64,000 bases of DNA, from the NCBI RefSeq assembly GCF_900095825.1, contig NZ_LT608315.1, positions 262,318 through 326,317 of the forward strand, in the 5' to 3' direction. This document shows positions 1-64,000 of this stretch, one piece after another. A program made the position numbers and the translations under genes. Every line of letters begins with the position of its first letter. Position 1 is the stretch's first letter. The DNA comes from Acidaminococcus massiliensis (GTDB taxonomy: Bacteria; Bacillota; Negativicutes; Acidaminococcales; Acidaminococcaceae). The notes below the pieces were generated by a model, which saw only the letters and a list, made by a program, of their open reading frames with translations, searched no databases and had not been told where the DNA came from.

Positions 1-278
1 TTGGGGTCCACCGGGATCTGGCTGCCGGCAAATTCCACCTGGGCACTTTGGTCCTTGGCCCGGAGCCGGGCAATGGGGTCGAATCCGATGAAAGAATACC
101 GGCCGGCCTGGTCATTTTGTTCCAGGCTTTCCAGCAGGAAGTACCGGCTGCTTTCCTTCCTCACCAGGCTCACCAGCCCGATGGGGGTAGCCGTATCTGC
201 CAGGATTTCCCGGACCACTGGCACCGCCGCATATCCCTGGGACAGGGCTTTGATTTCTTCCAGACTCTGTTGTTTCAT
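1..278 (-). CDS. trpE: Anthranilate synthase component I, N-terminal part (partial)
   Basis: The gene runs off the left edge, so only about 92 N-terminal residues are present. The start MKQQSLEEI, followed by a stretch on the pattern PIGLVSLVRKE, SSRYFLLES and GRYSFIGFDP, is the typical N-terminal domain of TrpE, which makes anthranilate from chorismate with the TrpG glutaminase subunit. The start at 278 has GAGGAGG six to seven bases upstream. The T-box leader directly upstream with a UGG (Trp) specifier supports trpE over the related pabB. Control is expected to be by tRNA-Trp charging. The catalytic C-terminal half is outside the window and cannot be judged. Confidence 0.85.
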   Translation of the reverse strand, partial: MKQQSLEEIKALSQGYAAVPVVREILADTATPIGLVSLVRKESSRYFLLESLEQNDQAGRYSFIGFDPIARLRAKDQSAQVEFAGSQIPVDP

Positions 279-307
279 TTCTGTTCCTCCTCACTGATAA
301 AAGAAAA

Positions 308-336
308 GTATCCGGGCTGATCATTCCACCCGGATA
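308..336 (-). terminator. Second hairpin between the T-box terminator and trpE
   Basis: An 8-bp perfect stem (TATCCGGG/CCCGGATA) with a 12-base loop, followed on the minus strand by CTTTTCTTTT. It sits after the T-box terminator and before the trpE ribosome binding site. It looks like a second intrinsic terminator; whether it has an antiterminator partner cannot be told by eye. Confidence 0.5.
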
Positions 337-349
337 CCTGCACTGCAAT

Positions 350-625
350 AAAAAACACCTGTCCCTCTACAAGGACAGGTGTCATAACCTGCGGTACCAC
401 CCTGTAATGGAGCCAAAGCTCCACACCTCAAGCAGAATGCCAACACATTCCTCACCGATAACGTCGGTGCTGCGTCGCGGGATACTTTCCGAAGATTTCA
501 TCGCGCCCTCAGTGGTCCATTTGTCAGACTGCCACGATCCGGCTCTCAGCTTCCCGGACTCTCTGTGCGCACATTTTCTGGCGTTATCTCCACCTCAAAG
601 GTTTTTGGTTCTTATTGAATTGATG
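350..625 (-). promoter_or_regulatory. T-box leader, tryptophan specifier
   Basis: The minus strand carries the T-box core AGGGTGGTACCGC (391-403), followed by a GC-rich terminator hairpin at 355-382 and a T run. Stem I features are visible: an AGAGAG-type bulge and a specifier loop reading ACAAATGGACC, in which TGG (517-519) followed by A sits at the specifier position. This predicts binding of uncharged tRNA-Trp and antitermination of trpE. The downstream gene agrees with the specifier. Confidence 0.92.
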
Positions 626-630
626 GTTGT

Positions 631-659
631 ATAGTAGCACTGGAGAAAGAACTTGTCAA
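631..659 (-). promoter_or_regulatory. Promoter of the trp T-box transcript
   Basis: Minus strand TTGACA (654-659) and TACTAT (631-636) separated by 17 bp. Transcription would start near 624, at the 5' end of the T-box leader. Confidence 0.8.
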
Positions 660-729
660 ATATTTTTCTTGAAAAAGATAAAATTGTTCACTTCTGTATC
701 TCATTTAACACTTTTTGTTTCTATACAGT

Positions 730-1020
730 TTACTCTTTCTCATAAACATCTGCAAATTCAGCTTTGCGGTCGAACTGGACCCGAGCATAAGAACACTGGG
801 GAATGATCTTCACTCCGGCTTCCCGGGCCATATCCGCCACCGCCCGGACCAGTTTCCCAGCCAGGCCCTGGCCCCCGTATCGGGGATCCACAATGGTATG
901 TTCCAAGGTCCACACCCCGGGACGGGACACCACATAGGTACATTTTCCGATTTCTTCCGCCCCATCATACAGGGCCGCCCGGAAATTTTCCGGTTCCTTC
1001 ACAAGACGAATGGTTTCCAT
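730..1020 (-). CDS. Small GNAT-type N-acetyltransferase (YjdJ/COG2388-like)
   Basis: A 96-residue protein. The segment WTLEHTIVDPRYGGQGLAGKLV holds the acetyl-CoA binding signature (R-Y-G-G-Q-G-L-A) of the short COG2388 acetyltransferases, and the tail with IIPQCSYARVQF is also typical of that family. Substrate is unknown. The start at 1020 is chosen because AAGGAGA lies about seven bases upstream; the open frame extends five codons further without a ribosome binding site. It is preceded by a 114-base spacer with a dispersed repeat, so it may be its own unit or the tail of the upstream genes. Confidence 0.8.
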   Translation of the reverse strand: METIRLVKEPENFRAALYDGAEEIGKCTYVVSRPGVWTLEHTIVDPRYGGQGLAGKLVRAVADMAREAGVKIIPQCSYARVQFDRKAEFADVYEKE

Positions 1021-1062
1021 GAGTTCTCCTTTCAAGGCCTGGCCGCTGAAACAGCCAGGCCA

Positions 1063-1098
1063 GTCAACGGTCAGCTGTCAACGGTCAACGGCCGATGG
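1063..1098. repeat. GTCAACGGTCAGCTG dispersed repeat, copy 1
   Basis: A 36-base intergenic stretch built of GTCAACGG units (three copies around a CAGCTG centre) ending in GCCGATGG. A second copy at 53037-53072 differs at one base of 36, and a 13-base piece recurs at 62383-62395. All three are in spacers. Confidence 0.8.
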
Positions 1099-1134
1099 AA
1101 GAAAACTGCTTGGGCAGTTTTCCGTAGATCTGGA

Positions 1135-1464
1135 TCAATCGGTGCAGGCAGTGACTTTTAGGTTTTCGCAGCCAATGACCATATGGTCTCCTGAATTGAA
1201 CAGGATATCCATTTTGATCTTTTTGTTTTGTCTCTTTGTGGTCACGCTGAAAATATAGGTGCCTCTTCCCCAAGGTTCCCGGCAGCTCATGAGAAAAGCA
1301 TACAGTCCTTGGGCTTCCACTACTGCCCTGGTATGAGGATTGGCCAGTTGAATCACCAAATTGGCCCGTTTGTTTCCGTAATCCAAATTGACGGACAGGA
1401 TTTCCCCATCATGGAAGTTCAGTTCACCCCAATCACAGTCTATTTTCCATCTTCTTTTTTCCAT
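1135..1464 (-). CDS. Hypothetical protein, 109 residues
   Basis: Not recognised. A small soluble protein without signal peptide or membrane segment. It starts with a basic MEKRRWKIDCDWGEL and has alternating hydrophobic patches (SVNLDY, ANLVIQL, GTYIFSVTT, KMDILF) that suggest a mainly beta fold. Three ATGs follow each other at 1470, 1467 and 1464; the third is preferred because the AAAGG motif lies about seven bases before it. It follows the L,D-transpeptidase gene by 38 bases and could be the last gene of that unit. Function unknown. Confidence 0.55.
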   Translation of the reverse strand: MEKRRWKIDCDWGELNFHDGEILSVNLDYGNKRANLVIQLANPHTRAVVEAQGLYAFLMSCREPWGRGTYIFSVTTKRQNKKIKMDILFNSGDHMVIGCENLKVTACTD

Positions 1465-1502
1465 CATCATACCTTTTGAGCAGGCAGCTCTAGCGCTACT
1501 TT

Positions 1503-2120
1503 CTACTCTTCCACCGTCACCTTCGTCCCCACCTTCACATAGGGCTTCAGTTTTTGCAGATCTTCGTTGTTCATCCGGATGCAGCCTTCGGAGGCACGGG
1601 TACCGATGGAGGCTGGATCATGGGTGCCGTGGATGCCGATACCGTCCCACTTTCCCTTGCTCAGGCTCCGGGTATCCAGGCTGATGAACCAAGGCCCGTA
1701 GGCGTGCTGGATCACCCCTTTGCCGTCGTGGAAATCATGGGACCAGCTGGAAGCATCGATGATTTCATCCACCGGAAAAGTTCCCTCCGGTGTCTTCATA
1801 TCCCCGCTCACCTGCTTCTGTCCGGGGTTCTTCCCCAGGGCTACCGGCCATTTGGCCACTGGATCTCCATGATCCAGGAGAACCAGGGTGAACTCCCCTT
1901 TTTTGATCAGCAGGGAGTAGTCATGAGGCTCAGGGGTCTGGCGTACTTCCCCAGTGACAGCGGTCTCTGCCGAGGGCTCGGCTGCCTTCTCCGCCTGCTG
2001 GCCGCTCCGGCAGCCTTTCATAGCGAATCCCACCGCCAGCACCAGGACCAGGAGGAAAAAGACACCCCAAGCCGGTCCCTTCCATCTCCGCTTTTGGTAA
2101 GCGTCATGATATCTTCCCAT
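1503..2120 (-). CDS. L,D-transpeptidase, YkuD family, membrane anchored
   Basis: A 205-residue protein with a short basic N-terminus, one membrane segment (about residues 16-34), a low-complexity linker (about 40-66) and a C-terminal YkuD domain. The catalytic motif is complete: His164 in IHGTHD and Cys180 in the SEGCIRM loop. Such enzymes make 3-3 peptidoglycan cross-links or attach lipoproteins to the wall from the periplasmic face. It lies 24 bases downstream of two zinc-ribbon membrane proteins on the same strand, which suggests an envelope unit. The start has GGGAGGGG just upstream. Confidence 0.9.
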   Translation of the reverse strand: MGRYHDAYQKRRWKGPAWGVFFLLVLVLAVGFAMKGCRSGQQAEKAAEPSAETAVTGEVRQTPEPHDYSLLIKKGEFTLVLLDHGDPVAKWPVALGKNPGQKQVSGDMKTPEGTFPVDEIIDASSWSHDFHDGKGVIQHAYGPWFISLDTRSLSKGKWDGIGIHGTHDPASIGTRASEGCIRMNNEDLQKLKPYVKVGTKVTVEE

Positions 2121-2144
2121 GGTCCCCTCCCTTTCTGCAGCCGG

Positions 2145-2759
2145 TTACAGACGCCGGCAGAACTGGACCGAAACGTACCCGGTCTGTCCGTTGTCCCGTT
2201 TCACTTGATACCAGTTGTTCTTCCGGCCGGTGATTTCCACCTTTTCTCCTTCATCGAAGTAGTCCACAATATCCGTATTGGTTCCAGCGCCGGCCCGGAG
2301 CCGCACATCGGTACCGGTGATCTTTCCATAAGATTTATCGGCATCCTTCTGGACTTTCTCTCCCTGGTCAGCAGACTTGGCTTTGGACTGTTCCTTGGAA
2401 GCCGGAGTATCCTGTTTTTTCTCTTCCTGGGTCACCGGCGGTTTGGATGCAGCGGTACTTTTGGCATCCTTCTGCTGGGCAAAAAAGATCCCCCCGCCGG
2501 TTGCCAGAAGGAGCAGCAGGACCACACCGGCGATCCATTTTCCCTTTCCTCCGCCCTGGGACGGAACTTGCTGAGGCTGAAAGGTGGCCGCGCCCTTCAG
2601 TCCAGTCGGGTTTCCACTGCTGCCTTCCTGTCCGCTGCCGGTCCCGCCGGCTGGCTGCTGAGCCGGAGCCACAGGTTTTCCCACCGGAGTGCCGCAGACC
2701 GGGCAGAATTTTTCATCTTCACTTAGTTGATTTCCACAATGGGGACAAAACTTCGCCAT
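2145..2759 (-). CDS. Zinc-ribbon membrane protein with C-terminal SH3 domain
   Basis: A 204-residue protein. Cys5/Cys8 and Cys19/Cys22 form a zinc ribbon at the N-terminus. A Gly/Gln/Pro-rich spacer leads to one membrane helix (about 75-94), a Lys/Ser/Ala-rich linker, and a bacterial SH3-like domain (about 145-204: VRLRAGAGTNTDIV, KVEITGRKNNWYQVKR). The topology implied is ribbon in the cytosol and SH3 domain outside, where SH3b domains often bind peptidoglycan. It sits between another zinc-ribbon protein and the L,D-transpeptidase. The exact role is unknown. Confidence 0.8.
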   Translation of the reverse strand: MAKFCPHCGNQLSEDEKFCPVCGTPVGKPVAPAQQPAGGTGSGQEGSSGNPTGLKGAATFQPQQVPSQGGGKGKWIAGVVLLLLLATGGGIFFAQQKDAKSTAASKPPVTQEEKKQDTPASKEQSKAKSADQGEKVQKDADKSYGKITGTDVRLRAGAGTNTDIVDYFDEGEKVEITGRKNNWYQVKRDNGQTGYVSVQFCRRL

Positions 2760-2778
2760 CTACATTCCTCCTACCCGC

Positions 2779-3555
2779 TCAGTCCGCATCCTGGTCATTG
2801 ATCTTGGTGGATTTGATCTGGACGCTGATCAGGGTGGGGCTCTTCTGTTTCACGATGCCCACGCATTTCCCTTTCACATTGACGAAATCACCGGTTTTCA
2901 GGCCGTTGACGATGCTGGCTCGTTTGGCCGGCACATCCACCAGCACCTGGTAGGTCTTGCCGCCATTTTCTCTGCTTTCCAGGGTAATGCTGTAATTCTG
3001 GGAATTGTTGAACTGTCCCTTCCATTTTACCTTCCCGGAAACCTGGACGATCTTGTCCTTGTATTTTTTGTCTCCGGAACTCTGGTCCCGGATGTAGTCA
3101 TCCACCATTTCACCGGATTTCACCTGGATGGGTTTGCTGCTGCCCCCAAAGGCGAAGAACAGTCCCAGGACCACCACGATGGCTCCGATGATGGCCAAGA
3201 TCTTCTTTTTCTTTCCCCGGTCTTCCGGAGGCACAGGAGGCATCTGGAAAGACTGGAAGCCTCCGTTTCCACCGCCGCTCTGGCCCTCATTCACCGGTTC
3301 TGCCACCACCACTTCAGCAGAAGTTTCCGGGGCCTGCTGCGGTTCGGCCGCCGGGTTGGCGCCACCAGGGGTCCCTTCTGCCGGTTTGGCTTCCTTCAGC
3401 CGGGTTCCGCATTCGGTGCAGAAGTCATTGTCCGCCGGATTGACATGGCCGCATTTGGGGCACTTCACCACCGGATCCTGTTTGGCACCGCACTGGACGC
3501 AGAACAAGGCATCATCTTCCAGTTCGCAGCCGCACTGTTTGCATTTCTTAGACAT
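2779..3555 (-). CDS. Double zinc-ribbon membrane protein with OB-fold (tRNA_anti-like) domain
   Basis: A 258-residue protein with two zinc ribbons at the N-terminus (Cys5/8/19/22 and Cys32/35/46/49), a Pro/Ala/Glu-rich spacer, a single membrane helix (about 118-138) and a C-terminal domain with the pattern of an OB-fold (MVDDYIRDQ, KYKDKIVQVSGKV, GDFVNVKGKCVGI), as in tRNA_anti-like proteins. The start at 3555 is preferred over ATG 3561 because GGAAGGGG is about seven bases before it. It is the first gene of the minus-strand run 3555 to 1135. Function unknown; the build repeats that of its neighbour. Confidence 0.75.
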   Translation of the reverse strand: MSKKCKQCGCELEDDALFCVQCGAKQDPVVKCPKCGHVNPADNDFCTECGTRLKEAKPAEGTPGGANPAAEPQQAPETSAEVVVAEPVNEGQSGGGNGGFQSFQMPPVPPEDRGKKKKILAIIGAIVVVLGLFFAFGGSSKPIQVKSGEMVDDYIRDQSSGDKKYKDKIVQVSGKVKWKGQFNNSQNYSITLESRENGGKTYQVLVDVPAKRASIVNGLKTGDFVNVKGKCVGIVKQKSPTLISVQIKSTKINDQDAD

Positions 3556-3653
3556 AACCATTCCCCTTCCGTTCCGGGAAAGCCAGTCCATCGATCTGTC
3601 TTTCCTCAGTTCTATTTATGTTTCTTATTATACTCAGAAAAGTGAGAATAGAA

Positions 3654-3701
3654 AAGGGGTTGTTGCACGTGTGAAGGCCGCCACACGTGCAACAATCCCT
3701 T
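3654..3701 (-). terminator. Terminator hairpin after the M20 peptidase gene
   Basis: A near-perfect 20-bp stem (AAGGGGTTGTTGCACGTGTG and its complement) with an 8-base loop, followed on the minus strand by CTTTTCTATTCTC. The stem overlaps the stop codon at 3700-3702. It belongs to the TTGTTGCAC hairpin family seen repeatedly in this window. Confidence 0.8.
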
Positions 3702-4815
3702 ATAGATTCCAAATAAACGCAGCCAGCTGCTTCAGGCCCGGTTCCAGGCTGGTCATATCCAGTTCTTCCTGGAGAGTATGGGCCCCTTTCCCCTTGCACA
3801 CTCCAAAAGCAATGGCCGGGATGTCTCGGCCGAGGGGAATATTGGCATCGGTGCTGCTGGCACTGAATTCCGTTTTCAGACCTTCCCGTTTCCGGATGCG
3901 CGTGATCCGGTCATAGATTTCATGGTGCTGCACCCCTTCGCTGCAGGGCCGCTCTCCCAAGAGCAAGGTTTCTACCTGCACCTTATCAGTGGTATGGGCC
4001 TTCAGGATGGTCTGGAAGGCTTGGTCCAGCTTTTCCAGTTCCGAATGGGAAACAGACCGCATGTCCACGGTGAATTCCACGTCGGCAGCGATGGAGTTGA
4101 TGGTGGTCCCTCCCTGGATGGTCCCCACATTGTAGGTGGTCCGGGGATCTTGGGGCACTTGGAGGCTGTAGAAATCTCGAATGATCCCCGCCGCCTCGTT
4201 GATGGCATTGGCGGCTCCAAAAGCGGCGTAGCTGTGGCCGCCGGCAGTGACCACATGGACCGCATACCGCCGGGACCCTACCGCCAGGTCCACGAACCGG
4301 TCATTGTTCCCGTCCACCGCCATGAAATAGCTGAGCCGTTCTCCGAAGGCATCGGTGAGGGCCCGGCTTCCCTTCAGATTTCCCAAGCCTTCTTCTCCCA
4401 CATTGAAGGCAAAGACTGCTGGAGTCCGGAGCTTCAAGGTCAGCATCATCCGGATCAAAAACAGCAGGGCTGCCACGTCAGAACTGTTGTCCCCGCAGGA
4501 GGGGGCTTTCAGGGTATGGCCGTCGATTTCCGGCATGATTTTTTCCACACCTGCAAATACTGTATCCATATGGGCGGTGTACAGAGGAAATCTTTCCGCC
4601 CCTTCGAGGCAGTGGGGATAGATCACATTGCCGGCAGCGTCCCGGTACGCGCCTTTGGCCCCCATGGCCTCCAGCTGTTCCAGGATCCACTGGGCCTTCT
4701 TTTCTTCTTCTCCCGTAGGAGAAGGGATGGTGATCACATCATACAGGGTCTGGATGTATTCCGGCATCCGGTTGTGGATATAGTCCTCCACCATTTTGCG
4801 CAGCACGTCGTTCAT
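3700..4815 (-). CDS. M20-family metallopeptidase (PepT-like)
   Basis: A 371-residue zinc peptidase or deacylase. Metal-site motifs are present: His82-x-Asp84 in YTAHMDTV, Asp109 in CGDNSSD and the Glu pair at 141-142 in NVGEEGLG. The segment GGHSYAAFGAANAI marks the dimerisation (lid) domain, so the layout is that of tripeptidase-like M20 enzymes. The substrate is not known. The start at 4815 has AAAGGAG eight bases upstream; an ATG at 4851, one base after the permease stop, is possible but has a weaker site. It closes the run of ABC-2 permease genes and may be co-transcribed with them. Confidence 0.85.
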   Translation of the reverse strand: MNDVLRKMVEDYIHNRMPEYIQTLYDVITIPSPTGEEEKKAQWILEQLEAMGAKGAYRDAAGNVIYPHCLEGAERFPLYTAHMDTVFAGVEKIMPEIDGHTLKAPSCGDNSSDVAALLFLIRMMLTLKLRTPAVFAFNVGEEGLGNLKGSRALTDAFGERLSYFMAVDGNNDRFVDLAVGSRRYAVHVVTAGGHSYAAFGAANAINEAAGIIRDFYSLQVPQDPRTTYNVGTIQGGTTINSIAADVEFTVDMRSVSHSELEKLDQAFQTILKAHTTDKVQVETLLLGERPCSEGVQHHEIYDRITRIRKREGLKTEFSASSTDANIPLGRDIPAIAFGVCKGKGAHTLQEELDMTSLEPGLKQLAAFIWNL

Positions 4816-4852
4816 GGGCATGGCTCCTTTCGTATTCGACTCTTCACTCATT

Positions 4853-5968
4853 TTACCCCAAATTCTTCCGGAATAAAACCGCTGCCAGCCAGAGGGTCAG
4901 GACGGCCACGATGGTCATGGGCAAAAGGTCCGGGGCGATGGTCAGAAGGCCCGCCCCTTCGAAGTAGATCCGTCGGATGGCATCCAGAGCGAACCGGAGG
5001 GGATCCCCATAGGTGAGGATCTGGAGGAACTGAGGCATGTTCCGTACCGGAGTGGCCACCCCGCTCAAAAGGGCATTGGGGATCAGATATACATAGGTGT
5101 ACACCTGGACCTGCTGCATGGAGCTGCACACGGAAGAAATGCTCAGCCCGATGCCTGTAGAACTGAGGAAATAAATGAACAGCACCAGGTACAAAGTCAG
5201 ATAAGATCCTTCAAAAGGCACCTGGAACCAGAACAGATCCAGCAGCAGGAGCAGGGTCCCCTGCAGCAGCCCCACCAGCACCGGAGGAAAGGATTTCCCG
5301 ATCAGCAGCACCAAGGGAGAGGCCGGAGTCACCAGCAGCTGCTCGAAAGTCCCTTCCTCCCGTTCCCGGGCCACGGACATCCCTGCCAGGAGGATTACCT
5401 GGGAAAAGCTCATGAGCCCCAGGATCCCAGGGGCAAAATACCACAGGGTCAGCTGATTGGGGTTGAACCAGGTCCGGGTCTCCACGGAAAGAGGCGGTTT
5501 CTGGCCGGTCCGGGCTTCCAGCCACTGCTGGACCACCCGGGAAGTATAAGCGGAAGCCAGGCTGGCGGTCATGGTGTTCCGGCCGTCGGTGATCACCTGA
5601 AGGGGTGCCTTTTCCCCCCGGGCCAGTTTTTCTTCGAAGTCCGCCGGGATGGACAGGACCACCATGGCTTCCTCCCGGTCGATGGGTCCCTGGATCTGGG
5701 AGGAATTCTGGAGCTCCGCCACCCGATAAAAGAAATGGGTGCCGTCCAGGGTGGCCAGCAAAGAGGTGGATGCTTCCGAATGGCTCTGGTCCAATACCGC
5801 ATAGGAAACATTTTCCACGTTGAACGTAGCGGTGTAGCCAAAGACCACCCCCAATACCAGGGTAGGGATCACCAGCACGTAGCGGAAGGCCTTGTCCTTC
5901 CAGATGGCCAGCAGTTCTTTCCGGCAGATGAACCGGACCTGCTGACAGAAAAGCTGCCAGGCATTCAT
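4853..5968 (-). CDS. ABC-2 type transporter permease (YbhR/YbhS-like), second pair
   Basis: A 371-residue inner-membrane protein: N-terminal membrane helix (about residues 27-48), a long periplasmic domain (about 49-175) and five or so C-terminal helices. The motif VAREREEGTFEQLLVTP is the signature of drug-export ABC-2 permeases. It starts at the base after the stop of the partner permease. It is closely related to the protein at 7476-8603 (shared TWFNPNQLT, EREEGTFEQLLVTPASP), so this pair is a tandem duplicate. No ATPase or adaptor gene belongs uniquely to this pair; it may share those at 9706-12490. Confidence 0.88.
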   Translation of the reverse strand: MNAWQLFCQQVRFICRKELLAIWKDKAFRYVLVIPTLVLGVVFGYTATFNVENVSYAVLDQSHSEASTSLLATLDGTHFFYRVAELQNSSQIQGPIDREEAMVVLSIPADFEEKLARGEKAPLQVITDGRNTMTASLASAYTSRVVQQWLEARTGQKPPLSVETRTWFNPNQLTLWYFAPGILGLMSFSQVILLAGMSVAREREEGTFEQLLVTPASPLVLLIGKSFPPVLVGLLQGTLLLLLDLFWFQVPFEGSYLTLYLVLFIYFLSSTGIGLSISSVCSSMQQVQVYTYVYLIPNALLSGVATPVRNMPQFLQILTYGDPLRFALDAIRRIYFEGAGLLTIAPDLLPMTIVAVLTLWLAAVLFRKNLG

Positions 5969-7078
5969 TCACTCCACCTTCTTTCGAATGGCTCTCAGGG
6001 CCAGACCCACAAACAGGGCCATGAAGAAAATCAGGAACCCGGTCTGGGGCAGGATCACCGGCCAGAGATCACCGGCCAGGAGCAAGGTTTTCAATACAAC
6101 CAGATAATGTTTGAAAGGCAGCACTTCCCCAATCCACTGGACCCATTGGGGCGTGGCCCGCAGGTCGAACAGGAACCCGGACAGCATGATGCTGGGCAGG
6201 AAGCTGACCAGGAGAGCCATCTGGATGGCCATGAACTGGGCTTTGGTCACCACGGAAATCAGCATCCCCATACCCAGGGCCGTCAGGAGATACAGGATGG
6301 ACATCAGGATCACCAGGGACAGAGATCCCACCAAAGGCACCTGGAACAGGAACCGGGACAGGACCAGACAGATCAGGACACCCAGCATGGCAATGCAGAA
6401 ATAGGGGATCATCTTGGCCACGATGATTTCCCCTTTTTTCACCGGGGTCACAAACAGGGATTCAAAGGTCCCCCGTTCGTATTCCCGGGCCATGACCCCG
6501 GCGGTGAGCAGCACTCCCACAAGGGTCACGATCATCAGGATCAGCCCGGGCAAAAAGTACCAGGTGCTTTCATGGGCATCATTGAACCAGAGCCGGGATT
6601 CCAGTTCCACGGCTCCCACTCCCCGGCCCGCCATCTGGCTGGCGGACCACTGGGCTGCCGCCGTTTCCACATAGCTCTGGATGCTCATGGCGGTAGTGGT
6701 ATCCGTTCCGTACAGCAGCAGCTGGACCCGTCCGTCCCCCTGGTGGAGCTGACGGCTGAAATCCGGAGGCACCCGGAGGATGGCGTCGATCTTCCGCTGC
6801 TCCATGGCCCGGAGTGCCTGATCCATGCTGGTCATATAAGTAGGCCGGAAGTATTCCGACCCATCCACGAAATCCACCACCTGCTGGGCCTCCGGAGACG
6901 CATCTTCCAGCACCACCCCGATGGGGGCGTGCTTTACATCCAGGCTGATGCCATAGCCGATCACCAGGATCAGGATGATGGGCAGCAGGATGCCCAGGGC
7001 CAGGCTGGAGTTATCCCGGAGCACTTCCCGGAACTCCTTCACCGTCAAAGCCCAGATCCGGCGCAGATTGTCTCTCAT
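5969..7078 (-). CDS. ABC-2 type transporter permease (YbhS-like), second pair
   Basis: A 369-residue membrane protein with the same build as its neighbour: one N-terminal helix, a large extracytoplasmic domain, and a C-terminal helix bundle with the conserved MAREYERGTFESLFVTP segment. It is paralogous to 8600-9709 (shared RVPPDFS, LHQGD, TTTAMSIQ, STWYF). The start at 7078 has AAAGGAG upstream. It is the first gene after a spacer with terminators, a repeat and an AT-rich promoter-like region, so the second permease pair probably has its own transcript. The cargo is not known. Confidence 0.88.
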   Translation of the reverse strand: MRDNLRRIWALTVKEFREVLRDNSSLALGILLPIILILVIGYGISLDVKHAPIGVVLEDASPEAQQVVDFVDGSEYFRPTYMTSMDQALRAMEQRKIDAILRVPPDFSRQLHQGDGRVQLLLYGTDTTTAMSIQSYVETAAAQWSASQMAGRGVGAVELESRLWFNDAHESTWYFLPGLILMIVTLVGVLLTAGVMAREYERGTFESLFVTPVKKGEIIVAKMIPYFCIAMLGVLICLVLSRFLFQVPLVGSLSLVILMSILYLLTALGMGMLISVVTKAQFMAIQMALLVSFLPSIMLSGFLFDLRATPQWVQWIGEVLPFKHYLVVLKTLLLAGDLWPVILPQTGFLIFFMALFVGLALRAIRKKVE

Positions 7079-7094
7079 ACCGATTCTCCTTTGC

Positions 7095-7136
7095 AGGGTT
7101 AATTTATTAATTAATTAATCGTGTATACTTATTATA
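7095..7136 (-). promoter_or_regulatory. AT-rich promoter/operator region of the second permease pair
   Basis: Minus strand TATAAT (7131-7136) followed by an ATTAATTAATTAAT run between -10 and the start codon. No good -35 is seen. The GATTAATTA core recurs in the leader of the efflux operon (14056-14068), so a shared repressor is possible. Confidence 0.4.
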
Positions 7137-7140
7137 GCAT

Positions 7141-7176
7141 AAAAAAAGAGGTGTTGCACGCTATGTGCAACACCTC
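7141..7176 (-). terminator. Terminator, TTGCAC hairpin family
   Basis: A 12-bp perfect stem GAGGTGTTGCAC/GTGCAACACCTC with a 5-base loop, followed on the minus strand by seven T. It separates the two permease pairs. Confidence 0.8.
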
Positions 7177-7201
7177 GGCCTCATGAGCCGCATAGCGGCT
7201 C

Positions 7202-7426
7202 GGTCTCGAGTCTCGAGCCGAATGAAAAATTTGCAGGCAAATTTTTGAACGTGTAAATCGGTACCGTAGGGGCTGCACGCCGGGCAGCCCGCCAAATCAT
7301 CGATGATCTGCGCATTTTGCGGGGCGCCGGGCCTGCGCCCCCTACGGTTATACACAATAAGAAGAACCTGGCTGAAGGACAGATTCTATCCAACGGCCCG
7401 AGACTCACGGCTCGAGACCCGAGACC
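7202..7426. repeat. Composite intergenic repeat with CTCGAG arms, copy 1
   Basis: Imperfect 16-bp inverted arms (7202-7217 and 7411-7426, one mismatch) bracket about 190 bases. Inside are a TTTGCAGGCAAA palindrome, a CCGTAGGGGC...GCCCCCTACGG inverted repeat and an AGAACCTG...CAGATTCT hairpin. Both outer parts recur at 49553-49739, while the centre differs. Terminator hairpins lie on both sides. No coding capacity is seen, so this repeat accounts for the 397-base gap. Confidence 0.75.
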
Positions 7427-7428
7427 TG

Positions 7429-7462
7429 AAAAGGAGCTGATGTCCCTGCGGCAGCTCCTTTT
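7429..7462 (-). terminator. Terminator after the first permease pair
   Basis: An 11-bp stem AAAAGGAGCTG/CAGCTCCTTTT fourteen bases beyond the stop at 7476. The stem's own A/T ends supply T runs for both directions. Confidence 0.75.
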
Positions 7463-7475
7463 CTTATTTAATCAT

Positions 7476-8603
7476 TTAATTTAAATTATGCCTGAATTGA
7501 TACCCGGCGAAGGACAAGGTTGCCAGGGCGATGATCAGCATGGGGAAAAAGTCATACCCCAAGGACCAGAATCCGGTCCCCTGGAAATAAATCCGCCGGA
7601 AGGCATCCAGGGCAAACCGGAGAGGATTGGCGTAAGTCAGCACCTGCAGGGCTTCCGGCATGTTCCGGATAGGGGTGAACAGCCCGGACAGGATCCCGTT
7701 GGGCACCAGATACAGGGAAGTGTACACCTGGACCTGCTGCATGTTCTGGCAGTTGGCGGAAATGGCCAGCCCCACCCCGGCGGAAGCCAGGAAAAACAGC
7801 AGCATGGCGAAATACAAGGTCAGGAGATTCCCGGTAAAAGGCACCTGGAACCAGAGGGTCCCGATCAGCAGCAGGGTGGTCCCTTCAATGAGTCCCACCA
7901 CCACCGGGGCAAAGGCTTTGCCGATGAGGATCACCACCGGAGACGCCGGAGTCACCAGCAGCTGTTCAAAAGTCCCCTCTTCCCGTTCCCGGGCCACGGA
8001 CAGCCCCGACAGGAGCACCACCTGGATGAAGCACATGATACCCAAAATCCCGGGACTGAAGAACCAGCGGGTCAGCTGGTTGGGGTTGAACCAGGTCCGC
8101 ACCTGGAGACTGATCGGCGGTTCCCGTCCCGCCTGTTCCAGCATCCATTCACTGATGATCCGGCTGGTGTAAGCGGTGGCCAGGCTGGAAGTCATGGTGT
8201 ACCGGCCATCGGTGATCAGCTGGACGGGGGAGTTCTGCCCCTGTTCCAATTTGTCCACAAAGTCTTCCGGGATCACCACCACCAGCATGGCTTTTTCCGT
8301 GTTGATGGGATCGGCGATTTCCCCTTCATTACGGAGGGTGGCCACCCGGTGGTAAAAATCCGTCCCATCCAGATGAGCCGCCAGGGAAACCGAAGCCTTG
8401 GTATGGCTTTTGTCCAACAGGGCATAAGTGATGTTTTCCAGGTTGAAGTTGGCCGCATAGCCGAACAGGAATCCCATCAGGATGGGGGGAATCAGCAGCA
8501 CCCGCCGGAACCGGGGATCCTTGAAGGTTCCCAGCATTTCCTTCCAGCACATGTACCAGACCTGCCGGCAGAAGATCTCTTTCCATTTTCCCAGGTCCAT
8601 CAT
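7476..8603 (-). CDS. ABC-2 type transporter permease (YbhR-like), first pair
   Basis: A 375-residue inner-membrane permease with one N-terminal helix (about 30-50), a periplasmic domain and a C-terminal multi-helix domain carrying VAREREEGTFEQLLVTP. Together with 8600-9709 it would form the membrane channel for the double ATPase encoded just upstream. The start ATG at 8603 overlaps the TGA of the preceding gene (ATGA), with AAGGTGG before it; a second ATG follows at 8600. Substrate is unknown; the family exports drugs, bile salts and other amphipathic compounds. Confidence 0.9.
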   Translation of the reverse strand: MMDLGKWKEIFCRQVWYMCWKEMLGTFKDPRFRRVLLIPPILMGFLFGYAANFNLENITYALLDKSHTKASVSLAAHLDGTDFYHRVATLRNEGEIADPINTEKAMLVVVIPEDFVDKLEQGQNSPVQLITDGRYTMTSSLATAYTSRIISEWMLEQAGREPPISLQVRTWFNPNQLTRWFFSPGILGIMCFIQVVLLSGLSVAREREEGTFEQLLVTPASPVVILIGKAFAPVVVGLIEGTTLLLIGTLWFQVPFTGNLLTLYFAMLLFFLASAGVGLAISANCQNMQQVQVYTSLYLVPNGILSGLFTPIRNMPEALQVLTYANPLRFALDAFRRIYFQGTGFWSLGYDFFPMLIIALATLSFAGYQFRHNLN

Positions 8604-9709
8604 CCCACCTTCTTTCGGGTAATTGAAAAGGCGATGCCCACAAAGCCCAGGGCATACAGACTCAGGAGCGCCCCATTTTCCAAGGTCAGGTTCCAGATAT
8701 TGCCGGCCAGGAACAGGGACTTCAGACAGATCAAATAGTGGCTGAAAGGCAGGATCTGCCCCACCCACTGGACGATCTGGGGGGTGCTCCGCAGGTCGAA
8801 CACATAGCCGGAGAGCATCAGGCAGGGCATCATGGTCACGGTCAGGCCAATCTGGCAGGCCAGGAACTGGCTCTTGGTATAGACGGAAATGATCAGTCCA
8901 GCCCCCAGGGCCGCGAATAGGTAGATCACCGACAGGATCACGATCATCCACAGGGACCCGTGGACCGGCACGTGGAACAAATGCCTGGACAGGAAGAAGC
9001 AGATGGCTACCCCGATGCAGGCAATGCCGAAATAGGGGATGATCTTAGAGAGGATCAGTTCCATGGGCCGCACGGGCGTGACGAACAGGGATTCAAAAGT
9101 CCCTCGTTCATACTCCCGGGCCATGATCACAGCGGTAAGCAGCACGCCGATGATGGTAATGGTCAGCATGATCAGACCGGGCATGAAGTACCAGGTACTG
9201 GAGTTGGCATCGTTGTACCAGATCCGGCTTTCCACGGACACCATACCGATGCCCCGGGCATTCAACTGCCGGGTCTCCCAGGCCGCCAAGCCGCTTTCCA
9301 CATAGCCTTGGATGCTCATGGCCGTAGTGGTGTCGATTCCGGACAGCAGCAGCTGGAGCTGAGCATCCCCCTGGTGGAGCCGGGAAGAAAAGTCCGGTGG
9401 CACTCGGAGGATGGCCTCGGTTTCCCGCCGGTTCATCCGGTCCACCGCCGCCTTCATGCTGGTTACATACACCGGATCGAAATATTCAGAACCGTCCAGG
9501 AAACTGACCACATCGTGGGCCGTAGGGGACATGTCCTCCATGACCACAGTGACCCGGGAATGGTACACATCCAGAGAAACCCCGTATCCGTTGATGAACA
9601 CCAGCATCATGGGCATGAGGATCCCCATGAGCAGGCTGCTCCTGTCCCGGATCAGCTCCAGGAATTCCTTGTGGGTCAGCGCCTTCAGGCGCCGGAAAAA
9701 GTCTTTCAT
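8600..9709 (-). CDS. ABC-2 type transporter permease (YbhS-like), first pair
   Basis: A 369-residue permease with the family build: N-terminal helix (about 25-45), periplasmic domain with RVPPDFSSRLHQGD, and C-terminal helices with MAREYERGTFESLFVTP. It overlaps the ATPase gene upstream by 4 bases and the second permease downstream by 4, so this is a tightly coupled operon: channel, adaptor, ATPase, permease, permease. It is paralogous to 5969-7078. Confidence 0.9.
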   Translation of the reverse strand: MKDFFRRLKALTHKEFLELIRDRSSLLMGILMPMMLVFINGYGVSLDVYHSRVTVVMEDMSPTAHDVVSFLDGSEYFDPVYVTSMKAAVDRMNRRETEAILRVPPDFSSRLHQGDAQLQLLLSGIDTTTAMSIQGYVESGLAAWETRQLNARGIGMVSVESRIWYNDANSSTWYFMPGLIMLTITIIGVLLTAVIMAREYERGTFESLFVTPVRPMELILSKIIPYFGIACIGVAICFFLSRHLFHVPVHGSLWMIVILSVIYLFAALGAGLIISVYTKSQFLACQIGLTVTMMPCLMLSGYVFDLRSTPQIVQWVGQILPFSHYLICLKSLFLAGNIWNLTLENGALLSLYALGFVGIAFSITRKKVG

Positions 9710-11457
9710 TGGGCTGCCCCCTCTCCCCTGGCCCGGGACTGGTTCACGATGTCGATGAACATGGCATCCATGTTGGCCCCCGGTTTATGGAGTTTTTCCC
9801 GGATTTCATCGGTGGAACCGATGATCAGCATCTTCCCATGGTCCTGGATCATGATCCGGTCGCAGTACTCGGATTCTTCCATAAAGTGGGTGGTGATGAT
9901 GATGGTGGTCCCTTTGCAGGACAGATCCGTGATTTCCCGCCAGAACATCCGCCGGGCCAGGGGATCGATGCCGCTGGTGGGTTCGTCCAGGAACAGGATC
10001 TCCGGCTCCTGGAGCAGGGCGCAGGCCATGGACAGCCGCTGTTTGTAGCCTCCTGGCAGGTCCCCTGCGTTGTGGGATTCCGTCCCGGTGAGCTGGAATT
10101 CCTCCAGCACCGTGCGGATCCGTTCCTGGAGCTTCTTCCGGGGCAGGCCATACATGCCCCCGTAGAATTGGAGGTTTTCCAGTACGCTGAGCTTGGTGTA
10201 CAGGGCAAATTTCTGGGACACGTAGCCAATCTTGGCCCGGGCTTCCGTCCGGGCGGTCCGCAGGTTCTCCCCGGCCACGCTGAGCTTGCCGCCGGTGGCG
10301 GGGATCAGGCCGCAGAGCATCCGGAAGGTGGTGGTCTTCCCGGCCCCGTTGGGCCCCAGGAGGCCGAACACCTCTCCTTTATGGACCTGGAAGGAGGTAT
10401 GGGAAACCGCAGTGAAATCCCCGAACTTCTTCACCAGGTCCTTCACTTCGATGCTCACTTCATTCTGGGCAGGCCGGGGCGGGATCTTGTCCAGAGGTGC
10501 CAGAGGGATCCGGGTCTTTTCCAGATCCGCCGCCTGGTGGAGCAGGATCATGAACCCATCTTCCAGCCGAGGATCCACTGCCCGGGGTGTCAGGCTCCAC
10601 CGTTCCAGGGTGGGGATGGGCTCCCCAGGCCGAGCGGCAATGTACCGGACGGTACCGCTTTCCGGCACTGCATCGATGATCTGTTCCGTATCATCCAGCA
10701 GGGACCCCTGGAGCACCCGGTAAGGCAGTTCTTCCGGCGGGTCCACTTCGAAGCATTTTCCCGCCGCCACCTGGCTCAGCTCCTGGGGAGTCCCCTCAAA
10801 CAGCATCTGGCCCAAGTTCAGCACATACACATGGTCGCACATGGCCGCTTCGTTCATGTAGGCGGTGCACACAATGACGCTGAGGTTCTCTTCCCGGACC
10901 ATCTGCTTGATGATGATCCACAATTCGTCACGGCTGAGAGGGTCCACACCTACCGTAGGTTCATCCAGGATCAAAAGATCCGGAGAACGGACCAACGTGC
11001 AGGCCAGCCCCAATTTCTGCTTCATGCCCCCGGAAAGCTTCCCTGCCAGCCGTCCGGTAAAGGGCGCCAGCCCGGTCATGTCCAGCAATTTGGCGAAACG
11101 GCCCTTCCGGGTATCCTGGGGAATCCCATGAAGGTCCGCATACAGATTCAAGTTCTCCTGGATGGTCAAATCTTCATAGAGGCCGAATTTCTGGGGCATG
11201 TAGCTGATCCGAGACTGGATTTCCTCCGCCCCGGCCACCGAATCCAGACCCAGTACCTGCAGGCTCCCGCCGGTGGGGTCCATAAGCCCGCAGATCAGCC
11301 GCATGGTGGTGGTCTTTCCCGCTCCGTCGGGACCGATGAGGGCGGTCATTTTCCCCTTTTCCGCCCGGAAGTCGATGCCTTTGAGAGCATGGGTCTTTCC
11401 CTGCTTGTCATCAAAGAGTTTGTCCAGCTTTTCAGCCTGGACCACCCATTCAGTCAT
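9706..11457 (-). CDS. Double ABC ATPase of an ABC-2 efflux system (YbhF-like)
   Basis: A 583-residue protein with two complete nucleotide-binding domains. Domain 1 (about 1-230) has Walker A GPDGAGKTT, signature LSGGMKQKL and Walker B LLILDEPTVG. Domain 2 (about 335-560) has GPNGAGKTT, a variant signature LPGGYKQRL and LFLDEPTSG. The fused arrangement is that of YbhF. It would energise the permeases encoded downstream, and perhaps the second pair too. The gene overlaps the adaptor gene by 8 bases. The signature of domain 2 has P in place of S, seen in other members of this family. Confidence 0.92.
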   Translation of the reverse strand: MTEWVVQAEKLDKLFDDKQGKTHALKGIDFRAEKGKMTALIGPDGAGKTTTMRLICGLMDPTGGSLQVLGLDSVAGAEEIQSRISYMPQKFGLYEDLTIQENLNLYADLHGIPQDTRKGRFAKLLDMTGLAPFTGRLAGKLSGGMKQKLGLACTLVRSPDLLILDEPTVGVDPLSRDELWIIIKQMVREENLSVIVCTAYMNEAAMCDHVYVLNLGQMLFEGTPQELSQVAAGKCFEVDPPEELPYRVLQGSLLDDTEQIIDAVPESGTVRYIAARPGEPIPTLERWSLTPRAVDPRLEDGFMILLHQAADLEKTRIPLAPLDKIPPRPAQNEVSIEVKDLVKKFGDFTAVSHTSFQVHKGEVFGLLGPNGAGKTTTFRMLCGLIPATGGKLSVAGENLRTARTEARAKIGYVSQKFALYTKLSVLENLQFYGGMYGLPRKKLQERIRTVLEEFQLTGTESHNAGDLPGGYKQRLSMACALLQEPEILFLDEPTSGIDPLARRMFWREITDLSCKGTTIIITTHFMEESEYCDRIMIQDHGKMLIIGSTDEIREKLHKPGANMDAMFIDIVNQSRARGEGAAQ

Positions 11458-12490
11458 GGTTCTGCTCCGTATCGATCTTTACGGTGGCGGGCATCCCCAT
11501 CCGCAGTACATTGTCGGAATCGGTCACATAGACCCGGACTTCGTACAGCAGGGAGGTACGCAGCTCCGTGGTCTGGACCGTCTTGGGGGTGAATTCTGCC
11601 GTAGAGGAGATATAGCCGATCTGTCCTTCGATGGGATCCTTGGGATGGCTGTCCGTATAGATCTTTGCCTTCATCCCTTCGTAGATCCGTCCCAGGTCTT
11701 TTTCGCTGACATAGACCCGGACCCATTTCTTTTCATTGAGGGACAGCTTGAACACCGGTTTCTGGGGAGAAGCCATATCCCCCACTTCCAGCAGCCGGGA
11801 CCGGATGACCCCATCTGCCGGAGCCTTGAGTTCCGCCTGGCTCAGCAGGTAATCCACATGTTTGGCATCTTCCTGGAGAGCTTTCAGCTGGGCTTCCCCG
11901 CTGGAAACATCTTCCGCCCGGGGACCGGCCTGGGCTTTTTCATATTCCTGCCGGGCTGCTTCCGCCTGGGCTACCGTCACATCCACCTTGGTCCGGGCCG
12001 CATCCCGGTCCTGTTTGCTGACAGATTTCCCGCCGGAAGAAGCAAAGGCATTCTCCACCCGGGCCAGGTCCTGCCGGGCCTGATCCGCCTGGGCCGCTGC
12101 CTCATCGGCTTTGGCCCGGGCTGCTTCCAGATCTTCTGCCCGGGTGCCGTTGTGGAGTTTGTCCACCACACTCTGTTGGGCGGCGATCTGGGCCTGGAGT
12201 TTGCTCTTCTTGATCTTCAGTTCATCGGTATCCAGCCGGGCCAGTACCTGGCCTTTGTTCACCTTGTCTCCTTCTTCCACCAGCTCTTCCGCAATCCGAT
12301 CGCTTTCCCGGAAAGCAACGGATACTTCCCGGACATCCACGTTCCCGTAAAGAGTCAGTTCCCGAGCCGCCTTCTGCACCTGATACCGATGATATCCATA
12401 GGAACCGCCGCCAATGATCAGGGCAGCCGCTGCCACCAAGGCTGCCAATTTCTTTTTGTCCTGTAAAAGGTTTTCCCAAAATGCCATCAT
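11450..12490 (-). CDS. HlyD-family periplasmic adaptor (YbhG-like)
   Basis: A 346-residue membrane fusion protein. An N-terminal helix (about 13-32) anchors it. A lipoyl half-motif (LYGNVDVREVSVAF), a long Ala/Gln/Glu-rich coiled-coil hairpin (about 85-205) and the returning lipoyl half (ELKAPADGVIRSRLLEVGD) follow, then beta-barrel segments (WVRVYVSEKDLG). It would link the inner-membrane ABC permeases to the outer-membrane channel encoded just upstream. The ATG at 12490 overlaps the TGA of that gene. Confidence 0.9.
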   Translation of the reverse strand: MMAFWENLLQDKKKLAALVAAAALIIGGGSYGYHRYQVQKAARELTLYGNVDVREVSVAFRESDRIAEELVEEGDKVNKGQVLARLDTDELKIKKSKLQAQIAAQQSVVDKLHNGTRAEDLEAARAKADEAAAQADQARQDLARVENAFASSGGKSVSKQDRDAARTKVDVTVAQAEAARQEYEKAQAGPRAEDVSSGEAQLKALQEDAKHVDYLLSQAELKAPADGVIRSRLLEVGDMASPQKPVFKLSLNEKKWVRVYVSEKDLGRIYEGMKAKIYTDSHPKDPIEGQIGYISSTAEFTPKTVQTTELRTSLLYEVRVYVTDSDNVLRMGMPATVKIDTEQNHD

Positions 12491-14016
12491 TTATCCTTCC
12501 CTTCTGCCCTGCTGATTTCCGCTTGTTCCCCATCGGACAGTGGCTGCCAGCCGCCGCCCAGGGCTTTGTACAGATGGATCAGGTCCGCCAGTTCCTGGCC
12601 TCGGCTGCGGTTTTCCTGCCGTTTCATAGTAAGCAGGGTCCGTTCGCTGTCCAATACCGGCTGGTAATCACTGAGTCCCGCCTGGAACCGATTTTCCGCC
12701 AGGTCGAAAGCTCCCTGGGCATTGTCCACCCCGGCAGTGAGCTTCTCTTTCCGTTCCTTTTCCTGGACGATGCCAGTCATGGCGTCCTGGACTTCTCCCG
12801 CTGCCTTTAATACCGTATTTTCATACTGCGCTTGGTATTCCTTGGCCCGGGCATCCTGCAGCTTCACATTCTGCCGCAGCTGTCCCCCGTGGAACAGGGG
12901 GAAGGTAAAGGAGGGAGCAATGGCGAAGGAATGGGCGCCGGAGCCGAACAGGTTCCCACCGCCCAGAGTAATGAGCCCTAAGAACCCGTCCAGGGTGAAC
13001 CGGGGCTTCAGTTCTGCCCGCGCCTCTTTGGTCCGGGCGATCTGGGCTTCCAGCCGCTCTTCTGCTGCCCGGATATCCGGCCGCTGGCGCATCAAGTTGG
13101 CGGGAATGGCATGATACAGTTCCGGATCGATTTCCGGCAGATCTTCCGGATCCAGCAGATTATTGAGTTGGCCCGGTTCCGTTCCCGTCAGGATGGACAG
13201 CCGGGTGAGAGTTTCCTGGATGGACTGCCGGGTCCGGGGGATTTCCGCCCGGGTATTCTGTTCCTGGGTCCGCATGGCTTCCAGAGGATAGCCGCTGATC
13301 AGCCCTGCATTGTAATTGGTCTGGAGCAGATCCGCCTTTTCCCCTTCCAGGGCCGCATGCCGTTCCAACAGGTCCAGATCCTGCTGGAGGGTCCGGAGGG
13401 ACACATAGTTGAGGGCCGTCTCTGCGCTGAGGGTGACCCAAGTGCTGTACAGGGCCGCATGCTGGGCCGCCAGGTTATGGGCGGCACTCTGCTTCTTGGC
13501 TTTCAGCCGGCCGAAGAAATCCGGTTCCCAAGAAGCATCGATGCCCAGCCCGGCCACGGAAGAATTCCGGTTGGGCGGGTTGATCAACCCCGGGTAGGGA
13601 CTCATGTCGCTGATTTTGTCGTTGACCCCCTGGGGGGCTTCATACCGTCCATAGGTGCCTCCCAGATTCAGCCAGGGCAGGGCTTCCCCTTTGCTGATGC
13701 CCAACTGGGCCCGTGCCTCTTCTACCCTGGCCTGGGCTGCCTGGAGATCCCGGTTGTTCTTCAAGGACAGTTCGATCAGGGCATCCAGTTTGGGATCCTG
13801 GAAAGTTTTCCACCAGGCTGCCAGCTGTTCCTCGCTGAGACTCGCTTCCGGTACAGCCCGGTCATAAGCCGCCGGATTTTGCTGAGCCAGTTCCGTCCAG
13901 GCAGGCATCTTCACCGTCTTGGGCTGGGGGTTCTTCTTCCCAGCCAGTGCCGGCTGCAGCATCCCCGGCGTCAGGCTCAAAGACAGCCCTATCACCACAG
14001 GTTTCCACCATTTCAT
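12487..14016 (-). CDS. Outer-membrane efflux channel, NodT/TolC family
   Basis: A 509-residue protein with a signal peptide ending about ALAG and two repeats of the outer-membrane efflux fold (long helices rich in Ala/Gln/Glu, for example LQAAQARVEEARAQLGISKG and IRAAEERLEAQIARTKEAR). Unlike many NodT proteins it shows no lipobox cysteine. Start 14016 is preferred over 14022 because AGGAG is spaced correctly only for it. It is the first gene of the efflux operon. It is the only such channel in the window, so the RND pump at 53-57 kb may also use it; that is inference. Confidence 0.88.
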   Translation of the reverse strand: MKWWKPVVIGLSLSLTPGMLQPALAGKKNPQPKTVKMPAWTELAQQNPAAYDRAVPEASLSEEQLAAWWKTFQDPKLDALIELSLKNNRDLQAAQARVEEARAQLGISKGEALPWLNLGGTYGRYEAPQGVNDKISDMSPYPGLINPPNRNSSVAGLGIDASWEPDFFGRLKAKKQSAAHNLAAQHAALYSTWVTLSAETALNYVSLRTLQQDLDLLERHAALEGEKADLLQTNYNAGLISGYPLEAMRTQEQNTRAEIPRTRQSIQETLTRLSILTGTEPGQLNNLLDPEDLPEIDPELYHAIPANLMRQRPDIRAAEERLEAQIARTKEARAELKPRFTLDGFLGLITLGGGNLFGSGAHSFAIAPSFTFPLFHGGQLRQNVKLQDARAKEYQAQYENTVLKAAGEVQDAMTGIVQEKERKEKLTAGVDNAQGAFDLAENRFQAGLSDYQPVLDSERTLLTMKRQENRSRGQELADLIHLYKALGGGWQPLSDGEQAEISRAEGKDK

Positions 14017-14074
14017 GGTCATCTCTCCTATCCGTACCAGTAAAGTAATTATTCGTTTGATTAATTATAGCTTC

Positions 14075-14103
14075 ATTATAGCCCAAAACCCTTCCAGTGG
14101 CAA
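14075..14103 (-). promoter_or_regulatory. Promoter of the ABC efflux operon
   Basis: Minus strand TTGCCA (14098-14103) and TATAAT (14075-14080), 17 bp apart. A TTTGATTAATTAT element lies just downstream (14056-14068), a possible operator. Confidence 0.65.
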
Positions 14104-14116
14104 GATAAAAAAATGG

Positions 14117-14145
14117 TTGCACAAACCGATGAGATTTGTTATACT
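14117..14145 (+). promoter_or_regulatory. Promoter of the DUF3793-flavodoxin operon
   Basis: TTGCAC (14117-14122) and TATACT (14140-14145), 17 bp apart. The expected start near 14152 adjoins the palindrome at 14153. Confidence 0.75.
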
Positions 14146-14152
14146 GCTTTTA

Positions 14153-14168
14153 GTTAGTAATTGCTAAC
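14153..14168 (+). promoter_or_regulatory. Fur-like palindrome before the flavodoxin operon
   Basis: GTTAG-N6-CTAAC at the predicted transcription start. A close copy (GTTAG-N6-CTAAT) precedes exbB at 31639-31654. A further TTAGCTAA palindrome lies at 14226-14233. Flavodoxin and TonB-linked uptake are classic iron-starvation genes, so binding by a Fur-type regulator is inferred. Confidence 0.55.
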
Positions 14169-14255
14169 CATATTGGCTTGTATTTTTCTATATACAGCCT
14201 TTTTTTCTTTGGTTTTCAATTAGTTTTAGCTAACTTACTTCAAGGAGGCTCCACC

Positions 14256-14819
14256 ATGACCATCACCCTGGAAACCGAACTGGTACGCCAGTGCGCGCCT
14301 ACCTTGGCCGGCCTTAAAGCCGCCAGCCTGTTCCGCTTCGTTTTCCGTCCTGGAGACAGTCCCTTTGCCCAAATCGCAGAGATCCGGCGCAGCCTGGAAC
14401 CCAAAGAAATCCGCCTGGAAGTGCTCAGTTACGACTGTATCCGGCAGAGTGCCCTCCTGTATGTATACCGCCCCCACCGGCTCAGCATCCTTCTCCAGGA
14501 TCCGGAAAGCTGTTCCTTCCTAAAACGCCAGGGCTATGAGGGCTCCACCTGTCAGGAGATTTTGGATCAGATGGCCCTGCGCCTGGCACGGAGAGACCCC
14601 TTTCCCCACGAAATCGGCATCCTGCTGGACTATCCTCTGGAAGATGTGAAAGCCTATATGGCCTCCCCCCGGGACAAAGGTGTTTGTTCCGGGTGCTGGA
14701 AGGCCTATGGAAACCGGGAACGGGCCGCCTGTTATTTTGCCAAATGCCAGAAATGCACCCGGATCTACTGGCGCTGCTACTGCGCCGGGACTCCCCTGAG
14801 CAGGCTGGCAGTGGCTTAA
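14256..14819 (+). CDS. DUF3793 family protein
   Basis: A 187-residue soluble protein of the DUF3793 family, which is often found beside flavodoxin genes. Family features seen are the GILLDYPLEDVKAYM segment, the WKAYGN motif and a Cys-rich end with Cys at the CSGCW, CYFAKCQKC and RCYC positions, which could bind metal. Function is unknown; a role in iron or redox homeostasis is inferred from the neighbour and the Fur-like site. The start at 14256 has AAGGAGG nine bases upstream. It is followed by flavodoxin after 47 bases. Confidence 0.8.
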   Translation: MTITLETELVRQCAPTLAGLKAASLFRFVFRPGDSPFAQIAEIRRSLEPKEIRLEVLSYDCIRQSALLYVYRPHRLSILLQDPESCSFLKRQGYEGSTCQEILDQMALRLARRDPFPHEIGILLDYPLEDVKAYMASPRDKGVCSGCWKAYGNRERAACYFAKCQKCTRIYWRCYCAGTPLSRLAVA

Positions 14820-14866
14820 ATAAAAAGTTTGTCAGCCGGACTGACCGGCGGAAAGGATGGATTACA

Positions 14867-15289
14867 ATGAGCAAAATCGCAGTGGTATTCTGGAGCGGGA
14901 CCGGCAACACGGAAGCTATGGCCAAAGCCGTGGAAGATGGAGCCAAAGGGAAAGGGGCTGAAGTGGTGGAATATAATGCTTCCGCCTTTTCTGCCGGCGA
15001 AGTGGACAATTTCGACGCCATCGCCTTCGGCTGCCCGGCCATGGGAGCGGAAGTCCTGGAAGAAGGAGAATTCCAGCCCATGTGGGATGATGTGAAAGGC
15101 AGCCTGAAAGGGAAAAAGATTGCCCTGTTCGGTTCTTATGGCTGGGGCAGCGGAGAATGGATGGACAACTGGAAGGCGGAAGCCGAAGGGGAAGGAGTCG
15201 TCCTGGCCGCCGATCCGGTCATGGCCAACAATGCTCCGGATGATGCAGCTCTGGCCCAATGCAAAGCGCTGGGAGAAGCATTGGCGTAA
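14867..15289 (+). CDS. fldA: Flavodoxin
   Basis: A 140-residue short-chain flavodoxin. The phosphate-binding loop SGTGNTEAMA (about residues 10-19), the 50s-loop FGCPAMGAEVLEE (about 53-65) and the 90s-loop FGSYGWGSGEWMD (about 86-98) are all present for FMN binding. It carries electrons in place of ferredoxin, typically when iron is short, which agrees with the Fur-like palindrome before the operon. Length matches clostridial flavodoxins. GAAAGGATGG precedes the start. It ends before a strong hairpin. Confidence 0.93.
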   Translation: MSKIAVVFWSGTGNTEAMAKAVEDGAKGKGAEVVEYNASAFSAGEVDNFDAIAFGCPAMGAEVLEEGEFQPMWDDVKGSLKGKKIALFGSYGWGSGEWMDNWKAEAEGEGVVLAADPVMANNAPDDAALAQCKALGEALA

Positions 15290-15304
15290 AAGAAAACTGG
15301 ATCA

Positions 15305-15347
15305 GGGGCTGCTGCGCGTATGTGATTTCCATACGTGCAGCAGCCCC
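15305..15347 (+). terminator. Terminator of the flavodoxin operon
   Basis: An 18-bp stem (GGGGCTGCTGC core) with a 7-base loop, followed by TTTGATTT. Same general family as the other GTTGC/GCTGC hairpins of the window. Confidence 0.75.
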
Positions 15348-15385
15348 TTTGATTTGCATGTATATTCTGAATTCCTTAATCCATA

Positions 15386-15414
15386 TTGACAAACTAGGAA
15401 ATAAAAAGTAGAAT
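15386..15414 (+). promoter_or_regulatory. Promoter of the Cys T-box transcript
   Basis: TTGACA (15386-15391), 17-bp spacer, TAGAAT (15409-15414). Transcription would start near 15421. Confidence 0.8.
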
Positions 15415-15420
15415 TGAACC

Positions 15421-15695
15421 AATTTCAAATCCAATCTGTGATGAGGGAAGAGAGTAAGGAAAGGAAACTGGAACAGCGAGCCCGGAGAGTGGAAGCGGGT
15501 GCAGCGTACTTTCCCCAAGTGCATTCCGGAACAGGCAAGGCTGAATCCAGTAGGCCTTCCGGGTACGCCCGTTACAGCGTTCAGAGTAATCCTTTACTCT
15601 CAAAGGCCAAGGCGGTGACGCCTTGGTGAAATTGGGTGGAACACGGTCAAATCGTCCCATGTGCACAATAAGCACAGGGGACGATTTTTTTATTT
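15421..15695 (+). promoter_or_regulatory. T-box leader with apparent cysteine (UGC) specifier
   Basis: The T-box core is GGGTGGAACACGG (15634-15646), followed by a terminator hairpin at 15650-15686 and a T run. Stem I shows the AGTA motif (15453-15456), an AGCGAG bulge (15475 region) and on the 3' side AAGTGCATTCCGGAAC. Aligning this with the known glycine leader (GAAAGGCATTC) puts TGC (15520-15522) plus the following A at the specifier, i.e. tRNA-Cys. No ATG fits the position, so a methionine leader is not supported although the genes downstream resemble MetNIQ. Confidence 0.82.
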
Positions 15696-15714
15696 GGCTT
15701 ACTAGGAGGCTGCC

Positions 15715-16755
15715 ATGATCAAATTCATCGATATCTGCAAAACATATACAAGCAAAGAACAAACTGTCCAGGCCCTGGATCATGTGAGCCTGACTATCCA
15801 GGACGGGGACATCTACGGCATCATCGGACTCTCCGGCGCCGGAAAATCCACCCTGCTCAGCATGATCAACGGGCTAGAGATCCCCACTTCCGGGTCCGTG
15901 CTGGTGGACGGGGTGAACATCCCCAGCCTCTCCTTTTCGGAGATGCTCCAGAAACGCCGGAAGATCGGTATGATCTTCCAGCAGTTCGAGCTGCTGAATT
16001 CCAAGACGGTCCGCCACAACATCTCCCTTCCTCTGATCATCGCCGGGGAAGATAGGAAGACCATCGATGCCAAAGTAGACAAGATGCTCCAATTCGTCCA
16101 GCTGGAAGACAAAGCGGATGTCTATCCGGACCAGCTCTCCGGGGGACAGAAACAGCGGGTAGGGATTGCCCGGGCCCTGATCACCGAGCCCTCCATCCTG
16201 CTCTGTGATGAAGCCACCAGTGCCCTGGATCCGGATACCATGGAATCCATCCTGGATTTGTTGAAGGAAATCAACCGGAAGCTCCACATCACCATCGTCA
16301 TGGTGACCCACCAGATCTACGCCATCCAGAAAATCTGCCACCATGTAGCCGTCATGGAAAACGGCCGGGTCATCGAAGAAGGCAATGTATTCGACATCTT
16401 CAGCAACCCCCAGCAGCGGATCACCCAGAACTTCGTCCGCAGCGTCATCCCCGATCAGATCACCCCTGCAGTCTGCAGCCGGGTCCGCACGGAAGAAACC
16501 AGCAATTATGAGATCCTGCGGCTGAAATTCACCGGGGACAGTGCCTTGGGGGATTTGGTCTACCAGATCAACCGGAAGTTCCTCCAGGTCCGGACTCGGA
16601 TCATCCATGCCACGGTCACCGAACTGGATGAACAGACCCTGGGGATCCTGATCCTCCAGGTCATCGGCCCGGAAGAAGAGATCCAGGCTGTGGAAGCCTT
16701 CTGCAAAGAAAACCAGGTCCATTGTGAAGAGGTGAAATGTGAATATGGATTATGA
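15715..16755 (+). CDS. metN: MetN-type ABC transporter ATPase with NIL domain
   Basis: A 346-residue ATPase. Walker A GLSGAGKST (about 38-46), signature LSGGQKQRV (about 140-148) and Walker B ILLCDEATSAL (about 160-170) are intact. The C-terminal 80 or so residues (from about 262) form a NIL domain, the substrate-sensing domain of methionine importers. It would power the permease at 17921 with the binding lipoproteins at 18592 and perhaps 22119. The T-box specifier points to cysteine or a cysteine derivative rather than methionine as the regulating signal, so the substrate is open; the symbol reflects the family only. Confidence 0.88.
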   Translation: MIKFIDICKTYTSKEQTVQALDHVSLTIQDGDIYGIIGLSGAGKSTLLSMINGLEIPTSGSVLVDGVNIPSLSFSEMLQKRRKIGMIFQQFELLNSKTVRHNISLPLIIAGEDRKTIDAKVDKMLQFVQLEDKADVYPDQLSGGQKQRVGIARALITEPSILLCDEATSALDPDTMESILDLLKEINRKLHITIVMVTHQIYAIQKICHHVAVMENGRVIEEGNVFDIFSNPQQRITQNFVRSVIPDQITPAVCSRVRTEETSNYEILRLKFTGDSALGDLVYQINRKFLQVRTRIIHATVTELDEQTLGILILQVIGPEEEIQAVEAFCKENQVHCEEVKCEYGL

Positions 16756-17893
16756 ACCGATCATCACACTGGCCAAAGAACAATTTTACCAGTTCCACCG
16801 CCGGCCGGAACTGTCCGGTGAAGAATTCGAGACCACCCGGCATATCAAAGATTTCCTGACCCATCAAGGGATCCCTTTTTATGATCTGCCTTTGGAAACC
16901 GGGGTGGTGGCTCACTTAGGGAACGGCAATGGCCCTGTGGCAGCCCTGCGCTGCGACATCGACGCCCTGCCCCTCCAGGAAGAGACCGGCCTTCCCTACC
17001 AGTCAGAAATCCCTGGACGGATGCACGCCTGCGGCCATGACTTCCATACGGCCAATCTCCTGGGGACAGCCCTGGCCCTGAAAGCCGGCGGTCCCATCCC
17101 CGGCACACTGAAACTGATCTTCCAGCCGGCGGAAGAGAAACTGAACGGAGCCTTGAAGATCCTGGATACCGGGATCCTGGACGATGTGCAGGTAATCTTC
17201 GGGCTCCACTGCTGTGCTGCATATGAGCAGGGCACCGTCATCTCCCGGCCCGGATTCATGAACGGAGCCGTGGATGAATTCCAGGTTTCTTTCCAGGGCA
17301 AAGGGAGCCATGCCTGCCGGCCCCAGCTCAGCGCAGACCCTGTGATCATGCTGGGCCAATTCATTGCAGCAGCCCAGACCATCGTCAGCCGCAACCGTCC
17401 TCCCTTCCATCCCCTGGTCGTAGGGATCGGCCATGTGGAAAGCGGCACGGCTGCCAACATCATCCCTGACACCGCCTTTGCAGAAGGGACCATCCGATCC
17501 CTGTACCCGGAAGACAGAGAACTGGCCAAGAGCCGGCTCCAGACCTTGGCAGAAGGGATCGGCCGGGATTTCGGCGGTTCCGCCAGCATCCGGTTCCTGG
17601 AGGGGCCTCCTGCCACCAACAATACGGCGGAATGGGTGGATTTCGTCCGGGATACCGCCCAGCAGTGCGGCCTCCCCTTTGCGGAAGCCCCCGACTCCCT
17701 TTCCGGAGAAGATTTCGCTTTCTACCAGCAGAAGATTCCCGGTGCCTTCATCCAGATGGGGACGGGGATTGGCCCCATGATGCACAATTCCCATTTTGCC
17801 ATCGACCCGGAAACCTTCCGGCTTTCCATTCCCTTCAGTGCAGAACTCCTCCGCCAGGCACTTTCCAGACTGCCGGCAGGAAACCGGCACTGA
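16739..17893 (+). CDS. M20D-type amidohydrolase / N-acyl amino acid deacylase
   Basis: A 384-residue zinc hydrolase. Metal motifs are visible: ALRCDIDALPLQE, the MHACGHDFHTA segment with Cys and His ligands, the Glu pair in QPAEEKLNGA and HCCAAYEQGT. The lid domain has KGSHACRP. This family removes acyl groups from N-acetylated or conjugated amino acids. It overlaps metN by 17 bases, beginning at GTG 16739 (GAGGTG six bases before) or ATG 16745. Being inside a transporter operon under a Cys T-box suggests deacylation of an imported cysteine derivative, as SndA-type enzymes do in Bacillus; this is inference. Confidence 0.85.
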   Translation: MNMDYEPIITLAKEQFYQFHRRPELSGEEFETTRHIKDFLTHQGIPFYDLPLETGVVAHLGNGNGPVAALRCDIDALPLQEETGLPYQSEIPGRMHACGHDFHTANLLGTALALKAGGPIPGTLKLIFQPAEEKLNGALKILDTGILDDVQVIFGLHCCAAYEQGTVISRPGFMNGAVDEFQVSFQGKGSHACRPQLSADPVIMLGQFIAAAQTIVSRNRPPFHPLVVGIGHVESGTAANIIPDTAFAEGTIRSLYPEDRELAKSRLQTLAEGIGRDFGGSASIRFLEGPPATNNTAEWVDFVRDTAQQCGLPFAEAPDSLSGEDFAFYQQKIPGAFIQMGTGIGPMMHNSHFAIDPETFRLSIPFSAELLRQALSRLPAGNRH

Positions 17894-17920
17894 GAGCTTT
17901 TTCGAAAGAGGTGATTCGTT

Positions 17921-18577
17921 ATGTTTGCCAATTTACCCTGGGGCGACCTTGCCCAAGCCCTTGAAAGCACATTGTTCATGGTGGGCTTTTCGCTGGTGGT
18001 AGGCACCATCCTGGCCACCATCCTGGCCCTCATCCTAGTCCTGACCAACGAAGGAGGCCTTTTGGAAAATAAAGTGGTGTATACCCTGCTCAATTCCGTG
18101 GTCAGTTTCTTCCGCAGCCTTCCCTTCATCATCCTGATGACCTTCATCTTCCCCTTCACCAAATTCATCGTGGGGACGAGGATCGGGGTGAAAGCGGCTT
18201 TGGTCCCTCTGGTGGTATTCATCGTCCCCAGCCTGGCCCGTCTCTATGAAAATTCTCTTCTGGGTGTGGACAAAGGGATCATCCGGGCTGCCAAGGCCAT
18301 GGGTGCCAATTATTTCCAGATCGTCCGCTACTTCATCCTGCCGGAAGCCAAAAGTTCCATGATCCTTTCCACCACCATCGGTACCATCGGCCTGATTTCC
18401 GCTTCTGCCCAGGCCGGTGTCATCGGTGCCGGCGGGATTGGGGATATGGCCCTGACCTACGGCTATGAACGGATGGATGTGCCAGTGATGCTGGCAACGG
18501 TGTTCATCCTGGTGGTGTTTGTCCAAATCGTACAGTTCCTGGGCAATTATTTCTCCAAACGGGCCCGGAACCATTAA
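17921..18577 (+). CDS. metI: MetI-type ABC transporter permease
   Basis: A 218-residue permease with five or six membrane helices. The coupling segment AAKAMGANYFQIVRYFILPEA (EAA loop, about 124-144) contacts the ATPase. TTIGTIGLISASAQAGVIGAGGIGDMA is typical of MetI. AGAGGTG precedes the ATG at the right distance. It lies between the amidohydrolase and the binding lipoprotein genes and completes the importer. Confidence 0.9.
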   Translation: MFANLPWGDLAQALESTLFMVGFSLVVGTILATILALILVLTNEGGLLENKVVYTLLNSVVSFFRSLPFIILMTFIFPFTKFIVGTRIGVKAALVPLVVFIVPSLARLYENSLLGVDKGIIRAAKAMGANYFQIVRYFILPEAKSSMILSTTIGTIGLISASAQAGVIGAGGIGDMALTYGYERMDVPVMLATVFILVVFVQIVQFLGNYFSKRARNH

Positions 18578-18591
18578 AAAAGGAGTTGTTG

Positions 18592-19464
18592 ATGATGGAT
18601 CTCTCTGTTTTTCGTAAAAAAAGCCTGCTGAAATTGGCCAGTGTCCTGGCTCTCAGCACCCTGCTCCTGGCTGCAGCCGGCTGCGGCAGTTCCAGCAAAG
18701 AAGCCTCTTCCGGCAAAGCCGGAGAGACCAAAGAGCTGAAGTATCGGGTGATGCCCACTGCCACTTCTGATCTATTCGATGGGGGCATCAAGCCCATCCT
18801 GGAAAAGAAGGGCTACAAACTGACTCCGGTGAAGATCACCGATTCCATCCAGCGGGAAATGGCTCTGGATGAAGGCAAGATCGATTTCCACGTGGATGCC
18901 CACAAAGCCTGGATCGACCAGGTGAACAAGAGCAAAGGGACCCACCTGACCGCCATCCTGCCCCTGCCCACCGTTCCCACCGCCATCTATGGAGGCAGCA
19001 AAAAGACCCTAGAAGAAGTGGCCCCGGGAGACGTGATCGCCATCCCCAATGATGCTTCCAACCTGGCCCGGGCCTACCAGCTGCTGGAACAGCTGGGCTG
19101 GATCAAACTGGATCCCAGCAAGGACAAAGACCATGTAACCGGGAAAGACATCGTGGAAAATCCCAAGAACCTCCAGTTCAAGGAAATGAAAGGGCCGTCC
19201 ATCAACACCATCCGGTCCGATGTGGCGTACATCATCCTGAGAGGCTCTGACGCCTACAATGCCAAGATCGATTTCAACAGTGCCCTGTTCGCAGAAAACC
19301 CGGATTCCATCAAGGATTCCATGCGGATCGCCCTCTGCATTGCAGATAAGAACAAGGATACCCAATGGGTGAAAGACATCATCGAAGCGTACAAATCTCC
19401 GGAATTCAAGGAATATGTGAAGAAAACCGGCAGTTTCTGGATCCTTCCAGACTACATGAAATAA
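18592..19464 (+). CDS. metQ: MetQ-type substrate-binding lipoprotein, first copy
   Basis: A 290-residue lipoprotein of the NLPA family. The signal peptide ends in the lipobox LLLAAAGC, so the Cys is lipidated. The mature part has KYRVMPTATSDLFDGGI, DEGKIDFHVDAHKAW and the NDASNLARAYQLLEQLGWI segment typical of MetQ. The start at 18592 has AGGAG six bases upstream; an upstream TTG pair is less likely. It is about 60 percent alike by eye to the second copy at 22119. The substrate is probably a sulfur amino acid or a derivative of one. Confidence 0.88.
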   Translation: MMDLSVFRKKSLLKLASVLALSTLLLAAAGCGSSSKEASSGKAGETKELKYRVMPTATSDLFDGGIKPILEKKGYKLTPVKITDSIQREMALDEGKIDFHVDAHKAWIDQVNKSKGTHLTAILPLPTVPTAIYGGSKKTLEEVAPGDVIAIPNDASNLARAYQLLEQLGWIKLDPSKDKDHVTGKDIVENPKNLQFKEMKGPSINTIRSDVAYIILRGSDAYNAKIDFNSALFAENPDSIKDSMRIALCIADKNKDTQWVKDIIEAYKSPEFKEYVKKTGSFWILPDYMK

Positions 19465-19505
19465 TGGGAAATGACGTTTCAGCGTAAAAAAAGGAGGAAA
19501 TGAAA

Positions 19506-20423
19506 ATGGCAATGAATTTAACAGGTTCCTGGGTGGCTATGCCCATCCCTTTCAAAAAGAACGGTGACATCGATTTCGACGGATTCAAGGTCCTGATCGA
19601 CCGGCAGATCCAATACGGGACCAATCAGCTTTTCGTCCTGGGCTCCGCAGCAGAAGTCACCCTGCTGACGCCGGATGAAAAAAAGGAAATCATCAAACAG
19701 ACGGTGAAGATCGTGGATCACCGGATCCCAGTCTTCTTCAGCGCCGCTTCCAATGACACCCAGGGTGAGATCGAAATGGCCAAATTCGAAGAAGAACAGG
19801 GTGCGGACGGGGTCATCTTCACGGTTCCCCCCTATGTGCTGATTCCCCAGGAAGATGCCTTCAAGCATCTGGATACGGTGATGAGTGCTACCAGCCTGCC
19901 GGTGGGGATCTACAACAACCCCTCCCGTTTGGGTGTCCAGGTGGAACCGGAAACCATCGCCCGTCTGGCGGAACGCCATCCCAATTTCGTAGTGGACAAA
20001 GAAGCCACCGGCAGCAACTACCAGCTGGTCCAAGTCCAGCGGCTGACCAAGGGGAAAGTGAAGATCATGTGCTGTGATTCCCCCTATTACTCCATCGTCC
20101 TGCCCACCCTGGCAGTAGGCGGCACCGGCCTGGCCAATATCGGCGGGAACATCATCCCAGAAGAAGCAGCCAAATATGCCCGTCCCTGGACCAGCATCGA
20201 TATCGTCAATGAAGGCCGGGAAGAATACTTCAAATACTTCCCCCTGCTCTGCGAACTGTATGAAGTCTCCAATCCAGTGGTGATCAAGGCTGCTCTGAAT
20301 CTCCTGGGCCTTCCCGGAGGCTATGTCCGCCGTCCTTATCAGGATTATGACGGGGAAGGGCTGAAACGGCTGGAAAAAATCATGACGGAACTGGGCGTCA
20401 TGGAAAAATACAGCGTGAAATAA
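19506..20423 (+). CDS. DapA/NanA superfamily lyase or aldolase
   Basis: A 305-residue class I aldolase-fold protein. The Schiff-base lysine is Lys165 (FVVDKEATGS) and the catalytic tyrosine is Tyr136 (GIYNNPSR). The substrate loop that is GTTGE in dihydrodipicolinate synthase reads GSAAE here (46-50), so a normal DapA role is unlikely. The family includes lyases and aldolases acting on 2-oxo acids such as pyruvate adducts. Start 19506 is chosen because AGGAGG is eight bases upstream; ATG 19500 is too close. Its stop is followed directly by the ATG of the PCC-domain gene. Substrate unknown; a role in breaking down an imported cysteine derivative is inferred from the operon. Confidence 0.8.
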   Translation: MAMNLTGSWVAMPIPFKKNGDIDFDGFKVLIDRQIQYGTNQLFVLGSAAEVTLLTPDEKKEIIKQTVKIVDHRIPVFFSAASNDTQGEIEMAKFEEEQGADGVIFTVPPYVLIPQEDAFKHLDTVMSATSLPVGIYNNPSRLGVQVEPETIARLAERHPNFVVDKEATGSNYQLVQVQRLTKGKVKIMCCDSPYYSIVLPTLAVGGTGLANIGGNIIPEEAAKYARPWTSIDIVNEGREEYFKYFPLLCELYEVSNPVVIKAALNLLGLPGGYVRRPYQDYDGEGLKRLEKIMTELGVMEKYSVK

Positions 20424-20825
20424 ATGACGGACTTTGCAGAAGTCTTCATCGACCAGGGCCAGGACATCCGGAAAACCATCGAAGCCTTCGTCATCGAAAA
20501 AGGCTGGAAAGAAGTGATCGTGGTCAATGCCATCGGGTCCGTAAAGGATTTGATCCTGGCTGCCCCCATCAGCAACGAGCTGCCTCTGAAAGTGGGCCGC
20601 ACTCCCTGCTATGGGGCCGCTGAGATCCTTTCCTTCACAGGAGAAGTCATGGTCAAGGAAAAGATGGATCCCCAGCTCCGTCAGGTGTATCCGGATACGG
20701 ACAGTCCCCTTTTCATCCACATCCATGCCAGCTGTGCCCGTGCCGGCGGGTTGGTCATGGGAGGCGGATTGTGGGGCGGTACGGCTTTCCGGAGCCTGCG
20801 GGTGTTCCTCCGGCCGGTGGAATGA
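20424..20825 (+). CDS. PCC-domain (DUF296) protein
   Basis: A 133-residue single-domain protein of the PPC/PCC (DUF296) type. The hallmark HIHASCARAGGLVMGGGLW has the metal-binding His residues and Gly run. It starts on the base after the lyase stop codon, so the two are probably made together. Members are found as AT-hook DNA-binding domains in plants and as stand-alone small trimeric proteins in bacteria with unclear roles, often beside metabolic genes. No DNA-binding extension is present. It is the last gene before a strong terminator. Confidence 0.8.
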   Translation: MTDFAEVFIDQGQDIRKTIEAFVIEKGWKEVIVVNAIGSVKDLILAAPISNELPLKVGRTPCYGAAEILSFTGEVMVKEKMDPQLRQVYPDTDSPLFIHIHASCARAGGLVMGGGLWGGTAFRSLRVFLRPVE

Positions 20826-20893
20826 AGGGAATGGTCTATTTTCCGCACTGTCGCGGACACCGGTCTTGGAAAACTGGAATTGAATAAAAAACG

Positions 20894-20949
20894 GGGCTGT
20901 GGAAACTGCCGGCCGTTGCTTATCGGCAGTTTCCCACAGCTCTTTTTTT
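20894..20949 (+). terminator. Terminator of the Cys T-box operon
   Basis: A long stem (GGGCTGTGG-AAACTGCC with its complement, one bulge) followed by seven T. It ends the operon 15715-20825. Confidence 0.88.
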
Positions 20950-20996
20950 ACCCTCCTAGGCCCTTTGGGGACATCCCCAGATTGTGAGATAGAGAA

Positions 20997-21749
20997 ATGT
21001 ACAACAACGTAAAAGAAGTATTCGACCGGGCACTGGCTCCTTTCCCAGGGGTGAAATGGGCCTGCTGTCCTTTGGATTTCTCCCAATGGAAAGAATCTGG
21101 AAAATACAATTACGCCCTGCTGGTCTATGCCCCCTATGACGAAATCATGACCATCTGGAAATACAAGGAGCCCCGGCAGGCGGCCCAGAAGAGGCGCCGT
21201 TCCGCAGCTATGAAAGAAGTTGCCGCCGCTTTGGAAAAAGCTGCCAAGGCAGCAGGGATCCCCTTCCTGATTCCGCCGGTGACCCGGGACAATATGTCCC
21301 CGCCTTACAAGATGAGCCTCTCCAGCAAGGAAGTAGGAGTCCGTTCCGGGGTGGGCTGGATCGGCCGCAGCGACCTCTTGATCACCTATGATTACGGTCC
21401 CCGGATCGAGACAGTCAGTGCCGTATTCTATGCGGACCATATGGAAATCCGGCCCCCTGTCACAAAGAACCAATGCGGGGACTGCAGCCTCTGCGTCAAA
21501 GCCTGTCCCTTCCATCTGATCACCGGCAAGACTTGGAAGGAAGGCACGCCTCGGGAAGAACTCCTGGATTACCACAACTGCAGCGTCCAGCGGGATCTCC
21601 TTGGCCGGAAGATGGGCTTGGGCCGGAAATTCATGTGCGCCCGATGCCTGCTGGCCTGTCCCGTTGGGGTAGAAAATATCCAGAAACTGAATGCATCCTT
21701 AGAAAGAAAGGAGGAAAACGGATGTACTGCCTGTTCTGCCGATTCGTGA
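20997..21749 (+). CDS. QueG-like Fe-S protein (double 4Fe-4S cluster domain)
   Basis: A 250-residue protein with two cysteine motifs: CGDCSLCVKACP (about 159-170) and CARCLLACPVG (about 216-226), the arrangement of the two 4Fe-4S clusters of epoxyqueuosine reductase. An N-terminal part like DUF1730 (VGVRSGVGWIGRSDLLITYDYGPRIE) is present. The protein is shorter than QueG and lacks its C-terminal HEAT-like part, so it is probably a paralogue of other function. It begins 47 bases after a terminator and overlaps the HIT gene by 28 bases, so it heads a second unit. A promoter was not clear. Confidence 0.8.
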   Translation: MYNNVKEVFDRALAPFPGVKWACCPLDFSQWKESGKYNYALLVYAPYDEIMTIWKYKEPRQAAQKRRRSAAMKEVAAALEKAAKAAGIPFLIPPVTRDNMSPPYKMSLSSKEVGVRSGVGWIGRSDLLITYDYGPRIETVSAVFYADHMEIRPPVTKNQCGDCSLCVKACPFHLITGKTWKEGTPREELLDYHNCSVQRDLLGRKMGLGRKFMCARCLLACPVGVENIQKLNASLERKEENGCTACSADS

Positions 21750-22072
21750 AACGGGAACTGCCCTGCACCATCGTCTATGAAACGGACCAGGTGCTGGCTT
21801 ACCAAGACTGGAACCAGTGGGCCGAGCTCCACATCATCGTATTCCCCAAAGCCCATATCGGGCTGAAGGACAAGGGAACGGCCGCCTACCAACAGGCAGT
21901 GGCCGCCGTGGAGGCTGCTGTACCGGAGATTGAAAAGATCTGCGGCATGGCAAAGGTCTTCCAGGTCATCCGCTGTGAACGAGAGCCCCATATCACCCAG
22001 AATCTGGACCATTTCCACTACCATATCCTGGGCAGTTCCGACCCGAAGGCCCAGCCTCCAACAGATTTGTAA
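21722..22072 (+). CDS. HIT-family protein
   Basis: A 116-residue protein with the histidine triad HFHYHIL (about 99-105) that binds nucleotide phosphate in HIT hydrolases and transferases. CLFC at the N-terminus resembles the zinc site of some HIT proteins. AAGGAGG eight to nine bases upstream fixes the start inside the end of the preceding gene. The substrate is unknown. It is placed between an Fe-S protein and a second MetQ. Confidence 0.85.
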   Translation: MYCLFCRFVKRELPCTIVYETDQVLAYQDWNQWAELHIIVFPKAHIGLKDKGTAAYQQAVAAVEAAVPEIEKICGMAKVFQVIRCEREPHITQNLDHFHYHILGSSDPKAQPPTDL

Positions 22073-22118
22073 ACCCTTTCTCTTGACAGAAAGAAAAAGA
22101 AACAAGAGGTGAATCTTC

Positions 22119-22967
22119 ATGAAATGGAAAAAATTACTGGCGGTCCTGGCCCTGTCCGCCGTCACCGCTGGTCTCCTGGCCGGCTGCGGCAGTGACTCCA
22201 AGAAAACGGCGGAAGCCCCTGCCGGCTCGGCCAAAGTCCTGAAATACCGCAGGATGCCCACAGCTACGTCCGATCTTTTTGAAGCCGGCATCAAACCCCT
22301 CCTGGAGAAAAAAGGCTACAAGCTGGAAGCCGTGGGCATCAAAGATTCGGTGCAGCGGGAAATGGCCCTGGAAGAAGGTCAGATCGATTTCCATATGGAT
22401 GCCAATCCCAACTGGCTGGATGCCATCAATGCCAGCAAAGGCACCCATCTGATCGGAGTGCTTGAGATCCCCACCGTCCCCACTGGCCTTTATGCCGGCA
22501 GCAAGACTTCCCTGGATGCTGTTGCCGATGGAGACACGGTGATCATCCCCAATGACGCCTCCAACCTGGCCCGTTCCTACCAGCTGCTGGAACGGCTGGG
22601 CTGGATCAAATTGAATCCTTCCATCAACAAGAACCAGGCCACCAAAGCCGATATCGTAGAAAATCCCAAACATCTCCAGTTCCGGGAGATGAAGGGCCCT
22701 ACCATCGCCAATATCCGTTCTGATGCCGCTTACATCGTCCTCAGAGGCTCCGATGCCTACAATGCCAAGATCGATTTCAGTTCCGCCTTGTTCCCGGAAT
22801 CCGCGGACACCATGAACCCCCGGATGCGGATGTGCCTCAGCATCCAGGAAAAGAACAAGGAACAGCCGTGGGTCAAGGACCTGATCGAGGCCTACAGATC
22901 CCCGGAATTCAAGAAATTCATGGAAACCCAGAGCAAGATCTGGATCTTGCCGGATTATTTGAAATAA
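22119..22967 (+). CDS. MetQ-type substrate-binding lipoprotein, second copy
   Basis: A 282-residue NLPA-family lipoprotein with lipobox LLAGC (Cys about 23). Its mature sequence follows the first copy closely (YRRMPTATSDLFEAGI, NDASNLARSYQLLERLGWI, ILPDYLK end). No ATPase or permease gene accompanies it, so it probably delivers to the MetN/MetI pair encoded upstream, perhaps with a different ligand. AAGAGGTG lies before the start. It ends at a strong terminator shared with the convergent DUF441 gene. Confidence 0.87.
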   Translation: MKWKKLLAVLALSAVTAGLLAGCGSDSKKTAEAPAGSAKVLKYRRMPTATSDLFEAGIKPLLEKKGYKLEAVGIKDSVQREMALEEGQIDFHMDANPNWLDAINASKGTHLIGVLEIPTVPTGLYAGSKTSLDAVADGDTVIIPNDASNLARSYQLLERLGWIKLNPSINKNQATKADIVENPKHLQFREMKGPTIANIRSDAAYIVLRGSDAYNAKIDFSSALFPESADTMNPRMRMCLSIQEKNKEQPWVKDLIEAYRSPEFKKFMETQSKIWILPDYLK

Positions 22968-22975
22968 AGGAAACA

Positions 22976-23014
22976 GGGGTTGTTGCACGTTCTGTGCAAC
23001 AACCCCCATTTTTT
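22976..23014 (+). terminator. Terminator between metQ-like and DUF441 genes
   Basis: A 13-bp perfect stem GGGGTTGTTGCAC with a 5-base loop and T run. It lies between convergent genes and can serve the plus strand. Confidence 0.85.
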
Positions 23015-23474
23015 AAAAGAAAAAATGGAACACCTTCATGAAACAGTAAAGGATCCCGCTGGCAATCAAGGGACCTACCGGCACTCCCTTGAAGAACACC
23101 ACCCCGATGATGGTCCCTACCATCAGGGACGCCACCACTTCCGGATCGGCGGTCATCAGTTCAGCCCCCCACCGGCCGAAAAGAGCCACGATACACCCCA
23201 TCAGCAGGGAAGCGATCCCCATAGGGGTCTTGAACACGTTGAGGATATCGGCTATGCCCAATTTCCCCGTAGCGATGGGCGTCAGCATCGCGGCTGTCAG
23301 TACGATGACTCCCCAGTTCAACCCGTGGCCGCCGAAAAACAGCAGTTTGTCCTGGGGCAGCACCACTTTCAGGAGCATCAGGAGGACTGCGGACCAGGCG
23401 ACCGTATTGTTATGGGATACGAATCCGATCAGGGCCATGGCGCCCAGGATCAGGTAAGGTTGTAGATTCTGCAT
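23013..23474 (-). CDS. DUF441 family membrane protein
   Basis: A 153-residue protein with four or five membrane helices. The ordered segments MQNLQPYLILGAMALIGFV, LNWGVIVLTAAMLTPIATG and KTPMGIASLLMGCIVALFGRWG are typical of DUF441 (YeaL-like) proteins, whose role is unknown. Start 23474 has GGAAAGGA seven bases upstream. Upstream lies a hairpin and then the siderophore transporter operon on the same strand, so it could be a distal member of that operon. Confidence 0.8.
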   Translation of the reverse strand: MQNLQPYLILGAMALIGFVSHNNTVAWSAVLLMLLKVVLPQDKLLFFGGHGLNWGVIVLTAAMLTPIATGKLGIADILNVFKTPMGIASLLMGCIVALFGRWGAELMTADPEVVASLMVGTIIGVVFFKGVPVGPLIASGILYCFMKVFHFFF

Positions 23475-23490
23475 AGAAAATTCCTTTCCA

Positions 23491-23552
23491 GATAGAATAA
23501 AGGGCTGCTGCCTATGTGAATACCACACTCATGCAGCAACCTTAATTCTATC
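23491..23552. repeat. Long hairpin of the GCTGCTGC family
   Basis: An extended imperfect inverted repeat: GATAGAAT...AGG-CTGCTGC paired with GCAGCAACCTTAATTCTATC. The T run lies on its plus-strand side although both flanking genes are on the minus strand, so it may not work as a terminator for them. Confidence 0.55.
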
Positions 23553-23558
23553 CTTTTT

Positions 23559-24671
23559 TTATTTTCTTGACAATCCCGTCCCGGCAGATCCCCAAGTCCG
23601 ATAGATTTCCTCCATGGCCAGTTCTTTGGCGATGATGCCATGGGCATTCCACACAGCGGTATCTACCACATGGACATGGCCCTGACGGACGGCGGGGATG
23701 CTCTTCCACAGGGCATCCTGCTGGAGTTTTTTATATCTTTCTTCTGCGATTTTCCCGTTTTCCCCGCTGCTGGCCCCGTAGCCAGTACTGACCAGCAGGT
23801 AGTCTGCTTCCAGATCCGGAAGCCATTCCAGAGAAATGGCGTTGTTGGTCCGGCTCTGGTCCGCCGCCAGCACCATAGGCGAAGGCTTGAGATCCAGCAG
23901 ATCGTACATGAACCGATTGATGTCATTCCGGGAATAAGGATACAGCCGTACTTCCCGGTTCATCACCCGGAGAAAAGCAGTGGTGCCATTTCCCATAGCG
24001 GCATGGAGTCCCAGCCGATACACTTTGGCCTTCCCGTAGAATTCCTCCAGCCGGGCGATTCCCCGTTCTTCCTGCCCCAGAGCCATGGCAAGGGCCAAAA
24101 GAGCCGTCTCTTCCTTCCGGATGTTGAAAGCCGCGACAGGAGCGATCCGGCTCAATTTCTCGTAGACCCCCTGGTCAAAGGAATCCCGGAGAAGGATCAA
24201 ATCCGGCTTTGCCTCCTGGACTTCTTCATAGTTGACGGTCTTGGTTTCGTCATTCACGTGGAGCAGGGGCACTCCCCGTTGTTCCAGCCGGTCGTAGAGA
24301 TAGGTCCGGGGTGTGTAATTGGCCCCCACCACCGGAACCCCCAGTGCTTCCGTCAGATCTTCCAGCCGGAGGACCACGATCCGCTGGGGATTTTTCGGCA
24401 TGACTGTAGTGCCGTATTTGTGTTTCACCAGGATCCGGTCCCCGTTCTTCTGGACCAGTTTCCTGGCCCCCTGGAGCTGGCTTTCCATCCGTTTGGCAAA
24501 TTCTCGGTCAATGGCTTCTGGGGTGTCTTCCCGGGCCAGTGCTTTCTGCACCGCCGGAGACAGATTCCCGATTTCCGCAGGCTGCCGGGTCTGTCCGCAG
24601 CCAGCAGACAGGCCGATAAGGAGCAGGAGGCAGCAGCATGCTGCCAGTTTTTTGTGCAATCCGATTTCCAT
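23559..24671 (-). CDS. Iron-siderophore ABC transporter binding lipoprotein
   Basis: A 370-residue periplasmic binding protein. Signal peptide and lipobox LSAGC put a lipidated Cys at residue 25. It has the class III (FepB/FhuD/BtuF) pattern: RIVVLRLEDLTEALGVPVVGAN, EVQEAKPDLILLRDSFDQ and the C-terminal LYDLLDLKPSP and VHVVDTAVWN. It would hand ferric siderophore or a similar chelate to the FecCD-type permeases encoded upstream. An additional N-terminal region (about 30-95) is longer than usual. The next gene, the ATPase, is 10 bases away. Confidence 0.88.
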   Translation of the reverse strand: MEIGLHKKLAACCCLLLLIGLSAGCGQTRQPAEIGNLSPAVQKALAREDTPEAIDREFAKRMESQLQGARKLVQKNGDRILVKHKYGTTVMPKNPQRIVVLRLEDLTEALGVPVVGANYTPRTYLYDRLEQRGVPLLHVNDETKTVNYEEVQEAKPDLILLRDSFDQGVYEKLSRIAPVAAFNIRKEETALLALAMALGQEERGIARLEEFYGKAKVYRLGLHAAMGNGTTAFLRVMNREVRLYPYSRNDINRFMYDLLDLKPSPMVLAADQSRTNNAISLEWLPDLEADYLLVSTGYGASSGENGKIAEERYKKLQQDALWKSIPAVRQGHVHVVDTAVWNAHGIIAKELAMEEIYRTWGSAGTGLSRK

Positions 24672-24680
24672 AGGGCCCCC

Positions 24681-25472
24681 TTATCTCTTCCGAGCCCGGG
24701 AATAAGGAATGCACAGAGGCCGTCCCGTCCGGGGGTCCTGGATCAGTTCTGCATCGATGCCAAAGATGTCCCGGAGCATCTGCTGGTGGAACACTTCTTC
24801 CGGGCTTCCCTGATAAAGGATCTTGCCCTGCTTCATGGCAATAAGATGATGGGCGAACCGGGCAGCTTCATTCAATTCATGGATCACCATGATGATGGTC
24901 TTGCCGTAAGCTTCATTGAGATGGCGGACCAGTTCCAGCACCTCCATCTGGTGGGCCACATCCAAGAAACTGGTGGGTTCGTCCAAGAACAGGATGTCCG
25001 TGGTCTGGGCAATGGCCATGGCGATCCAAGCCCGCTGCCGCTGGCCCCCGGAAAGAGCCATTACGTTCCGGTCGGCAAATTCCGCCATGTCCGTCTCCTC
25101 CAGGGCCCACTGGACAATGTCCCGGTCCTCCTGGCTGCCCCGGGAAAAAAAGGGCCCATGGTAAGGTGCCCGTCCGTACATCACCAGCTCTCGGACGGTG
25201 AGTTCCCCGGGAGCCGAAGGATTCTGGGGCAGGATGCCCACTTTCCGGGCCAGCTGCCGGCTGTCATAGTCCCAGAGGGATTTTCCTCCCAGTTTCACCG
25301 TACCTCCCAGAGGCGGGATGATCCGGCAGATGGTCTTCAAAAGAGTGGATTTGCCGCAGCCATTGGCCCCGATGAGGGCCGTGATCTGACCGGAAGGGAT
25401 AGGAAACGTCAAATGTTGGCTGATGGCCTTCTCCCCATAACCGGTGGAAAGATCTTCGATATGCAATTCCAT
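24681..25472 (-). CDS. Siderophore ABC transporter ATPase (FepC/FhuC-like)
   Basis: A 263-residue ATPase with Walker A GANGCGKST, signature LSGGQRQRA and Walker B ILFLDEPTSFLD. The MYGRAPYHGPFF segment before the signature is typical of FepC/FhuC proteins. Start 25472 is chosen because AAAGGAG lies about seven bases upstream; the longer frame to 25496 overlaps the permease without a better site. It is encoded between the permease and the binding protein, in one operon. Confidence 0.92.
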   Translation of the reverse strand: MELHIEDLSTGYGEKAISQHLTFPIPSGQITALIGANGCGKSTLLKTICRIIPPLGGTVKLGGKSLWDYDSRQLARKVGILPQNPSAPGELTVRELVMYGRAPYHGPFFSRGSQEDRDIVQWALEETDMAEFADRNVMALSGGQRQRAWIAMAIAQTTDILFLDEPTSFLDVAHQMEVLELVRHLNEAYGKTIIMVIHELNEAARFAHHLIAMKQGKILYQGSPEEVFHQQMLRDIFGIDAELIQDPRTGRPLCIPYSRARKR

Positions 25473-25492
25473 GGATAACTCCTTTCCAAGGT

Positions 25493-26530
25493 TCATTTTC
25501 GGGTCCGTACCAGGATGTACAGGAAATAGGGAGCCCCCAGGATGGAAATCACGATCCCCAGGAGCATTTCATCCGGGGCGATGATCACCCTTCCCACCCA
25601 GTCCGCAGCCAGGACCAAAAGAGATCCCAGCACCGCCGTAAAGGGCAGCAGCCGAAAGAAATCCGCTCCCGCCAGCCGCCGGGCGATATGGGGACAGATG
25701 AGGCCCACAAAGCCGATATTTCCTCCGATGGCCACACAGGAAGCCGCCAGGACCACCCCGGCCATGAGATAGAGGAACCGGGCCCGGTTGATGGGGAGTC
25801 CCAGGCCAATGGCCGTTTCGTCCGCCAGGCTCAGCAAGTTCAGGTCCATGGAACGGCTCCAGAGGAGCAGTCCCAAGAGCAGTACCACAGGGGCCAGGGC
25901 AGCTGCATGGATCCAGGTATTCCCGGACAGGCTGCCGATGATCCAGGTATTGACGATGTGGAATTTCTGAGGATCCAGCCGGACCACCAGCAGCAGCTGG
26001 AGGGCATGGATACCGGCCGTCAGGGCGATTCCCGTAAGCACCAGCCGGTAGGGGGACAGGGTCCGCCCCTTCCGGTAGGCCAGCCGATAAATCAGGAGAG
26101 CCGCCAGGGCCGCTCCCGCCACCGCCGCCAGGGGCAGCTGCCAGAAGGGGCTGGGGGCGCTGGTATCCCGGGCATAGATCAGAAGCATCACAAAAAGACC
26201 TGCACCGGCATTGACTCCCAGGAGACTGGGGCTGGCCAGTTCGTTCCGGGAAATGGTCTGGAACAGTGCCCCGGACATAGCCAAACCGCCGCCCACCAGG
26301 ACAGCCAGGAGGGATCGCACCATCCGGAAATCGAATACGGTCAGCCGCTGAGCCTCCGTACCTCCTCCCAGGAGGACCTGCCACAGCTCTCGGTCCGAAA
26401 GATGGGCGAACCCGGTACGGAGATGGACATAGAACATCAGGACAGTGGCCAGGATCAGGAAAGCAAAGGACAGGAGGAACCGTCCCTTCCCCTTGTGCCG
26501 GCCAGTCGTTTTCTGCAAAGGATTTGCCAT
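25493..26530 (-). CDS. Siderophore ABC permease, FecCD family (FepG-like)
   Basis: A 345-residue permease with eight to ten membrane helices. Family landmarks are GGGLAMSGALFQTISRNELASPSLLGVNAGAG near the N-terminal third and GNIGFVGLICPHIAR with GLPINRAR in the second half. The start codon overlaps the stop of the upstream permease (TGATG). With 26530-27522 it would form the heterodimeric channel. Confidence 0.92.
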   Translation of the reverse strand: MANPLQKTTGRHKGKGRFLLSFAFLILATVLMFYVHLRTGFAHLSDRELWQVLLGGGTEAQRLTVFDFRMVRSLLAVLVGGGLAMSGALFQTISRNELASPSLLGVNAGAGLFVMLLIYARDTSAPSPFWQLPLAAVAGAALAALLIYRLAYRKGRTLSPYRLVLTGIALTAGIHALQLLLVVRLDPQKFHIVNTWIIGSLSGNTWIHAAALAPVVLLLGLLLWSRSMDLNLLSLADETAIGLGLPINRARFLYLMAGVVLAASCVAIGGNIGFVGLICPHIARRLAGADFFRLLPFTAVLGSLLVLAADWVGRVIIAPDEMLLGIVISILGAPYFLYILVRTRK

Positions 26531-27522
26531 CAGACACCCTTCCTTTCCCGATTGGCCAAGACCATGAAAAAGGGTACTCCGATCAAGGCGGTAATGGCTC
26601 CCAGCGGCGTCTCATAGGGAGGATTCACCAGCCGGGCGCCAATGTCTGCCAGCAGCACCAACAAGGTGCCAGCCAGGGCAGAAGCCGGGAGTACCACCCG
26701 GTAGTCGATGCCCACCAGTTTCCGGACCATATGGGGCGTCACCAGGCCCACAAAGCCAATGGGGCCGGCCAAAGCCACCGCGGAACCGCTCAAAAGCAGC
26801 ACCACGGCCCCCGCCAGGAACCGGATTTTCCCCAACTGGGCACCCAGGCCCACAGCCAATTCGTCCCCGAAACTAAGGAGGGTCACCTGCCGAGAAATGG
26901 CCAAGGCGATCCCCAGTCCCAGCAGGGTCCAGGGCCCCACCCGGAAAATCTGTTCCAGACGGATGCCGCTGAGACCGCCAGCAGTCCAGTAGCTCAAGTC
27001 CTGGGCCACATCAAAGAACACCACCAGCATCCGGGTGGCTGCGGTAAAAATGGCACTGATAGCGGTGCCGGCCAGGGCCAGGTACACCGGAGTGGCTTTG
27101 CCTCCCAGCCGGCTGGCCACCAGCAGGATGATCCCAGTGGCGAAGGCAGCCCCCAGGAAGGAAAAGCCCACCGTCTGGTTCAGGGTGGCTTCCGGCAGCA
27201 GGATCATGGCCAGAGCCATGCCAAAGCTGGCTCCAGAATTGATGCCCAGGATGGAAGGACTGGCCATGGGATTGTTGGTGATGCCCTGCATCAGGGCTCC
27301 AGACACGGCAAAGCTGCTGCCGCAGAGGAGTGCCGCCAGAAGGCGGGGCCAGCGCAGGGTACGGATGATCAACTCCTGGAAATTTTCCCCGTCATAAGCG
27401 GAAAATGAGGCCAGGATGGTGGATAAAGGGATATCCCGAGCCCCCACGGTCAGGGAAAACAGGCCCAGTCCCAGGACCAGCCCCGCCAACAGGATCCCCC
27501 AAAAGAGTTGTTTCAAAGGCAA
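26530..27522 (-). CDS. Siderophore ABC permease, FecCD family (FepD-like)
   Basis: A 330-residue FecCD permease with CGSSFAVSGALMQGITNNPMASPSILGINSGAS, and GPIGFVGLVTPHMVRKLVG in the second half. AGGAGG lies eight bases before a TTG at 27522; a GTG at 27531 overlaps the ribosome binding site, so TTG is the likely start. It is the first gene of the ABC part of the uptake operon and is separated from the receptor gene by a terminator. Confidence 0.88.
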   Translation of the reverse strand: MPLKQLFWGILLAGLVLGLGLFSLTVGARDIPLSTILASFSAYDGENFQELIIRTLRWPRLLAALLCGSSFAVSGALMQGITNNPMASPSILGINSGASFGMALAMILLPEATLNQTVGFSFLGAAFATGIILLVASRLGGKATPVYLALAGTAISAIFTAATRMLVVFFDVAQDLSYWTAGGLSGIRLEQIFRVGPWTLLGLGIALAISRQVTLLSFGDELAVGLGAQLGKIRFLAGAVVLLLSGSAVALAGPIGFVGLVTPHMVRKLVGIDYRVVLPASALAGTLLVLLADIGARLVNPPYETPLGAITALIGVPFFMVLANRERKGV

Positions 27523-27541
27523 AAGATTCACCTCCTAAAAG

Positions 27542-27575
27542 AAAAAGGGGCTGTTGCATGGGCAACAGCCCCTTT
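27542..27575 (-). terminator. Terminator after the TonB-dependent receptor
   Basis: Stem GGGGCTGTTGC/GCAACAGCCCC with a 4-base loop, flanked by A and T runs. On the minus strand the run is TTTTTC. It separates the exb/tonB/receptor genes from the ABC genes. Confidence 0.75.
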
Positions 27576-27576
27576 A

Positions 27577-27608
27577 GGTCGCGGGCCGTGAGTCGCGGGC
27601 CATGAGAC
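27577..27608. repeat. GTCGCGGGCC repeat, copy 1
   Basis: GGTCGCGGGCC...GAGTCGCGGGCC directly next to a terminator hairpin. The same pattern follows the terminator at 60896-60935. Confidence 0.6.
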
Positions 27609-27627
27609 CGGGCTGTTCCCCAGCCCC

Positions 27628-29781
27628 TTAAAACTTCATTTCCAACGACACCAGGGCGGTGCGGCCGGTCCCCAGATACAGAGCCGGGGTAGAACCGTTC
27701 AGGGCGTTCCAGTAGGATTTGTTCAGCAGGTTGTACACATCCGCCCGGAGCGTCATGGGATGATGGCCAAAGCCGGTGAATTCATACTTCACTCCCGCAT
27801 CCCAACGGTACCACTGGGGCACCTTGGTCGTATTGGCCTGGTCCACATAGGCAGATCCGTTATAGGTGACCCGGGTATTCACGGACAGGCCCTTCACTCC
27901 GTGGATGTCCTGTTCCGCTCCTACCACAGCAGTCCATTTGGGGATGCCCATTTCATAGTTCCCCTGATAATCCGCATCCTCCGTGTACTTGGCGTCCATG
28001 TACATCAGACTGCCCCACAGCCGGGTCCCCTTCACCGGTTCCCCGGAGAGAGAAGCTTCCACACCCCTGTGCCGGACTTCTCCGCTGGAAGTGAGCACAT
28101 CATCCTTTTCCATGGATCCGTTCTGTTTGATCTGGAAGGCGCTGAGGGTGGCCAGAGCTTTGCCCATATCGTACTTCACCCCGGCTTCCACCTGTTTGGC
28201 CTTATAGGGGGAAAGCACGGCTCCGTCGTTCTTGTAGCCGCCGCTGACTACATCCCCGGCAGTGAGCCCTTCGATGTAGTTGGCATACAGAGAAACCCGT
28301 TTGCCCAGTTTCTTTACCACCCCGAAAGCAGGGGTCCAGGCGTCAGAATCATAGCTGGCACTGCCGGTGTACACATCCTGCTTCACCTTCTGGTACCGGC
28401 CCCCCAAGATGAAGGTCCAATCCTCTCCCGGATTGGAGATCACATCCGTCAAGGCAATCCCGCTGAGGGTGGTCTCATCATTGAGCGGTTCCTGCCAGGA
28501 CCGGTCCAGAGGATTGGTTCCCCAGGCCGGATGGTCGTAGCTGGTGGAGAAATAGGCGCCGGTCCGGTTGGACATGTACCGTTTCATGTTGTACCGGTTG
28601 GCGGACAATGTCACTTCATGCTTCCATTCCCCGGTGCGGAACTTATCCTTGACCCCCACTTCCATGGAATTGGCCTTGTTGATCTGGTTGTTCACATGGT
28701 ACCGGATGCTGGCAGTGCCTTTGGCGTTGAGCCGGAAGTCGTTGTACAGGTATTCCATCTTGGTTTCCCGGGCTCCGATGGCAAAGTAGGCGTTCACATT
28801 GTCATCAAACTTGTAATCATACTTATACATGCCGTATTTTTCCGTTACGTGCCGGAAGGTGTCCGGAGCGCCGTACTTTTTGTTGTGGTCTGCAGAAGGC
28901 AGATCTTTGACCCCCAGATAACCGGATCCGAAAGTAAGACGGTACTGCATGTTGTCGATTTTGTTGTAGGCATAGCCCAGGTCCAGGGACATTTTGGATT
29001 TCCCCACCTGGTGATCGATCCCCAGGGTCATGGCATTGGTATTGATGCTTTCATCGCTGTTGGAAGTGCTGCCGTTGGTGTGGAACACATTCAGCCGCAC
29101 CCCTGTTTTCCCGTCTTCCGTCCGATGGCTCAGATCCAGATCCTGGCCGAACTGCCGGCCGTTCCCGAAGGAAAGGGTCAGGCTGTTCTGGTGTTCCCCG
29201 GCCTTGGCCCGTTTGGGCACAAAGTTGATGTTGCCCCCTACGGAGCCGTTGGGCGCCATGCCGTACAAGAGTGCCCCGGGCCCTTTCAGCACTTCCACCC
29301 GGTCCAGGCCTTCCACCCCGGAATAGAACCGGGGAGCCACCCCATAGAGGCCATTGAAGGAAACATCCTGCTGGGTAGATTTGAAGCCCCGGATATTCCA
29401 GGCCTGGGAAGCCCCGGACAGAGTCTGGTCCGTAGTAGAAGCATCGTTGGCGATCACATCATTGACACTGGCTGCCTGCCGGTCCTGGATCATCTTTTCC
29501 GTAAAGGTGGTCATGTTGAAGGGCGTGGTCATCACATCCCGCTTGCCCAGGGTGCCGTAATCCGCCGTCCGGGCCGTATTGCCCCCGGCGATTTCATCCG
29601 GTGCCTCCGGTTCTGCCGGAATATCCACTGATTCTGCCTTAGGTTCTTCATACCGGTCCACCGTCACCGTGCTGTCATCGAGCTGGTAGGTGGGCATGGC
29701 CCCTGCCACTCCGGGCAGTGCCTGGAAACACAGGGTCCAGAGGATGGCCCCGGTCAGTTTTTTCGATACGCTTTTTCTCAT
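27628..29781 (-). CDS. TonB-dependent outer-membrane siderophore receptor
   Basis: A 717-residue receptor. A signal peptide (cut about AGA-MP) is followed by a plug domain (about 45-180: NMTTFTEKMIQDR, SVNDVIANDAS, WNIRGF, RVEVLKGPGALLYG) and a 22-strand type barrel ending in the terminal aromatic signature LVSLEMKF. It resembles FhuE/FoxA-type ferric siderophore receptors. The start at 29781 has AGGAG eight bases upstream. Energy would come from ExbB, ExbD and TonB encoded upstream; cargo then passes to the ABC importer downstream. Confidence 0.92.
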   Translation of the reverse strand: MRKSVSKKLTGAILWTLCFQALPGVAGAMPTYQLDDSTVTVDRYEEPKAESVDIPAEPEAPDEIAGGNTARTADYGTLGKRDVMTTPFNMTTFTEKMIQDRQAASVNDVIANDASTTDQTLSGASQAWNIRGFKSTQQDVSFNGLYGVAPRFYSGVEGLDRVEVLKGPGALLYGMAPNGSVGGNINFVPKRAKAGEHQNSLTLSFGNGRQFGQDLDLSHRTEDGKTGVRLNVFHTNGSTSNSDESINTNAMTLGIDHQVGKSKMSLDLGYAYNKIDNMQYRLTFGSGYLGVKDLPSADHNKKYGAPDTFRHVTEKYGMYKYDYKFDDNVNAYFAIGARETKMEYLYNDFRLNAKGTASIRYHVNNQINKANSMEVGVKDKFRTGEWKHEVTLSANRYNMKRYMSNRTGAYFSTSYDHPAWGTNPLDRSWQEPLNDETTLSGIALTDVISNPGEDWTFILGGRYQKVKQDVYTGSASYDSDAWTPAFGVVKKLGKRVSLYANYIEGLTAGDVVSGGYKNDGAVLSPYKAKQVEAGVKYDMGKALATLSAFQIKQNGSMEKDDVLTSSGEVRHRGVEASLSGEPVKGTRLWGSLMYMDAKYTEDADYQGNYEMGIPKWTAVVGAEQDIHGVKGLSVNTRVTYNGSAYVDQANTTKVPQWYRWDAGVKYEFTGFGHHPMTLRADVYNLLNKSYWNALNGSTPALYLGTGRTALVSLEMKF

Positions 29782-29809
29782 CACAAAAACTCCTATCTGT
29801 TCATTCTCC

Positions 29810-30556
29810 TTACCGGACGGCAAAATGGATGTTGGTATGGCTGCCGCAGGCTACCGGCCGGCCGCTGCTGTTGAGGGCCGGAGAGAAAGTATATTCATAA
29901 ACCGCCGCCAGGGCAGCTGCATCCATCTCCGGATACCCGGAGGAACTGTCCACGGAAGCGCTGGTCACACTGCCGTCAGCTCCCACCACGAAGGAAACCC
30001 CCACGGTACCCGTGGCATTCTTTTTCCGCAGGCTGGCCGGATATTCCGGCTGGGCCCGATAGGTGATCTTGGGAGGTACTTCCGGAGTCAAAGCATCCGG
30101 ATTGGCTGTACCGCCGCCACCGCCTCCATGGCCGGAGCCGGACCCGCTGCCGGATCCATCTCCCGTTCCGCTGCCATTTCCATTGCCGGAACCACTGCCG
30201 GACCCGCTGCCAGCCCCATTATTTTTTTCTCCGGCCGTCCCAGATACTGTCTGGGGAGCAGGGCCTTGCTGTTCTTTCTTTTTTTCCACTGCCGGGACGT
30301 TTTCCTCTGGAATGGCCACTTCATCCACCGAAGTTTCCACTTCCGGAGCCGCCGGTTCCGGGCTGGCTTCTCCCTGGGAACCGCCGCCTCCCCCTTCGTC
30401 TCCACCGGACACGTCATAGAGAGCCACTTCCGTCAGATCTTTGGGTTCATGGGCAGCCATGCTGAAAATCCCGGTAAGGGAAAGCAGCAAAAGCAGCACT
30501 GCATGGATTCCCAGGGAAGCCCCCCAGACCATGAAATCTTCTCGTCTGTTCCTCAT
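29810..30556 (-). CDS. tonB: TonB energy-transducing protein with Gly/Ser linker
   Basis: A 248-residue protein with one N-terminal membrane helix (about 12-34), an acidic then Gly/Ser/Asn-rich linker, and a C-terminal TonB domain (about 162-248) with YPASLRKKNATGTVGVSFVV and a GYPEMDAAALAAV segment. The usual Pro-Lys/Pro-Glu spacer that spans the periplasm is replaced by a GSG/GNG repeat (about 113-153). It overlaps nothing and is 12 bases from exbD. It would connect ExbBD to the receptor encoded next. Confidence 0.9.
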   Translation of the reverse strand: MRNRREDFMVWGASLGIHAVLLLLLSLTGIFSMAAHEPKDLTEVALYDVSGGDEGGGGGSQGEASPEPAAPEVETSVDEVAIPEENVPAVEKKKEQQGPAPQTVSGTAGEKNNGAGSGSGSGSGNGNGSGTGDGSGSGSGSGHGGGGGGTANPDALTPEVPPKITYRAQPEYPASLRKKNATGTVGVSFVVGADGSVTSASVDSSSGYPEMDAAALAAVYEYTFSPALNSSGRPVACGSHTNIHFAVR

Positions 30557-30567
30557 TCCCTGCGCTC

Positions 30568-30972
30568 CTATTTCTTGTCCGCCGCCAAGGCGAACCGGCT
30601 GATCCCAGCCCCCTTCAGGGCATCCATCAGCTGCATCAGAGTCCCGTAATCCACCGTTTCATCGGCCCGGATAGCCACTGCAAACCGGCTGTTTTTGCTC
30701 TGTTCCACCTGAGCCCGGCGGAGCAGATCATCCTGGGTGATGGGCTTGTCTTCCAGCCACAGGCTTCCGTCTTTTTTCAGAGTCACCAGATAGGTGACGG
30801 AGAGATTGGTCTCCACGTTCTTGGCCTTGGGCATATTCACATCCACGGTCTTCAAGTCCACCATGGACATGGTGCTGATCATGAAGAACACCAACAGGAA
30901 GAACATGATGTCGATCATGGGGATGATGATGATCTCTGGTTTCTCGAACTGTCTCGGATCACGCAGCTTCAT
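30568..30972 (-). CDS. exbD: ExbD proton-channel subunit
   Basis: A 134-residue protein with one membrane helix (about 16-38) that holds the essential Asp in PMIDIMFFLLVFFM. The periplasmic part (RADETVDYGTLMQLMDALK) matches ExbD/TolR. Start 30972 lies within the end of exbB (14-base overlap), with AGGTG upstream. Works with ExbB and TonB. Confidence 0.92.
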   Translation of the reverse strand: MKLRDPRQFEKPEIIIIPMIDIMFFLLVFFMISTMSMVDLKTVDVNMPKAKNVETNLSVTYLVTLKKDGSLWLEDKPITQDDLLRRAQVEQSKNSRFAVAIRADETVDYGTLMQLMDALKGAGISRFALAADKK

Positions 30973-31603
30973 GAGTCGCCACACCTGCCTTCAGGACACT
31001 GGACCGCTTGGCTTCCAGTTCAGAGAAAACCTGTTCCATGTCGGTGATGATCCCTTCGATCCGCTGTTTGAAGTAGGAGTGGACCACCAGAGCTGCCAGC
31101 GCCACAAAAATCCCGCTGGCGGTGGCAATCAGGGCTTCCCCCACCCCCCCGGTGATGGCCATGGCCCCGGAAGAGGTGTTCAGCACGCTGAAAGCGCCGA
31201 TCATCCCGGTAATGGTCCCCAGGAGCCCCAGGAGAGGCGCCATGGTGACCACCACACTGAGGAAGTATAGTTTGGCGTTGAACTGGCTCAGCATGATCCC
31301 CGACTGGATTTCCAGATAGGAAGCCAAGCCCTGGCTGTCTTCCAGATAGCCGTCAGCTGCTTCACAGATCACTTCCGCCATGGTTCCATGGGATTCCCGG
31401 GCCAGGGCAAAAGCTTGGGCGTATTCTTTCTGATGGAGCAGTCCATAGAATTCCCGGGCAAACTGCCGGCCGGAATCACTGCGCTTGAAGAACAGATACC
31501 GGTCGATGGCGATGGCCACCACTGCTAAAGAAAGCAGCAGCAGGATATACATCACATAGCCGCCCTTATGAAAAATCTCCACCATTGCACTTACGTTGTT
31601 CAT
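30959..31603 (-). CDS. exbB: ExbB proton-channel subunit (MotA/TolQ/ExbB family)
   Basis: A 214-residue protein with three membrane helices (about 14-34, 105-130, 145-175). The segment LLGLLGTITGMIGAF and GVGEALIATASGIFVALAALV are family signatures. It heads the operon exbB-exbD-tonB-receptor. The upstream region carries several GTTAGTAAT half-sites, so iron control is likely. Confidence 0.92.
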   Translation of the reverse strand: MNNVSAMVEIFHKGGYVMYILLLLSLAVVAIAIDRYLFFKRSDSGRQFAREFYGLLHQKEYAQAFALARESHGTMAEVICEAADGYLEDSQGLASYLEIQSGIMLSQFNAKLYFLSVVVTMAPLLGLLGTITGMIGAFSVLNTSSGAMAITGGVGEALIATASGIFVALAALVVHSYFKQRIEGIITDMEQVFSELEAKRSSVLKAGVATHEAA

Positions 31604-31615
31604 GGTTCCTCCTTT

Positions 31616-31654
31616 TGTACTAACCAGTTTAAATATATATTAGATATTACTAAC
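31616..31654 (-). promoter_or_regulatory. Fur-like operator region before exbB
   Basis: On the minus strand GTTAG-N6-CTAAT (31639-31654) matches the flavodoxin site at 14153-14168 at most positions, and a further GGTTAGTAC half lies at 31616-31624. Two more GTTAG halves occur on the plus strand near 31813 and 31843. Regulation by iron is inferred. Confidence 0.5.
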
Positions 31655-31891
31655 CAATATTCATGGGATACTTCTCCATTTTATCCCAGTATATTCAAGA
31701 AAAGTAAGTGATTTTCTTCATTTATAAGAAAACATGAATGTTGCAAATAAGTTTGTATTCTTATTTTCGTTTCATTTTGAACATTTTTAAGTTAAATCGC
31801 TCTATTATTATAGTTAGTAATTATTTTATTTTCAATATTAAAGTTAGTTGTTCATATTATCTTACTGTACGTCACAGTTTTGACAAATAAA

Positions 31892-31940
31892 CGAGGAGTT
31901 GCTGCACGTAGTCTGTGCAGCAACTCCTCGTTTTATCTTT
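31892..31940 (-). terminator. Terminator hairpin in the 431-base exbB/rraA spacer
   Basis: A perfect stem CGAGGAGTTGCTGCAC/GTGCAGCAACTCCTCG with a 7-base loop, followed on the plus strand by TTTTATCTTTT. It lies 95 bases beyond the stop of the aldolase gene at 32035. The rest of the spacer is AT-rich with the GTTAG half-sites and no gene. Confidence 0.65.
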
Positions 31941-32034
31941 TTTCTATCTTTCTGAAAGCAATGCAACATTTATCCCATCAAACCTGGATATTCTGTCCAA
32001 TTTCACTTATTGTCGTTAAAATTATTTTCCATTT

Positions 32035-32736
32035 TTATTTATAGTAAGTTCCATCGATAATTTCAACTTTTTTCTCTTCTATCAGTTTGTTCACCCAATC
32101 CCGATTCGATTTACCTTCCTGCGTCAATTTTAGTTTAGATTCATCTTTTTCCTGAAATGCTCTGGCATTCTTCAATACCGTCTCTGCTTCCTGCAATGGA
32201 ATGACAATGACACCGTCCTGATCCATGACGATGATATCACCAGGGTTGATGCTAATACCTCCACAAGAAATGGGCACATTGATGTCACCAGGCCCTTCTT
32301 TATATGGGCCAGCTGGATTGGTTCCTGTAGCGTAAATGGGCATTTCCATCTGGCGAACCGCATCGATATCCCGAATAGGACCATCGATGATGATGCCCGC
32401 CGCACCTGTGGAAGCCAAGTAAGTGAACATGATTTCTCCAATCAGAGATCGGTACATCTCGCCTCCATCGTTAGAAACAATCAATACATCTCCAGGTTTA
32501 GCCATATTCAGAGCCTGGTGGAGCATCAAATTATCTCCGCTGCGTGTTTTAATGGTTAAAGCTCGGCCTGCTGTAATTGGTCTTTTAGGCGCGCTCTGGA
32601 GTTGAATACGGGGATGCATCCCCACCAGCCGTCCCATTGTATCAGAGATATTAGCTGCAGGGATGGACCCAAAAGCATCCAGCAATTCCTGGGGAGCTTC
32701 CGGTTTTTTCAAAAAGATACGATTTCCAATAGTCAT
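32035..32736 (-). CDS. RraA-like protein / 4-hydroxy-4-methyl-2-oxoglutarate aldolase family
   Basis: A 233-residue protein of the RraA-like fold. Typical parts are NISDTMGRL, the GE-x-x-x-x-x-A/S segment LIGEIMFTYLASTG, and IIIDGPIRDIDAVRQM with the Arg-Asp pair that binds substrate and metal in HMG aldolase/oxaloacetate decarboxylase. VMDQDGVIVIP near the C-terminus is also conserved. It probably cleaves or decarboxylates a 2-oxo acid; RNase E inhibition is not expected. AAAGGTGG precedes the start. The gene is AT-rich compared with its left neighbours and lies with a LysR regulator and a 2-hydroxyacid dehydrogenase. Confidence 0.85.
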   Translation of the reverse strand: MTIGNRIFLKKPEAPQELLDAFGSIPAANISDTMGRLVGMHPRIQLQSAPKRPITAGRALTIKTRSGDNLMLHQALNMAKPGDVLIVSNDGGEMYRSLIGEIMFTYLASTGAAGIIIDGPIRDIDAVRQMEMPIYATGTNPAGPYKEGPGDINVPISCGGISINPGDIIVMDQDGVIVIPLQEAETVLKNARAFQEKDESKLKLTQEGKSNRDWVNKLIEEKKVEIIDGTYYK

Positions 32737-32940
32737 TGCAATTCCACCTTTCTGTGTCCCTTTTAGACAGTACTATATTCAAAAAAGCTTTTCATCCAGA
32801 CAGTTGTTGGTAATTTCATCTTACTCTTTTCCTTGCATCTCTATATTTTTATTATTATTGAAATCGGTAAATAATTCAAATATAAATTATTTCACCTTTT
32901 ATATGTACAAAAAGGAATACCATTTAAGCAAAAAATAATA

Positions 32941-33059
32941 GGATATAGATTTGGTATCTTAGATTTCATTTAAAGACTCTTTCGAAAAAAGTAAAATAGG
33001 CAATGATACAGGTTGGCACAACGTATCTCCTACAAGTGATTCTTCAAAAATCTATATCC
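32941..33059. repeat. 119-bp segment with 12-bp terminal inverted repeats
   Basis: GGATATAGATTT (32941-32952) and its exact complement (33048-33059) bracket about 95 bases without a gene. It fills part of the 345-base gap between the aldolase and LysR genes; the rest is AT-rich and holds nothing else recognisable. It could be a small inverted-repeat element or a structured RNA. Confidence 0.4.
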
Positions 33060-33081
33060 AGTAACGGTATTGTGCATATGT

Positions 33082-33984
33082 CTATTCATCAATCTTAAAT
33101 TCCTGGAATAATTGCAAAAAAAATTGTTCATATGGTTTCAAGAGATATCCTTTCCGAAAAGCTCCGTTGATTCTCCAGTGATTCATTGCTTCATCCGGCA
33201 ATGTATAAAAAGCCAACTGCTTTTTTAAAGACGAGGACATCCCCATAAAGGCCGTTTCAGTGATAAAGCTGACAAAATTTTCCTGTTTTGCCAGCTTCAA
33301 CCGCAGGGCAGAACTTTTACTCCGGAGATAAATACGGGGTGAAAAAGATACAGTACTCAAATAACCATCTACAATTTTTCCCATTTTCTGGCTGCGCAAA
33401 GGCAAAATCCATTGAAAGTCCTGAAAAGCTTCCGGATTTCCTGGCTGGATTTCATCTTCCTGTTCTGGATTTCGATGCATTACCAATAAAATTCGGTCCA
33501 TCAACAGAAAGCGATATTCTAAAGCTGGATCCTCTATGGGCATATGGAGGATGGCTAGATCCACTTCCTTATCTATTAATCTGGATTCCAGATTTTCTCC
33601 CGCTTCTTCTGCTAACTGTATCTTGACATGGGGGTACCGACGGGAAAATCTAGGTAAAATAGTAGGCAAAAAATGCTGGGCACTGAAGATGGGAATCCCT
33701 AGACGTAAGGTTCCCCTTTCCTGATGGCTGATCTCATCCAACTGTGCCTGTAGGACTTCCTTTCTTTCCTGGGCATCCTGCAGATATGCCAAATACAGTT
33801 TGCCGGCTTCATTCAACCGGAGGGGAGCAACAGAATGATCGAACAAAGGTACTCCCAGAGATTCTTCCAATCGTCTGATATATTTGCTCAATGATGATTG
33901 AGAAACATACAGTTGCTGAGCCGCCTGGTTCAGGTTCCCCGTCTGGGCGATGGTAATGAAATAATAATCAGTATGGCTGGACAT
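33082..33984 (-). CDS. LysR-family transcriptional regulator
   Basis: A 300-residue regulator. The N-terminal winged helix-turn-helix reads FITIAQTGNLNQAAQQLYVSQSSLSKYIRRLEESLGVPLF, with the effector domain behind it (about 90-295). Start 33984 has AAGGAAGG six to ten bases upstream; a GTG at 33993 is less likely. It is divergent from the dehydrogenase/TRAP genes and upstream of the aldolase gene, so it is the likely local regulator of both, responding to the pathway substrate. Confidence 0.9.
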   Translation of the reverse strand: MSSHTDYYFITIAQTGNLNQAAQQLYVSQSSLSKYIRRLEESLGVPLFDHSVAPLRLNEAGKLYLAYLQDAQERKEVLQAQLDEISHQERGTLRLGIPIFSAQHFLPTILPRFSRRYPHVKIQLAEEAGENLESRLIDKEVDLAILHMPIEDPALEYRFLLMDRILLVMHRNPEQEDEIQPGNPEAFQDFQWILPLRSQKMGKIVDGYLSTVSFSPRIYLRSKSSALRLKLAKQENFVSFITETAFMGMSSSLKKQLAFYTLPDEAMNHWRINGAFRKGYLLKPYEQFFLQLFQEFKIDE

Positions 33985-34177
33985 CCGAAACACCTTCCTT
34001 AGAATATTACATTATAGTCATATTATATATGGAAAAATATATATTGGAAATACTTTAAAAAATCGGTAATAATCAAATCAAGCAAATTTTCATATGCTTC
34101 TGAAAAAGTGTTATTTTCTTCAGAAGTTTATGGACAGTACTATTATCGACAGCGTGTTAAAGAAAGGGGTAATCATC

Positions 34178-34688
34178 ATGCGTTATTCTTATGATGATCT
34201 GAAGAATTTGGGTGTACAGATCATGGAAAGAGCAGGACTGCAAAATTCTGAGGCGGAAATATTTCTGGAGAATCTGCTTTATGCTGATGCCCGAGGAGTC
34301 CATTCCCATGGTCTATCTCGTCTGGGGGTCTATGCCAAGCGGGTATCCTGTGGCGTCATCAAGTCCGGTGTCGATGCCACTGTAATCGCCGAAAGCGAAT
34401 CCACTGCCGCTCTGGACGGTCATAATGGGATTGGTGCGAAAATCGGCCGCCAGGCTATGGATCTAGCCATCAAAAAAGCCAAAGATACCGGATGTGCTGT
34501 AGTAACAGTGAAACATGGGAACCATTTTGGGGCTTGTTCTTTTTACAGCCGCTACGCTTCTCAAAAAGGGATGATTGCCATTGTCATGGCCAACAGCATC
34601 GCCAATGGAGTACCCTTTGGGGGAGCCAAAGCCATGCTGGGCACCAATCCGTTTGCTATAGCGGTTCCAGCCAATCATATGAGGGATT
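34178..34688 (+). pseudogene. Ldh2/MdhC-type dehydrogenase, N-terminal fragment (IS-disrupted)
   Basis: N-terminal half (170 residues) of a malate/L-lactate/sulfolactate dehydrogenase of the Ldh_2 family: DARGVHSHGLSRLGVY, ALDGHNGIGAK and the GNHFGACSFY and NPFAIAVPA segments are typical. The frame is cut by an IS3-family insertion after Asp170 and runs into a stop inside the element. Joining 34688 to 36230, i.e. removing the element and one ATT copy, restores one frame of 344 residues. AAAGGGG precedes ATG 34178. The NAD(P)-dependent oxidation of a 2-hydroxy acid is probably lost in this strain. Confidence 0.9.
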
Positions 34689-34750
34689 TGATGTGACCCC
34701 AAAAAGTTAGACCTTAGTAACGAGATGGTTTTTACTGTCTCGTTACTTTT

Positions 34751-35596
34751 TTATGCTGCCAGCAAAGAAAGCCTGTATTGAACAGGACTTTTCCAGCCCA
34801 GTTTTTCCTTGATCCTTTGTTCGTTATAGTATTTGATGTATCGTTCGATAGCGGCTTTTAGTTCTTCGTAGCTGTAGTAGATCACTCCATAATACATTTC
34901 CTGTTTCATTAAGCCGAAAAAGTTTTCCATTACAGCGTTATCATGACAGTTACCCTTTCGAGACATGCTCTGAAAAATTCGTTCTTTTTTTAGTTTCCTG
35001 GTATAGGCCTTCATTTGGTATGCCCAGCCCTGATCGGAGTGAAACGTTCTTCGATATGGACAATCAGCAGTAATTTCGATTGCTTCAGCTTGAGCTTCCA
35101 GTATGCTTTCAGCCGAAGGACGTTTGGCTATTCCATAGCTGATGATTTCATCATCGAACATGTCCAGGAAAGGATCCAGATAAAGCTTGTGCAGGGTCAG
35201 ATGTCCCTGTGTATCTACTTCATAATATTTGAATTCTGAAGTATCGGTCGTAATCTTCTGATGTGGGATATTCGTCTCAAAACGACGATGTATTCTATTC
35301 GGAGCAATGGTCCCTACCTTACCCTTATAGGAACTGTATTTACGGCTTTTCCGGGTAAAGGATGTTACCTGAAGGCTCAGTTTCTGCATGATACGTTGAA
35401 CTTTCTTCTTGTTCACGCAAATCCCTTGATTCTTCAGCTCACCGGTCATGCGCCGATATCCATAATCTTTATGCTGGCTGCGGATTTCCTGTATTTTGTC
35501 CTCTACTTCCTGGTCTGGATTCACGCGGTCAAACCGTTTCTGCCAGTACATATAGGTCGCTTTGGGCATTTGAGTATAGGAGAGAAGGTCTTTCAA
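34751..35596 (-). CDS. IS3-family transposase OrfB (DDE integrase domain)
   Basis: A 281-residue integrase-type transposase. The DDE residues can be placed: Asp in TTDTSEFKYYE, Asp in HSDQGWAYQ and Glu in VMENFFGLMKQE. HTH_21-like EIRSQHKDYGYRRMTGEL lies at the N-terminus. The frame begins at a TTG (35596) that overlaps the orfA stop by 4 bases; in this family OrfB is usually made as an OrfAB fusion by frameshift, which is not proven here. Confidence 0.92.
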   Translation of the reverse strand: MKDLLSYTQMPKATYMYWQKRFDRVNPDQEVEDKIQEIRSQHKDYGYRRMTGELKNQGICVNKKKVQRIMQKLSLQVTSFTRKSRKYSSYKGKVGTIAPNRIHRRFETNIPHQKITTDTSEFKYYEVDTQGHLTLHKLYLDPFLDMFDDEIISYGIAKRPSAESILEAQAEAIEITADCPYRRTFHSDQGWAYQMKAYTRKLKKERIFQSMSRKGNCHDNAVMENFFGLMKQEMYYGVIYYSYEELKAAIERYIKYYNEQRIKEKLGWKSPVQYRLSLLAA

Positions 35597-36171
35597 TTTG
35601 AATGATCTTCGGAGACTGGAGATGATTTTCGCAACTCTCTCATTTTTGCTTCGTCCTCTAAACGCAGTCTCCTCAGTTCTTTTAAAAAAGCATTCTCTAT
35701 ACGGAGTTTAAGATTTTCATCCTCTAACTCCTTGACATGTTCCACACTGATGTCGACCATCGGCTGCTGAACCTGGGTATCTGTTTTTTTGGTTTGAGAT
35801 TTGTTCAAAGTTCTCTTCCTGCCTTTTTTATGTGACCGTAAAGCATCTGGTCCCGCAATTCTAAATTCATTGACCCATCTGGCAATCATTGATGGGTTGT
35901 TGATCCCTACTTGAATTGCTAGTTCCTGATATGAGATTTCATTTGTTAAGTAAGACTCTACCACAGAAAGTTTTTCTTTGAAAGAGTATATTTTTTGAGA
36001 GCGGGATCTTTTCAGTCCATCATCACCAAATGCCTTGTAAGCAGCAACCCACTTTAGCAGCTGGCTGCTACTTGCCATCCCATATTTACGTGAAATAGAA
36101 ATACACCCTTCGTCACTGTTCAAATATTCCAGTACTATTTTTTTCTTAAATTCATAGCTGTGTTTTGCCAT
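35593..36171 (-). CDS. IS3-family transposase OrfA (helix-turn-helix)
   Basis: A 192-residue protein with two helix-turn-helix units (about residues 8-60 and 70-120) and a C-terminal leucine-rich coiled coil (KELEDENLKLRIENAFLKELRRL), the build of IS150-group OrfA. It binds the inverted repeats and joins OrfB. It reads away from the hairpin at the right end of the element. Confidence 0.92.
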   Translation of the reverse strand: MAKHSYEFKKKIVLEYLNSDEGCISISRKYGMASSSQLLKWVAAYKAFGDDGLKRSRSQKIYSFKEKLSVVESYLTNEISYQELAIQVGINNPSMIARWVNEFRIAGPDALRSHKKGRKRTLNKSQTKKTDTQVQQPMVDISVEHVKELEDENLKLRIENAFLKELRRLRLEDEAKMRELRKSSPVSEDHSN

Positions 36172-36177
36172 AAAAAA

Positions 36178-36222
36178 CTGACCCCCAATTGTTAGATTTT
36201 TGGTCTAACAATTGGGGGTCAG
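36178..36222. repeat. Perfect hairpin at the right end of the IS
   Basis: A 19-bp perfect stem whose outer arm is the right inverted repeat itself (CTGACCCCCAATTGTTAGA and complement, 7-base loop). It lies just upstream of orfA and could shield the transposase from outside transcription. Confidence 0.8.
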
Positions 36223-36226
36223 CTCA

Positions 36227-36753
36227 ATTTCGATTTTGACGGTGCCACCAGTACTGTTGCCCATGGAAAAGTGGTACTGGCTCAAAAAGAGGGAAAATCG
36301 ATTCCCTTGGGCTGGGGCGTGGATAAAGAAGGCCGCCCCACTACGGATCCCCATCACGTAGCCTTCATGGTACCTTTTGGCGGAGCCAAAGGGTCCGCCT
36401 TGAGCTTATTCATTGACATAATGTGCAGTTGTTTGGCTGGCGGTCTCAATTCCAGGAAAAGTCATTCATTCTTTAAAGATTTTGATCACCCACAGGATAT
36501 CGGTTACGTAATGATTGTCATCAACCCAGATAAATTTCTGCCCGAAGAAGAATTCCTGCAAAAGGTAGATGCTGAGCTGAAAGATTTTTCTGATTGTCCG
36601 CCTGCAGTTGGACACAACAAAGTATATCTGCCCGGGGAAATCGAAGGAATGAAAGAAACTGAAAGTACAAAAAAAGGCGTTGAATTATCCGATACCACAA
36701 TTCGTGAATTGAAAAAATTGTGCATGGACTATGGAGTAACAGAGAATCTATAA
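36227..36753 (+). pseudogene. Ldh2/MdhC-type dehydrogenase, C-terminal fragment
   Basis: The C-terminal half of the dehydrogenase broken by the IS. It continues DFDGATSTVAHGKVVLAQKEGKSIP, then GWGVDKEGRPTTDP and MVPFGGAKGSALSLFIDI, all typical of the Ldh_2 family, and ends at 36753. It has no start of its own near the junction; an ATG at 36271 could give a useless fragment. The downstream TRAP gene follows after 13 bases, so its expression may depend on read-through across the element. Confidence 0.9.
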
Positions 36754-36766
36754 AAGGAGGCCAATT

Positions 36767-38149
36767 ATGCAGCACATCGGCATAGGTATTGTATCGTTGC
36801 TGTTATACATCGGAGCTATCATTTTATTCAATATGGTACTGAAGCGAAAGATGGGCGAAGCCATGATGTGGTCCTGCATCCTCCTCTGGATTGTAGGAGT
36901 ATTCTTCGGCGGAAAAGACCCAGTGAAATTCGGAACAGACGGGATCATGTACGCCATTAGCCAGGAAGTGGTTTACGCTGGTTTGGCGTTTGTATTCATG
37001 GCTTATATCATGGAAAGGACCGGAATCATCGGCCGTTTGGTAAATATCCTGAATGCTTTCCTGGGTCGTCTGCCTGGCGGCGCTGGCTATGTAGCCACAA
37101 TTGGGTGTGCCCTTTTCGGAATGGTTTCCGGTGTAGCTTCCGCTAATACCGCAGCCATCGGTTCTGTGACAATTCCTTGGATGAAACAGACAGGTTGGTC
37201 AAAGGAAAGGGCCGCCTGCGTAGTAGCTGGCAATTCAGGGCTTGGAAATGTTTTCCCTCCCTCTACAACCATGCTTTTGTTCCTGGCCTTTGACTCTGTT
37301 GCGAAGGAACTCAATGGCTCTCAACTATATATTGGACTCATGAGCGTCGGAATAGTCGCCCTGATCATTCGATTAGGTGTAGTATGGTATTTTGCCAAAA
37401 AGGAGGGACTGAAAGGTCTCCCATCAGACCAAATCCAACCAATCAGCAAAGCTTTGAAAGAAAATGGTTCTGCCCTGATCCTGTTCCTGGGTGTAGCCTT
37501 GCCACTGCTGGCCACCATGGGGCCTACCGGAGAAATCGTAAAAGCCATGATGGCGCCCATTAAAGGCGGCTTCAAGTCCATTTCTCTAATCCTTTGGATT
37601 CCCATGTTGATTACTTTTTTCTCCATTTTGGAAGGTTGGAAAAGTTTGCCTCACAACTTAAAAGGGTGGCATGAAATGTGCAAATCCACAATCGACCGTT
37701 TCAATGAATTGGGTGCCATCTTAATTTTTGCGTTCGTTTCCTCTAGGATGCTGACAAAATTGAATCTAACTAAAGAATTCGTAGCTGTATTCCAGGAAAT
37801 TGCCAATTATTCTCCCATGTTGGTTATTTTCAGCATTGCCATCATCTTAACCATTATGGTGGGCCCTTTTAACTCCACAGCTACTACCACAGCCATGGGT
37901 GCAGCCTGCTATGCTGCACTGCGGACCATAGGTCTGCCGCCAGTAGCCTGTGCCGTGGCCTTTATTAACTTGGTATCCAATCAAGGCTGTGTGCCGCCCA
38001 ATTCTGCCCCCATCTACATTGGATGCGGTATCGCAGGCGTAGAAGAACCAACTAAACTTTTCAAAGAATTGGTTTACTTTTATGCCTTGCCAGAAGTTAT
38101 TTTATCAATCTTAGTAATGATGCAGGTTCTTCCTGTAGCAGGTGCTTAA
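36767..38149 (+). CDS. TRAP-type transporter large permease (DctM-like)
   Basis: A 460-residue membrane protein with about a dozen helices. The segments GAGYVATIGCALFGMVSGVASANTAAIGSVTIPWM and NSGLGNVFPPSTTMLLFL match DctM/SiaM-type large subunits (signature A-x-x-A-x-IG-x-x-x-IP and PPS). A second half repeats the theme with GPFNSTATTTAMGAACYAAL and VPPNSAPIYIGCGIAGV. Such carriers move C4-dicarboxylates, sugar acids or other carboxylates with Na+. AAAAGGAGG precedes the ATG. It follows the broken dehydrogenase, so substrate and enzyme probably belong together. Confidence 0.85.
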   Translation: MQHIGIGIVSLLLYIGAIILFNMVLKRKMGEAMMWSCILLWIVGVFFGGKDPVKFGTDGIMYAISQEVVYAGLAFVFMAYIMERTGIIGRLVNILNAFLGRLPGGAGYVATIGCALFGMVSGVASANTAAIGSVTIPWMKQTGWSKERAACVVAGNSGLGNVFPPSTTMLLFLAFDSVAKELNGSQLYIGLMSVGIVALIIRLGVVWYFAKKEGLKGLPSDQIQPISKALKENGSALILFLGVALPLLATMGPTGEIVKAMMAPIKGGFKSISLILWIPMLITFFSILEGWKSLPHNLKGWHEMCKSTIDRFNELGAILIFAFVSSRMLTKLNLTKEFVAVFQEIANYSPMLVIFSIAIILTIMVGPFNSTATTTAMGAACYAALRTIGLPPVACAVAFINLVSNQGCVPPNSAPIYIGCGIAGVEEPTKLFKELVYFYALPEVILSILVMMQVLPVAGA

Positions 38150-38164
38150 AAGGAGTATCGCATA

Positions 38165-38416
38165 ATGAAAAAACAACTTTATGCCATTCTTGCTTTTGGT
38201 TTCGAGATTACAATGGTGCTGTACATGCTTATGGGCCTTACAATCGTATTTGTGCAATGTGCTGGAATTTTGATGTACAACCCGTCGCTTGTCTTTACCA
38301 TTAATTCCATGCTGAAGATGCCTGCTACATGGCTGTCCAGCATCAGCGGTTTATGCGGGTTTGCCGCCTGGTATGTACGGCCCAATAAGAAAAAAGTCAT
38401 CATCGAAGAAGAATAA
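38165..38416 (+). CDS. Small membrane protein, likely TRAP small (DctQ-like) subunit
   Basis: An 83-residue protein with two hydrophobic helices (about 8-32 and 58-72) and a basic, then acidic tail. It follows the large TRAP subunit after 15 bases, where the small subunit is expected, but it is only about half the usual DctQ length and has fewer helices. A direct family match could not be confirmed. No periplasmic DctP-type receptor gene is present in the neighbourhood. Confidence 0.6.
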   Translation: MKKQLYAILAFGFEITMVLYMLMGLTIVFVQCAGILMYNPSLVFTINSMLKMPATWLSSISGLCGFAAWYVRPNKKKVIIEEE

Positions 38417-38476
38417 AGAACCCTGCATTGAGATATGATAAGGGCACCTCTATTATGCCAGATATAAGACTCTACA

Positions 38477-38523
38477 ACTATGGGAGTGTTGCAGGAAAAT
38501 ATGCAACACTCCCATAGTATTTT
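38477..38523 (+). terminator. Terminator of the TRAP operon
   Basis: A 16-bp stem ACTATGGGAGTGTTGC with complement, 10-base loop, followed by ATTTT. Member of the GTTGC hairpin family. Confidence 0.85.
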
Positions 38524-38558
38524 CACAGATTAAGGTCTTTGGATTCTATGCAAAACAA

Positions 38559-38599
38559 GGGCTGCAAAGAAATGATTGCTCATTTCTTTGCAGCCCCTT
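38559..38599. terminator. Terminator at the end of the ribosomal protein operon
   Basis: A 17-bp perfect stem GGGCTGCAAAGAAATGA with complement. It lies 17 bases beyond the rplL stop and could stop transcription from both sides. Confidence 0.75.
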
Positions 38600-38615
38600 T
38601 CTGGTGCAGCAGAAA

Positions 38616-38981
38616 TTATTTCAGTTCTACGGTAGCGCCAGCTTCTTCCAGTTTGGCTTTCATAGCTTCAGCATCAGCTTTGGCAACATGTTCTTTCAGG
38701 GTGTTAGGAGCAGCGTCAACAGCAGCTTTGGCTTCTTTCAGGCCCAGGCCGGTCAGTTCCCGGACAACTTTGATCACGTTGATCTTGCTGGCACCAACTT
38801 CTTTCAGGACAACATCGAAGTCGGTCTTTTCAGCAGCAGCAGCGCCGGCAGCAGGAGCAGCAGCTACAGCAACAGGAGCAGCAGCGCTGACACCGAACTT
38901 GTCTTCCATGGCTTTAACCAGGTCGGCCAGTTCCAGAACAGTCATATTTTCAATGGCTTCCATAATTTGATCTTTATCCAT
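38616..38981 (-). CDS. rplL: Ribosomal protein bL12 (L7/L12)
   Basis: A 121-residue protein with the N-terminal dimerisation domain (about 1-32), an Ala/Pro hinge (about 33-50) and the C-terminal factor-binding domain with [32 protein letters not shown] and the VELK end. It forms the ribosomal stalk on L10. It is the last gene of the block; rpoB does not follow. Confidence 0.97.
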
Positions 38982-39056
38982 TTTTCATACCTCCAAAATT
39001 TTAAATGAAATGGGTAATGGTTTTTCATCAGGCTGCAGGATCAGCCTGATTTCCGA

Positions 39057-39590
39057 TTAAGCAGATTCCTGCTCTTTCTTTTGCCGTACAGCTTCCAGGG
39101 TATACACAAAGTTGCGGATGGTCCCCTGCAGTACGTTGACAAGCCCGGAAATAGGGGCCTGCATGCTGCCAACCAGTTTGGCCAGCAGTTCTTCTCTGGA
39201 AGGCAGTTCTGCCACAGCCTTGACTTCGTCCAGGCCGATGACTTTACCATCCAGGACACCGGCTTTGATTTCCAGAGCCTTGTGGTCCTTGCTGAAATCG
39301 TTCAGGATCTTGGCAGGAGCCACAGGATCCTCAGCGGAGAAGGCCACAGCGGTGTTGTGTTCCAGGTAGGCATCCAGCCCTTCGATACCGGCTTCCTGGG
39401 CAGCGATACGGATAAAGGTGTTTTTCGCAACCATGTACTTCACACCAGCTTCACGCATCTTGCTTCTCAGTTCGGTATCTTCAGCTACGGTCAGACCGCA
39501 GTAGTCAACCAGGACAACACCCTTGGAGCTGGTCAGCAGATCTTTCAGTTCAGCGACTTTCCCAGCTTTTTCAGGTCTAATATCATGCAT
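39057..39590 (-). CDS. rplJ: Ribosomal protein uL10
   Basis: A 177-residue protein; KGVVLVDYCGLTVAEDTELRSKMREAGV and KNTFIRIAA are typical of L10, which anchors the L12 dimers. Start 39590 has AAGGAGG ten bases upstream. It follows a 160-base leader with an L10-type regulatory structure and precedes rplL. Confidence 0.96.
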   Translation of the reverse strand: MHDIRPEKAGKVAELKDLLTSSKGVVLVDYCGLTVAEDTELRSKMREAGVKYMVAKNTFIRIAAQEAGIEGLDAYLEHNTAVAFSAEDPVAPAKILNDFSKDHKALEIKAGVLDGKVIGLDEVKAVAELPSREELLAKLVGSMQAPISGLVNVLQGTIRNFVYTLEAVRQKKEQESA

Positions 39591-39634
39591 CAGTAGTACA
39601 CCTCCTTGCGTCAGAGTTTTATTAATCAACGAAA

Positions 39635-39745
39635 AGACCTCTCGGCGGGTCAGCCGGAGGTCATGTTTATCAACACTCCGACCTAGGCAGGTGAATGGTT
39701 CGTTAGGCTTCCGCGCCTGCTGTCTTGGGTCCGATGGTCATTTTC
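39635..39745 (-). promoter_or_regulatory. Ribosomal protein L10 leader
   Basis: On the minus strand, CAGCAGGCGCGGAAGCCTAACG...CCTGCCTAGG matches the known L10 leader core of Firmicutes. It is followed by a hairpin (GACCTCCGGCTGACCCGCCGAGAGGTC) and TTTTCG, which would act as the controlled terminator. Excess L10 is expected to reduce rplJ-rplL expression. Confidence 0.85.
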
Positions 39746-39752
39746 TATTTGA

Positions 39753-40454
39753 TTATTTGTTGCTGTCGGCTTTCAGTACATCGACGGGAACGCCAGGGCC
39801 CATGGTGGTGCTCAGGGTTACGCTCTTGATATACTGGCCTTTTGCGCCGGAGGGTTTCACTTTGATCAGGGTGGTGATCAGAGTCAGATAGTTTTCCAGC
39901 AGCTTATCAGCGTCAAAGGAAGCTTTGCCGATGGCGGTCTGTACGTTACCGGCTTTGTCGGTACGGTACTCGATCTTACCAGCTTTGATTTCATTGACGG
40001 CACGGGTGACATCCATGGTCACAGTACCCACTTTGGGGTTAGGCATCAAGCCTTTGGGGCCCAGGATTTTACCCAGACGGCCAACCGTACCCATCATGTC
40101 AGGGGTGGCTACGCAGACGTCGAAGTCGGTCCAGCCGCCTTTGATCTTTTCTACGTATTCATCAGTGCCAACAAAGTCAGCGCCGGCTGCTTCAGCTTCT
40201 TTCGCTTTAGCACCTCTTGCGAAAACCAGCACAGTCTTGGATTTGCCAGTGCCGTTGGGGAGAACCAGAGCCCCGCGGACCTGCTGGTCAGCGTACTTAG
40301 GATCTACGCCCAGACGGACGGAAACTTCTACCGTACTGTCGAATTTGGTCACAGAAGTCTGTTTTACCAGTTCAACTGCTTCCTTGGGGGAATATGCCTT
40401 GCCAGCTTCGATGAGCTTTGCGGCGTCGGTATATTTCTTACCAGCTTTACTCAT
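39753..40454 (-). CDS. rplA: Ribosomal protein uL1
   Basis: A 233-residue protein with the L1 signature region ([36 protein letters not shown]). It binds 23S rRNA at the L1 stalk and controls its own operon in other bacteria. Length is normal. It lies 55 bases after rplK and before the L10 leader. Confidence 0.97.
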
Positions 40455-40508
40455 TGTTTGTTCCTCCTTGTGGTCAAACGGCTTTTGCCTCCCACAGTCT
40501 GTCAGACA

Positions 40509-40934
40509 TTAGTCTTCTACAGTAATACCCATGCTCCGGGCAGTACCTTCGACCATGCGCATAGCAGCTTCAACAGAGCCAGCGTTTAGGTCTTTCATCT
40601 TGCTTTCAGCGATCTCACGGACTTTGTCACGTTTAATGGTGGCAACTTTGTTCTTGTTGGGTTCGCCGGAAGCCTTTTCAATCCCACAGGCCTTTTTCAG
40701 CAGGACAGCTGCAGGAGGGGTCTTCGTAACGAACGTAAAGGAACGATCTTCGAAAACAGTGATCTCAACAGGGATGATCAGACCAACCTGTTTGGCAGTC
40801 CGTTCGTTGAAGTCTTTCACGAAGGCCATGATGTTGATACCAGCCTGGCCCAGTGCCGGACCTACGGGAGGTGCCGGAGTTGCCTTGCCAGCAGGAACCT
40901 GCAGTTTAACCATCTTTACGACTTTCTTAGGCAT
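40509..40934 (-). CDS. rplK: Ribosomal protein uL11
   Basis: A 141-residue protein with [23 protein letters not shown] at the N-terminus, the loop that meets rRNA and factors, and [25 protein letters not shown] at the C-terminus. It lies 18 bases after nusG. Confidence 0.97.
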
Positions 40935-40951
40935 AATTTACACCTCCTTAC

Positions 40952-41524
40952 TTATTCAATAGCTTCCACTTGGGTGAATTTAACTTCAATGGGAGTCTCA
41001 CGTCCGAACATTTCGACCATCACTTTGATCTTCTGCTGTTCGTCGTTGATCTCCGCTACCGTCCCGACCATATCAGTAAAACCAGGGGCCTTGATGCGGA
41101 CGGTATCATTCAAACCTACAGGGCATTCCATCCGGACGACAGGCTCTGCGGCAGTCTTGCCTGCAGCCTTCCCGCTGCCTTCTTTGGGCTGTGCCCCAAG
41201 GATGCGTTCAACTTCACGGTCAGATAAGGGAATGGGTTTCGTGCCAGTGCCAACGAAGCCGGTTACACCAGGGGTGTTCCGCACAGCATACCAAGTCCGA
41301 TCGTCTACGATCATTTCGATCAGTACATAGCCCGGAAATACCTTCCGTGCAACGATCTTCTGCTTGTCATCCTTTGCGTCCACTTCATTCTGCATGGGAA
41401 CCAGCACCTGGAAGATCTGCTCTTCCATACCTAGGGAATGGATCTTGCTTTCCAGGTTCATCTTGACCTTATTCTCATAACCGGAATAAGTATGAATGAC
41501 ATACCAGTGCTTTTGACCTTCCAT
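40952..41524 (-). CDS. nusG: Transcription elongation/antitermination factor NusG
   Basis: A 190-residue protein: NGN domain with WYVIHTYSGYENKVK and FPGYVLIEM (about 7-120) and a KOW domain (about 135-190: NDTVRIKAPGFTDMVGTV). It binds RNA polymerase and couples it to Rho or the ribosome. It begins 3 bases after secE. Confidence 0.97.
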   Translation of the reverse strand: MEGQKHWYVIHTYSGYENKVKMNLESKIHSLGMEEQIFQVLVPMQNEVDAKDDKQKIVARKVFPGYVLIEMIVDDRTWYAVRNTPGVTGFVGTGTKPIPLSDREVERILGAQPKEGSGKAAGKTAAEPVVRMECPVGLNDTVRIKAPGFTDMVGTVAEINDEQQKIKVMVEMFGRETPIEVKFTQVEAIE

Positions 41525-41526
41525 GC

Positions 41527-41751
41527 TTATTGCACTCCCATCACTAAGCGAAACAGTACGGATAAGATAGCATCAATGGCCCAGATTAAAAAAGCAGCAA
41601 AGAGAGAAGAAACAATGACCGTAATGGTATATCCGATCAGTTCCCGCTTTGTCGGCCAGGTTACCTTTTTCATTTCGGTTTTCACTTCTCGGAGAAAACC
41701 ACCCACGCCAGAGGTGCTTTTCACATCCGGGGTGAACTGAGATGCTGCCAT
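41527..41751 (-). CDS. secE: Preprotein translocase subunit SecE
   Basis: A 74-residue protein with a single C-terminal membrane helix (about 38-62) preceded by the conserved amphipathic VKTEMKKVTWPTKRELI. It stabilises SecY. Position before nusG is the usual one. Confidence 0.96.
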   Translation of the reverse strand: MAASQFTPDVKSTSGVGGFLREVKTEMKKVTWPTKRELIGYTITVIVSSLFAAFLIWAIDAILSVLFRLVMGVQ

Positions 41752-41765
41752 AGTATCGCTCCACC

Positions 41766-41927
41766 TTATTTCGTTTCTTTATGCATCGTATGCTTCTTGC
41801 AGAATCTGCAATACTTCTTGATTTCGATACGTTCGGTATCGTTCTTTTTATTCTTCGTAGTCTGGTAGTTACGCTGTTTGCATTCGGTGCAAGCCAGGGT
41901 AATACCCACACGGTTTCCAGCTGCCAT
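41766..41927 (-). CDS. rpmG: Ribosomal protein bL33
   Basis: A 53-residue protein, [20 protein letters not shown] at the start and [15 protein letters not shown] at the end. Two CxxC pairs make it the zinc-binding form. It lies between tuf and secE, as in many Firmicutes. Confidence 0.95.
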
Positions 41928-41973
41928 TCCTTAACACCTCACTTACATTCAAACTCTTGATTCCCAAAAGCCG

Positions 41974-42009
41974 CCTATAAAGACTATCATAGAACTGTCA
42001 AGATGTCAA
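41974..42009 (-). promoter_or_regulatory. Promoter(s) before rpmG-secE-nusG
   Basis: Two TTGACA boxes on the minus strand (42004-42009 and 41996-42001), with TAGTCT 17 bp and TATAGG 16 bp away respectively. Either could drive the rpmG to rplL genes. Confidence 0.55.
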
Positions 42010-42010
42010 C

Positions 42011-42050
42011 AAAAAACTGAGGCCGATGGATTGGTCGGCCTCAAGTTTTA
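42011..42050 (-). terminator. Terminator of tuf
   Basis: A 9-bp stem TGAGGCCGA/TCGGCCTCA with an 8-base loop, followed on the minus strand by GTTTTTTG. Confidence 0.85.
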
Positions 42051-42066
42051 CATCCTGTTGGTTTGC

Positions 42067-43260
42067 TTAGCCTTCGATTTCGGTAACGACACCGGCACCA
42101 ACGGTATGGCCGCCTTCGCGGATAGCGAAACGCAGACCTTGTTCGATGGCGATCGGGGTGATCAGTTCAACATCCATCACCACGTTGTCCCCAGGCATAA
42201 CCATTTCAGTGCCTTCAGGCAGGTGAGCTACACCAGTAACGTCGGTGGTACGGAAGTAGAACTGCGGACGGTAGCCGTTGAAGAACGGAGTATGACGGCC
42301 GCCTTCTTCTTTGGTCAGTACATAAACCTGGCCTTTGAATTTCGTATGAGGATGGATGGTGCCCGGTTTTGCCAGCACCTGGCCTCTTTCGATTTCAGTA
42401 CGGTCGATCCCACGCAGCAGGCAGCCGATGTTGTCGCCGGCTTCAGCCTGATCCAGGGTCTTCCGGAACATTTCCAGACCGGTAGCTACGGACTGTTTCT
42501 TTTCGTCGGACAGGCCAACGATTTCCACAGTGTCGCCGACTTTGATCACGCCACGTTCCACACGGCCGGTAGCAACGGTACCACGGCCAGTGATGGTGAA
42601 CACGTCTTCGATAGGCATCAGGAACGGTTTAGCCAAGTCATGGACAGGAGTCGGGATGTATTCGTCAACAGCCTTCATCAGTTTCCGGATGTTGTCCTGC
42701 TGTTCCTTGTCCCCTTCCAGGGCTTTCAGAGCGGAGCCTACGACGATGGGTACATCGTCTCCAGGATAGCCGTACTGGCTCAGCAGTTCACGGACTTCCA
42801 TTTCAACCAGTTCGATCAGTTCAGGATCGTCCACTTGGTCGGATTTGTTCAGGAACACGACGATGGCAGGTACGCCAACCTGGCGGGCCAGCAGGATGTG
42901 TTCACGGGTCTGAGGCATAGGGCCGTCAGCAGCAGAAACGACCAGGATGGCGCCGTCCATCTGAGCAGCACCGGTAATCATGTTCTTTACATAGTCAGCA
43001 TGCCCCGGGCAGTCGACGTGTGCATAGTGTCTCTTTTCGGTTTCATATTCAACGTGGGCGGTATTAATGGTAATACCACGTTCTCTTTCTTCCGGAGCCT
43101 TATCGATGTCGGCATAAGCTTCGAAAGTGGCTTTGCAGCCCGGAGTTTCGGACAGGACCTTGGTGATTGCCGCGGTCAAGGTGGTCTTGCCGTGGTCAAC
43201 GTGACCAATGGTACCAATGTTCACATGGGGTTTTGTTCTTTCAAATTTCTCTTTAGCCAT
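42067..43260 (-). CDS. tuf: Elongation factor Tu
   Basis: A 397-residue GTPase. G-motifs are [22 protein letters not shown] and GSALKA in order. Domains 2 and 3 follow ([29 protein letters not shown]). It delivers aminoacyl-tRNA to the ribosome. The start 43260 follows GGGAGG. It is placed after five tRNA genes, as in the tRNA-tufB unit of other bacteria. Confidence 0.98.
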
Positions 43261-43306
43261 TAGAATACCTCCCAACGCTTCCTGATATTTTTTTGGATTT
43301 TAAAAT

Positions 43307-43323
43307 AGCCCCTTTACGGGGCT
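43307..43323 (-). terminator. Small hairpin between the tRNAs and tuf
   Basis: A 6-bp stem AGCCCC/GGGGCT with a 5-base loop and TATTTT after it on the minus strand. It may be a partial terminator or processing site that sets the ratio of tRNA to tuf mRNA. Confidence 0.45.
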
Positions 43324-43333
43324 GTGTTGGTAA

Positions 43334-43410
43334 TGGTAGCGGCGCACGGATTTGAACCGCGGACAGGCCGGGTATGAACCGACTGCTCTAGCCAACTGAG
43401 CTACGCCGCC
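43334..43410 (-). tRNA. tRNA-Met (CAT), elongator type
   Basis: A 77-base cloverleaf with encoded CCA. The anticodon loop is TTCATAC. The acceptor GGCGGCG pairs fully (G1-U72), unlike the initiator. Elongator Met is most likely; an Ile (CAT) tRNA cannot be fully excluded. Confidence 0.9.
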
Positions 43411-43416
43411 ATAAAA

Positions 43417-43492
43417 TGGAGCTGATGACCAGAATCGGACTGGTGACCTTATCCTTACCAAGGATACGCTCTACCAACTGAGCTACATCAGC
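43417..43492 (-). tRNA. tRNA-Thr (GGT)
   Basis: A 76-base cloverleaf with encoded CCA and anticodon loop CTTGGTA (GGT). Confidence 0.95.
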
Positions 43493-43495
43493 ATG

Positions 43496-43571
<76 letters not shown>

Positions 43572-43576
43572 ATGTT

Positions 43577-43661
43577 TGGTGGAGAGAGAAGGATTCGAAC
43601 CTTCGAAGCCAGAGGCGGCAGATTTACAGTCTGCTCCCTTTAACCACTCGGGAATCTCTCC
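43577..43661 (-). tRNA. tRNA-Tyr (GTA)
   Basis: An 85-base tRNA with a long variable arm, encoded CCA and anticodon loop CTGTAAA (GTA). Confidence 0.95.
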
Positions 43662-43683
43662 ACATTTGTCTGTTGCGAATATT

Positions 43684-43759
<76 letters not shown>

Positions 43760-43782
43760 GCTTTTCGTTCGTAACAAGGATA

Positions 43783-43811
43783 AGTATAATGGAACTTAGG
43801 GAAATTGTCAA
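43783..43811 (-). promoter_or_regulatory. Promoter of the tRNA-tuf unit
   Basis: Minus strand TTGACA (43806-43811), 17-bp spacer, TATACT (43783-43788). Strong consensus, as expected for stable RNA. Confidence 0.85.
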
Positions 43812-43856
43812 CAGCTTTTTTAGAAAAACTGTAAGAAATTTTATAAACCCTCATCC

Positions 43857-44660
43857 TCACAGATAAAAGTATCCGATGGTGACCAGGGCCAGGAGGATCC
43901 GGTAGATCCCGAAAGCGGTCAGAGTGGAACGCTGGAGGAATTTCATGAACCAAACGATGGACAGATAACCCACCACAAAGGCGGTGACAAAACCGATGGC
44001 CAGGACCATCAGATCCCCGCTGCTGAGGGCGGAAAGATTCTTCAGCAGTTCGAACAGACAGGCCGCCACCATGATGGGCAGGGCCATGATGAAAGTAAAA
44101 TCCGCTCCGGCCTTCCGGTTCACCCCCACCAGTAGGGCGCCCCCCATGGTGGACCCGCTCCGGGAAAATCCGGGCCACAGGGACAGGAACTGGAAGAAAC
44201 CAATATAAAGCGCCTGGCGCAGGCTGATGTGGTCCACATCCTGGACCAATTCTTTTTCATGGCCTTTGATCCGGTGTTCTGCATAGATCATCAGGAAAGC
44301 CCCCAGTACCAAGCCTACCGCCACTGTAGCCGGAGAAAACAGATACTTCTTGATGAAGGAGTGGACCAGAAAGGCAAAAGCCATGGTGGGAACGCAGCCT
44401 GCGGCAATATGCCAGCCGGTAAGGCCGCTGCCCAGCTGCCAGCCCTCCTTGGTCAGGAACCGGGCGAAACGTTCCTTGTAGAGCACCAGGACCGCCAGGA
44501 TAGCCCCCAGCTGGATCACCACGTCAAAGATTTTGGCCAGATTCCCCTCGAAACCGATCATATGGCCTACGATGATCATATGGCCGGTAGAAGATACGGG
44601 GATGAATTCTGTCAGGCCTTCCACGATGCCCAACAAGACGGCAATCAGATTTTCACTCAC
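43857..44660 (-). CDS. uppP: Undecaprenyl-diphosphatase
   Basis: A 267-residue inner-membrane protein with seven or eight helices. The two active-site segments are visible: EGLTEFIPVSSTGHMI (about 14-29) and GFSRSGSTMGGALL (about 165-178). It recycles the lipid carrier of cell-wall synthesis and gives bacitracin tolerance. A GTG at 44660 with AAGGAG eight bases before it is preferred over the GTG at 44669. Confidence 0.95.
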   Translation of the reverse strand: MSENLIAVLLGIVEGLTEFIPVSSTGHMIIVGHMIGFEGNLAKIFDVVIQLGAILAVLVLYKERFARFLTKEGWQLGSGLTGWHIAAGCVPTMAFAFLVHSFIKKYLFSPATVAVGLVLGAFLMIYAEHRIKGHEKELVQDVDHISLRQALYIGFFQFLSLWPGFSRSGSTMGGALLVGVNRKAGADFTFIMALPIMVAACLFELLKNLSALSSGDLMVLAIGFVTAFVVGYLSIVWFMKFLQRSTLTAFGIYRILLALVTIGYFYL

Positions 44661-44732
44661 GATACACACTCCTTCTCCTGCTTGCTATACTGTTTCGTTA
44701 TGAGAACTTGTACATTATATGGCATCTGTCCC

Positions 44733-44796
44733 GAAAAAAAAAAGAGAAGTCACGGATTTTTCCCACCAGTTTAAGAAAAATTGTGCTTCTCTTTTT
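44733..44796 (-). terminator. Terminator after the phosphofructokinase gene
   Basis: AAAAAGAGAAG pairs with CTTCTCTTTTT across a long AT-rich loop, and a T10 run follows on the minus strand. It lies 17 bases past the stop. Confidence 0.7.
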
Positions 44797-44812
44797 AGAT
44801 TTTTCAAGATGT

Positions 44813-45931
44813 TCAGGACTCCGGCTTTTCATCTCCGAAGGAAATCCCCACTTCCCGGCCGGTCCGGATGATATCCGAATCCACCGGTACCTGATGGGGC
44901 TGGGAGGCAGCCCGGGCAATAGGCACCCGGACGATGGCATTGGCCTGGAGGGCCACCATCACATTGTATTCCCCATCCAGGCAGGCTTCCACAGCCGCCG
45001 CGCCATACCGGGTGGAAAGCACCCGGTCGTAAGCAGTAGGGGAACCGCCCCGCTGGAGGTAGCCCAGTACGGTGCACCGGGATTCGATGCCGGTCCTGGC
45101 TTCGATTTCTCTGGCCAATTTCTCTCCCACACCCCCCAGCCGGATGGGTTCGAAGCTGTCCTTCACCATCCGGGCGATGGTCATCTCGCCGCCAATGGGC
45201 TTGGCTCCTTCTGCCACAGTGATGATGCTGAACTTCTTGCCGCTCTGCTGACGCTGGCGGATCTTTCGGATCACCGCATCCAAATCATAAGGGATCTCCG
45301 GAATCAGGATCACATCGGCTCCCCCGGCAATCCCGGAATGGAGCGCAATCCATCCGGCATACCGGCCCATGACTTCCAGTACCATCACCCGGTGATGGGA
45401 TTCCGCCGTGGTATGGAGACGGTCCAGGGCTTCCGTGGCCATGGCCATGGCCGTATCGAAGCCGAAAGTCCTTTCCGTGCAGGGCAGATCATTGTCGATG
45501 GTCTTAGGGACCCCCACCACATCCACTCCGCAGAACCGGTGGAGATCATAAGCAATCTTCAGGCTCCCGTCTCCGCCGATGACGATGAGACAGCCGATAC
45601 CGTGATCCTTCAGGTTCCGGACCACCACATCCCGCTTGTCCTCATAGATCACATTGCCCTTATCATCTTCTCCGGCAGCATAATGGAAGGGATTGTTCCG
45701 ATTGGTGGTCCCCAGGATGGTCCCGCCCCGGGGCAGGATCCCGGAAACATCGGCCAGGCTCATCAGCTTCATATCGTTGCAGATCAGCCCGTGGAACCCA
45801 TTGGAAATGCCATAGATCTGGAAACCGTGATGGATGGCGGTCTTGACCACAGCCCGGATCACGGCATTCAGTCCTGGGCAGTCCCCTCCGCCGGTGAGCA
45901 CCGCCAGAGTGCCCCTGTTTTTCTCCTGCAT
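44813..45931 (-). CDS. pfkA: 6-phosphofructokinase
   Basis: A 372-residue phosphofructokinase. TGGGDCPGLNA (about 13-23), GGDGS (phosphate-donor loop), PKTIDNDL (fructose 6-phosphate site with the catalytic Asp) and MGRYAGW are all present. The donor loop has Gly (GGDG), as ATP enzymes do, but the residue before TIDND is Lys, as in pyrophosphate enzymes, so the phosphate donor is uncertain. The length exceeds the 320 residues of the E. coli type and fits the larger mixed group. Start 45931 follows AAAGG. Confidence 0.9.
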   Translation of the reverse strand: MQEKNRGTLAVLTGGGDCPGLNAVIRAVVKTAIHHGFQIYGISNGFHGLICNDMKLMSLADVSGILPRGGTILGTTNRNNPFHYAAGEDDKGNVIYEDKRDVVVRNLKDHGIGCLIVIGGDGSLKIAYDLHRFCGVDVVGVPKTIDNDLPCTERTFGFDTAMAMATEALDRLHTTAESHHRVMVLEVMGRYAGWIALHSGIAGGADVILIPEIPYDLDAVIRKIRQRQQSGKKFSIITVAEGAKPIGGEMTIARMVKDSFEPIRLGGVGEKLAREIEARTGIESRCTVLGYLQRGGSPTAYDRVLSTRYGAAAVEACLDGEYNVMVALQANAIVRVPIARAASQPHQVPVDSDIIRTGREVGISFGDEKPES

Positions 45932-45952
45932 TGGGCTCACCCTTTCCTGTCC

Positions 45953-46414
45953 TTATTCCACTTCCCAGACCGTATAATCCGCTGCAGAAATCCGGATGGA
46001 TTCCGTGCCGTCGAATTTATCATAGCAAAGCAGTCCGTCATTCACGTATCCTGGCCAGGCCAGGACTACGGTATAGGCCTTCCCCAGGGCATCGATGACA
46101 CTCTTGGGATCGATATGGAACACCGGGACGAACAAGGTCTGCACCCGGTCCAGCAGGATTACGTCTCCCCGATGTCCGGACAGTTCTTCCGTGAGCATAG
46201 CAGGTGCCTGGGCTTTCCGTTCGCTGGGCAGCAGTTTCAGGAATTCTTCGGTGATCAGCAGCCGGGTGTCTACGTAATCCCAGCCCTTGGCTTCCGCCGC
46301 CTCCCGCAGCAGTTTGCTCTTGCCGCTGCCGGGTTTTCCAGTGACGATCAGGACTTTTTCTTCCTTGCCCTGTACAGCTTCCACCTGTTTCAGAAATTCT
46401 TCCATTTGACTCAT
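45953..46414 (-). CDS. Small P-loop protein resembling BrxF
   Basis: A 153-residue protein with an N-terminal P-loop (VTGKPGSGKSKLL, about 24-36), a Walker B-like VILLDRV (about 86-92) and a short C-terminal beta-rich end. The size and order look like BrxF, the small P-loop protein of BREX-3 defence systems, but none of the other BREX genes is here. It sits 22 bases before pfkA and after sigH, so a housekeeping role is equally possible. GGGAGG precedes the start. Function not established. Confidence 0.6.
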   Translation of the reverse strand: MSQMEEFLKQVEAVQGKEEKVLIVTGKPGSGKSKLLREAAEAKGWDYVDTRLLITEEFLKLLPSERKAQAPAMLTEELSGHRGDVILLDRVQTLFVPVFHIDPKSVIDALGKAYTVVLAWPGYVNDGLLCYDKFDGTESIRISAADYTVWEVE

Positions 46415-46534
46415 GTGTATCGCCCTCCCTTTATCTGTTTCGATTTTCCGCTGTTGATATCATGTTATTCGCCGCCGTGAAAGGAAATTCCTGCAAAGGC
46501 TTTCTTTTTCTTCTTTCCGGCAGTAAATAAATTG

Positions 46535-47269
46535 TCAGATTGTTTCAATTCTATCATTCTTTTCATCACTGCCCCGGAGATGCTCCTTGGCCGCCATGAT
46601 CAGCAGCCCTTTGTTCAAGGTTACCAGGTCCAGTTCATGGTTCCGGCTGGCCAGGTATTTCTCCAATTTCCGTTTCACCCGCTGGAGGGCATTATCGATG
46701 GATTTGGTACTGCGCCGGAGTTCCTGGGCAATCTGCTGATAGCTCTTGCTTTCTAAGTATTTGCAGAGAGCCTGCCATTCCAGAGGGCTCAGCATGGACG
46801 TTACATTTTTTTCGATGTCCATGAAAGCTTCCTGGTCCACCAGGAGATTTTCCGGATCTACGCCATGGCCGCCTCCCAGCATGTCCAGCAGGGTCCGCTC
46901 CTTGCCTTCTTCGAATACCGGCTTATCCAGGGACACATAGCAGTTCAGAGGCCGGTGCTTCTGCCGGGTGGCACTTTTGATGGCAGAGATGATCTGCCGG
47001 TTCACGCAGATTTCCGCGAACACTTTGAAAGAGGCCTGTTTGCCGGGTCGGTAATCCCGGATGGCTTTGAAGAGGCCGATCATCCCTTCCTGGATGATGT
47101 CCTCCTTCTCTGCTCCCACCAGGAAATACCGGGCAGCCTTGATTTTGACGAATTCTTTGTATTTGTCCAAGAGATAGTCCTGGGCCTGCTGGTCGTCCCG
47201 GTCCTGGATCAGCCGGATCAGTTCTTCATCGGTCAGAGTATCATAGACTTTCCGGATTTCTTCCTGCAA
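46535..47269 (-). CDS. sigH: RNA polymerase sigma factor, SigH (Spo0H) type
   Basis: A 244-residue sigma-70 family protein with region 2 (DYLLDKYKEFVKIKAARYFLVGAEKEDIIQEGMIGLFKAI) and region 4 (LSPLEWQALCKYLESKSYQQIAQELRRSTKSIDNALQRVKRKL). This is the SigH group that in Bacillus starts sporulation and competence. Its usual neighbour rlmB lies just upstream, as in many Firmicutes. The start is a TTG at 47269 with GAGGAGG nine bases before it. No sporulation genes are in the window. Confidence 0.88.
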   Translation of the reverse strand: MQEEIRKVYDTLTDEELIRLIQDRDDQQAQDYLLDKYKEFVKIKAARYFLVGAEKEDIIQEGMIGLFKAIRDYRPGKQASFKVFAEICVNRQIISAIKSATRQKHRPLNCYVSLDKPVFEEGKERTLLDMLGGGHGVDPENLLVDQEAFMDIEKNVTSMLSPLEWQALCKYLESKSYQQIAQELRRSTKSIDNALQRVKRKLEKYLASRNHELDLVTLNKGLLIMAAKEHLRGSDEKNDRIETI

Positions 47270-47319
47270 TGGATCCCGCCTCCTCTGGTGAATGCAGCTT
47301 CTTTGGGGGCTCGAGGTTG

Positions 47320-47345
47320 GGATGCTGCAGGTCACTGCAGCATCC
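47320..47345. repeat. Hairpin between rlmB and sigH
   Basis: An 11-bp perfect stem GGATGCTGCAG with complement and a 4-base loop. There is no T run on the minus strand, so it is more likely a spacer hairpin of the GCTGC type than a terminator. Confidence 0.5.
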
Positions 47346-47355
47346 TCTTCACTCT

Positions 47356-48123
47356 TTACGCTTTACTCTGCACTGCTTTTTTCCGTTCTTCCAAGATCCG
47401 CTGCCGGACGATGTCGTAGAGCAGGATACCTCCGGCCACCGAGGCATTCAAGCTGGAAACTTGTCCCAGCATGGGAATGCGGACAATGAAATCGCAGTTT
47501 TCCTTCACCAGGCGCCCCAGGCCCTTGCCTTCGGCACCCACCACCAGGACCATAGGGCCCGTCAAGTTGGCATCGAAATACTGGGATTCCCCGTCCATAT
47601 CCGCTCCAGCGATCCAGAAGCCCCGCTTTTTCAGCTGCTTCATGGTCCGGGCAATGTTCCCGATCTGGATCACCGGCACATATTCAACGGCTCCGGCGGA
47701 AATCTTGGCCACTACAGCATTGAGAGGGCAGCTCCGGCGTTGGGGCAGCAGCACCCCATGGACTCCCGCAGCATTGGCGGTCCGGATCAGGGCCCCCACA
47801 TTCTGGGGGTCCTGGAGTTCATCCAGGAGCAGCAGGAGGGGCACTTCCCCCTTTTTTTCCACCTGTGCCAGCACCGTATCCAGATCCTGGAAGGCCACAG
47901 GAGCCCCCTGGGCCGCCACTCCCTGGTGCCGGATCCCTCCGGACAGACGGTCCAGTACTTCCCGGGAGACTTTTTCCACCGGGATCTGCCGTTCCTCTGC
48001 CAGGGCCAAGAGCTCGCTGAGACTGCCTCCATGGGACCCTTCCTGGACCAACACTTTGTTGAAGGGACGCTGGCTGCGCAGCGCTTCCCGCACTGCATTC
48101 CGTCCCACGATGATATCTTCCAT
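47356..48123 (-). CDS. rlmB: 23S rRNA (guanosine-2'-O-)-methyltransferase, RlmB/TrmH family
   Basis: A 255-residue SPOUT methyltransferase. An N-terminal substrate-binding part (IIVGRNAVREALRS) is followed by the knotted domain with DELQDPQNVGALIRTANAAGVHGVLLP, LVVGAEGKGLGRL and IPMLGQVSSLNASVAGGILLYDI, the three SPOUT motifs. Start 48123 follows AGGAGG. Substrate assignment to 23S rRNA is by family. Confidence 0.92.
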   Translation of the reverse strand: MEDIIVGRNAVREALRSQRPFNKVLVQEGSHGGSLSELLALAEERQIPVEKVSREVLDRLSGGIRHQGVAAQGAPVAFQDLDTVLAQVEKKGEVPLLLLLDELQDPQNVGALIRTANAAGVHGVLLPQRRSCPLNAVVAKISAGAVEYVPVIQIGNIARTMKQLKKRGFWIAGADMDGESQYFDANLTGPMVLVVGAEGKGLGRLVKENCDFIVRIPMLGQVSSLNASVAGGILLYDIVRQRILEERKKAVQSKA

Positions 48124-48235
48124 GGTTCCTCCTGATATGCGGGTGGGGTTGCCGCTGCCGCAGCAACCCCAGACCCTGTTGTCCCGTTCAGCATCCCTGC
48201 CCTTGGGGCTTCCGGAATACTGACTCCGGCCGATG

Positions 48236-49417
48236 TTATTCTCCCTTGCTGACTTTTTCAGCAAAATCAAAGCCGTACTGTTCAGCGGCTTCCAGCTCTT
48301 TAGGCAGCGGACGCCATTTCACATTGTATCCTGGCAGCAGTTCCATGCCGGAATCTTTGATCAGGGCTTCCATATCCTTTTCGGCGCCGCCGGCCCAGCC
48401 GTAAGTTCCGAAAGCAGCCGCCTTCTTCCCGGTAGGTTTCAGGCCTTTCAGATAGGTGAGGAACCCGCCGATGGTGGGCATCATCCCGGAATTCTGGGTA
48501 GGAGAACCGATGAGGATTCCTTTGGCAGTGAGCAGGTCGCTGACGATATCGGCCTTCAGGCTGCTTTCATACCGGTACAGCTTTACCCGCATCCCCTGTT
48601 TTTCAATGCCTTTGATCATGGCCCGGGCCATAGCTGCAGTGCCGCCCCACATGGTATCGAATACCACCAGGACCCGGTCTACGGTTTCTCCTCTGCCCCA
48701 TGCTTCGTAGCGGCTCAGGATCCCTTCGATATTGGACCGCCAGATACAGCCGTGGCAGCTGCAGATCATCTTGAGAGGCAGGCTCCGGACCAGTTTTACC
48801 GTATTGGGCACCAGTTTCCGGTAGGGCATCAGGATATTGGCAAAATACTTCTGGGCTTCAAAGAACATGTTCTCCACTTCGGTTTCATCATCGAACAGCT
48901 TGCTGCAGCAGTAATGCTGGCCGAAAGCATCGCTGGAGAACAAGATTTGTTCTTCCGGGCAGTAGGTGACCATGGAATCCGGCCAATGGAGCATGGGGAT
49001 GGGCTGGAAAGCCAGGGTCCGTTTCCCCAGGCTGACCGTATCGCCCTTTTTCACGATCTGGGTCTTGAAGATGTCCCCGTAATGTTCCTTCAGTTCATTG
49101 GCGCCCTGGACGGTGATCAGGAAGGTCGCATGGGGGCAGGCCTGGGCCAGAGCCGGCAGACTGCCGGAATGGTCCGGTTCCACATGGTTCACTACGATAT
49201 AGTCGATTTTTTCCGGGTCCACAATGGTCCGGATGTTGCTCAGCTGTTCCCCGGCAAAAGGAGCCTTCACCCCGTCGATCAGGCAGATCTTTTCATCCAT
49301 GATCAGGAAGGAGTTGTAAGTAACCCCCCTGGGAGTGGCAAAGCCGTGGAAGTCGTGGAGGGTCCAGTCCCGGATCCCCACTTCGTATATATCGTTGACG
49401 ATGGTACGAGCTTTCAT
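48236..49417 (-). CDS. Flavodiiron protein (A-type), oxygen or NO reductase
   Basis: A 393-residue two-domain protein. The beta-lactamase-like diiron domain (about 1-245) has the ligand motif NHVEPDHSG, and the C-terminal flavodoxin domain (about 250-393) has the FMN loop FDTMWGGTAAMA, SPTQNSGM and FGTYGWAGGAE. No rubredoxin domain is fused. It detoxifies O2 or NO in anaerobes, receiving electrons from rubredoxin or flavodoxin. The start follows AAAGGAG. A consensus promoter lies just upstream, so it may be a single-gene unit. Confidence 0.95.
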   Translation of the reverse strand: MKARTIVNDIYEVGIRDWTLHDFHGFATPRGVTYNSFLIMDEKICLIDGVKAPFAGEQLSNIRTIVDPEKIDYIVVNHVEPDHSGSLPALAQACPHATFLITVQGANELKEHYGDIFKTQIVKKGDTVSLGKRTLAFQPIPMLHWPDSMVTYCPEEQILFSSDAFGQHYCCSKLFDDETEVENMFFEAQKYFANILMPYRKLVPNTVKLVRSLPLKMICSCHGCIWRSNIEGILSRYEAWGRGETVDRVLVVFDTMWGGTAAMARAMIKGIEKQGMRVKLYRYESSLKADIVSDLLTAKGILIGSPTQNSGMMPTIGGFLTYLKGLKPTGKKAAAFGTYGWAGGAEKDMEALIKDSGMELLPGYNVKWRPLPKELEAAEQYGFDFAEKVSKGE

Positions 49418-49459
49418 GTTGAATCTCCTTTCAAAAGACAGTTCCATTTTCGCCCTATC

Positions 49460-49488
49460 ATTATACTATTTTCTACAATTAAAGACAA
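49460..49488 (-). promoter_or_regulatory. Promoter of the flavodiiron gene
   Basis: Minus strand TTGTCT (49483-49488), 17-bp spacer, TATAAT (49460-49465), followed by 42 bases to the start codon. Confidence 0.75.
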
Positions 49489-49490
49489 TT

Positions 49491-49526
49491 TAAAAAAGGG
49501 AGTGTTGCACGTCTGTGCAACACCCC
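49491..49526 (-). terminator. Terminator, GTTGCAC hairpin family
   Basis: GGGAGTGTTGCAC/GTGCAACACCCC with a 4-base loop, followed on the minus strand by TTTTTTA. It insulates the flavodiiron promoter from genes upstream. Confidence 0.75.
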
Positions 49527-49552
49527 AGGTCTCATGAGCCGCATAGCGGCTC

Positions 49553-49739
49553 CGTCTCGAGTCTCGAGTCAAAGGAAGAATTTGCAGGCAAATTTTTGAA
49601 CGTATAAAACCTGATCCGCTTTCGATAAGATATCCGTTTCTATATCCAGCACGACTCTGGTTCTGTACCTTAAAAAGAACCTGGCTGAAGGACAGGTTCT
49701 ATCCAGTGGCCCGAGACTCACGACTCGAGACCCGAGACC
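49553..49739. repeat. Composite intergenic repeat with CTCGAG arms, copy 2
   Basis: Inverted arms 49553-49568 and 49724-49739 bracket about 155 bases. The left part (CATGAGCCGCATAGCGGCTC, TTTGCAGGCAAATTTTTGAACGT) and right part (AGAACCTGGCTGAAGGACAG) match the copy at 7.2-7.4 kb; the centre does not. Terminator hairpins of the GTTGC type flank it on both sides, as in copy 1. No gene is seen. Confidence 0.75.
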
Positions 49740-49741
49740 TC

Positions 49742-49775
49742 AAAAGGGGCTGTTGCGCATGCAACAGCCCCTTTT
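49742..49775 (-). terminator. Terminator of the symporter operon
   Basis: AAAAGGGGCTGTTGC with complement and a 4-base loop, flanked by A and T runs, 18 bases past the stop of the symporter gene. Confidence 0.85.
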
Positions 49776-49792
49776 GTCAATGCTCCCGCTGC

Positions 49793-51154
49793 TCAGGCAG
49801 CAGAACCCTTCTTCTTTTCCTCTTTCATATGCTCCATATACTTCCGTGTCTCAGCCACCACGACCCCGGACAGGCCCAAGAGGGCAATCAGATTGGGGAT
49901 GGCCATCAGGCCATTGACGATATCTGCCAGGATCCAGATGGATTCCAGCTTCAGGAAGGCCCCGCAGCCCACAAGGACAATGAATCCCACCCGGTAAGGC
50001 ATGATGCCTTTGACCCCGACCAAGTATTCCATGCACCGTTCCCCATAGTAGTTCCAGCCCAGGATGGTGGTAAAAGCAAAGAGTACCAGTCCCACCATGA
50101 GCATGTAGCCGCCAAAAGCAGGATAAGCTTGGAGGAACGCTGCATTGGTGAGGGCCGCTCCGTTCAGATCCGTCTTCCACAAGCCGCTGATCACCACCAC
50201 CAGGCCGGTCATGGTGCAGATGATGATGGTGTCGATGAAGGTGCCGGTCATGGAAACCAACCCCTGTTCGGCCGGCCATTTGGTCTTGGCAGCAGCGGCC
50301 ACGATGGGGGCGCTCCCCAGGCCGGATTCGTTGGAGAATACTCCCCGGGCCACCCCGTTCCGCATGGCGAACAGCACGCTGGCTCCCAGGAACCCACCGA
50401 CGGCAGCGGTGGGATGGAAAGCATCATAGAAGATTTCTGCAATGGCTCCCGGCAGCTTGTCCGCAAAGATCACCAAAAAGCCCAAGGTAGAAACCATATA
50501 GATCACCGCCATGGCAGGGACAATCTTGGAAGCCGTCTTAGCAATGCTCTGGAGCCCTCCCAGAGTAATGGCCGCCACCAAGATGGTGAGCACCACAGCC
50601 GTGTATTCCACAGGGATCCCGGCATTCAGCTGGGTGATCTGGACAATGGAATTCACCTGGGCAAAGGTCCCGATGCCGAAATAAGCCACCAGCACACCGA
50701 AGAAAGCAAAGGCGATGGCCAAGGGCCGATAGGCTCTGCCCAGCCCGTTTTCAATATAGTACATGGGGCCGCCGGAAATCTGGCCCTTGTCATCCACGGT
50801 CCGGTATTTTACCGCCAGGCAGCCTTCCGCATATTTGGTGGCCATGCCGAAGAAGGCAGCGATCCACATCCACAGGATAGCGCCCGGTCCCCCAGCTTTA
50901 ATGGCTGTAGCCACTCCCACGATGTTCCCGGTGCCCACAGTAGCCGCCAGGGCCGTGCACAGGGCCTTGAAGGAATCGATATCCCCTTCTCCCTGGTTCT
51001 CCGCAGAAAAGATCAGCTTCAGCGAACGGGGCAGACGGAAAATCTGCAGGAATCCCAGCCGGAAGCTCAGGAAAATCCCCGTCCCCACCAAAAGGACCAA
51101 AAGCGGCGGTCCCCAGACAAAACTGTCAATCTGATTCAGCAGTGCAATACTCAT
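49793..51154 (-). CDS. Sodium:alanine/glycine symporter (AGCS family)
   Basis: A 453-residue membrane protein with about eleven helices. ATVGTGNIVGVATAIKAGGPGAILWMW, ISGGPMYYIENGLG and RNGVARGVFSNESGLGSAPI are AGCS signatures. It imports alanine or glycine with Na+. The start at 51154 has AAAAAGGGGGAAG upstream; the open frame continues much further without a credible start. It lies 19 bases after the ABC exporter gene on the same strand. Confidence 0.92.
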   Translation of the reverse strand: MSIALLNQIDSFVWGPPLLVLLVGTGIFLSFRLGFLQIFRLPRSLKLIFSAENQGEGDIDSFKALCTALAATVGTGNIVGVATAIKAGGPGAILWMWIAAFFGMATKYAEGCLAVKYRTVDDKGQISGGPMYYIENGLGRAYRPLAIAFAFFGVLVAYFGIGTFAQVNSIVQITQLNAGIPVEYTAVVLTILVAAITLGGLQSIAKTASKIVPAMAVIYMVSTLGFLVIFADKLPGAIAEIFYDAFHPTAAVGGFLGASVLFAMRNGVARGVFSNESGLGSAPIVAAAAKTKWPAEQGLVSMTGTFIDTIIICTMTGLVVVISGLWKTDLNGAALTNAAFLQAYPAFGGYMLMVGLVLFAFTTILGWNYYGERCMEYLVGVKGIMPYRVGFIVLVGCGAFLKLESIWILADIVNGLMAIPNLIALLGLSGVVVAETRKYMEHMKEEKKKGSAA

Positions 51155-51173
51155 AAACAAACTTCCCCCTTTT

Positions 51174-52931
51174 TCATTGAGCCCGCAGGCGCTCTTCCCA
51201 CTTCTCTGCACTTTCCAGAGAAGCCGTATGTGTTTCTTTATCCAAAGCCAGCACCCGCTGGTGATAGCGGAGCAGCGTGCTTCTGTGTCCCACACTGACC
51301 AGGGTAGTCCCTGGCAGCTTTTCTCCCAAGATCCGATACAAAGCCCCTTCCGTTTCTTCATCCAGGGCAGAAGTAGATTCGTCCAGGAACAGCCACTGGG
51401 GCTCATAGAGCAGGGCCCGGGCAAAAGCCAGCCGCTGCTGTTCTCCGATGGAGAACACATGGGACCAGTCCCCTTCTTCCTGGAGATGGACTGCCAGATA
51501 TCCGATCCGGCACAATTTTAGGGTTTCCTTCAGGGTTTCGTCGGAAAACTCCCGGGTGCCGGGATATAGGACCGCATCCCGGAGGGTCCCCAGAGGCAGA
51601 TAAGGGCGCTGCGGAATGAACATGAGCCGGTCCTGGGGCGGCAGTGCCACCTTTCCCCGGGCGAACGGCCAGATCCCTGCCAGGGCCCGGAGCAAGGTAC
51701 TTTTCCCGCTGCCGCTGACCCCTTTGATCAGCACATTGGTGCCCGGTTCCAGGGTCAGTTCCAAAGGCTCCAGAATGGGACTGCCGTTGGGCAGGTCCAC
51801 TTCCAGCGGGTCCAAGCGGACAGTCCCATCAGGACTTTCCACCCGTTCCACATGGCTCTGGCTGCCGGCAGCCTGGACCCTGGCCATGTCTTCTTCAAAG
51901 CCAGTGAGCCGGTCCACCACAGCCTGCCATTCCGCCAGGGAAGCGTACATATCCACAAAATAGGAAAGAGAATCCTGGACTCGGCCAAAAGCCGCAGCTA
52001 CCTGCATCAGTCCCCCCAGGGTCAGTTCCCGACGCAGGAACCGGGGAATGGCCACCACAAAGGGAAAGATGATGGCGATCTGGGAATAGCCGGAATTCAG
52101 CCACACCAGCTGTTTCTGTTTCAGGACGATCTTCCAGAAGTTCTCCAGCAGCAGGGCAAAGCGTTTCTTGAATACCTTTCCCTCCAGCTGTTCTCCCTGG
52201 TAAAAGGCAACACTTTCCGCATTTTCCCGCATCCGCATCATACTGAACCGGAAATCCGCTTCCCGGCGCTGCTGGAAAAAATTCAGGGCCACCAGCTTAT
52301 GGCCTACCCGGTGAGTCAGCCAAGTGCCCACCGAAGCATAAGCCACGGCCACCCAGACCATATATCCAGGGAGGTGCCAGGTGCGTCCCAGAAAGGCAAA
52401 GGAAAAAGGCCCGGAGAGCTGCCAAAGGATCACCACAAAAGATACCAAGGTGCATAGGGCCTTGACGATGCCTACAAAGAATCCCAGGGTCTTGGTGACG
52501 AACAGATTCACGTCTTCACTGATCCGCTGGTCCGGGTTGTCCATCTCTTTCCCGAACATTTCCAGCCGGTAATAGGTCCGGTGCTGGAGCCACCGGTCGA
52601 TGTACCGATTGGTGAGCCAGCGCCGCCAGTTCAGCACCAGCACCTGCTGGAGGTAGTAGGCATAGACAGCAAGGATGATATAAATGAACGCCAGCACCGT
52701 GAACCGCTTCAGCTGGTAAAAGATTTCTTCTGTCTGGTAGTTCTGGAGTGCCGTGTAGAAGGCGTTGTTCCACTGGTTCAGCAGCACCAGCATAGCCACC
52801 ACGGCCAAGGTCAGTACCAGGATGGCCAGCAGTAAGGCGTAGGCTTTTTTCTTTTCTTCACTTTTCCAGTAGCTGCGGGTCAGGCGCCAGACCTGACTGA
52901 GCAATTTTTTCGTACCATTTGTTTGTTTCAC
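51174..52931 (-). CDS. ABC exporter, fused membrane and ATPase domains (YddA/SbmA-type)
   Basis: A 585-residue half-transporter. The membrane domain (about 1-330) has five or six helices and the SbmA/BacA-like pattern (NQWNNAFYTALQNYQTEEIFYQLKRF, TYYRLEM, DNPDQRISEDV). The ATPase domain (about 370-585) has Walker A GVSGSGKST, a signature replaced by FSIGEQQRLAFARAL and Walker B WLFLDESTSALD. The family (ABCD/YddA) moves peptides, vitamin B12 or acyl compounds. A GTG start at 52931 follows GGTGAAGG. Confidence 0.88.
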   Translation of the reverse strand: MKQTNGTKKLLSQVWRLTRSYWKSEEKKKAYALLLAILVLTLAVVAMLVLLNQWNNAFYTALQNYQTEEIFYQLKRFTVLAFIYIILAVYAYYLQQVLVLNWRRWLTNRYIDRWLQHRTYYRLEMFGKEMDNPDQRISEDVNLFVTKTLGFFVGIVKALCTLVSFVVILWQLSGPFSFAFLGRTWHLPGYMVWVAVAYASVGTWLTHRVGHKLVALNFFQQRREADFRFSMMRMRENAESVAFYQGEQLEGKVFKKRFALLLENFWKIVLKQKQLVWLNSGYSQIAIIFPFVVAIPRFLRRELTLGGLMQVAAAFGRVQDSLSYFVDMYASLAEWQAVVDRLTGFEEDMARVQAAGSQSHVERVESPDGTVRLDPLEVDLPNGSPILEPLELTLEPGTNVLIKGVSGSGKSTLLRALAGIWPFARGKVALPPQDRLMFIPQRPYLPLGTLRDAVLYPGTREFSDETLKETLKLCRIGYLAVHLQEEGDWSHVFSIGEQQRLAFARALLYEPQWLFLDESTSALDEETEGALYRILGEKLPGTTLVSVGHRSTLLRYHQRVLALDKETHTASLESAEKWEERLRAQ

Positions 52932-53036
52932 GCGACCTTCACCTTACATAATTTAGAATAAAAACTATTATATCCGTTCCAATGAAAAAAAGCAAAGATT
53001 TTTGGCAAAAAAGGCTGCTGCGTTCGCAGCGTCCTT

Positions 53037-53072
53037 GTCAACGGTCAGCTGTCAACGGTCAACAGCCGATGG
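53037..53072. repeat. GTCAACGGTCAGCTG dispersed repeat, copy 2
   Basis: Matches the copy at 1063-1098 at 35 of 36 bases. It lies in the 267-base spacer between the ABC exporter and the RND pump, next to GCTGCTGCGTTCGCAGC and AAGCCAGCTTTTGCTGGCT hairpins. Confidence 0.8.
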
Positions 53073-53114
53073 AAGCCAGCTTTTGCTGGCTCCATTCTAT
53101 GAAACAGAGGATTT

Positions 53115-53157
53115 TTTCAAAAAAAGAACCCGTTCCCATAGGGAAAACGGGTTCTTT
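53115..53157 (-). terminator. Terminator of the RND pump operon
   Basis: AAAGAACCCGTT-CCC pairs with GGGAAAACGGGTTCTTT, followed on the minus strand by TTTTTTTGAAAAAA. Confidence 0.85.
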
Positions 53158-53198
53158 CCTGCGGCCGCTGACCGTGTCTGCTGCTTTGCAGCAGCACC

Positions 53199-56100
53199 TT
53201 ATTTCTTTTCTTCCGGAATCGGATCATCCACGGAGCCTACAGGCACCTTGGGATGGAAGACCTTTTCGATGGTGAGGAACAGGACCGGCACCAAAAACAG
53301 GCTCAGGAAGGTGGAAGCCATCATGCCGCCGATGATGGCAGTACCGATGGAGGTACGGCTGCCGGCACCGGCGCCGCTGGCCCAGGCCAGAGGCACGGCC
53401 CCGATGACCGTAGAGAAGGCGGTCATCAGGATAGGACGGAGACGGACCGTGACCGTATCCACCAGAGCGGGCATGACGGCCCAGCCGTCGTCCACTCTCA
53501 TCTTGGCATATTCCACAATCAGGATGGCGTTCTTTGCAGACAGCCCGATCAGCACGATCAGACCGATCTGCATGTAGATATCACTGGTGAGACCCCGGAG
53601 ATACTGGAAGCCTACAGCACCCATAACGGCAGAAGGCACCGCGAAGATGATGCCCAAAGGCAGGGTCCAGCTTTCATACAGGGCGGACAGACACAAGTAC
53701 ACGAACACCAGGGAAATCCCGAACATCATGAAGGAAGAGTTCCCGGCGGCTTTTTCGTCCCGGCTCTGGTCCGTCCATTGGTAGGTATACCCACTGGGCA
53801 GTTCGCTGTTCAGCACGCTTTCGATGGCGGCGATGGCCTGACCGGTGGATACGTTGGCCGCTGGAGAACCAGCGATCTTAGCCCCACGGACCCCGTTGAA
53901 CCGAGTGATTACAGGTGCGGCCGGGATTTCCTTACTGGTTACCAGCGCACTCAGAGGAACCAGGGCCCCGGTATTGCTGGCCACATACAGGTTGGCGAAG
54001 CTCTTGGTATCCCCTCTGTATTTGGGGTCAGCCTGGATGACAACCTTCCAGGTCTTGCCCAGCAGGTTGAAGTCGTTGACTTCGCTGCCGCCCAGGTTGG
54101 CCTGGAGGGCGGTGAATACGCTGGATACCGGCACGTTCAGGCTTTCTGCCTTGGCCCGGTCCACATCGAACTGGAGGGCCGGAGTATCATCGGTAAAGGT
54201 GGTGTAGATGGTGGCCAGTTCCGGTCGCTGCCGCAGCTTGCCCAGGATGGTCTGCACGTCTTTAGCCATTACATCCGTTTCATGACCGGTAGTATCCATG
54301 ATGTACAGGCTCAGGCTCCCGGTGTTGGACAAGCCGGGGAGTACGGCCTGGTTGAAGGCCATGGAGGTAGCTTCCGGAGTCTTGGCCCCCAGGGCGTTCA
54401 GTTTCTTGATGACGGTGTATACACTCAGTTCATCGGTGGTCCGGTTCTGGATGTCATCCAGCTTCACCGGCAGGATGGCAGAGTTAGGTTTCCGTCCGCC
54501 GGACAGCACGTCGATGCCCACGATCTGCAGTACATGCTTCACACCGGGGATCTGCTGGATCTCCTGCACCATTTCATTGGTGACCTTAGTCGTCCGGTTG
54601 GTGGAGGCAGATTCCGGCAGGGAAGCCGTCATCATGGCAAAGCTCTGGTCTTCATCAGGCAGGTAGGAGGAAGGGATCAGCTTGAAGAACATGCCGATCA
54701 GCAGAAAGACGATGGCCAGTCCCACCAGCCCCAATTTGAAGTGACGGAGCAGGCTCTTTACGTTCTTTACATATTTGCCGGTGGTCCGTTCCAGCCACCG
54801 GTTGAAGTAGCCGAACATCTTGCCCAGGAACCCTTTGCTGCCGTTGGGATCCTTGGGCTTGATCACCATGGCGCACACGGCCGGACTCAAAGACATGGCC
54901 ACTACGGCGGAGATACTCAGGGCAACCACGATACTCAGGGCGAACTGTTTGTACAGCACCCCGGTGATCCCGCTCAGGAAGGCTACAGGCAGGAATACGG
55001 CCAGCAGCACGAAGGCCGTGGCCACAATGGCCCCGGATACTTCCCGCATGGCGGTATAGGTGGCTTCCTTGGGGTCCATCCCCAAGGCATCCACGTTGTG
55101 TTCCACGGCTTCCACCACCACGATGGCGTCGTCCACCACGATCCCGATGGCCAATACCAACGCGAACAGGGTCAGTGTATTGATGGTAAAGTCAAAGATG
55201 ATGAAGGATCCAAAGGTCCCCAATAGGGATACCGGGATGGCCAAGGTAGGTACCAGGGTGGCCCGCCAGCTTTGCAGGAACACCCAGGTGATCAGCACTA
55301 CCAGCACCAGGGTTTCCACCAGAGTAACCACCACTTCCTTCAGGGATTCACGCACATAGTCCGTGTTGTCCTGTACGATGGTCAGTTTCAAGTCCGGTGG
55401 GAAGGTCTTTTCCGCTTCCGCCAGCACCTTCTTCACTTCTGCCACGGATTCCAAAGCGTTGGCATCGGTGTTCAGGCTGATGGCGTAGTTCATGGCATTC
55501 TTCCCGTCCAGTTTGGAGGTAACGCTGTCATCACGGGGTCCAAATTCAACCCGGGCCACATCCTTCACCCGGAGCAGGTTCCCGCTGCTGTTCTTGATGA
55601 TGATGTTGCCGAATTCTTCGGCGGTGGTGAGACGGCCCTTTACACGGGCGGAATACTGGAATTCCTGATCCGCCTCGTTGGGCCGGGCCCCGATGTTCCC
55701 GGCAGGCGCCTGGACGTTCTGGCTGGCAATGGCGTTCTTGACATCCGCCGCCGTTACCCCCAGGGAAGCCATCTTCATGGGATCCAGCCAGATACGCATG
55801 GCCAGTTCCGGCCCGTATTCGCTGACTTCAGAAACCCCTTTCACCCGCTTCAGGGCATCCACGAACTGGGTGGAACCGTAGGTCTTCATGAACAGGGTGT
55901 CATAGGTGCCGTTGGGGGAAGTCAGGGCGAAATACATGATGGTTTCGGCCGACTGTTTCTTGGTGGTGACCCCGTAGGTACTTACTTCACTGGGCAGGGA
56001 AGCGGAAGCCTGGGATACCCGGTTCTGCACCTTGACGGAGTCCATATCCGGATCCGTCCCCAGTTCGAACTTTACGTTCAATGTGTAGTTCCCCTGGTTG

Positions 56101-56348
56101 TCGCTGGTGGAGTTCATATCCACCATGTTGTCGACCCCGTTGACCTGCTTTTCAATGGCCTGGGCCACGGACTGTTCCACGACTTCCGCACTGGCGCCTA
56201 CGTAGTTGGTGGAAACGCTGATCCGGGGGTTGGAAATCTGGGGATACTGGGCAATGGGCAGGTTGTAGGCCGAAATGATCCCCACCAGGGTGATGATGAT
56301 GGCTATGACGCAGGCAAATACAGGGTGATCAATAAAATACTTTGCCAC
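53199..56348 (-). CDS. acrB: RND efflux pump inner-membrane transporter (AcrB/MexB, HAE1 family)
   Basis: A 1049-residue RND transporter of normal length. Twelve membrane helices in two halves and large periplasmic loops are evident. Markers are FIDHPVFACVIAIIITLVGI at the start, the proton-relay pair in LALVLAIGIVVDDAIVVVEAVEHN, and the C-terminal GLSAKNAILIVEYAKM. It exports drugs, detergents or bile salts by proton exchange. The GTG start follows AAGGAGG. It is 13 bases from the adaptor gene. No outer-membrane channel lies in the operon. Confidence 0.96.
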   Translation of the reverse strand: MAKYFIDHPVFACVIAIIITLVGIISAYNLPIAQYPQISNPRISVSTNYVGASAEVVEQSVAQAIEKQVNGVDNMVDMNSTSDNQGNYTLNVKFELGTDPDMDSVKVQNRVSQASASLPSEVSTYGVTTKKQSAETIMYFALTSPNGTYDTLFMKTYGSTQFVDALKRVKGVSEVSEYGPELAMRIWLDPMKMASLGVTAADVKNAIASQNVQAPAGNIGARPNEADQEFQYSARVKGRLTTAEEFGNIIIKNSSGNLLRVKDVARVEFGPRDDSVTSKLDGKNAMNYAISLNTDANALESVAEVKKVLAEAEKTFPPDLKLTIVQDNTDYVRESLKEVVVTLVETLVLVVLITWVFLQSWRATLVPTLAIPVSLLGTFGSFIIFDFTINTLTLFALVLAIGIVVDDAIVVVEAVEHNVDALGMDPKEATYTAMREVSGAIVATAFVLLAVFLPVAFLSGITGVLYKQFALSIVVALSISAVVAMSLSPAVCAMVIKPKDPNGSKGFLGKMFGYFNRWLERTTGKYVKNVKSLLRHFKLGLVGLAIVFLLIGMFFKLIPSSYLPDEDQSFAMMTASLPESASTNRTTKVTNEMVQEIQQIPGVKHVLQIVGIDVLSGGRKPNSAILPVKLDDIQNRTTDELSVYTVIKKLNALGAKTPEATSMAFNQAVLPGLSNTGSLSLYIMDTTGHETDVMAKDVQTILGKLRQRPELATIYTTFTDDTPALQFDVDRAKAESLNVPVSSVFTALQANLGGSEVNDFNLLGKTWKVVIQADPKYRGDTKSFANLYVASNTGALVPLSALVTSKEIPAAPVITRFNGVRGAKIAGSPAANVSTGQAIAAIESVLNSELPSGYTYQWTDQSRDEKAAGNSSFMMFGISLVFVYLCLSALYESWTLPLGIIFAVPSAVMGAVGFQYLRGLTSDIYMQIGLIVLIGLSAKNAILIVEYAKMRVDDGWAVMPALVDTVTVRLRPILMTAFSTVIGAVPLAWASGAGAGSRTSIGTAIIGGMMASTFLSLFLVPVLFLTIEKVFHPKVPVGSVDDPIPEEKK

Positions 56349-56361
56349 TTACTGTACCTCC

Positions 56362-57516
56362 TTAGTTACCGCTGGTAGTTGTTGTATCCGTAGTATCCAG
56401 ATCGGCTTCCGTCATGGACGTGGCACTGACTTTGGCGCCTTCCTTCAGTTTCTGCACGCCTTCCACCACTACGGTTTCCGTGCCGTCCAGACCGCTCTTC
56501 ACCAGCCACAGTTTCCCGATCCGGGCTCCCAGCTGGACTTCCTTCATGCTGACGGTGTTGTCATCGTTGATCACATAGACGAAATGTTTGTACATCACGT
56601 CGGTGACGGCCCGCTGAGGGATCAGGATGGCATTGGGCACCGTGGAACCGACCACGGAAATGTTGGCGAACATGCCGGGCAGCAGCACCCCATTGGGGTT
56701 CTGGAATTCGGCCTTCAAGGTCAGGGTACCCGTGGTATCGCTGACGCCCCGGTCCACCTGGGTCACGGACCCTTTTTCCGGATAGGTGGTGCCGTCGCTG
56801 AGCTTCATGGTCACGTTCTGGAGCTTGGTGCCATTGTTGGTGTTCCCCTGCATCATATCCAGATAGTCAGCCTGGGATACGGAGAACCGGACCCGCATGG
56901 GATCGCTGCCGGAAATAGAAGTCAGTACGGTAGAATTGGCCGTTACGAAAGAACCTTCCGCCAGAGGATTGGTATCGATCTTCCCGGAGAAAGGCGCTAC
57001 GATCTGGGTATCGCTCACATCCACCTGGGAAGATGCCAGGATGGCCTGCTGTGCCGCCACGGAAGCCTGGGCCTGGGCCAGCTGGGTGTTGTACTGGTCC
57101 GCCGTCTGCTTGCTCACGGCTCCCTGTTCATACAAGGTCTGGTACCGGGAAGCATCCTTCTGTGCGTTGGCCAAAGTCGCTTGGGCGTTGGCCAAGTTGG
57201 CCTGGGCATTGAGCACGGAATTCTGGTAGTTCCGAGGATCGATCACATAGAGCAGCTGTCCTGCTTCCACATAATCCCCGCCGTTCACCAGTTTCTGGAC
57301 AATGGTCCCCGTTACCTTACTCTTGATCTGCACATCGTTGGCCGCTTCCACGAACCCGGTGTAGTCATAGGTAATGGGAGTATCCCGCTTGATGACCTTC
57401 ATGGACTTTACAGCCACATCTCCCGCCGCCGGTGTGTTCTTGCTGCCGCAGCCGGCAACGCCTACCAGCAGAAGGAGAGCCATCCCGATGGATATCGCTT
57501 TTTTCTTTCCTAACAT
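56362..57516 (-). CDS. acrA: RND efflux periplasmic adaptor (AcrA/MexA family)
   Basis: A 384-residue lipoprotein: signal with lipobox LLVGVAGC, lipoyl halves (KVTGTIVQKLVNGGDYVEAGQLLYVIDPRNY and VDVSDTQIVAPFSGKI), a coiled-coil hairpin rich in Ala/Gln (about 95-165) and beta-barrel/membrane-proximal domains. Start 57516 has TAGGAGG eight bases upstream. It joins the AcrB-type pump to an outer-membrane channel that must be encoded elsewhere, possibly 12487-14016. Confidence 0.94.
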   Translation of the reverse strand: MLGKKKAISIGMALLLLVGVAGCGSKNTPAAGDVAVKSMKVIKRDTPITYDYTGFVEAANDVQIKSKVTGTIVQKLVNGGDYVEAGQLLYVIDPRNYQNSVLNAQANLANAQATLANAQKDASRYQTLYEQGAVSKQTADQYNTQLAQAQASVAAQQAILASSQVDVSDTQIVAPFSGKIDTNPLAEGSFVTANSTVLTSISGSDPMRVRFSVSQADYLDMMQGNTNNGTKLQNVTMKLSDGTTYPEKGSVTQVDRGVSDTTGTLTLKAEFQNPNGVLLPGMFANISVVGSTVPNAILIPQRAVTDVMYKHFVYVINDDNTVSMKEVQLGARIGKLWLVKSGLDGTETVVVEGVQKLKEGAKVSATSMTEADLDTTDTTTTSGN

Positions 57517-57589
57517 GGACAATCCTCCTAAAATCCTGCCCTTCCGGGCATGTTCTGCAATCATGGAATACTTATAGAAAACCTTGTAT

Positions 57590-57618
57590 ATTATATCGTA
57601 TGCAAATTCCAGATTCAA
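57590..57618 (-). promoter_or_regulatory. Promoter of the RND pump operon
   Basis: Minus strand TTGAAT (57613-57618), 17-bp spacer, TATAAT (57590-57595). No obvious operator palindrome is seen next to it. Confidence 0.7.
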
Positions 57619-57623
57619 ACTTG

Positions 57624-59261
57624 TTATTTAGATGTTTTTCCCTTGCTTTCTGCCGTTTTAGCTTCTTTTTTCACGTTTCCTTCATTTGACTGGCTAGTCA
57701 AAAATTCTTCCCCGGCACGGTTTTTCTGCAGATAGGGCAGGACTTTTTCCGCTTCCAGGTCGTACTCCTTTTGCTCTCCGTACAAGAGCCCTAGGGCTTC
57801 CCCATCGAAATAATATCCCGTGACATCCTCCGGTTTCAGCATCTGTCCATCGGCGGCAGTCTCTTTTCCCACCATCTTCCAGAATTTCCTCCAAGGATGG
57901 ACCATATCCTTCAAGGGCACTTCCTCCCCGGTAGCCATATTGAAATTGTAGCAGCGGGTGATGGCTTCGCTCTTATCCCGGTCCGTCAGGAGTCCCAGGA
58001 TCATGAGGCTGGCATATTTCTTGCCGCTGTACTTCACATCGTAATCCAAGTTCAGACGGGTCCCGATGGCAACATCCTTCAGCTGGCTGCGCACAAAGGA
58101 TTCGATGACCCGGTTCACTTTCCAAGCCAGCCTGCCATCCAGTTTTTGGAAATGGGGATAGGTGACAGCTCCGGTATCCGTGGCCACTTTCAGGGAAACG
58201 ATCTCGTAGCCGCTCTCCCCGGTGACTTTGCTGGCGTTGGCATAGGTAGGCCGGCTGTACAGTTCCGCCTGGAAGCCCACATTCCGAGGTTCCCAGCCGC
58301 CTGCTCGGTATTCCCAGACGGTCCGCACATAACCCAAAGGATCCGCATTGAGCACGCCCAGCACCTTCTGGACGGTGACCACTTCATCCACTCCGTCCCC
58401 GTTCACATCCAAGGGACTGAGTTGGCTCAGGTTCTGGATATAGGGACGCAGGCCGGAGGCCTTCAGGCTGCCGTCGCCGTTGTACACATTCAAGTTCCGA
58501 TAGGCTTCCTTTTCATTAGACAGATCCAGGATCATTTCCTGTTTCAGCCCCGGGAAGGACAGCTTCACCTGGTAGTCCGGCAGATAAGTCCCTGCCATAG
58601 AGACTCCCCGGTTCTCTTCCTGGCCGAACACTTCCTGGAGTTTCCCGTCGATCACGTCCAGGATCCGGTAGGAGACCATACCCCCAGATCCGCCGCTGGG
58701 GGCCGCAATGATCACATCGGGATAGCCATCCCCCGTCACGTCCGCCAGCGTCAGATAGGCATTGTACCCGCCCAGATCCTTGGGCCGGTAGTAATATTTC
58801 ACTTTGCCAGGATCTTTGGCACCTACTTCCCGGACAATCAGGTACATATCCCCCATAAAGCTGGATTTCTCCACCACCGGATTCCCCATCAGATCCACCA
58901 CTTCTTCGCTGCCGTCCCCATCGATATCCCCGATGGCTTCGCTGATCAGCTGTCCGTGCTGGACGGTGAAATCCACTTCCCGGGTCTTCCGGAGGGGATC
59001 ATTTTTGGGCAGCGGCTGGCTCCCTGTTTTCTTTTCTGCCGTACCCTCAGTCTTTTTCTCTTTGTCGGCAGTCGGTTTGCCAGTTGGCTTCTGCTCTGTT
59101 TTTTCCCCGGCAGACACTCCTTCCGCCGCTTTTTCCTCACTTTGGGAAAAGGTCCGCAAATCCACCACAGGTGCAGTGCCCGCCATTGCCAGGGAAGGCA
59201 GGCAAAGGCTTCCGGCCAGGACCAAGCTGAGGAGCATCTGTTTCCGTGTACATTGTTCCAT
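57624..59261 (-). CDS. Secreted FG-GAP/VCBS-repeat protein with C-terminal RsiV-like domain
   Basis: A 545-residue exported protein. A signal peptide (cut about AMA-GT) is followed by a Lys/Glu/Thr-rich low-complexity stretch (about 40-88), then three calcium-loop type repeats IGDIDGDGSEEVV, LADVTGDGYPDVI and PLDVNGDGVDEVV spread over residues 105-305. The C-terminal part (about 385-500: VIESFVRSQ, CYNFNMATGEEVPLKDMV) looks like the DUF3298/RsiV domain. Its role is unknown; surface binding or sensing is possible. It lies upstream of the RND operon on the same strand but has a separate promoter after it. Confidence 0.75.
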   Translation of the reverse strand: MEQCTRKQMLLSLVLAGSLCLPSLAMAGTAPVVDLRTFSQSEEKAAEGVSAGEKTEQKPTGKPTADKEKKTEGTAEKKTGSQPLPKNDPLRKTREVDFTVQHGQLISEAIGDIDGDGSEEVVDLMGNPVVEKSSFMGDMYLIVREVGAKDPGKVKYYYRPKDLGGYNAYLTLADVTGDGYPDVIIAAPSGGSGGMVSYRILDVIDGKLQEVFGQEENRGVSMAGTYLPDYQVKLSFPGLKQEMILDLSNEKEAYRNLNVYNGDGSLKASGLRPYIQNLSQLSPLDVNGDGVDEVVTVQKVLGVLNADPLGYVRTVWEYRAGGWEPRNVGFQAELYSRPTYANASKVTGESGYEIVSLKVATDTGAVTYPHFQKLDGRLAWKVNRVIESFVRSQLKDVAIGTRLNLDYDVKYSGKKYASLMILGLLTDRDKSEAITRCYNFNMATGEEVPLKDMVHPWRKFWKMVGKETAADGQMLKPEDVTGYYFDGEALGLLYGEQKEYDLEAEKVLPYLQKNRAGEEFLTSQSNEGNVKKEAKTAESKGKTSK

Positions 59262-59404
59262 ATTCCACCCACTCTTATCCTTTCCAACAGACTTTATGGG
59301 TCCATTATACTATAGGTTTGTCTTTTTCGCCTCCCCTTCCCCGGAAAGATTCTCTAGGAACTCTTTGATTAATTATCTTAGATTACGAAATATTGAGAAA
59401 GTTC

Positions 59405-59433
59405 TTTACTTGTTTTAAGAAATTTATTATACT
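59405..59433 (+). promoter_or_regulatory. Promoter of the FAD-linked oxidase
   Basis: TTTACT (59405-59410), 17-bp spacer, TATACT (59428-59433). A TTTGATTAATTAT element 25 bases upstream of -35 is also found before the efflux operon (14056-14068). Confidence 0.65.
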
Positions 59434-59473
59434 AAGCCTACGTTTTTGTTATAAAAAAGGGGGAGCTTTACCA

Positions 59474-60889
59474 ATGATCGAATATCAGCCCATTACACCG
59501 GATGTGCTGGAGGCACTCCGTGAAATTTCCGGAAAACGGCTTGCTACGGGAGAAGACATCAACCCAGATTACGCCCACGATGCTATGCCCATCTACGGCA
59601 TCGGCATGCCGGAAGCCACCATCGATGTGGAAAGTACGGAAGAGATTTCCGCCATCATGAAACTGTGCAATGAGCGTCACATCCCAGTCACCGTACGGGG
59701 TGCCGGCACTGGCCTGGCCGGAGGAGCCACGCCGGTCCAGCAGGGGCTGGTACTGTGCACTTCCCGGATGAACCAGATCCTGGGTTACGATGAAAAGAAT
59801 ATGAACGTGCGGGTACAGCCCGGGGTCCTGCTGGATACCCTGTCCAAAGATGCACTGGAACACGGGATGTTCTATCCTCCCGATCCGGGTGAAAAATTCG
59901 CTACCCTGGGCGGAAACGTCTCCACCAATGCCGGCGGCATGCGGGCAGTGAAATACGGAACCACCCGGGATTATGTCCAGGCCATGACCGTGGTGCTGCC
60001 CACCGGAGAAGTCGTCCATCTGGGGGCCCCCGTCTCCAAGACCACCTCCGGCTACAGCTTGCTGCATCTGATGATCGGTTCCGAAGGGACCCTGGGGATC
60101 ATCACCGAACTGACCCTGAAGCTGATTGCCCCGCCCAAATGCCATGTGACTCTGATCGTTCCGTTTGCAGAACTGGCGGACGGGATCGGCGCCGTGCCGG
60201 CCATCAAACATTCCGGCCTGGATCCCCAGACCTTGGAATTCTTCGAAAAAGAGATCCTGGAATCTTCCGAAGCCTATATGGGCAAGAGCGTCTTCCCGAA
60301 AGTAGTGGAAGGCCAGGAAGTGGGGGCCTATCTGCTGGTAACGTTGGATTCCAACGATCGGGACCAGTTGGATAAACTGGTAGAAGAAGCTGCCGAGATG
60401 CTCCTGGAAGCCGGTGCCCTGGATGTGCTGGTAGCCGATACTCCCATGTTCCTGGAAAAGACCTGGGCGGCCCGTTCCTCCTTCCTGGAAGGCATCGAAG
60501 AACAGTTTGCTCTGCTGGATGAATGCGACGTGGTGGTCCCCGTTTCCCGGATCCCTGATTTCGTCCTGTACATCAAGGAAATCCAGGGAGACTTCCCCTT
60601 CGAAGTGAAGATGTTCGGCCATGCTGGCGACGGTAACCTGCACATCTACACCTGTGCCAATGACATGGACCTGGTGGAATTCAAAAAGTCCGTGGAACAG
60701 TTCATGCACCTCCTGTACGCCAAATGCACCGAACTGGGAGGACAGATTTCCGGGGAACACGGCATCGGCTTCGGCAAAGTCCAGTTCCTGGCAGAAAACC
60801 TGGGCGAAGCGCCCATCCGCTTGATGCAGGGCATCAAGGAAGTATTCGATCCCAATCTGATCCTGAATCCCAATAAGGTATGCTTCTAA
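59474..60889 (+). CDS. glcD: FAD-binding oxidase, GlcD/D-lactate dehydrogenase type
   Basis: A 471-residue flavoprotein. The PCMH-type FAD domain shows VTVRGAGTGLAGGATP, NPGVLLD-like VQPGVLLDTL, GGNVSTNAGGMRAVKYG and GSEGTLGIITELTL (about 75-225). The C-terminal oxidase domain has VKMFGHAGDGNLHIY and SGEHGIGFGK. Substrates in this family are 2-hydroxy acids such as D-lactate, glycolate or D-2-hydroxyglutarate; electrons usually pass to an electron transfer flavoprotein. Start 59474 follows AAAAGGGGGAG. No partner subunit (GlcE/F, EtfAB) is adjacent, so it stands as a single-gene unit. Confidence 0.88.
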   Translation: MIEYQPITPDVLEALREISGKRLATGEDINPDYAHDAMPIYGIGMPEATIDVESTEEISAIMKLCNERHIPVTVRGAGTGLAGGATPVQQGLVLCTSRMNQILGYDEKNMNVRVQPGVLLDTLSKDALEHGMFYPPDPGEKFATLGGNVSTNAGGMRAVKYGTTRDYVQAMTVVLPTGEVVHLGAPVSKTTSGYSLLHLMIGSEGTLGIITELTLKLIAPPKCHVTLIVPFAELADGIGAVPAIKHSGLDPQTLEFFEKEILESSEAYMGKSVFPKVVEGQEVGAYLLVTLDSNDRDQLDKLVEEAAEMLLEAGALDVLVADTPMFLEKTWAARSSFLEGIEEQFALLDECDVVVPVSRIPDFVLYIKEIQGDFPFEVKMFGHAGDGNLHIYTCANDMDLVEFKKSVEQFMHLLYAKCTELGGQISGEHGIGFGKVQFLAENLGEAPIRLMQGIKEVFDPNLILNPNKVCF

Positions 60890-60895
60890 AAAAGG

Positions 60896-60938
60896 GGGGC
60901 TGTGAAGAAATGAGATCTCATTTCTTCACAGCCCCTTT
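60896..60938 (+). terminator. Terminator of glcD
   Basis: GGGGCTGTGAAGAAATGA with complement, very short loop, followed by TTT. The long perfect stem resembles that at 38559. Confidence 0.8.
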
Positions 60939-61078
60939 GGTCGCGGGTCACGGGCTTTGAGTCGCGGGCTTGTTGGTACAGACCGAAATCGGCTTTCGCC
61001 GCTTTCAGCTGATTTCGTCTTATTCATCATATAAAAAAGAAAGAACGGTTTAAACGTCCAGGCTCGCGGCCCGCGACT
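60938..61078. repeat. Composite repeat with GTCGCGGG arms between two hairpins
   Basis: GGTCGCGGGTCACGGGC...GAGTCGCGGGC on the left (60938-60970) and GGCTCGCGGCCCGCGAC on the right (61061-61077) flank an AT-richer centre. The left part matches 27577-27608. The layout (terminator, GC-rich arm, variable core, inverse arm, hairpin) is that of the CTCGAG-armed repeats. No gene is present. Confidence 0.6.
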
Positions 61079-61107
61079 GGGGTGTGAATTTTTTCACACC
61101 CCATTTT
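61079..61107 (+). terminator. Hairpin downstream of the MetE-like gene
   Basis: GGGGTGTGAA/TTCACACCCC with a 4-base loop; the T run (ATTTTTATTTT) is on the plus strand. It directly adjoins the stop at 61107 of the minus-strand gene. Confidence 0.6.
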
Positions 61108-62222
61108 TATTTTCCCCATACCTCTTGGGCGATGGATCTCACCAAGGCCAATTTGGCCCATTGTTCTGCTTCGGTCAGCTTATTGCCGATTTCGCAGGAG
61201 GCGAAACCGCACTGGGGGCTGAGGCAGAGATTTTCCAACGGTACATACTTTGCTGCTTCGTGGATCCGGGCGATGACCTGTGCCCGGTCTTCCAATTCCG
61301 GACGCTTGGTGGTGATGAGCCCCAGCACCACCTTTTTCCCGGGGGCCACTTCCTTCAAAGGTTCGAAGTTCCCGGACCGTTCATCATCGAATTCCAGGTA
61401 GAAGGCATCCACCTTTTCCTTTCCGAACAACAGGGGCGCAATGGGACCGTAGCCGCCCCGAGCTGCCCAGGTAGAATGGTAGTTGCCCCGGCATACATGA
61501 GTGTTGATCACCAGATCAGCAGGACGGTTTTCCAGGGCTAGGTTGTTCAGCCGCAGGTATTCCTCCGCTACCTGTTTCAGGGAAACGGCTCCCTTCTGCC
61601 GTTTGTTCCAGTATTCCGTGTCGCAGAACATGCCCCAGGTGCAGTCATCCAGCTGGATGTTCCGGCAGCCGGCCTCGTATAGATCCCTGAATACCTGCCG
61701 GTAGGCGGCGGCAATGTCCTGGAGCAGTTCTTCCCGTTCCGGGTACACTGCATCTGTGATTTTCCCGTTGTCCCCCCGGTACAGTTCTGCCAGCAGCTGA
61801 GCCGGGGCTGGGAGGGTCTGCCGGGCCAAGGTGTTTTCATCCTCGAACCCTTTCACATATTTGAAATGTTCTACAAAGGGATGGTCCTTCCCGCTGATTT
61901 TCCCGGTAACGATGGCAGTGCCCCGGGCGGTCTCTTCCCCATGGAACTGATACCCTTGTTCCAGTTCGATGTGGGTGATGCCCTGGAACCCCCAGAAAAA
62001 GTCCAAGTGCCAGTAGCTTCTCCGGAATTCCCCGTCGGTGATGGTATGGAGCCCGGCGGCCTTCTGCTTTTCAATGAGTTTGGCGATTTCTTCGTCCTCC
62101 ACCTGCTTCAGATCCAGGGCAGCGATCTCCCCCCGGGCAAACCGGGCCCGGGCCTCTTTCAAACGGTCCGGCCGCAGGAAACTCCCTACAATATCAAAAC
62201 GGAATGGTGCACGTAAAGTCAT
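61107..62222 (-). CDS. MetE C-terminal-like methyltransferase (YxjG/YxjH family)
   Basis: A 371-residue TIM-barrel protein of the cobalamin-independent methionine synthase family that has only the catalytic half. Zinc ligands are placed by NTHVCRGNY (His and Cys), LEFDDERSG and SPQCGFAS (Cys). FDIVGSFLRPD at the start and TDGEFRRSYW are typical of YxjG/YxjH, which probably methylate homocysteine from a non-folate or unknown donor. Start 62222 follows GAGGGG. It is a single gene between hairpins. Confidence 0.88.
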   Translation of the reverse strand: MTLRAPFRFDIVGSFLRPDRLKEARARFARGEIAALDLKQVEDEEIAKLIEKQKAAGLHTITDGEFRRSYWHLDFFWGFQGITHIELEQGYQFHGEETARGTAIVTGKISGKDHPFVEHFKYVKGFEDENTLARQTLPAPAQLLAELYRGDNGKITDAVYPEREELLQDIAAAYRQVFRDLYEAGCRNIQLDDCTWGMFCDTEYWNKRQKGAVSLKQVAEEYLRLNNLALENRPADLVINTHVCRGNYHSTWAARGGYGPIAPLLFGKEKVDAFYLEFDDERSGNFEPLKEVAPGKKVVLGLITTKRPELEDRAQVIARIHEAAKYVPLENLCLSPQCGFASCEIGNKLTEAEQWAKLALVRSIAQEVWGK

Positions 62223-62340
62223 GATGAAAACCCCTCTCTGTATTCCGAGCATTTTGCTCTGTTTTGTTTCTTCATGGGTCTTATTGTACCGGACGGAGAG
62301 GCGTTTGTATAATGGTTAAAAAGTTGGAGTTGGTATAGAT

Positions 62341-62381
62341 AAAAAGAATAGCAGGGTGCTGCATCTGCAGCACCCTGCTAT
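62341..62381 (-). terminator. Terminator of hydE
   Basis: AGCAGGGTGCTGCA with complement in a nearly loopless hairpin, followed on the minus strand by ATTCTTTTT. A 13-base piece of the GTCAACGG repeat follows at 62383-62395, after the hairpin. Confidence 0.8.
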
Positions 62382-62427
62382 TGTCAACGGTCAGCGGCTG
62401 TTCACTATTGACGGCGCAGGAGAATTT

Positions 62428-63537
62428 CTATTTCCCTGCGCCCTCATGCTCCCGGAAATAATGGGGTGAATCTCCCCATTTCCCGAATCCTACTGTATCT
62501 CCCACCGAGGCCACCCGGGCGGAGAGGCAGTTCCGGCACTGATCGGGGCTATCCTCCACACAGGGTTTGTTGTCGTAGAGCAGATAATCGGACCGGAATT
62601 GAGGCAGGGTCACAATGGGCATCAGGATGTTGGCCCCGGCTTTGAGCCCCAGTTCCCGTCCCAGGGGATTCAAGGCTTGAAGGGCAGTGGTGGCGGCAAT
62701 GTTCACATCCTTCAGGAACAGCCGGGTCACGGCAATCATGTTCAGCCCCAGGATGAACCGATGCTGCTGAGCTTCCGGGGTATTGCCCCCAGCGGCCACC
62801 ACCTGTTTTCCCAAAGGGGTGTTGTGATGGACCACATAAGGGCCCATGCCGATCATGTCAATGTCCATGTCCCGGTAGAACAGGATATCGTCGGCCAAAT
62901 TTTCCAGTGTCTGGCCCGGCAGGCCGATCATCACTCCGGTGCCTACCTGGTATCCCAGTTTCCTGAGGATTTTCAGGCAGTGCTTCCGCACAGCCCATTC
63001 ATGATGCCCATCCTGTGGATGAAGAGTGGCATAAAGTGCCGGACTGCTGGTTTCGATCCGCAGGAGATACCGATGGGCCCCGGCTTCCAGCCAGCGGCGG
63101 TACGTTCCTTCCGTCTGTTCTCCCAAGCACAGGGTAAGTCCCAGCTTTCCGTCGCTGAGCTTCTTGATGTCCCGGATCAGCCCCTCCACATAAGCAATGA
63201 ATTCTTCATCCTGCCGTTCTCCCGACTGGAGGGTCAAAGATCCGTACTGGTTGTCCAGGGCCCACTTCGCCATGGCCAGGATGTCTTCCCGGGAAGTATC
63301 GAACCGTTCCACTTCCTCATTGTCCCGGCGGATACCGCAGTAGAGGCAGTCTTTGATGCACCGGTTGGAAAATTCCAGGAGGCCTCGGTAATAGGCCACC
63401 CGGCCCACGGAAGCGCTTTTCACCTCATAGGCGGCGTCATACAATGCCTTCCGATCTTCCGGATCGGTGAGCCCCAGCAGGGTGACCAGGTCTGCCCGGT
63501 CTAGGTTTTCTTTATGCAGCAGTGTTTGGAGATCCAT
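62428..63537 (-). CDS. hydE: [FeFe]-hydrogenase H-cluster maturase, radical SAM HydE
   Basis: A 369-residue radical SAM protein. The SAM cluster motif is CIKDCLYCG (about 60-68). GGGTGxxxS-like parts (LTLQSGERQDEEF), GTGVMIGLPGQT and MGPYVVHHNTPLG are typical of HydE. A second Cys group near the C-terminus (CVEDSPDQCRNCL) matches the auxiliary cluster site in HydE. It helps build the di-iron part of the H-cluster with HydF and HydG, which are not in the window. This implies an [FeFe] hydrogenase in the organism. Confidence 0.93.
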   Translation of the reverse strand: MDLQTLLHKENLDRADLVTLLGLTDPEDRKALYDAAYEVKSASVGRVAYYRGLLEFSNRCIKDCLYCGIRRDNEEVERFDTSREDILAMAKWALDNQYGSLTLQSGERQDEEFIAYVEGLIRDIKKLSDGKLGLTLCLGEQTEGTYRRWLEAGAHRYLLRIETSSPALYATLHPQDGHHEWAVRKHCLKILRKLGYQVGTGVMIGLPGQTLENLADDILFYRDMDIDMIGMGPYVVHHNTPLGKQVVAAGGNTPEAQQHRFILGLNMIAVTRLFLKDVNIAATTALQALNPLGRELGLKAGANILMPIVTLPQFRSDYLLYDNKPCVEDSPDQCRNCLSARVASVGDTVGFGKWGDSPHYFREHEGAGK

Positions 63538-63550
63538 ACAAATCCTTTCT

Positions 63551-64000
63551 TTATTCTTCTTTCTCTTTGATCAGGCCCTGCTTCTTCTTGTTGGCGTAGA
63601 CGAAATAATAGGGCAGGATCACCAGGCAGCCTCCCAGCCCCCAGATCAGCTGCATGGTCTTGGCGTTGGACAGCATCCACAGGCTGGTGATAAGGGCGAT
63701 CACCGGAATGGTGATGCCCCCGGGGATCTTGTAGGTCCGGGGCCGGTCCGCCCACTTCTTCCGGAACACGATCACGGCCAGACAGGTAGGCAGGTACTGG
63801 GTGAACCGGGATACGGCGCTGATGGCCGCCAGGGTGGTGAAACTGCCGCTCCAAGCCAGGGCAATGCTCAATACGGCGATGACGATACTGGCCACATAGG
63901 GGGTCCCCCAGGGCGTCCGTTTGGCCAAGATTTCCGGCAGCATCCCGTCTTCCGAAAGGGAAGTACAGGCCCGAGGTGCAATGAAGGATTCCGCCATGTT
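63551..64000 (-). CDS. APC-family amino acid permease, C-terminal part (partial)
   Basis: The 149 C-terminal residues of a larger permease whose N-terminus is beyond the right edge. PRACTSLSEDGMLPEILAKRTPWGTPYVA is the typical segment before the late helices of APC transporters, followed by four hydrophobic segments and a basic tail KKKQGLIKEKEE. It ends 13 bases before hydE on the same strand. The substrate cannot be told from this part. Confidence 0.85.
   Translation of the reverse strand, partial: NMAESFIAPRACTSLSEDGMLPEILAKRTPWGTPYVASIVIAVLSIALAWSGSFTTLAAISAVSRFTQYLPTCLAVIVFRKKWADRPRTYKIPGGITIPVIALITSLWMLSNAKTMQLIWGLGGCLVILPYYFVYANKKKQGLIKEKEE

Follow-up and report, generated by a model that had tools for sequence, protein, structure and literature searches.

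A cysteine-type T-box precedes genes for a MetNIQ-like transporter, an M20 deacylase, a DapA-fold lyase and a PCC-domain protein in Acidaminococcus massiliensis: a candidate operon for recovery of masked cysteine

Gene order and the cysteine T-box leader

The window analyzed here, a stretch of 64,000 nucleotides of the Acidaminococcus massiliensis contig NZ_LT608315.1, contains a predicted operon of six genes, all on the forward strand, that is preceded by a sigma-70-type promoter (TTGACA-17-TAGAAT, positions 15386..15414, with 11 of 12 consensus matches) and closed by a hairpin terminator 3' of the last gene (20888..20948; -32.3 kcal/mol, z -5.4). Downstream of the promoter lies a T-box leader of the cysteine type (15432..15662; a match to RF00230 over the full model, 1-219, with 80 bits and an E of 7.4e-18), with an intrinsic terminator hairpin and T run (15651..15692; -20.8 kcal/mol, z -6.4) as the alternative to the antiterminator. 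The leader is followed by genes for a MetN-type ATPase with a NIL domain (15715..16755), an M20 deacylase similar to ScmP/YxeP (from an ATG at 16745 or a GTG at 16739 to 17893), a MetI-type permease (17921..18577), a binding lipoprotein of the NlpA/MetQ family (18595..19464), a predicted DapA-fold Schiff-base lyase (19500..20423) and a PCC-domain protein with the acetolactate decarboxylase fold (20424..20825). Promoter, T-box core, terminator and gene order are all as described in an earlier note on this DNA. The junction of 0 bases between the lyase and PCC genes also stands; the 17-base overlap given for the MetN and M20 genes holds with the GTG start and becomes 11 bases with the ATG start.

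In T-box regulation, uncharged tRNA stabilizes the antiterminator, and RNA polymerase passes the terminator. The covariance-model alignment sets UGC (TGC in the DNA, 15520..15522) at the specifier, and the spacing to the stem end equals that in other T-boxes of this genome, including those of known genes; another codon at this position, such as ATG, was looked for with the same model and did not occur. The antiterminator element carries UGGA (15637..15640), complementary to the UCCA end of tRNA-Cys. Pattern searches for tRNA-Cys gave no match, and ARAGORN, run on fetched stretches of the genome, found a tRNA-Cys with the anticodon GCA and the discriminator base U73. A second T-box with the same UGC/UGGA pair precedes cysE-cysK. 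Folded alone, the antiterminator has a z of 0.5, and its pairing is read from the RF00230 model alignment. The 80 bits of the leader fall short of the Rfam gathering score of 93 bits, so that the default Rfam search did not report it; 7 of the 18 T-boxes of the genome, this one included, score below 93 bits, among them those preceding thrS, ileS, leuC and trpE (gene names by our own reading). These features confirm a genuine T-box that is specific for cysteine, as the earlier note had claimed. The elements of the switch are seen in the DNA, and the switching itself is predicted: uncharged tRNA-Cys would pair with UGC through its anticodon and with UGGA through its UCCA end, and the antiterminator so held would let RNA polymerase read through the terminator.

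Cysteine T-boxes with a TGC specifier, a T-box motif with TGGA and terminator control have been described in Clostridium perfringens where, in the part of the report available to us, they control cysK-cysE, cysP1, cysP2 and the ubiG operon and are induced by cysteine limitation (PMC2940859). The genes differ from those analyzed here, comprising cysKE, transsulfuration genes and Na+ symporters, with no M20, MetNIQ, lyase or PCC mentioned in that part. The type of switch is known, and the gene set appears to be undescribed: no paper describing it was found in the literature searched, as far as this was accessible, with subscription journals mostly beyond reach.

A transporter with an altered ligand pocket and an M20 deacylase

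All three transporter subunits belong to the families of the MetNIQ methionine importer, down to the NIL domain of MetN (Pfam ABC_tran and NIL), which agrees with the earlier assignment at the family level. However, MetN scores 353 bits with TIGR02314 against a curated cut-off of 499.7, MetI matches its family profiles and remains under the MetI subfamily cut-off, and the binding pocket of the MetQ-family lipoprotein is altered. At the seven positions that contact methionine in Neisseria MetQ (taken from the accessible part of PMC6739813), the operon protein has S D H W R R I versus Y F H Y R N N; thus, 2 of the 7 contacts are kept, and both asparagines that grip the alpha-amino group are missing. 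The pocket is altered in all 11 aligned M20-linked proteins and intact in 2 ordinary MetQs; N213 is also lost in a MetQ (L159) with no M20 seen beside it. The loss of both asparagines fits an N-acylated ligand and the presence of an M20 deacylase. Judging from the binding residues, the ligand of this MetNIQ-like transporter is probably not methionine, and in this respect the earlier assignment needs correction.

The M20 protein (Pfam Peptidase_M20; TIGR01891 above the cut-off) shares with other lyase-linked M20s and with ScmP a set of residues including the MHACGHDxH stretch, which we take to be metal ligands. Its identity to ScmP, an M20-family N-acetylcysteine deacetylase, is 41%; YkuR, an M20 enzyme of similar identity, is inactive on N-acetylcysteine (both enzymes according to the available part of PMC12757645). 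From the pocket, homology and co-occurrence, we infer that the operon M20 is a relative of ScmP that strips an acyl group. In Bacillus subtilis, ScmP belongs to the scm (yxe) cluster which, in the parts of the reports we could access, handles S-(2-succino)cysteine by means of an ABC importer, a variable enzyme that breaks the adduct, and the deacetylase, which yields cysteine (PMC12757645, PMC9706529). The present operon resembles this cluster in combining an ABC importer with an M20 deacylase, but the transporter belongs to a different family, and a DapA-fold protein and a PCC protein are found instead of the remaining enzymes: neither an acetyltransferase nor the ScmK monooxygenase nor 2SL is encoded among the six genes.

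Lyase and PCC protein: sequence and predicted fold

The lyase (Pfam DHDPS; structure model with pLDDT 89) retains the class-I lyase site of the DapA (HTPA synthase) superfamily: in an alignment of 59 lyases, K167, Y138 and R143 are present in all and Y112 in 58, with one gap, the four residues being the counterparts of K, Y, Y and R in E. coli DapA. Unlike DapA, the group has the substrate motif GSA(A/G)E (GSAAE in the operon protein) in place of GTTGE/GTSGE, and C191 and C192, present in 59 of 59, form with D193 an invariant Cys-Cys-Asp, placed by the alignment where DapA has its SG(N/D)D loop. The gene context is also different, and the operon protein scores 190.5 bits with TIGR00674, below the cut-off of 206.15.

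For the PCC protein (Pfam PCC; model pLDDT 94), the predicted structure matches AF0104 with a Z of 15.1 and acetolactate decarboxylases with a Z of 8.1-10.4. An HxH motif and one glutamate are invariant in 36 of 36 PCC proteins, whereas the third histidine of the archaeal proteins AF0104/PH0802 (in GGH) is replaced by Gly in 34 and by Ala in 2; we take HxH and the third histidine to be the metal ligands of the AF0104/acetolactate decarboxylase site. A search of viral contigs for PCC relatives found none.

Recurrence of the lyase in other genomes

The search for lyase loci yielded 60, and after removal of L090 (28% identity) and L091 (23%), 58 loci from several phyla remained. These are not independent, given that a single genome supplies both L079 and L086 and that L032-L034, L038, L079 and L086 apparently repeat genomes from the related-genome search. 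A PCC gene is present at 35 and not at 23, several contigs being short. An M20 gene accompanies the lyase at 9/9 loci with a MetNIQ-type transporter, at 8/8 of the YfcC type and at none of the 30 with TAXI/TRAP only; no transporter is found at 11 loci, several of them on short contigs. Some of the transporter and CyuA calls are weak or lie on the opposite strand (TRAP in L072 and L075, 38-40%, and in L077, 32%; CyuA in L075, 30%). Where the lyase occurs together with an M20-bearing transporter set, the order of the genes varies, which weakens the reading of lyase and PCC as hitchhikers; their conservation with the transporter and M20 in other species is borne out. One locus that combines MetNIQ, M20, lyase and PCC is L044, in Lacrimispora xylanisolvens DSM 3808.

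Cysteine or sulfur genes are located near the lyase at 22 of the 58 loci, and none of the listed genes occurs within ~10 kb at the other 36, several of these contigs being short. A CyuA-type gene is a neighbor at 12 loci (one the weak match in L075), and the route there may be catabolic. In L032 and L033, a tRNA-Cys gene lies ahead of the cluster. CyuA, CGL, TAXI, YfcC and DadA are our own group labels with profile-checked representatives: the CyuA group is supported by Pfam SDH_alpha only, the cystathionine-enzyme group by Pfam Cys_Met_Meta_PP only, with no NCBIfam cut-off reached, and the representatives of PatB and LarE alone pass an NCBIfam cut-off. The Rfam T-box model was run on five whole related genomes, where no T-box was found at lyase clusters except for a divergent one in G053, and on L030, L032, L033 and L034, which together make up its coverage of the lyase loci. 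A strict T-box-core pattern, which misses weaker boxes, detected no further T-box before lyase operons.

A model for the recovery of masked cysteine

The explanation that we favor, and consider fairly likely, is that under cysteine starvation the operon, controlled by its transcriptional Cys T-box, serves to import an N-acylated, further masked cysteine and to free cysteine from it. The MetNIQ-type importer would take up a ligand with a blocked alpha-amino group, and the ScmP-related M20 enzyme would take off the acyl group. Acting by way of a Schiff base at K167, the lyase might, together with the PCC protein, carry out a further unmasking, most likely of a carbonyl-containing cysteine adduct, with release of cysteine; we propose this step tentatively, and the Cys T-box control favors cysteine as the product. 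Of thiazolidines, sulfonates, lanthionine and cysteine-pyruvate adducts, all weighed as substrates, the data single out none. Besides the leader, the pocket and the neighborhood counts, the model draws support from three further genomes in which a Cys T-box leader precedes M20-MetN-MetI-MetQ. Weighing against it are the inactivity of YkuR on N-acetylcysteine, the 36 loci with no cysteine or sulfur gene close by, the 23 without PCC, the operons and genomes of the genus that lack the lyase, the loss of N213 in L159, and the lack of T-boxes, the divergent one in G053 aside, at the lyase clusters of the five whole genomes. It is conceivable, although we would not put it higher, that the lyase with the invariant Cys-Cys-Asp is a new PCC-assisted enzyme, shared across several phyla by anaerobes of gut and rumen, and either an oxygen-independent cysteine-unmasking lyase or a sulfur-mobilizing Schiff-base enzyme; the system would then be for anaerobes what the scm route, with its monooxygenase, is elsewhere. 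The salvage of an acylated or conjugated cysteine, as originally proposed, is supported in part, by the signs of an N-blocked ligand, by the cysteine specificity and by the recurrence of lyase and PCC genes alongside transporter and M20 in other species.

Somewhat unlikely, in our estimate, is that the transporter and M20 alone serve cysteine, taking in N-acetylcysteine or a similar compound, while the lyase and PCC act under the same conditions on another compound, such as a sulfur-free keto acid. The earlier note had suggested a search for the same gene order behind Cys T-boxes elsewhere, and such a leader indeed precedes M20-MetN-MetI-MetQ in three related genomes (G020, G041 and G050), but lyase and PCC are absent from these operons; a search of 8 more genomes of the genus likewise showed no lyase. 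It follows that import and deacylation would work without the lyase, and the 30 TAXI/TRAP loci with a lyase and no M20 point the same way. Against this separation of functions stand the repeated pairing, in differing gene orders, of the lyase with transporter sets that include M20, and the cysteine or sulfur genes at 22 loci.

Quite improbable is a scheme in which the DapA-fold protein mobilizes sulfur, passing it from a Schiff-bound mercapto keto acid to the Cys-Cys pair and then, as sulfide, to CysK. The universal C191-C192 pair would suit this role, as would the shared UGC/UGGA control of cysE-cysK and a CoA-disulfide-reductase-like gene at 31 of the 58 loci; this reductase gene, however, is found at 0/9 MetNIQ-type loci and is absent from the six genes of the operon, and the cysteines are placed at the substrate by alignment only. 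That the leader has been misread and the operon encodes an importer of methionine, as the family membership of MetN, MetI and MetQ could suggest, is very improbable: the specifier and discriminator base rule out a methionine reading of the leader, given UGC with UGGA here, A73 in tRNA-Met and AUG with UGGU in the metA T-box of the same genome, and the MetQ pocket and the M20 gene within the operon speak against methionine as well. A lysine/diaminopimelate salvage operon, with DapA and an M20 of the N-acetyl-diaminopimelate type, is suggested by family resemblances only, and we reject it because canonical motifs are found in a second DapA-like gene of the genome, 3' of an aspartokinase-like frame (L154; names by our own reading), with GSAAE and CCD in the operon lyase instead of GTTGE/GTSGE and SG(N/D)D and a leader that reads Cys as further objections.

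If the recovery of masked cysteine proposed here is correct, gut and rumen anaerobes would own a dedicated, oxygen-free route for regaining cysteine from a blocked form, and two groups of proteins so far named after their folds, the DapA-like lyase and the PCC-domain protein, would acquire a context in sulfur metabolism. The Cys T-box would provide a defined trigger for the pathway, opening the way to direct screening for its substrate.

Cysteine specificity of the leader

The operon begins at a strong promoter (TTGACA-17-TAGAAT; 15386-15414, forward strand), followed by a leader of about 290 bases and six same-direction genes, which encode MetN, an M20 deacylase, MetI, MetQ, a DapA-fold lyase and a PCC-domain protein, and a strong hairpin (20888-20948, forward strand) closes the unit. 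In a covariance search, the T-box match (RF00230) spans the whole model with 80 bits (E 7.4e-18), below the curated cut-off of 93 bits, and was hence missed by the default search of the window. Seven of the 18 T-boxes in the A. massiliensis genome, this leader among them, score below 93 bits; the others precede leuA, thrS, ileS, leuC, trpE and glyQ (named by our reading of the proteins). The terminator fold is stable (-20.8 kcal/mol, z -6.4). By itself, the antiterminator shows no unusual stability (z 0.5), as expected where the tRNA holds the structure. Another T-box, with a Trp specifier (UGG, 65 bits), lies at 368-607 on the reverse strand, ahead of a gene that reads as trpE.

The earlier note took the specifier to be TGC, and the model alignment indeed places UGC, followed by A, in the specifier loop at 15520-15522. 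Five bases separate it from the GGAGC-like stem end, the spacing also seen in the T-boxes of pheS (UUC), metA (AUG), serA (UCC), ileS (AUC) and trpE (UGG), whose codons agree with the downstream genes (names again from our reading). The antiterminator bulge UGGA pairs with U73, which tRNA-Cys carries; among the tRNAs in the stretches examined, a set without tRNA-Ser, U73 occurs only in Cys, Gly and Thr, and all three tRNA-Met sequences found have A73. The cysE-cysK T-box of the same genome combines UGC and UGGA as well. Given the spaced UGC specifier, the UGGA/U73 match and the recurrence of this pair before cysE-cysK, the leader is, at the sequence level, specific for cysteine. UGGU replaces UGGA in two further T-boxes whose spacing gives UGC, L010 in A. 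massiliensis and L030 in genome G053, which speaks against strictness of the discriminator criterion. L010 (stretch L133, G000:C4:1780900-1783500) precedes a gene for a DUF1847 protein and another for an ABC permease. Its discriminator is mismatched, and the genes may form a third uptake unit under cysteine control. Two transposase-like frames lie immediately 3' of cysK (L132:1213-2633, reverse strand), and a very similar frame adjoins the MetQ gene in stretch L159.

Importer and deacylase

The description of the transporter as a methionine importer holds for its families, to which MetN, MetI and MetQ belong (MetN and MetI score under curated thresholds), but, judging from the binding residues, probably not for the ligand. 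Relative to the methionine contacts of Neisseria MetQ, the operon protein has S at Y81, D at F98, H at H100, W at Y103, R at R156, R at N213 and I at N238. All 11 aligned M20-linked MetQs have lost both asparagines and kept R156 and H100 (the alignment is gapped near N238, making that position less certain), and two ordinary MetQs from this data set (the second L051 copy and L084) keep 7/7 contacts. The N238A substitution is reported to weaken L-methionine binding more than 10^5-fold (PMC6739813). Loss of N213 is not by itself proof of a changed ligand, because Thr occupies this position in the cluster MetQs L032_311 and L034_7253 and also in the A. massiliensis L159 MetQ, which has no M20 gene seen adjoining. 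We read the pocket as suited to a ligand that would keep the carboxylate and lack a free alpha-amino group. A second MetQ-type lipoprotein (22119-22967) shares 64-65% identity and the pocket type with the operon MetQ but has Asn at the H100 position. No dedicated permease gene was seen next to it, and it may work with the operon permease on a different ligand.

Among solved structures, the M20 protein is closest to YxeP, now named ScmP (41% identity over 354 positions). N-acetyl-L-cysteine is reported to be the preferred substrate of ScmP, whose activity falls to about 3% on N-acetylserine and 1% on N-acetylmethionine and was undetectable on N-acetyl-S-(2-succino)cysteine; YkuR, in a similar identity range, is described there as lacking N-acetyl-L-cysteine activity (PMC12757645), so homology to ScmP does not alone settle the activity. 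Outside Acidaminococcaceae, the M20 proteins at lyase loci share just 29-31% identity with the operon protein, and by this sequence divergence two M20 lineages joined the same gene set.

Lyase and PCC protein

Across 59 lyase sequences (58 loci and the window protein, 19500-20423), K167, Y138, R143 and C191-C192-D193 are invariant; S49 is present in 57 and Y112 in 58, the exceptions being gaps only. Where the DapA motif has its second threonine, these lyases have Ala or Cys; CCD occupies the position of DapA SG(N/D)D. C191-C192 did not arise from the search pattern KVKIMCC: the 14 sequences with L190 cannot match that pattern, yet all have both cysteines. The other DapA-like gene of A. massiliensis, located after an aspartokinase-like frame, has canonical motifs. 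The predicted model of the PCC protein (20424-20825) is confident (pLDDT 94.4) and matches PCC structures with Z 14.3-16.2, acetolactate decarboxylases with Z 8.1-10.4 (about 3 A over about 114 residues), PTD012 with Z 4.8 and remaining folds with Z of at most 4.0. E67, H99 and H101 are invariant (36/36); archaeal PCC proteins have a third histidine, whereas the operon type does not. K167, Y112, Y138 and R143 presumably correspond to the class-I lyase residues of E. coli DapA, and the HxH histidines of the PCC protein to metal ligands.

Recurrence of the gene set

Five aligned lyases, used as the query against genome contigs, yielded 60 loci, of which two at 23-28% identity were excluded; the 58 retained (58-89% identity) belong, by their record titles, to Acidaminococcaceae, Lachnospiraceae, Oscillospiraceae, Spirochaetales, Treponema, Fusobacteriaceae, Elusimicrobiota and Fretibacterium. 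The lyase was absent from the 8 other Acidaminococcus genomes searched. Within about 10 kb of the lyase we found PCC in 35/58 loci, a CoA-disulfide-reductase-like gene in 31, M20 in 18, a CyuA-type gene in 12 and any of CyuA, CGL, MalY, CysK and OAHS in 22; no transporter was seen in 11. Assuming one CyuA per 3-Mb genome, chance would place CyuA there in about 0.4 of 58 loci, a rough scale only, the loci being related. The linkage of lyase and PCC to the transporter recurs elsewhere: the nine MetNIQ-type loci contain M20 in 9/9, PCC in 7/9, cysteine or sulfur genes in 7/9 and the CoA-disulfide-reductase-like gene in 0/9. M20 is present in all eight YfcC-type loci and, among the 34 TAXI/TRAP loci, in 0/30 of those without YfcC. 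Gene order varies between locus groups, so a single block passed on intact does not account for the association. Downstream of the lyase in L077 is a gene of the D-cysteine desulfhydrase/CuyA family, scoring below curated cut-offs. A four-gene flavin/iron-sulfur oxidase set (labelled HcnA, HcnB, Fd and DadA; compare sarcosine and glycine oxidases) adjoins the lyase in seven loci, with a CyuA-type gene in L037, L054, L058, L063 and L068 and none seen in L056 and L074, which hints at oxidation ahead of the lyase step.

A search of 100 genomes, the organism's own included, with the M20 protein gave matches at E 1e-100 or better in 10. The earlier note proposed looking for the same gene order behind other Cys T-boxes, and part of it was found: G020, G041 and G050 each have a UGC/UGGA T-box immediately 5' of M20-MetN-MetI, with MetQ after, and there is no lyase match at 1e-60. 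Because these genomes have the rest without it, the smallest conserved unit is Cys T-box, deacylase and importer. G099 has the M20, MetN, MetI and MetQ genes and no T-box match in the stretch searched; G090 has M20 and no importer nearby. The lyase clusters of the genus recorded as Succiniclasticum lack a preceding T-box. In three of 20 stretches examined, all three from this genus, a tRNA-Cys gene is placed immediately ahead of the lyase cluster and a MetQ-type gene (L032:173-246, L033:6225-6298) or directly before MetQ on a contig that also holds lyase, PCC, MetN and MetI (L031:5383-5456), and is possibly co-transcribed with the adjoining MetQ-type gene. The G053 T-box (L030:6190-6426, reverse strand; UGC and UGGU) is divergent from the cluster's M20 and precedes genes for URO-D family, B12-binding, MtmB family and RACo family proteins, a corrinoid methyltransferase set under an apparent Cys T-box.

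Relation to known systems and proposed mechanism

In Clostridium perfringens, experiments are reported to document Cys T-box control of cysteine uptake and of cysKE (PMC2940859). The operon resembles the scm route in its general scheme, in which import and M20 deacetylation are documented to yield cysteine (PMC12757645), and the adduct-breaking enzyme is reported to vary between scm clusters (ScmK or 2SL; PMC12757645, PMC9706529). ScmK, 2SL and an acetyltransferase are all absent from the six genes. We do not class the operon with the scm clusters, the methionine importers or DapA, and our literature search found no paper describing its gene set.

The operon probably works as follows. Its RNA elements, its genes and their recurrence, the altered pocket and the catalytic residues are observed; the ligand class, the deacylation product, the sequence of steps and whatever lyase and PCC catalyse are deduced. 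At low cysteine, uncharged tRNA-Cys would allow read-through of the leader; the importer would take up an N-acylated cysteine derivative, the deacylase would then strip off its acyl group, and a second, carbonyl-bearing mask may finally be taken off by the lyase together with PCC, releasing cysteine. CyuA is reported to convert cysteine to pyruvate and sulfide (PMC9040844), and in species with TAXI/TRAP transporters and CyuA-type genes, cysteine released by the same chemistry could be broken down to these products.
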